This document shows, one piece after another, positions 1 to 39,002 of a DNA stretch of 39,002 nucleotides. The DNA lies in the NCBI GenBank assembly GCA_017555875.1, contig JAFZFN010000028.1, forward strand, positions 1 to 39,002, in the 5' to 3' direction. A program made the position numbers and the translations under genes. A model generated the notes under the pieces. The model was not told the origin of the DNA and did no database searches. It worked only from the letters and a program-made list of their open reading frames with translations. Source of the DNA: Bacteroidaceae bacterium. GTDB taxonomy: Bacteria; Bacteroidota; Bacteroidia; Bacteroidales; Bacteroidaceae. How positions within the stretch are numbered: position 1 is the first letter of the stretch; each line of letters opens with the position of its first letter.

Positions 1-88
<88 letters not shown>

Positions 89-95
89 TTTCAGA

Positions 96-130
96 AGAGA
101 GGAGTTGTCCAATGAGGATGACTCCTCTCT
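96..130 (+). terminator. rRNA operon terminator hairpin
   Basis: A perfect 10-bp stem (AGAGAGGAGT at 96-105, ACTCCTCTCT at 121-130) follows the 5S gene directly. The T-rich tail is short and interrupted. Its position argues that it ends the rRNA transcript. Confidence 0.75.
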
Positions 131-190
131 CGTCGTTTATGTATAACAGAGACTTTGGCGCTTATATTCTTGTCTTTTTAAAGTTATTTC

Positions 191-221
191 TTTCGTTTGT
201 AAAATAATATTCTTAACTTTG
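191..221 (+). promoter_or_regulatory. Bacteroidetes-type promoter for rmlC
   Basis: TTTC at 191-194, then 19 bases, then TAACTTTG at 214-221, which matches the -7 consensus TAnnTTTG exactly. Transcription would start near 228. That leaves about 18 bases before the ATG at 246 and favours it over the ATG at 237. Confidence 0.6.
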
Positions 222-245
222 AAGGTTCATACGTAAATGCAGTAT

Positions 246-794
246 ATGGAATATATATCCACTGATATAGAAGGTGTTTTCTTGATTAAGCCTCGTGTCT
301 TTAACGATGCACGTGGATATTTCGTGGAGACCTTTAAGCAAGAGGAATTTGAAGCTAATGTAGCCCCAGTGACATTTGTTCAAGATAATGAATCAATGTC
401 TACTTATGGAGTGCTCCGTGGCTTACATTACCAGAAAGGTGAGTGGAGTCAGGCTAAACTGGTACGCGTGATCAAAGGGAGAGTTCTTGATGTCGCAGTT
501 GATATGCGACGGAGTTCTCCAACTTTTGGTAAGTACGTCATGGCAGAATTGAGCGAGGAGAATAAAATGCAGTTATTTATCCCTCGTGGCTTTGCTCATG
601 GCTTTTTGGTACTGAGTAGAGAGGCGATATTTGCTTATAAAGTTGATAATGTTTATGCCCCTCATGCCGAAGCTACGGTTTTATATTCAGATAAGCAGAT
701 CGGTATTGAATGGCCTTTGTCTACGGAAGAGTTGATTCTTTCGCCAAAGGATTTAAATGCTACTCGCTTTTGCGAAGCAGAATGTTTTGAATGA
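246..794 (+). CDS. rmlC: dTDP-4-dehydrorhamnose 3,5-epimerase
   Basis: RmlC epimerises C3 and C5 of dTDP-4-keto-6-deoxyglucose in cytoplasmic dTDP-L-rhamnose synthesis, which feeds surface polysaccharides. The 182 residues show the cupin family hallmarks: RGYFVETF near the N-terminus, SYGVLRGLHYQ-like STYGVLRGLHYQ with the catalytic His, VRVIKGRVLDVAVD, and FIPRGFAHGFLVLS. Length matches the family. I chose ATG 246 because family members begin MEYI...IEGV and the promoter would leave only about 9 bases before the in-frame ATG at 237. ugd follows 27 bases later, so the two are probably cotranscribed as a nucleotide-sugar pair. No rmlA, rmlB or rmlD is visible here. Confidence 0.93.
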   Translation: MEYISTDIEGVFLIKPRVFNDARGYFVETFKQEEFEANVAPVTFVQDNESMSTYGVLRGLHYQKGEWSQAKLVRVIKGRVLDVAVDMRRSSPTFGKYVMAELSEENKMQLFIPRGFAHGFLVLSREAIFAYKVDNVYAPHAEATVLYSDKQIGIEWPLSTEELILSPKDLNATRFCEAECFE

Positions 795-821
795 TAATAC
801 GCCTTGTTAATATATAGTAAT

Positions 822-2141
822 ATGAAGATAGCGGTAGTTGGAACTGGTTATGTCGGATTGGTTACAGGAGCATGTTTTGCAGAGATAGGTGTGGATGTGA
901 CATGTGTTGATGTAGACAATGTCAAAATAGACAACCTTAATAAGGGCATAATACCTATTTATGAGCCTGGTCTTGAAGAACTGGTCGTTCGTAATGCAAA
1001 TGCTGGAAGGCTCTCGTTTACAACCTCTTTGGAGAATTGTATTGATGAGGTGGAGGTCGTGTTTTCTGCAGTAGGTACTCCTCCCGATGAGGATGGCAAC
1101 GCTGACCTTAAATACGTCTTGCAAGTTGCAAAAACTATCGGTGAGAAGATGAATAGCTATGTGCTTGTTGTAACAAAGAGCACTGTGCCGGTGGGTACGG
1201 CTAAAAAGGTACGTGAGACTATCCAAAAAGAGTTGGATAATCGAGGTGTAGATGTTGAGTTTGACGTGGCCTCTAATCCTGAATTCTTGAAAGAGGGTAA
1301 TGCGATAGATGACTTTATGAGTCCTGACCGTGTAGTGGTAGGAGTTGAGTCGGAACGTGCAAAGAAGGTGATGACAAGGCTATATAAGCCCTTTCTCATC
1401 AATAACTTCCGTGTAATGTTTATGGATATACCTTCGGCGGAGATGACCAAATATGCTGCAAATTCGATGCTGGCTACAAGGATAAGCTTTATGAATGATA
1501 TAGCGAACTTGTGTGAACTTGTTGGCGCTGATGTTAATATGGTGCGAGCAGGTATCGGAGCAGATACACGCATTGGTCGTAAGTTTCTCTATCCTGGTTG
1601 TGGCTATGGAGGTTCATGCTTCCCCAAGGATGTTAAGGCACTGATTCGCACGGCCGAACAGAATGGTTACACGATGCGAGTGCTTAATGCCGTAGAGGAG
1701 GTGAATGAGAGACAGAAAGAGGTGCTTTTTGATAAGTTACTGCATATATTTAATGGAGATCTCCAGGGTAAGACGATAGCGCTTTGGGGGCTCTCATTTA
1801 AGCCTGGCACAGATGATATGCGTGAAGCCACTTCGTTGGTGATGATTGCCAAGATGAAGGAGGCTGGGTGTAATGTGAGGGTTTATGACCCTGTTGCTAT
1901 GGATGAATGTAGACGCAGAATAGGTGATGAAGTATACTATGCAACTGATATGTATGATGCTCTTCTTGATGCTGATGCTTTAGTGTTAGTAACTGAATGG
2001 AAGGAGTTTAGATTGCCTTCGTGGAGTGTCATACGTAAGACGATGAAGCAACATTACATTGTAGATGGACGCAATATCTACGATGCGGATGAGTTGGCTG
2101 AAGCTGGATTTAATTACTCTTGTATCGGAAGGAAATGTTGA
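822..2141 (+). CDS. ugd: UDP-glucose 6-dehydrogenase
   Basis: Oxidises UDP-glucose to UDP-glucuronate with two NAD+, supplying acidic sugars for capsule or LPS. The 439-residue protein opens with the Rossmann motif GTGYVGLVTG (about residues 8-17). It has VGTPPDEDGNADL, KSTVPVGT, NPEFLKEGNAIDDFM and the catalytic-Cys motif YPGCGYGGSCFPKD, where the second Cys is the nucleophile. ALWGLSFKPGTDDMREA marks the C-terminal UDP-binding domain. ATG 822 is chosen because it puts the dinucleotide motif at the usual distance; an upstream TTG at 804 would add six atypical residues. The end overlaps tsaD by 7 bases, which suggests translational coupling. Confidence 0.95.
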   Translation: MKIAVVGTGYVGLVTGACFAEIGVDVTCVDVDNVKIDNLNKGIIPIYEPGLEELVVRNANAGRLSFTTSLENCIDEVEVVFSAVGTPPDEDGNADLKYVLQVAKTIGEKMNSYVLVVTKSTVPVGTAKKVRETIQKELDNRGVDVEFDVASNPEFLKEGNAIDDFMSPDRVVVGVESERAKKVMTRLYKPFLINNFRVMFMDIPSAEMTKYAANSMLATRISFMNDIANLCELVGADVNMVRAGIGADTRIGRKFLYPGCGYGGSCFPKDVKALIRTAEQNGYTMRVLNAVEEVNERQKEVLFDKLLHIFNGDLQGKTIALWGLSFKPGTDDMREATSLVMIAKMKEAGCNVRVYDPVAMDECRRRIGDEVYYATDMYDALLDADALVLVTEWKEFRLPSWSVIRKTMKQHYIVDGRNIYDADELAEAGFNYSCIGRKC

Positions 2142-3163
2142 AGGATATAATTATACTCGGAATAGAGTCCTCGTGTGATGACACCTCTGCCGCGGTGATT
2201 AAAAATGGGGAGTTGTTGTCTAACGTTACAGCTAGTCAAGCTGTGCATGAGTGTTATGGTGGCGTCGTGCCCGAATTGGCTTCGCGTGCACATGAAAAGA
2301 ATATTGTGCCTGTCGTGGATCAAGCGTTGAAGAAGGCTGGGATTACAAAGGAGCAGCTTTCTGCGGTCGCATTTACTCGCGGTCCCGGCTTGATGGGCTC
2401 TCTCTTGGTTGGAGTGTCTTTCGCAAAGGGGTTTGCGAGATCGCTGGGTATTCCTATGATTGATGTCAACCATCTTCAAGGTCATGTGTTGGCTCATTTT
2501 ATTCAAGAGCCAGAGGTCAAGAAAGAGGTGCCTAACTATCCCTTCCTTTGCTTACTGGTGTCGGGAGGAAACTCGCAGATTGTGCTCGTGAAGGCTTATA
2601 ATGATATGGAAATCATCGGGCAGACAATAGATGATGCTGCTGGAGAGGCAATTGATAAGTGTTCGAAAGTGATGGGGCTGGGATATCCGGGAGGACCAAT
2701 CATTGATAAATTGGCTAGACAAGGAAACCCGAAGGCTTTTGCATTCAGCAAACCCAATATCGCTGGCTATGATTATAGTTTTAGTGGTCTGAAGACTTCG
2801 TTCCTCTATTTCTTGAGAGATCAATTGAAAGAAAATCCTGATTTTATAGAGCAGAATAAAGAAGACTTGGCAGCTTCGCTCGAAGCTACCATCGTGGATA
2901 TTCTAATGAAAAAACTACGATTGGCGGCAAAGAACTATGGTGTCAAAGATGTTGCTGTTGCTGGGGGTGTCTCGGCTAATACGGGGCTCCGCAATGCCTT
3001 CCTTGATCATGGACGTCGCTACAAGTGGAATGTCTATATCCCGAAGTTTGGATATACGACCGATAATGCGGCCATGATAGCAATTACAGGGTATTACAAA
3101 TATATGGACGGAGAGTTCTGTAGTATTGATAAACCGGCCTATTCGCGAGTGGGTTTAGGATGA
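2135..3163 (+). CDS. tsaD: tRNA N6-threonylcarbamoyladenosine transferase TsaD
   Basis: Catalytic subunit that, with TsaB and TsaE, transfers threonylcarbamoyl to A37 of ANN-decoding tRNAs. The 342-residue ASKHA-fold protein shows SSCDDTSAAV at the start, ASRAHEKNI and NHLQGHV (metal-binding His residues), VSGGNSQIVL, DDAAGEAIDK, GLGYPGGP, YSFSGLKTS, AGGVSANTGLR and TTDNAAMIA near the end. The start is ATG 2135, preceded by GGAAGG at 2127-2132, an unusually good Shine-Dalgarno for this phylum. An upstream TTG at 2120 is in frame but lacks the family N-terminus. It overlaps ugd by 7 bases, joining an essential tRNA-modification gene to the sugar genes. Confidence 0.96.
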   Translation: MLKDIIILGIESSCDDTSAAVIKNGELLSNVTASQAVHECYGGVVPELASRAHEKNIVPVVDQALKKAGITKEQLSAVAFTRGPGLMGSLLVGVSFAKGFARSLGIPMIDVNHLQGHVLAHFIQEPEVKKEVPNYPFLCLLVSGGNSQIVLVKAYNDMEIIGQTIDDAAGEAIDKCSKVMGLGYPGGPIIDKLARQGNPKAFAFSKPNIAGYDYSFSGLKTSFLYFLRDQLKENPDFIEQNKEDLAASLEATIVDILMKKLRLAAKNYGVKDVAVAGGVSANTGLRNAFLDHGRRYKWNVYIPKFGYTTDNAAMIAITGYYKYMDGEFCSIDKPAYSRVGLG

Positions 3164-3227
3164 ATGTTTTGCGGATAGACCGAAAAGCAGAAAAACATTG
3201 TCTGAGACGAAATTAGTGGCTGATTTA

Positions 3228-3259
3228 TTTGGCTATGTCGCAAAAAAGTAGTTACTTTG
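3228..3259 (+). promoter_or_regulatory. Promoter of the rpmB-rpmG-DUF4295 operon
   Basis: TTTG at 3228-3231, a 20-base spacer, then TTACTTTG at 3252-3259, one mismatch from TAnnTTTG. The predicted start near 3266 leaves a leader of about 45 bases before rpmB, with no obvious Shine-Dalgarno. Confidence 0.65.
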
Positions 3260-3310
3260 CACGCTGAAATTTGAATGCAGAGAAAATAAACATCAAAATA
3301 ATAGATCGAA

Positions 3311-3571
3311 ATGTCTAAGATTTGTCAAATTACCGGTAAGAAGGCCATGATTGGCAACAACGTTTCGCACTCAAAGCGTCGCACAAAGCGCACTTTCGAG
3401 GTGAACTTGTTTAGAAAGAAATTCTTCTATGTAGAAGAGAATTGTTGGATTCAGTTGCGCTTGAGCGCCGCTGGTCTTCGTTTGATTAACAAGAAAGGTT
3501 TGGATGCAGCTTTGAAGCAGGCTTTTGCTGAGGGTCATTGCACTCCGAACGATATTAAAGTAATTGCGTAA
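3311..3571 (+). CDS. rpmB: 50S ribosomal protein L28 (bL28)
   Basis: Structural protein of the large ribosomal subunit. The 86 residues begin [21 protein letters not shown], followed by the basic [11 protein letters not shown] stretch and [17 protein letters not shown], all typical of bL28. The N-terminal Cys motif is reduced to one Cys at position 5, so it looks like a zinc-free form. It is first in a three-gene operon with rpmG (15-base gap) and the DUF4295 gene. It starts at the only sensible ATG, 45 bases after the predicted transcription start. Confidence 0.96.
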
Positions 3572-3586
3572 AGGAGGGATCTGATT

Positions 3587-3775
3587 ATGGCAAAGAAAGT
3601 AAAAGGTAACAGAGTTCAAGTTATCCTCGAGTGCACAGAGCACAAGGAGAGCGGTATGCCGGGTACATCTCGTTATATCACCACTAAGAACAGAAAGAAC
3701 ACAACTGAGAGATTGGAGTTGAAGAAGTACAATCCTATCTTGAAGCGTGTGACAGTTCATAAGGAAATTAAGTAA
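3587..3775 (+). CDS. rpmG: 50S ribosomal protein L33 (bL33)
   Basis: Small large-subunit protein near the E site. The 62 residues begin [19 protein letters not shown] and include [25 protein letters not shown], the family signature. It lacks the CxxC pairs of zinc-binding forms. AGGAGG at 3572-3577 lies directly after the rpmB stop, 9 bases before the ATG. Such a full Shine-Dalgarno is rare in Bacteroidetes, where the anti-Shine-Dalgarno is reported to be sequestered. It is cotranscribed with rpmB and the DUF4295 gene. Confidence 0.96.
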
Positions 3776-3801
3776 TCACACCCTTAAAATAGTATAAGAC
3801 T

Positions 3802-3954
3802 ATGGCAAAGAAAGCGGTTGCATCTCTTCAAACGGGTAAGTCAGCTTCTTACTCAAAGGTAATCAAGATGGTAAAGTCTCCTAAGACTGGTGCTTACATC
3901 TTCGATGAGCAGATGGTTCCTTCTGAGAAGGTTCAAGAGTATATCAAGAAGTAA
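3802..3954 (+). CDS. DUF4295 family small basic protein
   Basis: A 50-codon gene. The product starts MAKKAVASLQTGKSASYSKV, continues with IKMVKSPKTGAYIFDEQMV and ends EKVQEYIKK. Bacteroidetes carry this DUF4295 microprotein directly after L28 and L33, as here (26-base gap). The ribosomal operon, high Lys content and small size point to a ribosome-associated role. I recall, without being able to verify it, a homologue modelled as an extra large-subunit protein in a flavobacterial ribosome structure. The coding call is firm from position and family resemblance; the function is inferred. A terminator follows 22 bases later. Confidence 0.88.
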   Translation: MAKKAVASLQTGKSASYSKVIKMVKSPKTGAYIFDEQMVPSEKVQEYIKK

Positions 3955-3976
3955 TTGATAATACATATGCATAAGC

Positions 3977-4006
3977 GAAGCCCTGCAACCCGCGTTGTGG
4001 GGCTTC
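3977..4006 (+). terminator. Terminator of the rpmB operon
   Basis: The stem GAAGCCC (3977-3983) pairs with GGGCTTC (4000-4006) and can extend with GCAA/TTGT around a short loop. It is followed by TTGTTATT. The location after the last small gene fits intrinsic termination. Confidence 0.75.
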
Positions 4007-4092
4007 TTGTTATTCTATTTGCTGTAATCAGCATTGGAATAAGAGGAGAGAGAAAATAATTTTACGACACCATTTTTTTTTTATTCTTTCAA

Positions 4093-4671
4093 GTGGATAT
4101 AGGTTTTCTTAATCGTTTTGAAGAAAAGATACAGAGCGAGTTGCTCCGCCTCTGTACATCGCGTGGTATGCTCAATGGTTCATTGCTCGCAACTGATGAT
4201 GTTACTGAACATTGGAATGTGCTGGCTCCCGAGTATGTAGCTGATGCTGTAGGCCAAATAGCGGATTATCCTACTGTATCCGTGGCATGGGCTGGTTATT
4301 TAGGACTGGCGGTGGCTCATGGTTGGGATGCTAATTGGGAGGTATGTGTGCGTACGGCCTATAAGCAATATTACGGTGCGCAAGGTTTTGATGATATGGA
4401 TGAGCATATCGTACAGCATGTACTTGGACTGGAGCTGGAGAGCAAAGAGGCTAAGGATCTAGAGGTAATAATACGCAGTTGTGCTCAGATGGCCGTTACG
4501 CTCATTCGTCGTGAACAGATTGAGCCTCAGAGCCCCATGGCTTTTCATGTGTTTGCACGTGCTATCAAGGTAATGTATCGAATCGGAGCAGCTCTGGAAC
4601 TGAAACGTTTAGGTTATAAGTTTGAGGAGATGAAGTTGCCTCCTCATTTTGGTACTATGCCTGAGTGCTGA
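4093..4671 (+). CDS. Conserved-looking protein of unknown function
   Basis: Not recognised. A 192-residue soluble protein rich in Ala, Glu and aromatic residues, predicted mostly helical, with no signal peptide. Features include HWNVLAPEYVADAV (about 41-54), a stretch of alternating small and aromatic residues VAWAGYLGLAVAHGWDANW (about 64-82), QYYGAQGFDDMDEHIVQHVLGL (about 92-113) and a conserved-looking end KLPPHFGTMPEC. The start is a GTG at 4093 just after a run of ten T; ATG 4168 is the next option and would drop a well-formed amphipathic N-terminus. A weak promoter (ATTG, 20 bases, TAATTTTA) may precede it. It stands alone between two terminators. Codon use matches the neighbours, so it is probably a genuine vertical gene. 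Confidence 0.8.
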   Translation: MDIGFLNRFEEKIQSELLRLCTSRGMLNGSLLATDDVTEHWNVLAPEYVADAVGQIADYPTVSVAWAGYLGLAVAHGWDANWEVCVRTAYKQYYGAQGFDDMDEHIVQHVLGLELESKEAKDLEVIIRSCAQMAVTLIRREQIEPQSPMAFHVFARAIKVMYRIGAALELKRLGYKFEEMKLPPHFGTMPEC

Positions 4672-4680
4672 TTTCCCTTT

Positions 4681-4723
4681 AAAATAATAATCCCCCAACT
4701 AAAAACTGGGGGATTATTATTTT
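4681..4723. terminator. Bidirectional terminator
   Basis: A perfect 17-bp stem (4681-4697 with 4707-4723) has an A-rich outer part, a CCCCC/GGGGG core and T/A runs on both flanks. It can terminate the unknown plus-strand gene and folD, which converge here. Confidence 0.92.
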
Positions 4724-4737
4724 TACATGATATCTGC

Positions 4738-5619
4738 TTATTTGTAAATAGCTTTAGTTCCCGCTAGTAGCGTGTTCATCATTAGGGATACGATGGTCAT
4801 AGGTCCTACACCGCCTGGTACGGGAGTGATATATGAGCACTTAGGTGCTACCTCTTCAAATTTCACGTCTCCCGTGAGCTTAAACCCACTTTTGCGTGTA
4901 GCGTCGGGTACTCGAGTAGTGCCTACGTCAATGACTACTGCTCCCTCCTTTACCATATCGGCAGTCACGAAGTTGGGTTGTCCCATGGCCGCGATGAGTA
5001 TGTCTGCTTCTCTACACTCCTTTACGAGATCCTTGGAACGGCTATGGCATACAGTAACAGTGGCATCTCCAGGGTAAACCTTCTGCATCATAAGAGTGGC
5101 CATGGGCTTTCCTACGATGTTGCTACGTCCTAGGATTACGCATTTCTTACCTGATGTCTCGATGTTGTAGCGTTTGAGTAGCTGTAATATGCCGTTAGGA
5201 GTGGCTGATACAAAACAGGGAAGTCCGATAGAGAGACGGCCCACGTTGATAGGATTAAAGCCATCTACGTCCTTACGGTAGTCAATCGCCTCGATGATAC
5301 GTTGCTCATTGATGTGTCGTGGCAAGGGAAGCTGTACGATAAAACCATCTACGTCAGCGTCTTTGTTTAGACGTTCTATCTCTGCAAGTAGGGTGTCTTC
5401 GGTAATATCGCTTTCAAATCGAATGAGCGATGATGCGAAGCCACATGCCTCACATGCTTTAACCTTGTTGGCTACATAGGTTTCGCTGCCACCATCGTGG
5501 CCTACAAGGATGGCTGCAAGATGAGGACGCTTTTCACCGCAAGCTACACGTTCTGCTACTTCAGCTGCAATTTCTTGCTTTATCTGATCAGATATGGCCT
5601 TTCCGTCAATTAATGTCAT
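4738..5619 (-). CDS. folD: Bifunctional methylene-THF dehydrogenase / methenyl-THF cyclohydrolase
   Basis: FolD interconverts 5,10-methylene-, methenyl- and 10-formyl-tetrahydrofolate in the cytoplasm. The 293 residues contain [14 protein letters not shown] with the YxxxK catalytic Lys (about 49-62), [28 protein letters not shown], the NADP-binding [11 protein letters not shown] and [10 protein letters not shown] near the C-terminus. Length and order match the family. It lies downstream of ffh on the same strand across 139 bases, which contain a palindromic repeat element ending 6 bases before its start codon. It links functionally to the thyA-folA-metH operon elsewhere in the window. Confidence 0.96.
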
Positions 5620-5625
5620 AGTGTT

Positions 5626-5751
5626 ACACCTTTTTCCCTACCTCCCTTAAAAGGGGCTTACAATCATCGCAGGGTATAAGAACTTTGGGGTTTTACTATC
5701 ATTTGTTCGCTGGTCTCCGCTCCTCTCTTTGGGGGAAGGGTAGTGGAGGAC
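5626..5751. repeat. Two-armed GC-rich palindromic element (degenerate copy)
   Basis: The ffh-folD gap has a left arm with CCTCCCTTAAAAGGGG at 5641-5656 and a right arm with CTCTCTTTGGGGGAAGGG (about 5723-5740) followed by the G-rich tail TAGTGGAGGAC. The two arms point away from each other across about 60 bases. The layout matches the better-preserved elements at 36859-37022 and 38469-38589. No coding potential is visible. Membership in the family is inferred from layout, since the primary sequence has diverged. Confidence 0.45.
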
Positions 5752-5758
5752 ATACGTT

Positions 5759-7084
5759 TTATCTTCTAAACTTAGGCATTCCCATCTTACCCATGGGCAT
5801 GTTTGCAACATTTTTCATCATCTTGCGGGTCTGTTCGAATTGCTTGAGTAAACGGTTTACCTCTTGTATGTTTGTTCCGCTTCCCTTGGCAATACGTTGA
5901 CGACGGCTACCATTGATGGCTTCGGGATGACTTCTCTCATAGGGGGTCATAGAATAGATGATGGCCTCTACGCTCTTGAAAGCATTGTCGTCAATGTCGA
6001 GGTCTTTGATTTGTTTGCCAACGCCAGGAATCATACCCATGAGATCCTTGATATTACCCATCTTTTTGATTTGAGCAATCTGGGCAAGGAAGTCGTTGAA
6101 GTCAAACTGGTTGCGTGCAAGTTTCTTTGTCAGCTTGCGGGCCTCTTCTTCGTCAAACTGTTCTTGAGCGCGCTCTACGAGTGAGACGATGTCTCCCATG
6201 CCGAGGATACGGTCGGCCATACGTGCGGGATGGAATACATCCAACGCTTCAAGCTTCTCACCCGTACCGACAAACATGATAGGCTTGTTCACTACGGTGC
6301 GTATAGACAAAGCTGCACCGCCGCGAGTGTCGCCATCGAGTTTGGTAAGTACTACACCATCAAAGTCGAGTCTGTCATTAAATTCCTTGGCGGTATTAAC
6401 AGCATCCTGACCAGTCATGGCATCTACCACGAAGAGAATCTGATCGGGGTCTACGGCGTCCTTGATGGCTGCAATCTCGCGCATCATCTGTTCATCGACT
6501 GCAAGGCGACCTGCGGTATCGATGATTACCACGTCGTGGTTCTTTGCCTTTGCTTCTTTGATGGCGTTTAATGCAATCTCTATGGGGTTTTTGTTTCCCT
6601 CTTCCTTGTAAACGGGAACCTCTATTTGTTCGCCAAGAACAGTCAACTGGTCAATAGCTGCGGGACGATATACGTCGCAAGCAGCGAGTAAGGGGCGACG
6701 ATGTTTCTTGTTCTTGAGCATCAATGCCAACTTACCTGACATGGTGGTTTTACCAGAACCTTGCAGACCGCTCATGAGGATAACAGAAGGGCGGCCCTTG
6801 AGCTCTAGCTCCACGGCCTCACCGCCCATGAGCGCAGCGAGCTCATCGTGTACGATCTTTACCATCAACTGGCTGGGGCGCACTGAGGTCAGTACGTCTT
6901 GGCCTAATGCTTTCTCTTTTACGGTGTCGGTAAAAGATTTTGCAACTTTATAGTTCACGTCGGCGTCAAGCAACGCTTTGCGTACGTCTTTGAGTGTTTC
7001 GGCAACGTTGACTTCTGTGATTTTGCCTTCACCTTTCAGTATCTTGAATGATCTTTCGAGTCTTTCGCTTAGGTTTTCAAACAT
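5759..7084 (-). CDS. ffh: Signal recognition particle protein Ffh (SRP54)
   Basis: GTPase that with the SRP RNA binds hydrophobic nascent chains and docks with FtsY at the membrane. The 441 residues contain an N domain (1-90), then the G domain with P-loop GLQGSGKTT (about 108-116), DVYRPAAIDQL, DTAGRL and TKLDGDTRGG. The Met-rich M domain follows, with GMIPGVGKQIK, SMTPYERSHPE, GSRRQRIAKGSG (RNA-binding) and a tail rich in Met (MMKNVANMPMGKMGMPKF). Length is typical. It has its own promoter at 7115-7146 and is followed by folD on the same strand. No SRP RNA gene is visible in the window. Confidence 0.97.
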   Translation of the reverse strand: MFENLSERLERSFKILKGEGKITEVNVAETLKDVRKALLDADVNYKVAKSFTDTVKEKALGQDVLTSVRPSQLMVKIVHDELAALMGGEAVELELKGRPSVILMSGLQGSGKTTMSGKLALMLKNKKHRRPLLAACDVYRPAAIDQLTVLGEQIEVPVYKEEGNKNPIEIALNAIKEAKAKNHDVVIIDTAGRLAVDEQMMREIAAIKDAVDPDQILFVVDAMTGQDAVNTAKEFNDRLDFDGVVLTKLDGDTRGGAALSIRTVVNKPIMFVGTGEKLEALDVFHPARMADRILGMGDIVSLVERAQEQFDEEEARKLTKKLARNQFDFNDFLAQIAQIKKMGNIKDLMGMIPGVGKQIKDLDIDDNAFKSVEAIIYSMTPYERSHPEAINGSRRQRIAKGSGTNIQEVNRLLKQFEQTRKMMKNVANMPMGKMGMPKFRR

Positions 7085-7114
7085 AGTGTTTTTGCGTTTT
7101 GTTTAATTAAGCTA

Positions 7115-7146
7115 CAAAGATAGTGTAAGGCGAGAAAAAAAGCAAG
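7115..7146 (-). promoter_or_regulatory. ffh promoter
   Basis: On the minus strand, CTTG (7146-7143), a 20-base spacer, then TATCTTTG (7122-7115), a perfect TAnnTTTG. The start would fall near 7108, about 24 bases before the ffh ATG. Confidence 0.65.
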
Positions 7147-7250
7147 TTTACTTGTGATTTTCCCTCCCATAGCTTTATCAAGAAGTTGTTATATGGCTAA
7201 ATGTCTGGTCTCTTTCCTTTCTTGTTTTAGAAATATGTTACCCACAGATG

Positions 7251-8732
7251 CTACATAATCGGCTCATCATTCTCAAAATCGTAGAGTGTCTTTCGCATGA
7301 TATCTGCCAAACTGAGTTGGTATGCGATGTATGCGCTTAGATGGCTGCGATAGGCACTATTCAGACGATTGCGCTCAAGGGCAAGGGTTTGGCTATCTAT
7401 GTCGCCGTCTGAGAATCTCTGCAGAGTGATGGCAAAACTCTTTTCTGCGATGGCAACATTCTTCTCGAGCAATTGTAGGCGCTTAAGGTTGTTGTTGAGT
7501 TGCGCAACGGAATTTCGTGTCTCGGTTTCAATGGAGCGTTCTAACTCCTCTTTGGCCAAATAATTCTGGCGTTGGCGTGCTTCTGCCGCACGCACTCTTG
7601 CTTTGTTCTCTCCCCAGTCCAATAGAGGAATACTTACTGTAACTCCCACGCCATAGTTGATGGGGCGGTCCATGAAGTCGCTTGCTGAATGCTGTATGGT
7701 ATTCCCATAGGTCGTTGTGATGTCTCCCATGCTGGTTCCTGTCTTTTGAACATAGGCATCAAAGTATCCTCGTACCATCCCTTCTGCTTTGCGTTGGCGG
7801 ATGCTCATAGCTTGTTGCTCGATGGCAATGTCGCGTTCACGCAATTCTGTCCGATTTTTCAAGGCATATTCTACGGCTTTGTCTGCATCTACAGTCACAA
7901 TGGTATATTCCAGGTCATCTTTCAAGATGACGCTATCCGTGAGTTCTATTCCGAGAAGATCCTTGAAGCTGTTGAGCGCTGATTCTTGATTGATGAGGGC
8001 AACTTCGTAGCTGTTTTGTGCTTCAGCAAGGTCTACTTCCATCTGTAGTGCATCTACTTCTCTGATGAGTCCTGAGGCGTATTTGTTTTGAGCAATTTTG
8101 TTGGCTTCTGTTTGTCGCTCGTAGTCGAGCAAGGCTATTTCGGTGCTTCGCTGAAGCGATAGCAGGTTGTAATAGCTGCTACTTACTCGATATTCAAGAT
8201 TGAGCTCTTCGCGGCGGAGTGATTTCTTTGTCCGTTCATAGTCGAGCCTGGCAGATTTTAGTGATGAACGAATGGCATTATAGCCATAAAGTGCATCGAT
8301 GGGCTGGCGTAGACGAAGACGTGTGTTGAATGTTGCCGAACGGTCTTGATTGTAGAAGTCGTCGTAGCTATTCAGTCCTGTTTCCCAATAGATGTTACCA
8401 TTCGTTATGAGGGGCTGATTGACAGTTACCATGCCACCATAGTCCATGCGCTTGACGGAGTAGAATGATACTCCTGTGGTGTCGTCCCATGTGCGAACGG
8501 TTTGGTTAAACTCAGGCATTGTTAGACTAAAGTCGATGTGTGTCTTCAGACTACTGGTCGCAGATTTGAGATTATACTCAGCGATCTTTAAGTCCTCTTG
8601 CAGATTGCGCATCGTATAGCTCTTCTCTTTAGCCAAGTCTATACTAGCTTGCAAGGTTAGTAGATAGGTCTCTGCCTTAACCGTGAGACTGGCGAGTGTA
8701 ATGCCGAGTGCTATAAGGTATTTTGTCTTCAT
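7251..8732 (-). CDS. TolC-family outer-membrane efflux channel
   Basis: Outer-membrane factor forming the exit duct of a tripartite pump. The 493 residues start with a Sec signal peptide (MKTKYLIALGITLASLTVKA, cleavage near residue 20). Two OEP-type repeats rich in long helices follow, including SLQRSTEIALLDYERQTEANKIAQNKYASGLI, GVGVTVSIPLLDWGENKARVRAAEARQ (the typical V..PLxxxG strand) and NVAIAEKSFAITLQRFSDGDIDSQTL near the end. It is the last gene of the six-gene efflux operon, 14 bases after the ATPase gene. The substrate cannot be read from the sequence. No clear terminator follows, and the ffh promoter is only about 105 bases downstream. Confidence 0.93.
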   Translation of the reverse strand: MKTKYLIALGITLASLTVKAETYLLTLQASIDLAKEKSYTMRNLQEDLKIAEYNLKSATSSLKTHIDFSLTMPEFNQTVRTWDDTTGVSFYSVKRMDYGGMVTVNQPLITNGNIYWETGLNSYDDFYNQDRSATFNTRLRLRQPIDALYGYNAIRSSLKSARLDYERTKKSLRREELNLEYRVSSSYYNLLSLQRSTEIALLDYERQTEANKIAQNKYASGLIREVDALQMEVDLAEAQNSYEVALINQESALNSFKDLLGIELTDSVILKDDLEYTIVTVDADKAVEYALKNRTELRERDIAIEQQAMSIRQRKAEGMVRGYFDAYVQKTGTSMGDITTTYGNTIQHSASDFMDRPINYGVGVTVSIPLLDWGENKARVRAAEARQRQNYLAKEELERSIETETRNSVAQLNNNLKRLQLLEKNVAIAEKSFAITLQRFSDGDIDSQTLALERNRLNSAYRSHLSAYIAYQLSLADIMRKTLYDFENDEPIM

Positions 8733-8746
8733 GATTTGTCTGAGTG

Positions 8747-9454
8747 TTATTCGATAATGGTCCTGTTATTATTCAAGCGATCGTAGTGTATCGCTCCGTC
8801 CTTTATGTATACGTTGCGTATGGCATAATTTGCAATCTCTTGTTCGTGAGTGATGAGAATGATGGTATTGCCTTCTTGGTGCAGTTCGTTGAAGAGTCGC
8901 ATAATCTCAATGCCAGTTTTCGAGTCGAGGGCTCCTGTGGGCTCGTCGGCTAGTAGTATGCCAGGATTGGTAACTAGGGCTCTAGCTATGGCGACACGTT
9001 GGCGTTGGCCTCCAGAGAGCTCGCTGGGCTTATGGTACATGCGGTCGGCAAGTTTTACGCGTTCAAGTGCTCGTACTGCACGTTCGCGTCGCTCTGCAGA
9101 GGGTATACCAGCGTAGGCCAATGGTAATTCAACGTTTTGTGCAGCATCAAGTTTGGGCAACAGATTGAAGTTCTGGAATACGAATCCTATTTCCCTGTTG
9201 CGCATAGCTGATAGCTCATCGTCGTTGAGACGGCTGACATCCACTCCACGAAACTTATATTCTCCAGTCGATGGTGTGTCGAGGCAACCTAAGATATTCA
9301 TGAATGTGCTTTTGCCTGAGCCTGAGGGTCCCATGATACTGAGATATTCGCCCTGTTTAATGGTGAGGCTTACATCTTGCAGTGCCATTACCACATTGTC
9401 ACCCATCTCGTAGCGCTTGGTGATATGATTGATTTCAATTAATGTGTTATTCAT
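8747..9454 (-). CDS. MacB/LolD-type ABC transporter ATP-binding protein
   Basis: Cytoplasmic ATPase that powers the adjacent FtsX-like permease. In 235 residues it has Walker [10 protein letters not shown] (about 41-49), the Q-loop in [10 protein letters not shown], signature [15 protein letters not shown] (about 142-156), Walker [15 protein letters not shown] and H-loop ILITHEQE. This is the MacB/LolD subgroup, in which the ATPase and permease are separate here rather than fused as in E. coli MacB. The start overlaps the permease gene by 8 bases, so the two are likely translationally coupled. Confidence 0.95.
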
Positions 9455-10685
9455 AACGGATAGAATCTACAGGTTTGAGGTTGGCAGCATTCTTGGCAGG
9501 TAGGTAGCCGAACACAATACCTACCACTACCGAAAAGGCGAATGCGATAATCACGCTATATAGGCGAATGTAGGTGTTTACATCAGTGAATATCGATACT
9601 AAGAGAGATAGTGATACACCTAATACCACACCTATGAGTCCTCCCGCGATGCTGATGACTACAGCTTCTGTGACAAATTGCCCCATAATGTCACTCTTGC
9701 GGGCTCCAATGGCTCGACGTATGCCAATCTCTCGGGTACGCTCCATCACTGTAGCCAACATGATGTTCATAATGCCTATACCTCCCACGATGAGTGATAT
9801 GGCTGCGATAGCTCCGAGGAGAAAGTTGTATATCTGGCGTTCCTTCTCTTCTTGCTTCAAGAGCTCTAGAGGAATGACTATGCCGTAATCTTCATTGTTG
9901 AAGTGGTGACGACGAATGATTTCGTTGACTAAGGCGGAGGTTTCCATAAGGCGGTCTGAATTCTCTACCTGGATTGTCAACTGTTGGATTTCGCTATCGA
10001 GGATGTTGCCGCGAGAGAATCGGTCAAGGAACATTGAGAGGGGAACATAAACGTCTGTGTTGAGGTCACGAGCCGCTAATTCGCCAACTGTCTCGGTGAA
10101 GAGGGCCTTGGATTCTAAGACACCTACGACCTCAAGCCATTGGTCCTCTATCTTGATCATCTTGCCTATCGGATCTTCCTTCAAGAAGAGTGTGTAGGCT
10201 ATGCCTGCTCCTAGGACGCATACTTTTTGTTTTCCAGAGTAGTGTGTACTGGTGATGAATTCGCCCTGTTTGATCTTGTAGTTGAGGATATCGTAAAACT
10301 CAGGAGTAATGCCAATCACCGACGATTTCACTGACTGGTTGGTGTACTTCACTTCTGCATTGATCTCTGCCTGTGCCGCGATACGGCTTACTCCAGGGAC
10401 TATTTCTCGAATAACCTCGGCATCACGCAGGGAAAGACCTGGGGAGAATTTTGTGCGCACCTCTTCGAGTTCTTCATCGCTCATATTTTTCTCGCGCACG
10501 ATGATGTTGTTCACTCCCAAGTCTTGATATTTGGCTATGGCTTCTCGTTTAGCCCCTTCACCAATGGATAGCATGGCTATCACTGATGCGACGCCAAAGA
10601 TGATGCCGAGCATCGTGAGAAAAGAACGGAACTTGTGGTCTGTCAGTCCCTGTAGCGCTACTTTTATGTTTTCGCTATATTCCAT
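9447..10685 (-). CDS. MacB-like ABC transporter permease (FtsX domain)
   Basis: Inner-membrane mechanotransmission permease. The 412 residues have one N-terminal membrane segment ([22 protein letters not shown], about 20-41), a periplasmic MacB core domain (about 50-280) and three C-terminal membrane segments starting at [21 protein letters not shown]. The family signature [18 protein letters not shown] follows the second segment. ATG 10685 is chosen because it opens [18 protein letters not shown], as in relatives; an in-frame ATG at 10730 would overlap the upstream adaptor. It lies between the adaptor genes and the ATPase gene in the efflux operon. Confidence 0.95.
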
Positions 10686-10723
10686 TTTTATGTTTCTGAA
10701 TTTCGTGGTTGGTAAAGTGGGTG

Positions 10724-11728
10724 TTAACACCCTTCAGCAGGTAAGAATTCGCAACTGACGGTCATGCCTGGCTTCAAACGTTCGTCTGAGACCAAAAGTC
10801 GCACCTCTACGTCGAATACTTTCTGTCGTGGTTTGTTTCGATCTTTAGGATGGCAAAATAGACCGATGCTCGATATCTCTCCATCGAAAGCGACCTCTGG
10901 CAGGGCGTCAAGTCTTACGATGACTTTGTCTCCTTCCTTAATGCGTAAGAAGTCGTTCTCGTTGATTTGTGTCTCTACCTTCATCCATGTGAGGTCTGGT
11001 ACGCTGGCCATAGTATTGCCGCGCCACACTTCATCGCCAATCTGCAATAGTTGGCCTGTGCGGTGATTGTAACTGATTTGGAATATGCCAGGGATGGCGC
11101 TTCGAATAGTCAGCTGAGGAATGATGTCGTAGGCATTCTGTATATCCTTCTTGATCTGTTCGACCCGTATCTGTTGTATCTTTAGATCGTTCTCGTTGAT
11201 GATAGCGTTGAGTTCCAGCTTTCGTTTTGCAAGATTGAGGTGGATGGTAGCTTGCTGGAATTCTAGCTCTTTAATCTTTTTTGTCCGTTCGGATTCGAAC
11301 TGTGCGGCTTCGTAGGAGAGTCGGCGTAGCTCATAGGTCGCGAGTTCGGACTTGATTGTCGACTCAGCTTCGCTATCGCGGTTCTCTTGATTTACCAACA
11401 TCTTTTCTAAGGAGGCGAGCTGTGACTCTAGGGCTGTTTCGCGTTCGATGATGTATTTGGTGACATTGGTTGGGTCGAGTTGGATGACGGAGTCGCCTTG
11501 GTGAATCGCCTTACCATGTTCTTCTAGTCCGATGATGCGGAACGAGCCGAATCGTCCGAACCTTGGCATAACGAATGCTTTGGTGCGTACCGCAGAGAGT
11601 TCGCCTGTCTCGATGATAGTTCTTTGTACGTGGCTATCGTCCTCTGGAAGTTCGTTGAGTATGGTTCCCTTACATGCGAGAAATAAGGGTGTTATCAGTA
11701 GTAGGTATGTAGAAAGGTTGTGCTTCAT
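10724..11728 (-). CDS. HlyD/MacA-like periplasmic adaptor lipoprotein (third of three)
   Basis: Membrane-fusion protein bridging the permease and the TolC channel. The 334 residues begin with a lipoprotein signal (PLFLAC, Cys about 19). A biotinyl-lipoyl half, a long coiled-coil hairpin (about 85-190, rich in E, R, K and L), the second lipoyl half (RSAIPGIFQISYNHRTGQ) and a beta-barrel segment ending LKPGMTVSCEF follow. It is shorter than its two neighbours and stops right after the barrel, so it lacks the membrane-proximal domain. It overlaps the preceding adaptor by 4 bases. It may contribute to a hetero-oligomeric adaptor ring. Confidence 0.9.
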   Translation of the reverse strand: MKHNLSTYLLLITPLFLACKGTILNELPEDDSHVQRTIIETGELSAVRTKAFVMPRFGRFGSFRIIGLEEHGKAIHQGDSVIQLDPTNVTKYIIERETALESQLASLEKMLVNQENRDSEAESTIKSELATYELRRLSYEAAQFESERTKKIKELEFQQATIHLNLAKRKLELNAIINENDLKIQQIRVEQIKKDIQNAYDIIPQLTIRSAIPGIFQISYNHRTGQLLQIGDEVWRGNTMASVPDLTWMKVETQINENDFLRIKEGDKVIVRLDALPEVAFDGEISSIGLFCHPKDRNKPRQKVFDVEVRLLVSDERLKPGMTVSCEFLPAEGC

Positions 11729-12960
11729 TTCTTTTTCTCCTCTTCTTTAACTACTTGTGTGGGGTCGATGAGTGCAACCTTGTCGCCCTTGTCGAGGCCC
11801 GACTCTATGATGACATAGTCAGAATTGGTGTATCCTGTCTGTACTTCTACTTTGTCGTAGCCTCCGACTGTCTTTTTGTATACATAGCTCTTGTCGCTTT
11901 CGGTGTGTAGCGCTTCTAGTGGAATGTACACGACGTTGGGTATCTCATCAACGATGATGCGGCAACTTACAGTAAGTCCTGGCAGTAGGTTTTTGTTGTA
12001 TTCGTTGATGATGATTTCTACGGGGAAGATTTTGATGTTTGACTTGTTGTCCTTGTTTTGGGCAAGGTTGGCGACTGTCGATACGTATCCCGTGAAGGTG
12101 CTGTCTGAAAAGGCGTCGGGGCGAATCTCTACTTTCAGCCCTTTAGTTACTTTAGCAATGTCTACCTCGTTGATGCTTACCTTTGCCTTTAAGGTCGAGA
12201 GGTCGGGCAGTTGGATGAGTTGTTGCGATGACCAGCACTGGTCACCTAGCTGAAACTTGCTATTGGTGCTCCAATTGCGTGAGATGATGGCGATTCCAGG
12301 AGCAGGGGCAATGACGAAGAGTTTGTTGAGTGTTTCGTGTGCCTCCTCCAATCGTTCTTCGTCTTGGCGTATGGAGAGTCGCTTCTGCTTCACCTCTTCA
12401 ATCTGTATTTTGCGTCGGTTCTCTATTTGTTCCTTTGCGCGGTTCAGTGAGATTTCGGCTTTGTCAAGGTTGAGTTGTATCTCGCGGCGTTTGATTTCGC
12501 TTTCGTGTGCAGCCGATTCCAACTGCATGCGGGTGATTTCGTGTGATATGCGAGTCACCTCATAGTCGGCATTGAGTTCCTCCATGGTGAGTTCGTTCTG
12601 TGCCAGCATCTTTTCCAGTTCGGCATTGCTTACGATGAGGCGGTCTTCGTAGTCGAGTATGGCTTTGCGTACCTCCGATGGGTCAAAGGTGATGACTGTG
12701 TCGCCTTTCTTGACTTCGGCACCATCTGTTACGATGTTCGAGATTTTCAGGTTGCCAAATCTCCATGGGATGTTGGGGGACGAGATGTTGATTGAGTTGA
12801 TGGCCTCAATCTCTCCCTCTTCGTAGATGTCTATGTAGAATGTTCCTTGTTCAACGTTTGCTTCAGGTACCTGCTGCGCTGCTTTTTTGTCACAAGCTCC
12901 CAATACGCTGCTCATGAGTAAAAGTGCGGCTAATGCTTTCGTCAGTTTTATTCTATTCAT
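11725..12960 (-). CDS. HlyD/MacA-like periplasmic adaptor lipoprotein (second of three)
   Basis: Membrane-fusion protein of 411 residues. The lipoprotein signal ends SVLGAC (Cys about 23). A coiled-coil hairpin spans about 100-215 (LEKMLAQNELTMEEL, AEISLNRAKEQIENRRKIQ). The lipoyl half APAPGIAIISRNW, a barrel domain ending LLPGLTVSCRI and a membrane-proximal domain (VVYIPLEALHTESDKSYVYKK) follow. This is the most complete MacA-like layout of the three. Its end overlaps the next adaptor by 4 bases (ATGA), a mark of coupled translation. Confidence 0.92.
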   Translation of the reverse strand: MNRIKLTKALAALLLMSSVLGACDKKAAQQVPEANVEQGTFYIDIYEEGEIEAINSINISSPNIPWRFGNLKISNIVTDGAEVKKGDTVITFDPSEVRKAILDYEDRLIVSNAELEKMLAQNELTMEELNADYEVTRISHEITRMQLESAAHESEIKRREIQLNLDKAEISLNRAKEQIENRRKIQIEEVKQKRLSIRQDEERLEEAHETLNKLFVIAPAPGIAIISRNWSTNSKFQLGDQCWSSQQLIQLPDLSTLKAKVSINEVDIAKVTKGLKVEIRPDAFSDSTFTGYVSTVANLAQNKDNKSNIKIFPVEIIINEYNKNLLPGLTVSCRIIVDEIPNVVYIPLEALHTESDKSYVYKKTVGGYDKVEVQTGYTNSDYVIIESGLDKGDKVALIDPTQVVKEEEKKK

Positions 12961-13029
12961 ATATATAAGTGTGTTCTGTTTTGTGTGTAGTGAACCATTG
13001 TGTTGAAATCCTTGAGTCCTCTCTCTCTC

Positions 13030-14229
13030 TCAGATTCCTTTGGGCTTTATTAGTGTTATCTGCTCTCCCTCGTTCAGGCCATCAGCTACGATGGTCATCT
13101 TGGGTGAACTGAGTCCGAGAGTCACTATGCGTTCCTCGTATTTGCGGCCTTTTTGGACATATACTACCTTGAGTGAATCTTTGTCAAATATGCTGATTGA
13201 GGGTACCACGAAGGTGTCGGGGACGTGCTTCAGGTAGATGTGGCACCGCACACTCAGCCCTGGGTCGATGGGCTCGAGTAGTGAGTCCACTGAGGCTTCT
13301 ATCTCGAATGTCTTCACTTGCGACCCTTCGGTGCGCGTCTGCCCCACCGAAGCCATTTTCGTGATGCGTCCCCATCCGCGGTTGTGAGGCATGGCATCGA
13401 AGGTGTACATTATCGAGTCGCCCATTTGCAAGCGTTTGTATTCGGCCTCTTGTGCATAGATGAGCACTTTGGCGTTGTTGAAGTCGGGTAGGGTCACTAT
13501 GGCTCGTCCGTTCCATACGTTGTCGCCAATAGTCCATGTGACATCGCTCCATGGCCAGCGTTTGGCGCGTACGGCAATGCCATCTCTTGGCGCCCGTACC
13601 GTGAGTGACTCCAGTTTTTTGCGTTCCTCCTCCAGGTTGCGTTTTATCCATTCGATGTGTTTCTCGATGCGCATCACGTCAATTTCTTGCATCATCTTAG
13701 AGGTCTCCACCTTCTTGAGCAATCGGTCTCGCTCTATGGCTGCCCGTTCCAACTGCAGTTCCTTGGTGCGTCGTTCGGAAGGGCTCATGTAGAGCATCTG
13801 TAAGGAGTCAAACCCAGCAAGCATTGTTTCGGCTTCATTGTTCTTCACCTGTGCTTCGAGCAAAGCAGTCTCCAGGCGTTGCGAAGCCTTCAGTTTTTCC
13901 AGTTCGGCATATGCCGACTCCAAATCGAGCTGCTTGCGCTCATAGCTCTCGGCAATATTGATATCTTCAATGACACACACCACGTCGCCCTCCTTAACGT
14001 ATGTTCCTGTTTCAACGATGCTGACAATTGTGCCATCCACATGGCGTGGGCAATGAACAAGCATTGGGTTGACCGACTCGGTGTACCCCTCAATGGTCAG
14101 TATGTCTTCGTAGGCACGGCGTTCGATGGTGTATGTAGCCGACACGTTGCCATCACTTGGGCCACATGCCACAAGCATCAGGCTTATTGCTGCCACGAAC
14201 ATGAACATCCATCCTTTACGACCAATCAT
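13030..14229 (-). CDS. HlyD/MacA-like periplasmic adaptor lipoprotein (first of three)
   Basis: First gene of the efflux operon, 399 residues from ATG 14229. That start is preceded by AAGGAAG and gives a proper lipoprotein signal (FMFVAAISLMLVACGPS, Cys 22). The open frame runs 42 codons further upstream to 14355, but that extension has no signal-like character and is rejected. A coiled coil spans about 85-200 (LESAYAELEKLKASQRLETALLEAQ), with the lipoyl half VRAPRDGIAVRAKRW, a barrel ending IDPGLSVRCHIYLKH and a membrane-proximal domain (FVVPSISIFDKDSLKVVYVQKG). A 69-base gap separates it from the second adaptor. Confidence 0.92.
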   Translation of the reverse strand: MIGRKGWMFMFVAAISLMLVACGPSDGNVSATYTIERRAYEDILTIEGYTESVNPMLVHCPRHVDGTIVSIVETGTYVKEGDVVCVIEDINIAESYERKQLDLESAYAELEKLKASQRLETALLEAQVKNNEAETMLAGFDSLQMLYMSPSERRTKELQLERAAIERDRLLKKVETSKMMQEIDVMRIEKHIEWIKRNLEEERKKLESLTVRAPRDGIAVRAKRWPWSDVTWTIGDNVWNGRAIVTLPDFNNAKVLIYAQEAEYKRLQMGDSIMYTFDAMPHNRGWGRITKMASVGQTRTEGSQVKTFEIEASVDSLLEPIDPGLSVRCHIYLKHVPDTFVVPSISIFDKDSLKVVYVQKGRKYEERIVTLGLSSPKMTIVADGLNEGEQITLIKPKGI

Positions 14230-14296
14230 AGTGCTTCCTTCCTTTGTTAGATACACGAATTTATGATAAAGCTTTTGAGCGATTAAATCTCTCATG

Positions 14297-14304
14297 CAAA
14301 GATA
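14297..14304 (-). promoter_or_regulatory. Candidate -7 element of the efflux operon
   Basis: TATCTTTG on the minus strand matches TAnnTTTG and predicts a start near 14290, about 60 bases before the first adaptor ATG. The -33 position reads TGGG, a poor match. A second candidate, TATATTTG, lies at 14406-14399. A weak -33 box plus nearby direct repeats suggests activator dependence. Confidence 0.45.
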
Positions 14305-14332
14305 AGGTGTTTGGAGCGATAAGCCCACGCAT

Positions 14333-14365
14333 GAAGTGAGACAAAAGTGTGACAAAAGTGTGACA
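14333..14365. repeat. Three tandem 11-bp direct repeats upstream of the efflux operon
   Basis: On the plus strand the units are GAAGTGAGACA (14333-14343), AAAGTGTGACA (14344-14354) and AAAGTGTGACA (14355-14365). They are head to tail with a period of about one helical turn. They lie at roughly -43 to -75 relative to the start predicted from the -7 element at 14297-14304, where an activator would bind. No regulator gene is adjacent. Confidence 0.7.
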
Positions 14366-14580
14366 TGAGTTTTTCTCTTTGTTTTTATGTTTTGTTTGCA
14401 AATATAGTGCTAATATTTCAGTTTATCAGCGAAAAACAGTTTTTTAACAATTGCGTTCTCTACCTATTAGACGTGAAAAATGCTGAATAGTTACATATTG
14501 GAGTGAAAAAAATAGGCGGTATAAGTGATTTCTTTTCGTGTACAAAGAGAAAAGTTGGCGTAAAGAGCTTTGCGTAATGA

Positions 14581-14640
14581 AATATAGTGCTTTATTTTAT
14601 GACGTAAAGCATTATATTTTATGAAATAAAGCACTATATT
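14581..14640. repeat. AT-rich inverted-repeat cluster
   Basis: AATATAGTGCTTTATTT (14581-14597) and its exact reverse complement (14624-14640) form a perfect 17-bp inverted repeat. A related inner unit, AAAGCATTATATTTTAT, lies at 14606-14622. A fourth partial copy of the ATATAGTGCT core is at 14402-14411. The cluster lies in the 632-base gap between the efflux operon and the trp leader; the rest of that gap shows no gene. Confidence 0.75.
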
Positions 14641-14792
14641 TTACTTTTTCTTAGTATAGAGATTTGTTTTTGACTTTGGATTCCGCAACCTTAGGATAGA
14701 ATAAGCGTAAAAATCTTGCATGGAGATCTCGTGTTGCGTACCCATTTCGATTGTGTTGTTGTCAAAAATATTTCAATAGAAGTGATAAAATG

Positions 14793-14823
14793 TTTGCAAA
14801 TATGATAAAATGGTGTAACTTTG
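14793..14823 (+). promoter_or_regulatory. Promoter of the trp leader and trpB2
   Basis: TTTG at 14793-14796, 19 bases, TAACTTTG at 14816-14823: an exact match to both consensus boxes with ideal spacing. The predicted start near 14830 is about 32 bases before the leader-peptide ATG. It is the best promoter match in the window. Confidence 0.85.
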
Positions 14824-14861
14824 CTCGCGATTTAAGTGTTGTAATAAACAAAACGTAACGT

Positions 14862-14918
14862 ATGCAAGCGATGATGAACTCCTCAAAGTATTGGTGGTGG
14901 CTTGGTGAATTTCATTGA
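14862..14918 (+). CDS. trpL: Tryptophan leader peptide
   Basis: An 18-codon open frame encodes MQAMMNSSKYWWWLGEFH, with three consecutive TGG codons at 14892-14900 and a TGA stop at 14916-14918. It starts about 32 bases after a consensus promoter and is followed by an attenuator hairpin and trpB2. Three adjacent Trp codons in so short a frame are very unlikely by chance and are the mark of ribosome-mediated attenuation. The upstream sequence CGTAACGT gives no Shine-Dalgarno, as is usual here. Translation has not been shown; the call rests on layout. Confidence 0.85.
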   Translation: MQAMMNSSKYWWWLGEFH

Positions 14919-15010
14919 GCGCGGTTGCTACGTCATACAAAATAGTGAAACAATAATAATGATATACGAATCCGATGCTCTTCAAAAGAAATGACGTCGG
15001 ATTCTTTTTT
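14917..15010 (+). promoter_or_regulatory. Trp transcription attenuator
   Basis: Terminator form: GAATCCGATG (14968-14977) pairs with CGTCGGATTC (14995-15004), one G-T pair, followed by six T (15005-15010). Antiterminator form: GAGCGCGG (14917-14924) can pair with CCGATGCTC (14972-14980) with one bulged A, taking up the terminator's 5' arm. The first arm begins at the leader stop codon. A ribosome finishing the peptide would cover it and allow termination, while one stalled at the Trp codons would leave it free. ACGTCAT (14930-14936) can also pair with ATGACGT (14991-14997). Pairings were read by eye, not folded. Confidence 0.8.
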
Positions 15011-15020
15011 AATTAAAGTT

Positions 15021-16385
15021 ATGAAACAGAAACGATTCTTCCTTCCCGAAAGCGAGATACCTACCCAATGGTACAACATACAGGCCGATATGCCCAACAA
15101 ACCCATGCCGATGCTTAATCCTAAGACGGGAGAGCCCGTGAGTCCTGAGGACCTCTATGAATTGTTCTCTCGCGAGGCTTCGCAGCAAGAGCTCAATATG
15201 ACAGATGCATGGATTGACATTCCTGAGCCGGTGCGCGAGATGTATACCTATTATCGCAGCACACCGCTTGTGCGCGCTTATGGCTTGGAGAAAGCGCTCG
15301 GCACCCCAGCACACATCTATTTCAAGAATGAAAGCGTTAGCCCTATCGGTTCGCACAAACTCAATTCGGCCCTCGCGCAGGCCTACTACTGCAAGGAGGA
15401 GGGCGTGACCAACATCACCACCGAAACGGGTGCAGGACAATGGGGAGCTGCGCTCTCGTATGCGGCAAAGGTGTTTGGGCTCGAGGCAGCTGTCTATCAG
15501 GTGAAGGTCTCATACGAACAGAAACCCTACCGTCGTAGCATCATGCAGACCTTCGGGGCACAGGTGACACCATCGCCTTCTATGTCGACACGTGCGGGCA
15601 AGGATATCCTCACCAAGTATCCCAATCATCAAGGTTCGCTCGGCACGGCTATTTCTGAGGCGGTGGAGCTGGCTAGGATGACCCCCAACTGTAAGTATAC
15701 CTTGGGCTCGGTGATGGGCCATGTGACACTGCATCAGACGGTCATTGGACTCGAAGCCGAGAAGCAGATGCAGATGGCAGGTGAATACCCCGATGTAGTG
15801 GTAGCCTGCTTTGGAGGTGGCTCTAACTTCGGTGGCTTGGCATTCCCCTTCATGCGACACAATATTAAGGAGGGTAAGACGACGCGCTTCGTGGCTGCCG
15901 AGCCTGCATCGTGCCCCAAACTCACGCGTGGTGAATTCCATTACGACTATGGTGACGAGTCGGGCTATACACCGCTGATTCCGATGTTTACGCTCGGCCA
16001 CAACTTCCGTCCGGCCAATATTCACGCAGGTGGACTCCGCTACCACGGCGCGGGTTTGGTGGTGTCACAACTCTTGAAGGATGGCATGATGGAGGCGGTT
16101 GACATTGAGCAGATTGAGTCGTTCGAGGCAGGTACTTTGTTTGCAGCTGCTGAGGGCATCATTCCTGCTCCCGAGTCGTGTCACGCCATTGCGGCCACCA
16201 TACGCGAGGCGAAGAAGTGTATTGAGACTGGTGAGGAGAAAACCATCCTCTTCTGTCTCTCAGGACACGGACTCATCGATATGGCTTCATATGATCAGTT
16301 CTTGGCGGGCAACCTTATCAACAACACTTTGAGTGATGAGGTGATTGCCGAGAATATCAGCGAGCTCTCTGCTCTTGGCTTTTAG
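15021..16385 (+). CDS. trpB2: Tryptophan synthase beta chain, TrpB2 type
   Basis: PLP enzyme that condenses indole with L-serine. The 454 residues match the longer TrpB2 subfamily, with a 50-70 residue N-terminal extension (FFLPESEIPTQWYNIQADMP) and WIDIPEPVREMYTYYRSTPL. The PLP Lys lies in SPIGSHKLNSA, followed by TETGAGQWG and the phosphate-binding CFGGGSNFGG, with SGHGLIDM near the end. ATG 15021 follows the attenuator; an in-frame ATG at 14991 lies inside the terminator stem and is rejected. No trpA or other trp gene adjoins it, so it probably works alone to salvage indole. The leader shows that it responds to charged tRNA-Trp. It ends in a heptamer array and a terminator. Confidence 0.95.
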   Translation: MKQKRFFLPESEIPTQWYNIQADMPNKPMPMLNPKTGEPVSPEDLYELFSREASQQELNMTDAWIDIPEPVREMYTYYRSTPLVRAYGLEKALGTPAHIYFKNESVSPIGSHKLNSALAQAYYCKEEGVTNITTETGAGQWGAALSYAAKVFGLEAAVYQVKVSYEQKPYRRSIMQTFGAQVTPSPSMSTRAGKDILTKYPNHQGSLGTAISEAVELARMTPNCKYTLGSVMGHVTLHQTVIGLEAEKQMQMAGEYPDVVVACFGGGSNFGGLAFPFMRHNIKEGKTTRFVAAEPASCPKLTRGEFHYDYGDESGYTPLIPMFTLGHNFRPANIHAGGLRYHGAGLVVSQLLKDGMMEAVDIEQIESFEAGTLFAAAEGIIPAPESCHAIAATIREAKKCIETGEEKTILFCLSGHGLIDMASYDQFLAGNLINNTLSDEVIAENISELSALGF

Positions 16386-16417
16386 CTCATAGCTCACATC
16401 TCACATCCCATAGCTAA
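16383..16417 (+). repeat. Seven-base tandem array at the trpB2 stop codon
   Basis: Five consecutive heptamers start at the trpB2 stop codon itself: TAGCTCA twice, then CATCTCA, CATCCCA and TAGCTAA. The array fills the space before the terminator. It has the same period as the arrays at 22869, 33570, 35382 and 38208 but a different unit. Confidence 0.75.
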
Positions 16418-16422
16418 AAAAG

Positions 16423-16448
16423 AAGAGGAGTACCATGGTACTCCTCTT
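16423..16448. terminator. Bidirectional terminator between trpB2 and rng
   Basis: A perfect 26-base palindrome centred on CCATGG (arms AAGAGGAGTACC and GGTACTCCTCTT) is flanked by A-rich sequence on the left and TTCTTTTT on the right. It suits termination of the convergent trpB2 and rng transcripts. Confidence 0.9.
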
Positions 16449-16460
16449 TTCTTTTTACTT

Positions 16461-18035
16461 TCATTTCATCTCTAATTCTTCTTTCATGTCGATTTCGTTG
16501 CCCTTCGTGTCATAGAACGTATAAGCAAGCAACGGGACACTTTGGTTGGGAGTGATACGTATGCCGAAGCCATACTTCATCTTCCATTTCATTTTCATAG
16601 AGAAGACCCCCTGGTTGATGTAGGCTGCTACGTAGGGGTGTACATGCAGGTTAAACCGGCTAATCTTCAGCTTGTTTACAAGGTAATCAATTTTGTTTTC
16701 TAATGTGTCGGTAAAGAGAATAGATGCCTTGATGGTACCCTTGCCGAAACATACGGGGCAACTCTCCTCAACTGCGACATCCATGGCTGGACGAACACGT
16801 TGGCGGGTTATCTGCATCAGTCCGAACTTGCTCAGTGGGAGGATGTTGTGTTTGGCGCGATCTCGTGACATGTTCTGACACATCCGCTCATAAAGCTTTT
16901 GACGATTCTCGGCAGTGTCCATGTCGATAAAGTCGACCACGATGATGCCGCCCATATCTCGTAGGCGAAGCTGGCGGCATAGTTCATCCGCAGCTCCGAG
17001 GTTTACATCGATGGCATTCTCCTCTTGGTTCGTGTTGCCGCGTGATCTGTTGCCACTATTTACGTCTACGACGTGTAGTGCCTCAGTGTGTTCGACAACA
17101 AGATAGGCACCGCCTCGATAGGGAACGATGCGTCCGAATGAGGATTTTATTTGTTTGGTGATGGCGAAGTTGTCCATCATGGGCAAGGTGCCAGTGTAGT
17201 GCTTCACTACGTGTGCTCTGTCGGGAGCAATGAGTGTTACGTAGTTGCGTATCTCATTGTATGCGTCGTTGTCATTGACGTAGATTGCTTCGTATGAGGG
17301 GTTGAAGAGGTCACGGAGCATGGCTACCGCACGGCTGTTCTCTTCGTGGATGAGCACAGGGGGCTTATCTGCTTTTTGAACCTTGAGGATGGCATCGTCC
17401 CATTGTTTGATTAGCGCTTTCATCTCGGCATCTAGTTCTGCGACACGCTTGCCTTCTGCTACGGTGCGTACAATGACACCGAAATTTTTTGGCTTGATGC
17501 TTTGGATGAGTTGCTTGAGTCTAGCGCGTTCCTCGGCCGACTTGATTTTTGATGATACGCTTACCTTGTCTGAGAAGGGGACAAGCACGAGAAAACGTCC
17601 AGCAAAGGAGATCTCCGCTGTGAGACGTGGCCCCTTAGTCGAGATGGGTTCTTTGACGACTTGCACCATAATCTCCTGTCCTGTCTGTAGGACATTCGCA
17701 ATGCTTCCCTCCTTGGGAAGCTCGGGCTGTCCTACCGCTTTCGAGTATGGAGCAAGTTTTTTCTTATCGCTGATTACCTGTTTTGTGTACTTGTGGAAAC
17801 AGTTGTAGTGGTTCCCCAAGTCTTGATAGTGAAGAAAAGCTTCTTTGGCCGAACCTACATCAACAAAGCATGCATTGAGTCCGGGCATGATTTTCTTTAC
17901 CCGTCCCAGGTACATGTTGCCCACGGAGAAGGTCGCTTCCCGTCCCTCTTTTTGGAATTCCACCAACACCTTGTCTTCGGTCAGTGCGATGGTAATCTCA
18001 TTGGGCTGTACGTCGATGAATAATTCGCTTGTCAC
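16461..18035 (-). CDS. rng: Ribonuclease G/E family endoribonuclease
   Basis: Endonuclease that cleaves single-stranded A/U-rich RNA in rRNA maturation and mRNA decay. The 524 residues contain an S1 domain (VGNMYLGRVKKIMPGLNACFVDVG, about 40-63). The catalytic Asp motifs are VDVNSGN and VDFIDMDTAENRQ (Mg-binding), and the zinc-link CPVCFGKGT is near residue 415. There is no long C-terminal scaffold, so it is RNase G-like in length. I chose the GTG at 18035 because relatives start TSELxIDVQP; the frame extends to 18098, but that stretch has no family character. It is the third gene of hup-COX24-like-rng, 119 bases after the small gene. Confidence 0.93.
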   Translation of the reverse strand: MTSELFIDVQPNEITIALTEDKVLVEFQKEGREATFSVGNMYLGRVKKIMPGLNACFVDVGSAKEAFLHYQDLGNHYNCFHKYTKQVISDKKKLAPYSKAVGQPELPKEGSIANVLQTGQEIMVQVVKEPISTKGPRLTAEISFAGRFLVLVPFSDKVSVSSKIKSAEERARLKQLIQSIKPKNFGVIVRTVAEGKRVAELDAEMKALIKQWDDAILKVQKADKPPVLIHEENSRAVAMLRDLFNPSYEAIYVNDNDAYNEIRNYVTLIAPDRAHVVKHYTGTLPMMDNFAITKQIKSSFGRIVPYRGGAYLVVEHTEALHVVDVNSGNRSRGNTNQEENAIDVNLGAADELCRQLRLRDMGGIIVVDFIDMDTAENRQKLYERMCQNMSRDRAKHNILPLSKFGLMQITRQRVRPAMDVAVEESCPVCFGKGTIKASILFTDTLENKIDYLVNKLKISRFNLHVHPYVAAYINQGVFSMKMKWKMKYGFGIRITPNQSVPLLAYTFYDTKGNEIDMKEELEMK

Positions 18036-18154
18036 TTTTCTTGTGTTTTGGTATTTAGTCTTATGTCCTAAATATAAACCAACAAAGAACAAACTCAAAA
18101 TCCCTAGTCTGTGTATTTTGAAGTTTGTTCCCTGCCTTTTCTCTACGTAAGAGC

Positions 18155-18247
18155 TTACTTCTTGCTCTTATGTCTGTTCTTTCTCAGTCTTTTTTTACGC
18201 TTGTGAGTCGCCATTTTATGACGCTTATGCTTCTTTCCGTTTGGCAT
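18155..18247 (-). CDS. AURKAIP1/COX24-domain small basic protein
   Basis: A 30-codon gene encoding MPNGKKHKRHKMATHKRKKR and then LRKNRHKSKK. Over half the residues are Lys, Arg or His. The KRHKxxTHKRKKR core is the AURKAIP1/COX24 C-terminal domain, whose eukaryotic members are mitochondrial small-subunit ribosomal proteins (mS38). Bacteroidetes annotate such genes next to hup and the RNase G gene, as here. I infer an RNA- or ribosome-binding role. It starts 39 bases after hup ends. A hairpin AAGAGC/GCTCTT overlaps the stop codon and may set the mRNA end or a processing site. Confidence 0.88.
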   Translation of the reverse strand: MPNGKKHKRHKMATHKRKKRLRKNRHKSKK

Positions 18248-18286
18248 AGTGGGAAAATTTTATGGATTAATACTCTATTTATACTA

Positions 18287-18562
18287 TTATTTCTTTACGT
18301 TTACTGCAAAGGTCTTTGCAGGCTTGAATGCGGGGATGTTGTGCTCGGGAACGATAATGGTTGTGTTCTTGGAGATGTTGCGAGCAGTTTTTTGTGCTCT
18401 TTTCTTCAAGATGAAGCTACCGAAGCCGCGCAGATAAACATTCTCTTCATTAATCAACGATTCTTTCACTACCTCCATAAAAGCCTCAACGCACTGCAAC
18501 GCTTCAGCTCTGTCAACACCTGTCTTCTTGCAGATTTCGTTAACAACTTCAGATTTTGTCAT
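18287..18562 (-). CDS. hup: HU family DNA-binding protein
   Basis: Nucleoid-associated protein that bends DNA as a dimer. The 91 residues start MTKSEVVNEICKKTGVDRAEALQCVEAF (helical dimer part) and contain NVYLRGFGSFILKKR and the DNA-binding arm ARNISKNTTIIVPEHNIPAFKPAKTF, the bacterial HU/IHF signature with the intercalating Pro. Length is standard. It is read from a promoter in the 181-base gap shared with mutY and is first of three genes ending in rng. HU versus IHF-beta cannot be settled by reading. Confidence 0.95.
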   Translation of the reverse strand: MTKSEVVNEICKKTGVDRAEALQCVEAFMEVVKESLINEENVYLRGFGSFILKKRAQKTARNISKNTTIIVPEHNIPAFKPAKTFAVNVKK

Positions 18563-18615
18563 TTCTTTTTTATCTTTATTGGGTTCTACAAATGTCCGTT
18601 TTTTATTTCGGAGTG

Positions 18616-18623
18616 CAAATATA
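18616..18623 (-). promoter_or_regulatory. hup -7 promoter element
   Basis: TATATTTG on the minus strand matches TAnnTTTG, about 54 bases before the hup start. A T-rich stretch occupies the -33 region rather than a clear TTTG. Confidence 0.5.
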
Positions 18624-18684
18624 GAGGTTTTCTTGTTGCTAAAAAAATATATTGCCGTATTTTTTTTGTAAATAGCTCACTTTG

Positions 18685-18716
18685 TTTGCTCTGTCTCATG
18701 TTTTTGCCTATTTTTG
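18685..18716 (+). promoter_or_regulatory. mutY promoter
   Basis: TTTG at 18685-18688, 20 bases, TATTTTTG at 18709-18716: both boxes match. The start near 18723 leaves about 20 bases before the mutY ATG at 18744. Confidence 0.7.
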
Positions 18717-18743
18717 CATCAATTTTTATTGTTAATGTAGCGA

Positions 18744-19799
18744 ATGGATGCAATTGTAGCCCGACTGTTCAAGTGGTATGATACTCATTGCCGCGAGTTG
18801 CCTTGGCGCTCCACGCGCAATCCTTATTATATATGGGTGTCTGAGGTTATTCTTCAGCAAACGCGCGTGGCTCAGGGACATGACTATTTCGTGCGTTTTA
18901 TCGAACGTTTCCCTACGGTCGAGTCTTTGGCCGAGGCTCCTGAGGATGATGTGTTGCGTCTGTGGCAGGGACTAGGATACTATTCTCGTGCTCGTAATCT
19001 TCATGCAGCAGCGCGGCAAGTTGTTTCGATGGGTGCTTTCCCTAGGACGTACGAGTCTATTCTCTCTCTTCGAGGTGTGGGCGAATATACTGCAGCTGCT
19101 ATCGCTTCCTTTGCCTTTGATATCCCCAAGGCTGCAGTGGATGGCAATGTCTGCCGAGTGTGGGCTCGTTTGTTTGGAGTAGATGAGCCTATCGATACGG
19201 CGCGTGGCAAACAGATGGTTTCCGAAATTGCTCAGACTCTGCTTCCTTGCACGGCTGCAGCTAAATATAATCAAGCTGTGATGGAGTTTGGAGCTTTGCA
19301 ATGCGTTCCCAAGGGACCAAATTGTGAGGTTTGTCCCTTGTCAGACAAATGTGTCGCTCTAGCCACGGGAAGGGTGGGGCAACTCCCCGCTAAGTCGCAC
19401 AAGACCAAGGTGTCTTCGCGCTATTTTACCTATCTGTTTATACATACTGATGAGGCACTGCTGCTTCACAAGCGTACAGGTGATGACATTTGGAGAAACC
19501 TTTACGAGCTACCTCTGATTGAGACGAGCGAACCTCTTTCTTTTGATGCGCTCCTTCAATCCTGCGAGTTTGCTCAGTGGCGCACTTTGTTGCCTGGCTA
19601 TACCTACAAGAGCTGTGTCGATGGAGTGAAGCATGTACTCTCGCATCGTTTGTTGTATACGACCTTTTACGAATTGCTCGTAGAGGAGCCTCTACCAAAC
19701 CCTGACGGATTTGTTGTTGTCCCCTTCGGTGAATTGGACAACTATGCACTTCCTCGGCTGATTGAATGGTATTTGGAAAATAAAACAGAGAAAGGGTAG
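18744..19799 (+). CDS. mutY: A/G-specific adenine glycosylase MutY
   Basis: Removes adenine mispaired with 8-oxoguanine in base-excision repair. The 351 residues show SEVILQQTRV (catalytic Glu, about 33-42), helix-hairpin-helix LRGVGEYTAAAIASFAF (about 109-125), VDGNVCRVWAR (catalytic Asp) and an iron-sulfur cluster CX6CX2CX5C in QCVPKGPNCEVCPLSDKC. A NUDIX-like C-terminal domain (about 225-345) recognises oxoG. All key residues are present. It heads the mutY-ssb-gldE-PPTase cluster found across Bacteroidales and diverges from hup. Confidence 0.96.
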   Translation: MDAIVARLFKWYDTHCRELPWRSTRNPYYIWVSEVILQQTRVAQGHDYFVRFIERFPTVESLAEAPEDDVLRLWQGLGYYSRARNLHAAARQVVSMGAFPRTYESILSLRGVGEYTAAAIASFAFDIPKAAVDGNVCRVWARLFGVDEPIDTARGKQMVSEIAQTLLPCTAAAKYNQAVMEFGALQCVPKGPNCEVCPLSDKCVALATGRVGQLPAKSHKTKVSSRYFTYLFIHTDEALLLHKRTGDDIWRNLYELPLIETSEPLSFDALLQSCEFAQWRTLLPGYTYKSCVDGVKHVLSHRLLYTTFYELLVEEPLPNPDGFVVVPFGELDNYALPRLIEWYLENKTEKG

Positions 19800-19820
19800 G
19801 CGAAATTGGAAATAATTATA

Positions 19821-19828
19821 TAATTTTG
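19821..19828 (+). promoter_or_regulatory. ssb -7 promoter element
   Basis: TAATTTTG matches TAnnTTTG, 35 bases before the ssb ATG. The -33 region overlaps the mutY stop and has no TTTG. It could give ssb its own transcript apart from mutY. Confidence 0.45.
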
Positions 19829-19863
19829 CATCCCAATATTTAATATAATATAAGGTATACACA

Positions 19864-20277
19864 ATGTCAGTAAATAAAGTAATTCTCATCGGTAATGTAG
19901 GGCGCGACCCCAATGTTCGTTATATTGATCGCGATGTGGCCGTGGCCAGCTTGCCGCTTGCCACTTCAGATCGTGCATATACTCTTCCCAATGGCACACA
20001 GGTGCCCGAACGTACTGAATGGCACAATCTGGTCTTTTGGCGTGGCTTGGCGCAGACGGTCGAGAAGTATGTCCATAAAGGAGATAAACTTTACATTGAG
20101 GGAAGCATACATAGCCGCTCGTATGACGACCAGAATGGTGTACGTCGTACCGTGGTAGAGATCTGGGTCGACAATATGGAGATGCTTTCGCGTCAGCAGC
20201 AGCCTGTAGCTCAAGCTACAGCTCAGCCTGCCTCGCAGCCTTCATCGCAGACTCCTGATGGTCAGGTGCCTTTTTAG
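19864..20277 (+). CDS. ssb: Single-stranded DNA-binding protein
   Basis: Protects single-stranded DNA in replication and repair. The 137 residues begin MSVNKVILIGNVGRDPNVRYI, the conserved OB-fold start, with PERTEWHNLVFWRGLAQTVEKYVHKGDKLYIEGSIHSRSYDDQ to about 108. A short Gln/Ala/Pro-rich linker follows, then the acidic-hydrophobic tip DGQVPF. This differs from the DDDIPF of E. coli but keeps the terminal PF that docks partner proteins. It lies 64 bases after mutY and 18 before gldE. Confidence 0.96.
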   Translation: MSVNKVILIGNVGRDPNVRYIDRDVAVASLPLATSDRAYTLPNGTQVPERTEWHNLVFWRGLAQTVEKYVHKGDKLYIEGSIHSRSYDDQNGVRRTVVEIWVDNMEMLSRQQQPVAQATAQPASQPSSQTPDGQVPF

Positions 20278-20295
20278 TAACTAAACTTTTACATT

Positions 20296-21648
20296 TTGGA
20301 TTTATCGTCGTTATGGCATCCTCTTGTTGATGCCTTCTCTTCTATACAATTTACGGCTCCTTCCGTAGGGGTCGTGGTGGCCATTGTGTTGGTCTGCTTG
20401 TTGCTCTTCTGCTCGGGCTTTGTTTCTGCTTCCGAGATAGCTTTCTTCTCCCTTACTCCCTCAGACCTTAACGCAATTGAAGAGGGTGACAGTGTCAGCG
20501 ACCGCATCATCAGCCGATTGTTAGGAAAGTCGCAGAAGTTGTTGGCTACGATATTGATATCTAACAACTTTGTCAATATCACCATTACGGTGTTGGGCAA
20601 CTATGCCATGCTCTATATGCTCGACTTCGGAGGTGTCGTATGGCTTGAGTTCCTCTTCATTACGGTGCTGCTTACCTTCTTGTTGTTGCTTTTTGGAGAG
20701 ATAATGCCCAAATTTTATTCCTCCATTAATCCGCTTAAGTTTTGCAGATTCTGCGCTCCCGTTGTCAATGTGCTCACTCATGTGCTGACTCCCTTGTCAT
20801 CGTTGCTGGTGAGTTCTACTCGTCTAGTCAATCGACTACACAAGAGCCAAAGCCATAATCTCTCAGTAGACGAGTTGGAGCAGGCGCTCGAGTTGACAGA
20901 CAAGACTGAACTTACCGATGAACAGGAGCTTCTTGAGGGCATCATTCGTTTCGGCGATGAGACAGCCAAGGATGTGATGACGTCTCGACTGGATATGGTC
21001 ACCATTAATATCCGTGACAATTATAGGCAGGTGCTCAATTGTGTAGCGGAGAATATATACTCGCGCATACCAGTCTATTCTGACACCGTGGATAACATCA
21101 AGGGTATCCTTTATATTAAGGACTTGTTGCCTCATTTGGCAAAGGGTGATAATTTTCGATGGCAGACTTTGATGCGCCCAGCGTTTTTTGTCCCAGAAAC
21201 AAAACAGATAGATGATTTGCTGCGTGATTTCCAGGCAAGCAAGGTACATATTGCTATCGTTGTCGATGAGTTTGGTGGTACACTGGGACTTGTTACCCTC
21301 GAGGATGTTATCGAGGAGATTGTAGGAGAGATCAACGATGAGTATGATGAGGTAGAGCGTGCCTACGTCAAGCTCAATAGCAATACCTATCTCTTCGAAG
21401 CGAAGACGTTGCTTTCTGATTTCCAACGAGAGTTGGATCTCGACGACGAACTCTTTGAAGAAGTAGAGGGCGATGCCGACTCACTGGCAGGGCTTCTGCT
21501 CGAGCTGAAGGGAGACTTCCCCGAGCTGCACGAGAGCATCGATTTTCATCATCTGACATTCGAGGTGATGGAGATGGACGAGCGTCGTATTGTGAAAATC
21601 AAGGTCGTAGTGCACCAAAACACATCAACTTCGCCTGCAGATGCCTAA
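20296..21648 (+). CDS. gldE: GldE-like CNNM/CBS-domain membrane protein
   Basis: A 450-residue protein. A DUF21/CNNM membrane domain has four hydrophobic segments (about 22-145, e.g. VVVAIVLVCLLLFCSGFVSASEIAFF and WLEFLFITVLLTFLLLLFGEIMPK). A CBS pair follows (about 205-330, including TSRLDMVTIN and IAIVVDEFGGTLGLVTLEDVIEEIVGEI), then a CorC/HlyC C-terminal domain. Bacteroidetes name it GldE for gliding, but it occurs in non-gliding Bacteroidales, where an ion-transport role like CorC/CNNM is more likely. The start is a TTG at 20296, and no ATG fits the N-terminus. It overlaps the PPTase gene by 8 bases. Confidence 0.9.
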   Translation: MDLSSLWHPLVDAFSSIQFTAPSVGVVVAIVLVCLLLFCSGFVSASEIAFFSLTPSDLNAIEEGDSVSDRIISRLLGKSQKLLATILISNNFVNITITVLGNYAMLYMLDFGGVVWLEFLFITVLLTFLLLLFGEIMPKFYSSINPLKFCRFCAPVVNVLTHVLTPLSSLLVSSTRLVNRLHKSQSHNLSVDELEQALELTDKTELTDEQELLEGIIRFGDETAKDVMTSRLDMVTINIRDNYRQVLNCVAENIYSRIPVYSDTVDNIKGILYIKDLLPHLAKGDNFRWQTLMRPAFFVPETKQIDDLLRDFQASKVHIAIVVDEFGGTLGLVTLEDVIEEIVGEINDEYDEVERAYVKLNSNTYLFEAKTLLSDFQRELDLDDELFEEVEGDADSLAGLLLELKGDFPELHESIDFHHLTFEVMEMDERRIVKIKVVVHQNTSTSPADA

Positions 21649-22303
21649 GTGTGCTCATTACACTTTTGACGGTGGAGGCTTAGCGATATGGCACATCACC
21701 GAGTCTTCAGACGAATTGTATGCGTTGCTTGATACTCGGCGCTATGATGCTCAGCTCGCGGAGTTGACTAGTGAGTCGCGCCGTGCCGAGTGGCTAGCCG
21801 TGAGGCTCCTTGTCTTTCATCTCTTTGGCAGCGACTGTGAGATAGCTTATCACTCTACTGGGCGGCCCTATTTACGGGGTTCCTCCTTGTCTGTCAGTAT
21901 CTCTCATACCAAAGGCTATGCAGCGATTGCTTATAGTAGTATTGGGACCATAGGTATGGACATAGAATATGTCTCATCGCGTGTAGAGCGCATAGCCCAT
22001 CGTTTTACCTCTTCGGAAGAAGCTGCCTATATCGATGAGCATGCTGCAGTTGAACGTCAGATGTATCATCTTGTCAATTGGTCTGCAAAAGAGACGCTCT
22101 ATAAGTTGTGCGATTCTCCTCATATGGCAGAGTTTAAGAGTGCTTTCTTGATCGCTCCATATGACTTGAAACAGCAAGGCGTAGTAAGTGCTACCATCTC
22201 GCGCATCGAGCCTTCTCTTGTAGAGGTTCATTATCGCCTTCAGCCTGAGTTGGTTTGCACTTGGGCTCTTGATGCTTCGGGTGCAATTTCTCCTAGCCTT
22301 TAG
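21641..22303 (+). CDS. 4'-phosphopantetheinyl transferase, Sfp type
   Basis: Transfers phosphopantetheine from CoA to a carrier-protein serine. The 220 residues show the Sfp-type motifs SISHTKGYAAIA (about 87-98), IGMDIEYV (Mg-binding DxE, about 106-113) and NWSAKETLYKL (WxxKE, about 147-157). The CoA donor ultimately depends on coaBC, also in this window. It overlaps the end of gldE by 8 bases and closes the mutY-ssb-gldE cluster. The acceptor (acyl carrier protein or a secondary-metabolite carrier) cannot be inferred from the window. Confidence 0.92.
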   Translation: MPKCAHYTFDGGGLAIWHITESSDELYALLDTRRYDAQLAELTSESRRAEWLAVRLLVFHLFGSDCEIAYHSTGRPYLRGSSLSVSISHTKGYAAIAYSSIGTIGMDIEYVSSRVERIAHRFTSSEEAAYIDEHAAVERQMYHLVNWSAKETLYKLCDSPHMAEFKSAFLIAPYDLKQQGVVSATISRIEPSLVEVHYRLQPELVCTWALDASGAISPSL

Positions 22304-22350
22304 GCGTATCTTTCATACATCTGCCTTCAGCCTTGTAATCTATCCCCTCA

Positions 22351-25106
22351 TTAGTCGAAGAAGTTTGGCTTTCTTTTGCGTGATTCCTCAAGTGAGAGCA
22401 GGGGAGCCTGTTCTCTCTGCATAAACTCTTGTCGTAGACTCTCTTGTTCGCTCTGTAACTGTGCGATGAACAAGTCGCGTGTCTCCTCGTTCAGTAGGGC
22501 AGCGGCAACACTAGAGTTCTGTGACGCATCCTTTACATATACCACAGGTCCTTTGTATTCGGGTGCAATCTTGAGTGCAGTGTGAGTGGCGCTTGTAGTG
22601 GCGCCTCCAATGAGAAGAGGAGTATTGATGTTAGCTTCGCGCAGAGCTTTAGCTACGTCGACCATTTCAGCCAGTGAGGGAGTGATGAGTCCGCTGAGTC
22701 CGATGATGTCAGGCTTACACTCGAGTGCTTTTTTTACTATCTCCTCTGCGGGTACCATTACACCCATGTCGATGATGTGGTATCCGTTACATCCCATGAC
22801 CACGCTTACGATATTCTTTCCGATGTCATGTACGTCACCTTTGACAGTGGCGAGGAGACCGGTCTTGTATTCTGAATTCTGAATTCTGAAGTGTTGACTT
22901 CCGTTTGTCTGTTAGCTGTTAATATCTCTACAGCCTGCTTCATTGTGCGTGCCGTCTTCACTACTTGAGGTAAGAACATACGTCCCTCGCTGAATAGCTG
23001 GCCTACCTGCTTCATGCCCTCCATGAGAGGCCCCTCTATGATGGATACTGCTGAGGGATATCTCGTGAGTGCTTCTGCAAGATCAGTTTCTAGGGTATCG
23101 CTTGTGCCTTTGATGAGGGCATTCTGTAGTCGTACTTCGAGTGGAAGAGTAGGATGTTCTCCCGCATTTTCCCCAAGAGAGGATGTCTCTCGCATTGTGG
23201 GCAGCTTAGAGTATTCGGATGCTATATTGATAAGTTTCTCGGTGGCATCAGGAGTGCGATTCAATACCACATCCTCTATTGCTTCCAGCAGTGCTTCAGG
23301 GATGTCGTCATAGCGCACCGAGGCAGAGGGATTGACGATGCCCATATCCATTCCTGCTCGTATGGCATGGTAGAGGAATACTGCATGCATGGCCTCTCTT
23401 AGGTAGTTGTTGCCGCGGAAGGCAAAGGAGAGGTTGCTCACACCACCGCAGACGTGAGCTCCTGGGAGATGAGTGCGTATCCACTCCGTAGCGCGGATGA
23501 AGTCTAGAGCATAGCTGTTGTGTGCCTCTATGCCTGTGGCTACTGCTAGGATGTTGGGGTCGAATACGATATCTTGGGGTTGCATGCCCACCACATCGAC
23601 TAGCAGATGGTAAGCACGCTCACAGATGGCAATGCGGCGCTCATAGGTGTCGGCCTGTCCCTGCTCGTCGAAAGCCATTACTACTACAGCGGCACCTAAC
23701 CTGTGTATCTCTCGGGCATGTTCGATGAAGGTCTCTTCGCCCTCCTTGAGTGATATGGAGTTGACCACACACTTACCTTGTATGCATTTCACGGCCGCGG
23801 TGATGACCTCCCATTTTGATGAGTCTACCATGATGGGGACTCGGGCTATGTCTGGATCCGATGCGATAAGGTTGATGAAGTGAGTCATCTCCTTCTCCGT
23901 GTCGAGCAGGCCATCGTCCATGTTGATGTCGAGCAGCTGTGCTCCATCTTCCACTTGATGTCGTGCAATAGTCAGCGCTTCATCATATTTCTTCTCGTTT
24001 ATCAGTCTTAGGAACTTGCGTGAACCTGCCACATTGCATCGTTCACCTACGTTGATGAAGTTGCGCTCTGGAGTTACCTCACACAGTTCCATGCCCGACA
24101 GCCACATCGTTCCAGGTCGCTTGGTGGGTGTATGTGGCTTAGCCCCCTCGATGAGTTGTGCATACTCGGCGATGTAGGCATCCGTAGTGCCGCAACATCC
24201 TCCGATGATATTGACAAGTCCTTCGTCAATGTACTCTTTTACTTGAGCAGCCATCTCGACAGGTGTCTGGTCATACCCTCCGAGGCTATTGGGCAATCCG
24301 GCGTTGGGATAACATGATATGTAGTATGGAGCCCGTGCGGCGAGACTTCTGAGGTAGGGTTTCATCTGAGCCGCTCCAAACGAACAGTTGAGTCCGACAG
24401 AGAAGATGTCTGCATGGCTCACCGAGGCGAGGAAAGCGTCGAGCGTCTGCCCCGAGAGCGTACGTCCCGCCGTGTCCGACAAGGTGACTGAGAGCATGAT
24501 GGGGAGATGCTTATCCATACGTGTCATCACCTGCTCTGCTGCGTAGATTGCAGCTTTGGCGTTGAGCGTGTCGAAGATGGTTTCGATGAGCAATGCATCC
24601 ACTCCGCCTTCGATGAGGGCCTCTATCTGTTCGTCATAGGCATCGACGAGTTCGTCAAAGGTGATGCCTCGCTTGGCAGGGTCATTCACATCGGGACTGA
24701 TGGAACAGGTCTTCCCTGTAGGGCCTATGGAGCCTGCTACAAAGCGCGGTTTGTCGGGTGTGCTCATGGCATCTGCGCATTCACGAGCGATGCGTGCTGC
24801 TGCACGATTGATGTCTTTGCACAGGTGCTGGCATCCATAGTCAGCCATAGATATGCGTTGTGCGTTGAATGAGCAGGTCTCGATGATGTCAACTCCCACG
24901 TTAAGGTAGCTGCGATGGATGTCTGCAATCACCTCGGGGCGTGAGAGGCATAGCAGATCATTGTTGCCCTTCTGCAATCCGGGCAGGTGAGCAAACTGTT
25001 GGCCACGAAAGTCCTCTTCGGTCAGTCCGAGGCGCTGTATCATGGTGCCCATAGCACCATCGAGTATGAGTATACGCTGGGTGATTACGTCTTGTAGTTG
25101 TGCCAT
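22351..25106 (-). pseudogene. metH: Cobalamin-dependent methionine synthase, frameshifted at a heptamer repeat
   Basis: MetH moves a methyl group from 5-methyl-THF to homocysteine through B12. The first frame (25106 to 22806) holds the homocysteine domain (DGAMGTMIQ, GGCCGT zinc Cys pair), the pterin domain (NVGERCNVAGSRKF, DINMDDGLLDTE) and the helical B12 cap (PQVVKTARTMKQA). It then runs through three ATTCTGA repeats (codons 740-746) into an out-of-frame tail. The B12-binding motif DVHDIGKN is intact but one frame away, starting near 22863 and running to 22351 ([16 protein letters not shown]). One extra base, one added heptamer or two lost heptamers would restore a protein of about 920 residues. 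The AdoMet reactivation domain is absent, which I believe is usual in Bacteroidales. It could be a real mutation, a phase-variable state or an assembly error. It is last in thyA-folA-metH. Confidence 0.9.
22869..22889 (-). repeat. Heptamer array inside metH
   Basis: Three perfect copies of ATTCTGA (TCAGAAT on the coding strand) occupy codons 740-746, in the linker between the B12 cap and the B12 Rossmann domain. The same unit occurs twice at 35397-35410. Seven is not a multiple of three, so each gain or loss of a unit changes the frame. Confidence 0.9.
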
Positions 25107-25145
25107 TGCGTCGTATGTCTTGGATTTTGTGTGGCGCAAGAGGAG

Positions 25146-25655
25146 TTATCTTCTCATCAAGTCGATGAAGGTATATGCTTGCGCATGTTTCTCGTCGGCA
25201 GGATGTTCTTCGCGCAACACTTCGCGCCACTCCTCGGCTTTCAGTTCGGGGAAGAAGGCATCGGCCTCGGTGGGAATGTCGTCTACCACGGTGAGGTGTA
25301 TGCGTTTGGCCAAGCCGATGGTTTGTCGATACAGTTCACCTCCACCGATGATGTAGACGTCTTCGGTGTAGTCGCATTGCATCAGTGCTTCTTCGATACT
25401 TCGGTAGCACTCTGCATTCTCATAATGCAATCCCTCTTGACGGCTGAGTACAATGTTGCGTCGGTTGGGCAATGCACCTTTGGGGAGCGACTCGAAGGTC
25501 TTGCGCCCCATGATGATAGTGTGACCCGTAGTGAGCTGCTTGAAGCGTTTGAGGTCGTTGGGCAGGCGATAGAGCAACTGGTTGTTGAGGCCTATGGCAT
25601 TATTTTTAGCTATGGCGACAATGATGGAGACGTTGTCGAGGGGTTGGATGTTCAT
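25146..25655 (-). CDS. folA: Dihydrofolate reductase
   Basis: NADPH-dependent reduction of dihydrofolate to tetrahydrofolate. The 169 residues show VSIIVAIAKNNAIGLNNQLLYRLPNDLKRF (the substrate-binding acidic residue in LPNDLK), GHTIIMGRKTFESLP (cofactor-binding), NIVLSRQ and VYIIGGGELYRQ. Length is typical. It lies 63 bases after thyA and 39 before metH on the same strand. That order fits recycling of the dihydrofolate that ThyA produces. All the main motif residues are present. Confidence 0.95.
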   Translation of the reverse strand: MNIQPLDNVSIIVAIAKNNAIGLNNQLLYRLPNDLKRFKQLTTGHTIIMGRKTFESLPKGALPNRRNIVLSRQEGLHYENAECYRSIEEALMQCDYTEDVYIIGGGELYRQTIGLAKRIHLTVVDDIPTEADAFFPELKAEEWREVLREEHPADEKHAQAYTFIDLMRR

Positions 25656-25718
25656 GTTTGAGATTTATTATGGTTCCGACGAAGTTTGTATTCCTCTATT
25701 GAGAAAGGTGGAGAGGTT

Positions 25719-26513
25719 TTATACAGACACCTTACCCTTGATGTGTGGGTGTGGATCGTAGTCGACAAGTTCGAAGTCCTCAAACTTGAAGTCGAAGATG
25801 CTCTTCACCTCTGGGTTGATTTTCATTTTGGGCAGGGGGCGTGGCTCGCGAGTGAGTTGTAGCTTCACTTGTTCGAGGTGATCCTTGTAGATATGTACAT
25901 CTCCGAAGGTGTGGACAAACTCTCCAGGTTTGAGGCCTGTCACTTGAGCCATCATCATGAGCAACAGAGCATACGAAGCAATGTTGAAGGGCACCCCGAG
26001 GAAGGTGTCGGCGCTTCGTTGATAGAGCTGGAGGCTGAGCTTGCCGTCGGCTACATAGAATTGGAAGAAGGCATGGCATGGGGGGAGGTTCATGTTTTCT
26101 ATGTCACCCACATTCCATGCCGACACGATGATGCGTCGACTGTCTGGATTATTTTTGATGGTCTCGACCACCTCTTTGATCTGGTCGATGTGACCTCCCT
26201 TATAGTCGGGCCACGAGCGCCACTGATAGCCATAGATGTGTCCGAGGTCACCATCCTCATCTGCCCACTCGTTCCAGATGCGTACACCGTTATCCTGCAG
26301 ATACTTCACATTGGTGTCACCATTGAGGAACCACAATAGTTCATGGATGATGGACTTTAGATGCAACTTTTTTGTCGTGAGGCAGGGGAAGCCCTCCTCG
26401 AGGTTGAACCTCATCTGATGGCCAAACACGCTGATGGTGCCTGTGCCCGTGCGGTCGCTCTTCTCCACACCCTCGGTAAGGATACGATTGAGCAGGTCTA
26501 GATATTGCTTCAT
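25719..26513 (-). CDS. thyA: Thymidylate synthase
   Basis: Makes dTMP from dUMP using methylene-THF as both carbon donor and reductant. The 264 residues match E. coli ThyA in length. They contain [34 protein letters not shown], the catalytic Cys in [34 protein letters not shown] and [13 protein letters not shown]. It is first in thyA-folA-metH and is preceded by a promoter-like TATATTTG at 26549-26542. It diverges from the small helix-type gene and tadA. Confidence 0.97.
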
Positions 26514-26541
26514 TTTAGGACTTATTACAAATTCTGAGTTG

Positions 26542-26573
26542 CAAATATATGCATAATTCGTAACATATTGAAA
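26542..26573 (-). promoter_or_regulatory. thyA-folA-metH promoter
   Basis: On the minus strand, TTTC (26573-26570), 20 bases, TATATTTG (26549-26542). The start near 26535 leaves about 22 bases before the thyA ATG. Confidence 0.6.
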
Positions 26574-26582
26574 AAAAAAGTT

Positions 26583-26590
26583 TACCTTTG
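26583..26590 (+). promoter_or_regulatory. -7 element for the 76-residue gene and tadA
   Basis: TACCTTTG matches TAnnTTTG exactly, 30 bases before the ATG at 26620. No clear -33 box; the region overlaps the divergent thyA promoter, so the two could compete. Confidence 0.5.
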
Positions 26591-26619
26591 CGTCACATTA
26601 AAAGAAAAAACGCCGAGAA

Positions 26620-26850
26620 ATGAAGTCCACAAAGCCTACAGCCCCGAAGCCGCAAACCGATACGGTGCGGCATGCGCGACTCACCTGTTTGGTGAGCGAT
26701 GAGGAGATGCGCATCATCGACGGTTACCTCAGCAAATACGGGATTGTCAACAAGAGCCGATGGATGCGTGAGACGTTGCTGGCCTTCATCCACCGTAATT
26801 TGGATCTCGACTATCCCACCTTGTTCAACGAACACGACATGCGCCGATGA
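26620..26850 (+). CDS. Small helix-type protein, possibly ribbon-helix-helix
   Basis: A 76-residue protein of uncertain function. After a disordered basic start (MKSTKPTAPKPQTDTVRHA) comes a strand RLTCLVS, then DEEMRIIDGYLSKYGI, a turn NKSRW and a helix MRETLLAFIHRNL. This strand-helix-helix layout resembles ribbon-helix-helix DNA-binding proteins. It overlaps tadA by 4 bases (ATGA), so it is translated with it. It has its own -7 element and AAGAAAAAACGCCGAGAA just upstream. A regulator role is a guess from the fold; the coding call rests on length, promoter and overlap. Confidence 0.72.
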   Translation: MKSTKPTAPKPQTDTVRHARLTCLVSDEEMRIIDGYLSKYGIVNKSRWMRETLLAFIHRNLDLDYPTLFNEHDMRR

Positions 26851-27299
26851 CACCTCAGACCTCCTCTACCGATGATGTGCGCTACATGAAGATGGCGCTC
26901 GATGAGGCCTCACTGGCCTTCGAGCAGGGCGAAGTGCCCGTGGGAGCCGTCGTAGTGTGCAGAGGGAGGGTGATTGCGCGTGCTCATAACCTCACCGAGA
27001 CGCTCACCGACGTCACCGCACATGCCGAGATGCAAGCCATCACCGCAGCGGCCAACTATCTGGGTGGAAAATACTTGAGCGAATGTACGCTATATGTCAC
27101 CGTGGAGCCCTGCATCATGTGTGCTGGGGCATTGGGCTGGGCGCAGCTGGGCCGACTTGTATATGGAGCACCCGATGACAAACGAGGCTATCAGCGTTTT
27201 GCTCCACAGGCTCTCCATCCACGCACCTCTGTCACTACAGGCGTTATGGAGGGTGAGTGTGCCGACCTGATGAAGCGCTTCTTTGCTTCAAGGAGATAA
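26847..27299 (+). CDS. tadA: tRNA-specific adenosine deaminase
   Basis: Zinc enzyme converting A34 to inosine in tRNA-Arg(ACG). The 150 residues carry the deaminase motifs HAEMQAI (Zn His and catalytic Glu, about 53-59) and PCIMCAGALGWAQLGRLVYGA (PCxxC, about 83-103), preceded by VPVGAVVVCRGRVIARAHN. Other nucleoside deaminases share these motifs; the length and LGRLVYGAPDDKRG favour TadA. It is coupled by a 4-base overlap to the small gene upstream. Confidence 0.92.
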   Translation: MTPQTSSTDDVRYMKMALDEASLAFEQGEVPVGAVVVCRGRVIARAHNLTETLTDVTAHAEMQAITAAANYLGGKYLSECTLYVTVEPCIMCAGALGWAQLGRLVYGAPDDKRGYQRFAPQALHPRTSVTTGVMEGECADLMKRFFASRR

Positions 27300-27378
27300 G
27301 ATTGACCAAAGAGAGCGGAAAGGGGGCTCTCTCCAATTCCCAAACGAAGTATAATCAGAATATAATAAGGAAACGACA

Positions 27379-28140
27379 ATGAAACTTAACCTCAAGAATC
27401 CTGTGGTATTCTTTGATCTCGAAACGACAGGAGTAAACATAACCAGCGACCGCATCGTAGAGATATCCTATCTCAAGGTATACCCCAACGGTGACGAGAT
27501 GTCACGCACCATGCGTATCAATCCCGAAATGCCTATTCCCAAGGAGGCTTCCGATGTACACGGCATCTATGATGATGATGTCAAGGATTGTAAGACGTTT
27601 AAGCAGGTGGCTAAGGAGATTGCAGCTGACTTTGAGGGTGCCGACATTGCAGGCTTCAACTCAAATCGTTTCGATGTGCCCCTGTTGGCCGAGGAGTTCC
27701 TTCGTGCGGGGGTGGACCTCGACATGACGCGCCGCAAATTCATTGACGTTCAGGTCATCTTCCACAAGAAGGAGCAGCGCACCCTCGTTGCAGCCATGAA
27801 GTTTTACTGCGGCAAGGAACTTGAAGGCGCACATAGTGCTGATGCCGACACGCGTGCCACCTATGAGGTGCTCAAAGCACAGCTCGATCGCTATCCCGAC
27901 TTGGAGAACGATGTGGCATGGCTCTCAGAGTACTCGTCACACACAAGCAATGTGGACTTTGCTGGTCGCATCATCTACAATGAGCAGGGTGTAGAGGTTT
28001 TCAACTTTGGTAAGTACAAGGGACAGGCCGTGGTCGATGTCTTTCGTCGCGACCCCGGCTACTATAGCTGGATGCTTCAAGGAGATTTCACGCTGAACAC
28101 CAAGCAGGTGCTCACACGCATTAAACTGGGGATGAGATGA
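27379..28140 (+). CDS. DEDDh-type 3'-5' exonuclease with C-terminal DUF3820-like tail
   Basis: Resembles the epsilon proofreading exonuclease. In 253 residues it has Exo I VVFFDLETTGVN (about 9-20), Exo II IAGFNSNRFDVPLL (about 90-103) and Exo III HSADADTRATYEVL (HxAxxD, about 152-165), so the catalytic set is complete. The tail FNFGKYKGQAVVDVFRRDPGYYSWMLQGDF (about 209-238) resembles a short DUF3820 module found after such exonucleases in Bacteroidetes. It starts 79 bases after tadA; a 7-bp hairpin (27310-27332) with no T run lies between, as does AAGGAAA before the ATG. It overlaps coaBC by 4 bases. Its role in proofreading versus repair is not resolvable here. Confidence 0.9.
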   Translation: MKLNLKNPVVFFDLETTGVNITSDRIVEISYLKVYPNGDEMSRTMRINPEMPIPKEASDVHGIYDDDVKDCKTFKQVAKEIAADFEGADIAGFNSNRFDVPLLAEEFLRAGVDLDMTRRKFIDVQVIFHKKEQRTLVAAMKFYCGKELEGAHSADADTRATYEVLKAQLDRYPDLENDVAWLSEYSSHTSNVDFAGRIIYNEQGVEVFNFGKYKGQAVVDVFRRDPGYYSWMLQGDFTLNTKQVLTRIKLGMR

Positions 28141-29345
28141 GTCTGCAAGGAAAGAAAATAGTGCTTGGCATTACAGGGAGCATTGCAGCCTACAAGGCCG
28201 CAGTGCTCATCCGCCTCTTGATCAAGAAGGGAGCCGAGGTGCAGGTTGTCATCACTCCTGCGGGCAAGGAGTTTATCACCCCCATCACCCTGTCAGCGTT
28301 GACATCTAAGCCCGTTATCAGCGAGTTCTTTGCTCAGCGTGATGGTTCGTGGCATAGCCACGTGGCACTAGGGCAGTGGGCCGATGCCATGCTCATCGCA
28401 CCTGCCACAGCCTCAAGCATAGGCAAGATGGCTCATGGTGTGGCCGACAATATGCTCATCACCACTTATTTATCGATGAAGGCGCCCGTGTTTGTCGCTC
28501 CAGCTATGGACCTCGACATGTTTGCCCATCCCTCGACAGCGGAGAATCTCGACACCTTGCGCCGCTATGGTAACCACATCATCGAGCCCGCCGAAGGCGA
28601 GCTTGCTAGTCATCTTGTGGGCAAGGGACGTATGGAGGAGCCTGAGAACATCGTGGCCTACCTTGAGCGTTACTTCGAGCAGAGTGCAGAGCTGAAGGGC
28701 AAGAAGATTGTCATCACCGCAGGGCCTACGTACGAGAAGATTGATCCCGTGCGCTTTATCGGCAACTATTCATCGGGTAAGATGGGCTTCGCATTGGCCG
28801 AGGAGTGTGCCTCGCGTGGAGCCGAGGTGACTCTCGTGGCAGGCCCCGTGCAGCTGAAGACATCTCATCCGGGCATACACCGTATCGACGTGGAGTCGTG
28901 CGAAGAGATGTACAATGCCACTACTGCAGCATTTCGTGATGCCCATGCCGCTATACTCTGCGCTGCCGTGGCCGACTTTACTCCCGAGACGACTGCAGAC
29001 AAAAAGATCAAGCGCGAAAGTGATGACCTCATCCTACGCCTCAAGCCCACGCACGACATCGCTGCCGAGCTGGGGCGCATGAAACAACCTCACCAACAGC
29101 TCATAGGCTTTGCTCTCGAGACCAATGATGAGGTGGCTCATGCTCAGGGCAAGCTGCAGCGCAAGAACCTCGACTTCATCGTACTCAACTCGCTTCGTGA
29201 TGCTGGTGCGGGTTTTCGTCACGACACGAATAAGATTACCATCATCAGCAACACAGATATAAAGGAATATCCTTTGAAGCCAAAAGCTGAGGTGGCCCGA
29301 GACATTGTGGATGAGTTGGTACGCCACGGTCAAGAGCCTTTGTGA
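28137..29345 (+). CDS. coaBC: Bifunctional phosphopantothenoylcysteine decarboxylase / phosphopantothenate-cysteine ligase
   Basis: Carries out two consecutive steps of coenzyme A synthesis. In 402 residues, the N-terminal FMN flavoprotein (CoaC) has GITGSIAAYKA, HVALGQWADAMLIAPATASS with the catalytic His, and VAPAMDLDMF. The E. coli enzyme has PAMN at that last position; Asp replaces Asn here, which I believe is common in Bacteroidetes. The CoaB part starts near 190, with ITAGPTYEKIDPVRFIGNYSSGKMGFALAEE (dimer and nucleotide binding) and KIKRESDDLILRLKPTHDI (conserved Lys). It is coupled to the exonuclease gene by an ATGA overlap and converges with dnaG 12 bases away, with no visible terminator between. 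Confidence 0.95.
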   Translation: MSLQGKKIVLGITGSIAAYKAAVLIRLLIKKGAEVQVVITPAGKEFITPITLSALTSKPVISEFFAQRDGSWHSHVALGQWADAMLIAPATASSIGKMAHGVADNMLITTYLSMKAPVFVAPAMDLDMFAHPSTAENLDTLRRYGNHIIEPAEGELASHLVGKGRMEEPENIVAYLERYFEQSAELKGKKIVITAGPTYEKIDPVRFIGNYSSGKMGFALAEECASRGAEVTLVAGPVQLKTSHPGIHRIDVESCEEMYNATTAAFRDAHAAILCAAVADFTPETTADKKIKRESDDLILRLKPTHDIAAELGRMKQPHQQLIGFALETNDEVAHAQGKLQRKNLDFIVLNSLRDAGAGFRHDTNKITIISNTDIKEYPLKPKAEVARDIVDELVRHGQEPL

Positions 29346-29357
29346 TTTTTCTTTTGA

Positions 29358-31475
29358 TTAGTTGCTTATCACCCTATCGCCCAGGCGCTTTGCCATGTAT
29401 TGCTTCAGTTCGATGAGTCCTTTGTAGCGGCTCATCACCTCGACGCATTTGTCGGGATCGCTCATCACCTCGGGTTGGCGTAGCTGGTTGAGGGCATCTT
29501 TGATCTGTTGCTCCACCAGTGAGTTCTTATAGTCATCCATCAGGTGCATCACAATCTCTGCCAGTCGGTCTACTTCGCTGAGTACGGTCTGCGTCTTCGA
29601 GTGATATTTGCTCAATTGGTACTTCTCTTCGATGAGGTCCACAGCCAGACGGCTCAGTGCGGGATTGTGATGAGCGATAAAGTAGCGTTCAGCCACAAAG
29701 TCGGGCTCTGAGGCATGAGCACGAAGTTCGTCGAGCACCTCTGCGAAGAGGGGAGTGGTGAAAGCTATTTTGTCCATGTCAAACTCCGATGCCACAAATT
29801 CGGTGACCGTTACGGGCTGGTGGGTCTCCTCATCGATGAACATCACCTTTTCGCCATGGCGTATGAGTTGCTGCGCGATGAGGCGCTCTTTGGGGTAGAG
29901 CGGTGAGAAGGCCTCGCCACCATCACCCCATGAGGGTGTTACTGGAGCCTCTGCACCAGGATTGGTTGGAGTTGCTGTTGCATGTCCGGCTTCCAGTGCA
30001 GCGTAGTAGGCCTCGTCTTCTGTGCTGGGGGCCTCTGCCACGTTCGGCATCCCTTGCCCAAGTTGTCCTGTTGGCTGCCCCCCTGCAGGGCTTGTGGGTG
30101 TGTCGGGACTTGTCGGCTCTTTCGGAGCATTCTCCGTTGTTGTCGCTGCTCCCGATGTCTTTTTCTCCTCCTTGGCCCTCTTTATCTTGGCTACTTCGCT
30201 CACGAGGATGCGCTCCTCGATTTGCAACATCTGGCTACACTCCTTGATGTACTCGGCACGCACGATGGCTTCGGGAATGACCGCGATACTATCTACGATG
30301 TCCTTGATGACTTTGGATCGCTTGAAAGGGTCTCCACTAGCCTCAGACATCAGGAGGTTGGTCTTGAATCGTATGAAGTCCACCTCATGGGCGGCGATAT
30401 ACTCTTGGAACTCCGTGGCGTTGTGCTTGCGGGCAAAGCTGTCGGGGTCTTCACCGTCGGGCAAGAGCATCACCTTGATGTTCATGCCCTCCTCGAGTAG
30501 CATGTCGATACCTCGCAACGAGGCTTTGATGCCCGCCCAGTCGCCATCGTAGAGCACGGTGACGTTGTTGGTGAAGCGGTGTATCATGCGTATCTGTCCC
30601 GAGGTGAGCGCTGTGCCCGATGAGGCCACCACGTTCTCAACTCCTGCCTGATGCATGGAGATCACGTCGGTGTATCCCTCGACGAGGAAGCACTTGTCTT
30701 GCTTCACGATGGCTTGCTTGGCAAAGTAGATGCCATAGAGTTCGCGACTCTTGTGGTAGATTTCCGACTCGGGCGAATTGACATATTTGGCCACCTTGGC
30801 GTCGGTCTTCAGCACACGTCCTCCGAAGGCTACGACCTTGCCCGATAGGGTGTGTACGGGAAACATCACTCGTCCCCAGAAGCGGTCGCGCAGCTGTCCG
30901 TCGTCGCGTGTGTAGCATAGTCCTGTCTTGACCAGATACTCCGTGTTGAACCCCTTCTTCTTGGCCTCTTGGTACAGTGCGTCGCGGCTCTCGGTGCTGA
31001 ATCCCAGCTGAAACTTCTTGATGATGTCGTCGCGAAATCCGCGCTGACGGAAGTAGCTCATTCCGATGGCTTGTCCGTCGCGATGGTGGTGGAGGATGTC
31101 TTGGAAATACTTGTTGGCAAAGTCGTTGACGAGGAAGAGGCTCTCGCGGACGCTCTGTGCCTGCTTCTCTTCGTTGGAGAGTTCGCGCTCCTTGACTTCG
31201 ATGCCATACTTCTTGGCCAGCCACTTGAGCGCTTCGTAGTAGTTGAGCTGCTCATGCTCCATGATGAAGTGCACCACGTTGCCGCCCTTGCCGCAGCTGA
31301 AGCACTTGCACACCCCCTTCGATGGTGACACGCTGAACGATGGTGTCTTCTCATTGTGGAAGGGGCACAGACCGACGTAGTTGACCCCTCTTCTGCGGAG
31401 GGTGACAAACTCTGATACCACATCAACAATCTGTGCGGCATCCATGATACGGTCTATGGTGGCTTGGTCTATCAT
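29358..31475 (-). CDS. dnaG: DNA primase
   Basis: Synthesises RNA primers for replication. From ATG 31475 the protein is 705 residues and starts MIDQATIDRIMDAAQIVDVV, as in relatives; the frame runs to 31571, but that extension overlaps the methyltransferase gene and is rejected. The CHC2 zinc finger is CPFH...CFSC (about 38-62), with the TOPRIM fold LVEGYTDVISMHQAG and YDGDWAGIKA. Residues about 435-525 are a low-complexity Pro/Thr/Gly/Ala linker, in part apparently repeat-derived (see findings), before the helicase-binding end. It is second after the methyltransferase gene, 44 bases away. Confidence 0.95.
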   Translation of the reverse strand: MIDQATIDRIMDAAQIVDVVSEFVTLRRRGVNYVGLCPFHNEKTPSFSVSPSKGVCKCFSCGKGGNVVHFIMEHEQLNYYEALKWLAKKYGIEVKERELSNEEKQAQSVRESLFLVNDFANKYFQDILHHHRDGQAIGMSYFRQRGFRDDIIKKFQLGFSTESRDALYQEAKKKGFNTEYLVKTGLCYTRDDGQLRDRFWGRVMFPVHTLSGKVVAFGGRVLKTDAKVAKYVNSPESEIYHKSRELYGIYFAKQAIVKQDKCFLVEGYTDVISMHQAGVENVVASSGTALTSGQIRMIHRFTNNVTVLYDGDWAGIKASLRGIDMLLEEGMNIKVMLLPDGEDPDSFARKHNATEFQEYIAAHEVDFIRFKTNLLMSEASGDPFKRSKVIKDIVDSIAVIPEAIVRAEYIKECSQMLQIEERILVSEVAKIKRAKEEKKTSGAATTTENAPKEPTSPDTPTSPAGGQPTGQLGQGMPNVAEAPSTEDEAYYAALEAGHATATPTNPGAEAPVTPSWGDGGEAFSPLYPKERLIAQQLIRHGEKVMFIDEETHQPVTVTEFVASEFDMDKIAFTTPLFAEVLDELRAHASEPDFVAERYFIAHHNPALSRLAVDLIEEKYQLSKYHSKTQTVLSEVDRLAEIVMHLMDDYKNSLVEQQIKDALNQLRQPEVMSDPDKCVEVMSRYKGLIELKQYMAKRLGDRVISN

Positions 31476-31519
31476 ATAATATAAAGGATTCAAGTTGCGA
31501 AGAATATTAAAGGTAGTGC

Positions 31520-32248
31520 CTACCCATTCATGGTCATCACGGCCAGGTAGTCGTAGTGTTCGCCTTGACATACCACCTCAGCGGTGAAGCCATACTGCTC
31601 GGCATAGTAGGCCAGTGTGTCGAAGTCGATGTAGAGCCAGTCGAAGCTCTCTCCCTTGACCTGCTTGTATTGCATCTGGAAGTCCACGAGTCCGTAGTAC
31701 TCGCCAGCCACATCGATGAGGTACGACCCATCTTCCTCTTCGAAGAGATACTTCAGGTCGCTTGAGTCCATGTAGATCCTTCCTCCGGGTTTGAGTAGCT
31801 GCTTCATGCGATAGAAGAATCGCTCCATGCCCTCCATGTTGCCTATGATGCCCGACCCGTTCATGAGGAGCAAGATGGTGTCGAACCGCTCCACGAAATG
31901 TTCGTCGTAGAGGTCCAGGGCGCGTGCGTCCACGACTCCTCGCTGTCTCATCACCTCCACCGACAGCTCCGATATGTCGATGGCCGTCACCTCCTTGCCC
32001 ATGGCCTGCATGGCCAGTGCATGGCATCCGCTGCCAGCGCCTACGTCGAGGATCTTGCCTCGTGCCATGGCCAGTGCCCGCTGCTCTATGGCTGGCATCT
32101 CATCGAGTGTGCGGAAGAGCTGTTCGACAGGTATCTCATCTTCGTCAAACTGTGATGAGAACACGCGCAGCGTCCCTGCTCGTCCTGTGCGGTGATATTC
32201 TGCTATGGCAGTGCCCATGGGGTCTTTGTGTGGAGGTATGAGTGACAT
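31520..32248 (-). CDS. Class I SAM-dependent methyltransferase
   Basis: A 242-residue methyltransferase of unknown substrate. Motif I is ILDVGAGSGCHALAMQAMG (about 66-84), followed by VTAIDIS (acidic ribose-binding residue), FDTILLLMNGSGIIGNMEGMERFFYRMKQLLKPGGRIYMDSSD (motifs post I to III, about 114-156) and a C-terminal beta sheet ending in a short tail. The N-terminal 60 residues form a cap-like region. It may be cotranscribed with dnaG. A minus-strand TATCTTTG at 32296-32289 probably drives it. Small-molecule or protein substrates are both possible. Confidence 0.88.
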   Translation of the reverse strand: MSLIPPHKDPMGTAIAEYHRTGRAGTLRVFSSQFDEDEIPVEQLFRTLDEMPAIEQRALAMARGKILDVGAGSGCHALAMQAMGKEVTAIDISELSVEVMRQRGVVDARALDLYDEHFVERFDTILLLMNGSGIIGNMEGMERFFYRMKQLLKPGGRIYMDSSDLKYLFEEEDGSYLIDVAGEYYGLVDFQMQYKQVKGESFDWLYIDFDTLAYYAEQYGFTAEVVCQGEHYDYLAVMTMNG

Positions 32249-32288
32249 AATGTGTGGATTATGATTGTCGGGTGTGTTTTTTATTGTG

Positions 32289-32296
32289 CAAAGATA
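32289..32296 (-). promoter_or_regulatory. -7 element for the methyltransferase-dnaG unit
   Basis: TATCTTTG on the minus strand matches TAnnTTTG, 41 bases before the methyltransferase ATG. No clear -33 box. Confidence 0.5.
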
Positions 32297-32317
32297 ATGT
32301 TATTGCCCGATTTTTAC

Positions 32318-32325
32318 TACTTTTG
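32318..32325 (+). promoter_or_regulatory. -7 element for the FNT-like gene
   Basis: TACTTTTG matches TAnnTTTG. The start near 32332 allows either ATG 32342 or ATG 32384. The -33 region is poor. Confidence 0.5.
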
Positions 32326-32383
32326 TGGCCGAAAAATAGTAATGTCGTTTTATCATTTCGTCACAACTCATCTATTATCGACT

Positions 32384-33019
32384 ATGCAATCGTACATAAA
32401 CGCAAACACATTCCGCTCCTCCATCCTTGCAGGCATTGCCGTGGGCATTGCCGGATGGGGCTACTTGGCTTGCACCAACATCGTGGGTGCCGTGCTCTTC
32501 TCCTTTGGGTTGCTCACTGTGGTGGGCTACAAGTTGCCGCTCTATACCGGCACTGCAGGGTTCATTGCCTTGCGCGACGATCAGGGTCGCCCGTGCTGGG
32601 CGAGTGCCATCGGTCAGGTGCTCTTCATCCTCTTGGGCAACATCGTGGGGTGCCTCATGGTGTCGTTGCTCTCGCGCTTGTCACCCATCGACTTGGGCAG
32701 TGCTGCGCAGCGCATCCTCGAGGGTCGCTTGGCTATAGGTCCCGTGCGTGCAGGGCTCTTGGCCATAGGGTGTGGATTCATCATGACCACTGTGGTGACG
32801 TTTGCTCGTGAGGGCAAGCCCTTGGCGCTGCTCTTCGGTGTGCCCCTCTTCATCAACTGTGGCTTCCCTCACTGCCTTGCCGATGCGTTCTACTACCTCA
32901 CGGTGCCTATGAGCTACACCTTGGCTCACCTTGGCGATGTGTTGTTGCTATATCCCTGCTTGGTGATAGGCAACTTCGTAGGCTGCAATCTCTATCGATT
33001 CATTGCGCCCAAGGCATAG
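32384..33019 (+). CDS. Formate/nitrite transporter-like membrane protein
   Basis: A 211-residue polytopic inner-membrane protein with about six hydrophobic segments: SSILAGIAVGIAGWGYLACTN, VGAVLFSFGLLTVVGY, AIGQVLFILLGNIVGCLMVSLL, AGLLAIGCGFIMTTVVTFA, ALLFGVPLFINCGFPHCLADAFYYLT and a last segment ending in VIGNFVGCNLYRFIAP. The repeated GNxVG motif and the small Gly-rich helices resemble the FNT (formate/nitrite) family, here shorter than FocA. The start may instead be 32342, 14 codons earlier (MSFYHFVTTHLLST). It lies alone between the methyltransferase and rel, with its own promoter and terminator. The substrate is unknown, and the family is from resemblance only. Confidence 0.72.
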   Translation: MQSYINANTFRSSILAGIAVGIAGWGYLACTNIVGAVLFSFGLLTVVGYKLPLYTGTAGFIALRDDQGRPCWASAIGQVLFILLGNIVGCLMVSLLSRLSPIDLGSAAQRILEGRLAIGPVRAGLLAIGCGFIMTTVVTFAREGKPLALLFGVPLFINCGFPHCLADAFYYLTVPMSYTLAHLGDVLLLYPCLVIGNFVGCNLYRFIAPKA

Positions 33020-33045
33020 GTGGGATAGCATTCTTCTTAGAAAAC

Positions 33046-33073
33046 AATCTCCGGCACTGTGGTGTCGGAGATT
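33046..33073. terminator. Bidirectional terminator between the FNT-like gene and rel
   Basis: AATCTCCGGCAC (33046-33057) pairs with GTGTCGGAGATT (33062-33073), one G-T pair, loop TGTG, followed by ATTTTTTT on the plus strand. The minus strand reads GTTTTCT after the stem, so it can also end rel. Confidence 0.9.
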
Positions 33074-33101
33074 ATTTTTTTGTAGAGATATTCAGTTTTT
33101 C

Positions 33102-35372
33102 TTACCCATCAATGCGCACCACGGAGCGCACGTTGTTGAGCTTCAGCAGGTTGTCACAGATGCCCTTGATGTCGTCGACGTCGTGTACGCGGAGTCGTAT
33201 GGTGCCATCGAAGATGCCATCGTGGGCTTCGATGAGGATGCGCTCCATGTTGACGTTGAGTTCCTGTGAGATGACGTTGGTGATCTGATTGACTACGCCC
33301 ACTCCGTCGATGCCCTTGATGTTGATCGACACCGAGAAGTAGAGCAGCTTGTGTGTGCTCCACTGTGCTGCCACGATGCGGTTGCCATAGGCTGCCTTGA
33401 GCTTGGTCGCTTCGGGGCACTTGCGCTGGTGGATGACGATCTGTCCGTCGTCGTCGATATATCCCAGCACGTCGTCACCGGGGATAGGGTGGCAACAGTC
33501 GGCCATGCGGTAGCTGCTCTGCAGCGCTTCGTCGGTGAGGATGAGGGGGCGCTTCTTGTCGATGGCCGATTGGGGGTTGGGCGATGAGGGTTGCGTGTTG
33601 GGTGATGAGGGTTGGGGGCCGATGGTTGAGGGCTCCTCCTTCTTGCTGGTGCGGAAGAGGCGGCTGAGGATGCTGCTTGTCGAGCTGCTTCCCTTGAGGG
33701 CGTTGCGCTCGGCCTCACCGAGTGGGACTACTCCCTTGCCGATGGCGATGAGCAGCTGGTCATATTCTGAGAATCCGTGCAGGCGGCACAGGCGTGCGAT
33801 GTTGTGGATGTCTAGTGTGATGTTCTCGCGCTCCACAAACTCGCTCATGCGTCGCTCGCCCTCCTTGTATGCTATGCGCTCTTCGCGGCGCAGTATGGCC
33901 TGTATCTTGCTCTTGGCCTTGGCCGTGGTGACCATGGTCAGCCATTCGGGCTTGACGTTCTGTGTCTTCGAGGTGAGCACCTCTACCTGGTCGCCGCTCT
34001 CGAGGACGTGGCTCATGGGGACCAGCTTGTGGTTCACCTTGGCACCGATGCAGTGTGTGCCCAGCACCGAGTGTATGGAGAATGCGAAGTCGAGTGCCGT
34101 GCATCCTTGGGGCATGGTCTTGATTTCGCCCTTGGGTGTGAAGACGAAGATCTCCGATGAGTAGAGGTTGAGCTTGATGGCGTCGAGGAAGTCCATGGCG
34201 TCGGGCTGAGGGTCGTCGAGGATTTCCTTGATGGCGAGCAGCCACTTGTTGAGGTCCACCTCTTCGTCTTCGACGTATCCCTTCTCCTTGTACTTCCAGT
34301 GTGCTGCCACGCCCTGCTCGGCGATGTCGTTCATGCGCTCGCTTCGTATCTGCACCTCGACCCACTCTCCGTGGTTGCTCATGAGTGTCATGTGCAGTGC
34401 CTGGTATCCGTTGGTCTTGGGTTGGTTCACCCAGTCGCGGAATCGGTCGGGGTGGTTGCGGTAGAGGTGTGAGAGTGCGATGTATATGGCAAAGCACTCG
34501 TTGGCCTCCTCCTTGAGGTTCTTGGGCTCGAAGATGATGCGCACGGCGAGTATGTCGAATATCTCGTCGAAGGCGAGGTGCTTGGTCTGCATCTTGCGCC
34601 AGATGGAGTAGGGCGACTTGATGCGTCCCTTGAGGGTATACTTGACTCCCATCTCGTCGAGCTTGGCCTTGATGGGGGCGGTGAAGGCGTTGAAGAGCTT
34701 CTCGCGCTCTGCCTGTGTGATGGCCAGCTTCTCCTCTATGGCTGCGTACTCCTCGGGGTGCTCATACTTGAAGCTGAGGTTCTCGAGCTCCATCTTTATC
34801 TTGTTCAGTCCGAGTCGGTAGGCGATAGGGGCATAGATGTAGAGTGTCTCGCCTGCTATCTTGTACTGCTTGTTTGGAGCCATGTACTGCAGGGTGCGCA
34901 TGTTGTGCAGGCGGTCGGCGATTTTGATGAGTATGACTCGTATGTCCTCCGACATGGTGAGCAGCAACTTCTTGAAGTTCTCGGTCTGTGCCGATGCCTT
35001 GTCGCCGAAGATGCCTCCCGATATCTTGGTGAGTCCATCGACGATCTGTGCTATCTTGGGCCCGAAGAGGTTCTCGATATCTTCGATGGTGTACTCTGTG
35101 TCCTCGACCACATCGTGCAGCAGTGCGGCACAGATGGAGGTGGAGCCCAGTCCTATCTCTTCGTTCACGATGCGTGCCACGGCTAGGGGGTGCAGGATGT
35201 AGGGTTCGCCCGAGTTGCGGCGCACGCCCTTGTGTGCATGCTTGGCAAAGTTGAAGGCTCGGGTGATGATGTCCACCTTCTTGCGGTGCTTCGATGCCAG
35301 GTAGCTGCTGATGAGTCCTTGGAAGGCATCGTTGACGAGTTTCTCTTCGGCTTGTTCCTTATCGGTGTTCAT
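33102..35372 (-). CDS. rel: Bifunctional (p)ppGpp synthetase/hydrolase (Rel/SpoT)
   Basis: Controls the stringent response. In 756 residues: an HD hydrolase domain (GVRRNSGEPYILHPLAVA, LLHDVVEDTEYT with HDxxED intact), a synthetase domain (GRIKSPYSIWRKM, NGYQALHMTL), a TGS domain (IFVFTPKGEIKTMPQGCTALDFAFSIH), a helical region, a Cys/His segment (ADCCHPIPGDDVLGYI) and a C-terminal ACT domain. Residues 581-601 (PSTIGPQPSSPNTQ and on) are encoded by nine consecutive heptamers, read in frame. No promoter was found upstream, so it may be cotranscribed with mltD. The upstream gap holds two more heptamer arrays. Confidence 0.95.
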   Translation of the reverse strand: MNTDKEQAEEKLVNDAFQGLISSYLASKHRKKVDIITRAFNFAKHAHKGVRRNSGEPYILHPLAVARIVNEEIGLGSTSICAALLHDVVEDTEYTIEDIENLFGPKIAQIVDGLTKISGGIFGDKASAQTENFKKLLLTMSEDIRVILIKIADRLHNMRTLQYMAPNKQYKIAGETLYIYAPIAYRLGLNKIKMELENLSFKYEHPEEYAAIEEKLAITQAEREKLFNAFTAPIKAKLDEMGVKYTLKGRIKSPYSIWRKMQTKHLAFDEIFDILAVRIIFEPKNLKEEANECFAIYIALSHLYRNHPDRFRDWVNQPKTNGYQALHMTLMSNHGEWVEVQIRSERMNDIAEQGVAAHWKYKEKGYVEDEEVDLNKWLLAIKEILDDPQPDAMDFLDAIKLNLYSSEIFVFTPKGEIKTMPQGCTALDFAFSIHSVLGTHCIGAKVNHKLVPMSHVLESGDQVEVLTSKTQNVKPEWLTMVTTAKAKSKIQAILRREERIAYKEGERRMSEFVERENITLDIHNIARLCRLHGFSEYDQLLIAIGKGVVPLGEAERNALKGSSSTSSILSRLFRTSKKEEPSTIGPQPSSPNTQPSSPNPQSAIDKKRPLILTDEALQSSYRMADCCHPIPGDDVLGYIDDDGQIVIHQRKCPEATKLKAAYGNRIVAAQWSTHKLLYFSVSINIKGIDGVGVVNQITNVISQELNVNMERILIEAHDGIFDGTIRLRVHDVDDIKGICDNLLKLNNVRSVVRIDG
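33570..33632 (-). repeat. Nine-unit heptamer array encoding residues 581-601 of Rel
   Basis: The plus strand reads nine 7-base units without interruption, among them TTGGGGG, TTGGGCG, ATGAGGG, TTGCGTG, TTGGGTG and TTGAGGG. Nine units make 63 bases, exactly 21 codons, and the ends fall on codon boundaries. The peptide is Pro/Ser/Asn/Gln-rich and lies between the helical and Cys/His domains. Confidence 0.8.
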
Positions 35373-35381
35373 GTTTGTTTA

Positions 35382-35452
35382 ATCCTGAATTTTTTAATTC
35401 TGAATTCTGAATTCAACAACACAGTTGTTTACTTTCAACTCTCAATTTTCAA
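35382..35452. repeat. Two heptamer arrays upstream of rel
   Basis: 35382-35414 holds ATCCTGA, ATTTTTT and two perfect ATTCTGA with a partial third. 35432-35452 holds CTTTCAA, CTCTCAA and TTTTCAA. In YCA orientation the two point toward each other around a small hairpin (AACAAC/GTTGTT at 35415-35430). This fills the rel-mltD gap. Confidence 0.75.
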
Positions 35453-35458
35453 TTTGCC

Positions 35459-36847
35459 TCATCTCGGATAGATCTTCAGCGTCTTGCCTGCCACGATGTT
35501 GCTGCTCTTGAGGTTGTTCCATCGCTTGAGCTCAGTGATGGTCACTCGGTAGCGTCGTGCGATGGTCGAGAGGCTCTCTCCGCTGCGTATCTTGTGGACC
35601 ACGTATCCCGTGTTGAGGGCTTGGTTCTTGAGCACCTTGACCTTCTCGGCAGAGAAGTACTTGTCGCGCTCATAATTATATATGGAGTCGCCCGCGAGGA
35701 TGAAGTCGCGTATCTTGTCCTCGGGGAGGCGCAGTGCTCCTGGCTGAAACTTGCCGGGGATGACGTTCTCCTTGTACTGGGGGTTCAGTCCGCGCAGTGT
35801 CTCCATGTCGATGCCCGTCACGGCCACGATCTGGTCGAAGTGGAGCAGGCGGTTCACCATGATGGTGTCGGTCTCCAGGGGCAGCTTGCTCTCCATGGGG
35901 CATATGCCGTGCTCGGCATGATAGGTCATGATGTAGGTGGCCGCGATGAAGGCGGGCAGGTAGCCGCGTGTCTCGCGGGGCAGGTACCAGTAGATGTCCC
36001 AGAAGTCGGTCTTGCCGCCCGAGCGGTAGATGGCCTTGTTCACATTGCCCGAGCCGCAGTTGTAGGCCGCGATGGCCAGGCTCCAGTCGCCGAAGCGGTC
36101 ATACAGGTGGCGCAGGTACTTGGCCGCTGCCCAGGTGGCCTTGACAGGGTCGCGACGGTCGTCGACGAGGCTGTTCTGCTTCAGCCCATACACCTTGCCC
36201 GTGCTGTACATGAACTGCCACAGCCCTGTGGCTCCCACGCGCGACACGGCCACGGGGTTGAGTGCCGACTCCACCACGGGCAGGTACTTCAGCTCGTTGG
36301 GCACGCCATGCACGTCGAGTGCCTGCTCGATGAGCGGCTCATAGTACTCCATCATGCCCAGCATGTAGGACACCTGATGGCGCAGCTTCGTGGCATAGCG
36401 GTCGATGTGAGCTCTCACGGGTTGGTTATACACCATGGGGACGATGCAGGGCAGGTGTGCCAGGCGGTCGGTGTAGACCGTGTCGCTGAAGGTGGGGTTC
36501 GTGGCGCTCGCCGTGCAGGTGGTGTCCACCATCAGGTAGGTCTGTGCATACCAGCTGTCGAGCAGGCTGTCCAGCTCGCCCGACATGCTCTCGAGCACCA
36601 CCAGCGAGTCGTCCACTATCGTGGTCCACTCCTCGGGGATGGGGTCGCGCTCCACCATCATCACTTCGGGCTCCTGCTCTGCCAGTGCAGTCGCGTCTTG
36701 CTCCACGGACACCACTGGTGCCGGTTGCTCGGCGCTCACCACTGGTACAGCGCCCGATGCCTTCACCCCACGCGTGGGGAACATCTTCTCAGTGCACCCG
36801 CACAAGGCTATCAGGGCGGGCAATATCAGGTATAGGGGTTTCTTCAT
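35459..36847 (-). CDS. mltD: MltD-like membrane-bound lytic transglycosylase with LysM
   Basis: Cleaves peptidoglycan between MurNAc and GlcNAc. From ATG 36847 it has 462 residues and a lipoprotein signal (LILPALIALCGCTEK). The SLT domain (about 140-290) has the catalytic Glu in YLPVVESALNP, then GATGLWQFM and AIAAYNCGSGNVNKAI. A DUF-type helical part and one clear C-terminal LysM (HKIRSGESLSTIARRYRVTITELKRWN) follow. The frame is open to 37024, but that extension is repeat sequence overlapping rsmI, so it is rejected. A palindromic element ends 12 bases before the start. Confidence 0.93.
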   Translation of the reverse strand: MKKPLYLILPALIALCGCTEKMFPTRGVKASGAVPVVSAEQPAPVVSVEQDATALAEQEPEVMMVERDPIPEEWTTIVDDSLVVLESMSGELDSLLDSWYAQTYLMVDTTCTASATNPTFSDTVYTDRLAHLPCIVPMVYNQPVRAHIDRYATKLRHQVSYMLGMMEYYEPLIEQALDVHGVPNELKYLPVVESALNPVAVSRVGATGLWQFMYSTGKVYGLKQNSLVDDRRDPVKATWAAAKYLRHLYDRFGDWSLAIAAYNCGSGNVNKAIYRSGGKTDFWDIYWYLPRETRGYLPAFIAATYIMTYHAEHGICPMESKLPLETDTIMVNRLLHFDQIVAVTGIDMETLRGLNPQYKENVIPGKFQPGALRLPEDKIRDFILAGDSIYNYERDKYFSAEKVKVLKNQALNTGYVVHKIRSGESLSTIARRYRVTITELKRWNNLKSSNIVAGKTLKIYPR

Positions 36848-36858
36848 AGGGGTAAATG

Positions 36859-37022
36859 GGCCTCTCCCCCCGCCCTCCCCAAAGGGAGGGAGCTCTCGAG
36901 CATTGCGGAGAAAAGGGCGGTTGTCATGATTGTTGTTAATCGTTGTTATTTTTTTTTCGTGATGAGTTGTCCTTGCCGTTCTCTTCCGAGTCACCCCTCC
37001 CGTGGAGGGGCTGGGGGAGGCC
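36859..37022. repeat. Two-armed GC-rich palindromic element across the rsmI end
   Basis: Left arm: CCTCTCCCCCCG then a hairpin CCCTCCC (36873-36879) with GGGAGGG (36884-36890). Right arm: hairpin CCCCTCC (36994-37000) with GGAGGGG (37004-37010), then CTGGGGGAGGCC. The outer ends are near-inverted copies (GGCCTCTCCCCC and GGGGGAGGCC). The rsmI stop codon (36936-36938) lies inside. Same layout as 38469-38589. Confidence 0.65.
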
Positions 37023-37694
37023 ATTTCCCCCCACGATGATCACTATCTCGCCTCGCGGCTCGGTGGCGGTGAAGTGGGCGATGACCTCGGTGAGCGTGCC
37101 GCGCACGGTCTCCTCGTGTAGCTTCGATATCTCGCGACACACGGCCACCTCGCGGTCGGGGCCGAAGTGCTCGGCAAACTGTGTGAGCGTCTTCACCAGT
37201 CGGTAGGGCGACTCATAGAAGATCATCGTGCGGTGCTCACCCTGCAGGGCGGTGAGGCGTGTCTGCCGTCCCTTCTTCTGAGGCAGGAATCCCTCGAAGC
37301 AGAATCGGTCGTTGGGCAAGCCCGAGGCCACCAGGGCAGGCACGAAGGCTGTGGCCCCTGGCAGGCACTGCACCTCGACCCCGTGGCGCACACACTCCCT
37401 GACGAGCAGGAAGCCCGGGTCGCTGATGGCCGGTGTGCCCGCGTCGGAGATGAGCGCCACCGTCTCGCCCGCCAGCATGCGCTGCACGAGGGGCTCGATG
37501 GTCTTGTGCTCGTTAAACTTATGGTGCGACATCAGCGCATTCTTTATCTCATAGTGCTTGAGCAGTATGCCGCTCGTGCGTGTGTCCTCGGCCAAGATGA
37601 GGTCTGCCTCCTTGAGCACCCGTATGGCGCGGAAGGTCATGTCCTCGAGGTTACCCACCGGTGTGGGCACCACATAGAGTCGTCCGTTAGTCAT
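36936..37694 (-). CDS. rsmI: 16S rRNA (cytidine-1402-2'-O)-methyltransferase
   Basis: Methylates C1402 in the 30S P site. The 252 residues show the tetrapyrrole-methylase fold signatures: LYVVPTPVGNLEDMTFRAIRVLKEADLILAEDTRTS (about 6-41), ALISDAGTPAISDPGF (about 80-95), CLPGATAFVPALVASGL and FEGFLPQKKGRQ. The natural body seems to end at about GEIVIIVGG; the last 28 residues (GLPQPLHGRGDSEENGK and on) are translated from the palindromic element. It overlaps the GNAT gene by 4 bases. Confidence 0.94.
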   Translation of the reverse strand: MTNGRLYVVPTPVGNLEDMTFRAIRVLKEADLILAEDTRTSGILLKHYEIKNALMSHHKFNEHKTIEPLVQRMLAGETVALISDAGTPAISDPGFLLVRECVRHGVEVQCLPGATAFVPALVASGLPNDRFCFEGFLPQKKGRQTRLTALQGEHRTMIFYESPYRLVKTLTQFAEHFGPDREVAVCREISKLHEETVRGTLTEVIAHFTATEPRGEIVIIVGGNGLPQPLHGRGDSEENGKDNSSRKKNNND

Positions 37695-38128
37695 TGCGAA
37701 AGTTCCAGTTTATACATGTTCGTCTCCTTGCGCACGAATCCCATGGACTGGTACAGCCCGTTGGCCGCCACGCGCTTGGGGTTCGAGGTGAGGTACACCG
37801 TGTCGATGCCCCTCTCCCTGCAGAGCTCCAGTGCGCGCTCCACCAGCACCCGTCCGTAGCCGCAGCCGCGATGGGCCTCGTCGACCACCACGTCCTCGAT
37901 CCACGCCTTGCTGCCTGTGGGGCTCACATAGGTGCCCACGGTGAGCATTCCCCCCACCTGTCCCTCGCAGAGCAGCAGCATCAGCTGGCTCGTGGGCGAG
38001 GTCACCAGCTCGCGGTACTCCTCGGCTGACAAGGCTATGGGGCGTGTCGTGAGCTGCCTCAGCAGGCGACACACCGCTTCGTGATGACTCGCCTCATAGG
38101 CAGTGGGGGTGATGATGGTGTAGGTCAT
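37691..38128 (-). CDS. GNAT family N-acetyltransferase
   Basis: Acetyl-CoA-dependent acyltransferase of unknown target. From ATG 38128 it has 145 residues; the frame continues upstream to 38323 only by reading through the heptamer array, so that extension is rejected. Motif A is IEDVVVDEAHRGCGYGRVLVERALELC (about 79-105), with the R-G-x-G-x-G acetyl-CoA loop, and motif B is NPKRVAANGLYQSMGFVRKE near the end. It is coupled to rsmI by a 4-base overlap. Glucosamine-phosphate-, amino- and protein-acetylation are all possible. Confidence 0.9.
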   Translation of the reverse strand: MTYTIITPTAYEASHHEAVCRLLRQLTTRPIALSAEEYRELVTSPTSQLMLLLCEGQVGGMLTVGTYVSPTGSKAWIEDVVVDEAHRGCGYGRVLVERALELCRERGIDTVYLTSNPKRVAANGLYQSMGFVRKETNMYKLELSQ

Positions 38129-38207
38129 AGCGCAAGTCTTGTGTTCTTTTTTGTTTTCGAGTGTAAAATTAGCCCTATTTTCTGTAATAGCAAAATAAAG
38201 AGGGAAT

Positions 38208-38242
38208 TTATGATTTATGATTTGCGATTTGTGATTTATGAT
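38208..38242. repeat. Heptamer array between the M15 and GNAT genes
   Basis: Five consecutive units: TTATGAT twice, TTGCGAT, TTGTGAT and TTATGAT. On the minus strand they read as repeated ATCATAA/ATCACAA, keeping the YCA core. The array ends 4 bases from the M15 stop codon. Confidence 0.8.
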
Positions 38243-38246
38243 AATT

Positions 38247-38843
38247 CTATCCGCTATCTTGGTAGTCCTTTTTCGACGTTGACGTTGACCCACCATCCGG
38301 CAGGCAGTTAACGTTAACATCAATCACCTGATTTCTCAGCATGCCCGGCACATAGGAGATGTGTAGCCATCGGTAACCCTCCTCGGCGATGAGTTGGGTG
38401 AAGTGGATCTGCCCCTCGCGCTGCATCTGGACGATGAGATGGAAGAGAGCGAGATTCTGGCCCCTGCAGACCCCCTCAGTCCTTTGGACAGCTCCCCCTC
38501 TATGGGGAGCACCTTCGGAGTGTTCTCCTGAAATGTTTTGCTGCGATGTTTGCAAAGCCTCCCCATAGAGGGGGAGGTTGGAGGGGGTCTTCCCTACGAT
38601 ATCCGCCGCACATCCCACGATGTGGTGGCTGTTGGCGACTCCACCGACAGCGGTGTTGAGTGCGGGGCAGCGGTAGCCCGAGGTGACGATGATGGGTGCG
38701 CCGTAGCGGCGGCGTATGGGGTCGAGCAGCTGCTCTACGAGGATGGTGAGCATCTTACGAGCAGCATGGGGTGGTGTGTTGTCGATGGCCAGACGCTCGG
38801 CGGACGCACTCTTTACCAACTCCTCTATACTAAAATACTTCAT
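38247..38843 (-). CDS. M15A-type D-Ala-D-Ala carboxypeptidase-like protein with an in-frame repeat insertion
   Basis: Zinc peptidase of the M15 family acting on peptidoglycan stem peptides. The 198 residues have FSIEELV at the start, VTSGYRCPALNTAVGG (about 53-68), the zinc motif SHHIVGCAAD (H74, D81) and WLHISY (third ligand H161). Relatives are near 150 residues. The excess is residues 85-125, encoded by the palindromic element and low in complexity (PSNLPLYGEALQTSQ...). The insertion separates two parts of the active-site fold but keeps all ligands and the frame. No signal peptide is seen. It starts the M15-GNAT-rsmI-mltD-rel run. Confidence 0.85.
   Translation of the reverse strand: MKYFSIEELVKSASAERLAIDNTPPHAARKMLTILVEQLLDPIRRRYGAPIIVTSGYRCPALNTAVGGVANSHHIVGCAADIVGKTPSNLPLYGEALQTSQQNISGEHSEGAPHRGGAVQRTEGVCRGQNLALFHLIVQMQREGQIHFTQLIAEEGYRWLHISYVPGMLRNQVIDVNVNCLPDGGSTSTSKKDYQDSG
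38469..38589. repeat. Two-armed palindromic element inside the M15 gene
   Basis: An exact 18-bp inverted repeat (CTCCCCCTCTATGGGGAG at 38492-38509, its reverse complement at 38559-38576) surrounds a 49-base loop. It is bounded by GACCCCCTC (38469-38477) and GAGGGGGTC (38581-38589). Total 121 bases. Inside is TTCGGAGTGTTCTCC at 38514-38528, similar to a stretch in dnaG. Confidence 0.85.
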
Positions 38844-38910
38844 GATGCTTTTCTGATTGTTTGGTTATAATTAATTGGCGAATAGAAATTTGATTTGTGC
38901 TAAGAATTAA

Positions 38911-38945
38911 GGGGCCAGCGGGGCGCGATGCGCCCTACTGACCCC
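38911..38945. repeat. Strong intergenic hairpin of unknown role
   Basis: GGGGCCAG (38911-38918) pairs with CTGACCCC (38938-38945) with one G-T pair, then a 2-base mismatch, then GGGCGC (38921-38926) pairs with GCGCCC (38930-38935) around GAT. No T tract follows on either strand. The remaining bases to the window end show no open frame or motif I can support. Confidence 0.6.
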
Positions 38946-39002
38946 ATCGCTACCATCTTCCACAAGCGCTCAACCCTAATGCACCTGCAAGCGCAGTGAG
39001 CA

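Follow-up and report, generated by a model that had tools for sequence, protein, structure and literature searches.

The metH gene of the Bacteroidaceae genome studied here (G000) is out of frame in the linker between its B12 cap and B12-binding (Rossmann) domains, and this linker carries a tandem array of heptamers of a kind that recurs across the genome and the genus. Most likely, metH lost its frame through a change in this linker. We read the break as a slippage-type frameshift within a genus-wide family of heptamer repeats, a reading to which we give a probability of about 0.5; slippage in such a family fits the evidence better than a dedicated switch would.

The four MetH domains (homocysteine, folate, cap, and B12 Rossmann) are all present, split over two frames of the window, i.e., the whole 39,002-nt stretch of DNA analysed (Table 1). 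The first part matches TIGR02082 up to profile position 721 (1055.6 bits) and ends at a stop codon at 22806-22808, beyond the array, and the second part matches the same profile from position 735. As the initial annotation had it, the downstream frame retains the DVHDIGKN motif. The second open reading frame (ORF) as listed begins at 22803 with GTG, immediately past this motif, and thus should not give a whole B12 domain alone, while its frame is open from position 22911. No single uninterrupted metH frame exists in this genome, where the distance from FLPQV to DVHDIG (hereafter the B12-linker) is 158 nt, or 2 modulo 3. Because both frames are open over the same 106 nt, the break is located only to within that zone; the array does lie inside it, and the earlier placement of the array at the exact break point is to be relaxed accordingly. 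We profiled 34 ORFs chosen from the 82 in the window, 30 against Pfam and 6 against NCBIfam, with the two metH parts in both sets. Besides metH, no family was found split between neighboring ORFs among the 32 others profiled, and the ORFs at 4093-4671, 18125-18781, and 38247-38843 had no family match.

Table 1. Parts of metH and seven-base-phased arrays in the window (positions as numbered in the window)
Feature	Position	Strand	Description
metH, first part	22806..25139	-	Homocysteine S-methyltransferase, pterin-binding, and B12 cap (B12-binding_2) domains
metH, second part, different frame	22351..22911	-	B12-binding (Rossmann) domain including DVHDIGKN
Frame-break zone	22806..22911	-	106 nt, both metH frames open; contains the array
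Heptamer array in metH	22869..22890	-	3.14 units, TCAGAAT on the coding strand (ATTCTGA on the + strand)
Second ATTCTGA-family array	35396..35414		Intergenic, flanked by RelA/SpoT and murein transglycosylase genes
Array of AATTTTC/AACTCTC units	35435..35455		Same RelA/SpoT-murein transglycosylase intergenic gap
Array of ATTTATG units	38206..38242		Probably upstream of an acetyltransferase-like gene
Array of TAGCTCA units	16383..16407		Overlaps the end of a PALP-family gene

The three perfect ATTCTGA units first noticed in metH are confirmed, with one extra base. Three matches to ATTCTGAATTCTGA occur in the window, and none of 100 shuffles held as many. The coding-strand unit, TCAGAAT, is free of stop codons in all frames, and the reverse orientation has a stop in each. 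The array therefore has the layout of a tandem repeat inside an ORF with a unit length (seven) not divisible by three, and the earlier modulo-3 arithmetic, by which one or four units but not two or three would restore the frame, is correct for 7-nt units. From this layout the initial annotation had proposed a phase switch; the tolerant linker and an array open in all three coding-strand frames lend this partial support, whereas a switch dedicated to metH is unsupported, as such arrays occur genome-wide. We found no inverted partner of the metH array in this genome, and folding gave no RNA hairpin at the array (z, 0.14). Folded MetH linkers of relatives gave z values of -3.65 (G014), -1.29 (G002), and -1.15 (G018).

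Contrary to the view of the repeat as a local feature of metH, ATTCTGA recurs across the genome and again within the window. We observe 36 sites matching ATTCTGAATTCTGA in this 2.13-Mb genome (reversed control, 0) and 264 places matching the looser pattern AATTNNNAATTNNNAATT (control, 5). In 928,270 bases of the genome there are 123 arrays of period 7, compared with 2 to 48 for each of the other periods between 3 and 13, and periods 14 and 21 are elevated as multiples of seven (86 and 82 arrays). The units are diverse at a constant phase of seven (AATTCTG, AATTCCT, AATTTTC, AAATCAT, AGTACGA, and others), and no single conserved unit sequence accounts for the arrays of this genome. An inverted partner lies within 140 nt of 43 of 122 arrays, against 3 of 122 random places, and a direct partner was found for 20 of 122. 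Sequences CATCCGGA and CCATCCGG are enriched next to arrays (7 of 10 and 9 of 23 occurrences, respectively). Two AAATCAT arrays (L146:15508-15541 and L151:1793-1827) enter, or sit a few bases before, a likely start codon, and an 806-amino-acid (aa) ORF of this genome contains a 63-nt tandem repeat (C23:16871-17026), every copy of which has a heptamer array and a CCGGA core. As a mover of the arrays, a Y1 (RAYT-type) transposase was considered and set aside, there being no PF01797 match at E ≤ 0.001 in G000, an assembly that is 78% complete; this family (Y1_Tnp) was matched in 5 of the 13 genus genomes tested, weakly in 4 of them.

The pattern ATTCTGAATTCTGA is present in 12 of the 19 genomes of the genus, which we call clade A, and in 5 of 42 others searched. 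In G003, G008, and G011, the control pattern is commoner than AATTNNNAATTNNNAATT (301, 118, and 116 against 93, 71, and 76 matches), which points to a different heptamer family in those genomes. The 301 matches in G003 are to TTAANNNTTAANNNTTAA, a separate seven-base-phased family.

The B12-linker of MetH is itself a site of varied arrays. Its length is a multiple of three in all 32 other loci compared (29 + 3), with G000 as the sole exception. Lag-7 scoring of 32 rows, with G006 left out and its length measured separately, gave at least 12/14 in 7 of 11 clade-A rows and in none of the 21 others. The units differ between species: TCAGAAT in G000, AATTCTC in G002 and G012, TTGACAA in G004, and AGTGGAA/AGATGAA in G009, G013, and G014. 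Inverted arms are seen in the B12-linkers of 7 of 11 clade-A rows; G000 is without them. Linker length is identical within the insert-sharing pairs G002/G012, G013/G014, and G006/G010, and the G009 linker is 27 nt shorter than those of G013 and G014 despite common units. None of the relatives compared has the same clean array in its B12-linker, so that for G000 a one-unit change is something we infer. In G006 and G010, a C-rich/G-rich palindromic insert (CCCCCTTACTCCCC ... GGGGGAGGTTAGGAGGGGG) replaces the heptamer array, and G003, G005, G008, G011, G015, G016, and G017 have a Cys-bearing motif (e.g., GCTCPEC or GCSCPEC) at the position that repeats occupy in clade A.

Frame loss goes together with a difference of exactly one unit in another broken metH, that of G012. 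The linker between the pterin-binding and cap domains (cap-linker) carries four AATTCAC-type units, in frame, in G002 and G013, the first unit of G013 being varied at one base. G012 has one unit fewer (263 nt versus 270 nt), the alignment with G002 and G013 shows a single clean 7-nt gap and no second gap, and the frame stops there. Of the 21 loci, 11 yielded no cap-linker row; 9 of the 10 that could be scored are in frame, including 5 of the 6 whose lag-7 score reaches 12 or more. MetH was seen only partially in G004 and G013. The metH gene is thus broken in an array-bearing stretch in 2 of 12 clade-A species (G000 and G012), in different linkers, and both of these genomes are drafts. The initial annotation had looked to unit counts in relatives for a check on its proposal, and the result is divided: the B12-linker is in frame in all other loci compared, whereas the G012 cap-linker is one unit short and out of frame. 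In G015 (L058), too, metH is broken, here by an in-frame stop that lies within the B12 domain and not in a linker, which brings the broken copies in the 19 genus genomes to three.

Arrays also differ in length elsewhere in the genus. Between G003 and G016, which are about 95% identical over longer aligned stretches, 8 of 16 placed arrays are unequal in length, and in three cases the difference is an exact multiple of seven; two of the eight adjoin and may be one event. In a second run, 7 of 16 arrays were unequal, compared with 72 of the 3,025 segments used as controls (Fisher P = 0.001 for noncoding arrays, 5 of 8, and P = 0.012 for coding arrays, 2 of 8, any length difference being counted); no placement was obtained for 30 of the 46 arrays or for 2,766 control draws. 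Arrays are unequal more often than controls, and are thus unstable over species time, as seen in comparisons of length with one genome per species.

In other proteins of this genome, arrays are carried in frame. ORFs of at least 150 aa span 27 of the 123 arrays, in frame by construction. Discounting four, namely three in ORFs of 156, 169, and 264 aa with no other support and the one at 38206-38242, leaves 23 arrays across 18 ORFs. A typical array peptide reads NSEFRIQNSEF, and a C-terminal YDLxGRxV-like stretch directly follows the array in 8 of the 18 ORFs. In a DPP4-like protein, the array is present in G000 and G013 and decayed in G012 at equal linker length, with different sequences in other species; the linker is open throughout in all 16 of 19 loci that yielded a row (the other 3 gave none), and G002 is without a close copy. 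Arrays lying between ORFs gave 10 junction candidates in 928 kb of this genome, metH among them. Five of these were rejected as array-broken genes: C19:35391 and C19:35435, where the ORFs are antisense to known genes; C25:4799 and C10:15044, with unlike families on either side; and C1:84439, where each flanking ORF has a whole ABC2_membrane_3 domain. At C4:116202, only one of the two sides has a family match, an RNase H, and the remaining candidates are C4:35567, C14:14130, and C34:15585.

MetE (PF01717) had no match in any of the 13 genus genomes tested, G000 included, and was matched in 10 of 14 control genomes; it was accordingly dismissed as a back-up. PF02574 is represented by one gene, metH, in both G000 and G012, and by one in 17 of the 19 genus genomes, with two matches in G002 and none in G013. 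All 19 are drafts of at least 40 contigs, and at the completeness of G000 a gene may be missing. With metH the only methionine synthase found, an "off" state would mean its loss. Since the B12 Rossmann domain of MetH bears the cobalamin ligand, the truncated MetH of this genome should be inactive.

Under the reading that we favor, the metH array belongs to a genus-wide family of short seven-base-phased arrays, placed between genes and in protein linkers; roughly one array in three has an inverted counterpart. A seven-base unit does not preserve the triplet frame and TCAGAAT is stop-free, so a change in unit number in such a linker would shift the frame without an immediate stop. The gene would have lost its frame by a change in unit number, or by another small indel, in the B12-linker, and the broken metH would be an incidental loss-of-function or transient allele rather than a purpose-built switch. 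Both unit slippage as the event in G000 and the presence of the allele in the cell are inferred from the assembled sequence. Counting against slippage are the equal linker lengths in related pairs, the DPP4-like linker with its one length in G000, G013, and G012, and the small share of G003/G016 length differences that are exact multiples of seven (3 of 8, with 16 of 46 arrays placed).

The break could instead be an artefact of assembly or consensus that dropped a unit, or one base, from a gene that is whole in the organism, an explanation that we consider unlikely although it deserves serious attention. The draft state of all the genus genomes and the completeness of G000 speak for it, as do the absence of any other split gene among the window ORFs scanned and the in-frame state, by construction, of the arrays in the 18 other ORFs; moreover, with no other methionine synthase found, one would expect metH to be functional. 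Against this, ordinary reads exceed the 22 nt that the array spans, two genomes of the genus have metH broken in a heptamer-bearing stretch in different linkers, and G012 differs from G002 and G013 by a gap of precisely one unit and by no further gap. Still less probable is translational recoding, or a two-piece MetH whose halves are separate proteins; we hold either to be very improbable. Both frames are indeed open across the 106 nt, but this overlap has no X XXY YYZ slippery heptamer, which led us to reject programmed frameshifting, and no run of more than three equal bases, and a two-piece enzyme is at odds with a second listed ORF that begins after DVHDIGKN.

A genuine slipped-strand phase switch (contingency locus), with reversible, high-rate changes in unit number and selection keeping both methionine-making and non-making cells, appears to us rather doubtful. 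It would account for a linker repeat of non-triplet unit length that leaves all frames open, for the one-unit difference with frame loss in G012 metH, for the breaks at arrays in two clade-A species, and for arrays that vary in length more than controls between G003 and G016. The metH array has only three units, however, and known phase switches usually have more; linker lengths are equal in several related pairs, five of the six scored array-bearing cap-linkers are in frame, the repeat family is genome-wide rather than bound to metH, and no back-up synthase was found. A broader form of this idea, in which the MetH linker arrays of the genus are contingency loci by which single cells alternate between synthesis and import of methionine, B12-dependent synthesis being phase-variable and other linker proteins affected too, is slightly more doubtful again.

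Simple-sequence contingency loci have a unit that is not a multiple of three within an ORF, with unit number setting the frame; as a rule they are longer and lie in surface, restriction, or regulatory genes. The metH array resembles them in its non-triplet unit, by which unit number would decide the frame, and differs in having three units, in lying in a core metabolic gene, and in being known from single genomes per species. Rickettsia palindromic elements are palindromic repeats in frame inside protein genes, whereas here there is no one conserved element, arm sequences differ, and the G000 metH array lacks an inverted partner. No phase-variable methionine synthase was found among the matches listed in the part of the literature searched.

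Genome-wide heptamer repeats, Bacteroidetes included, are already known. According to one study, TAACTGA direct repeats are dispersed over a genome and patchily distributed, including in five Bacteroidetes; one orientation stops all frames and the other reads through, and some lie in tolerant places of ORFs (MacGregor 2015, PMC4679880). The arrays here are likewise many, dispersed, and seven-base-phased, with read-through in one orientation and some copies inside ORFs. In that study TAACTGA is a single unit, found for the most part immediately before start codons, in 169 direct sets and a single indirect one (PMC4679880); here, by comparison, there are many units at one phase, often with an inverted partner nearby, and the same interdomain linkers carry different arrays in different species. 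The same study describes a survey of long simple sequence repeats, longer than statistically expected, in which heptanucleotides are the commonest class in most repeat-rich genomes and slippage is proposed (Mrazek et al. 2007, per PMC4679880), whereas the arrays here have about two to seven units and are often imperfect, often facing an inverted partner. What differs here is the unit diversity at one phase, the inverted pairing, and the differing arrays in the same protein linkers, which make a useful case for studying how repeats spread and are tolerated in proteins. Should the allele be real, the single methionine synthase found in this genus would be lost via a repeat family present in many other proteins, and this repeat-driven auxotrophy would be directly testable.

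We also observe that in a MetH tree leaving out G004 and G012, the seven genus members that lack the ATTCTGA pattern group as one clade (100/100), and with midpoint rooting the genera of G020 and G026 lie nearer to clade A than those seven do. In family f1, MetH open frames are about 914 to 970 aa in most genomes (1,231 aa in G027) and seem to be without the C-terminal reactivation domain, compared with about 1,205 to 1,254 aa in many other families of the order.
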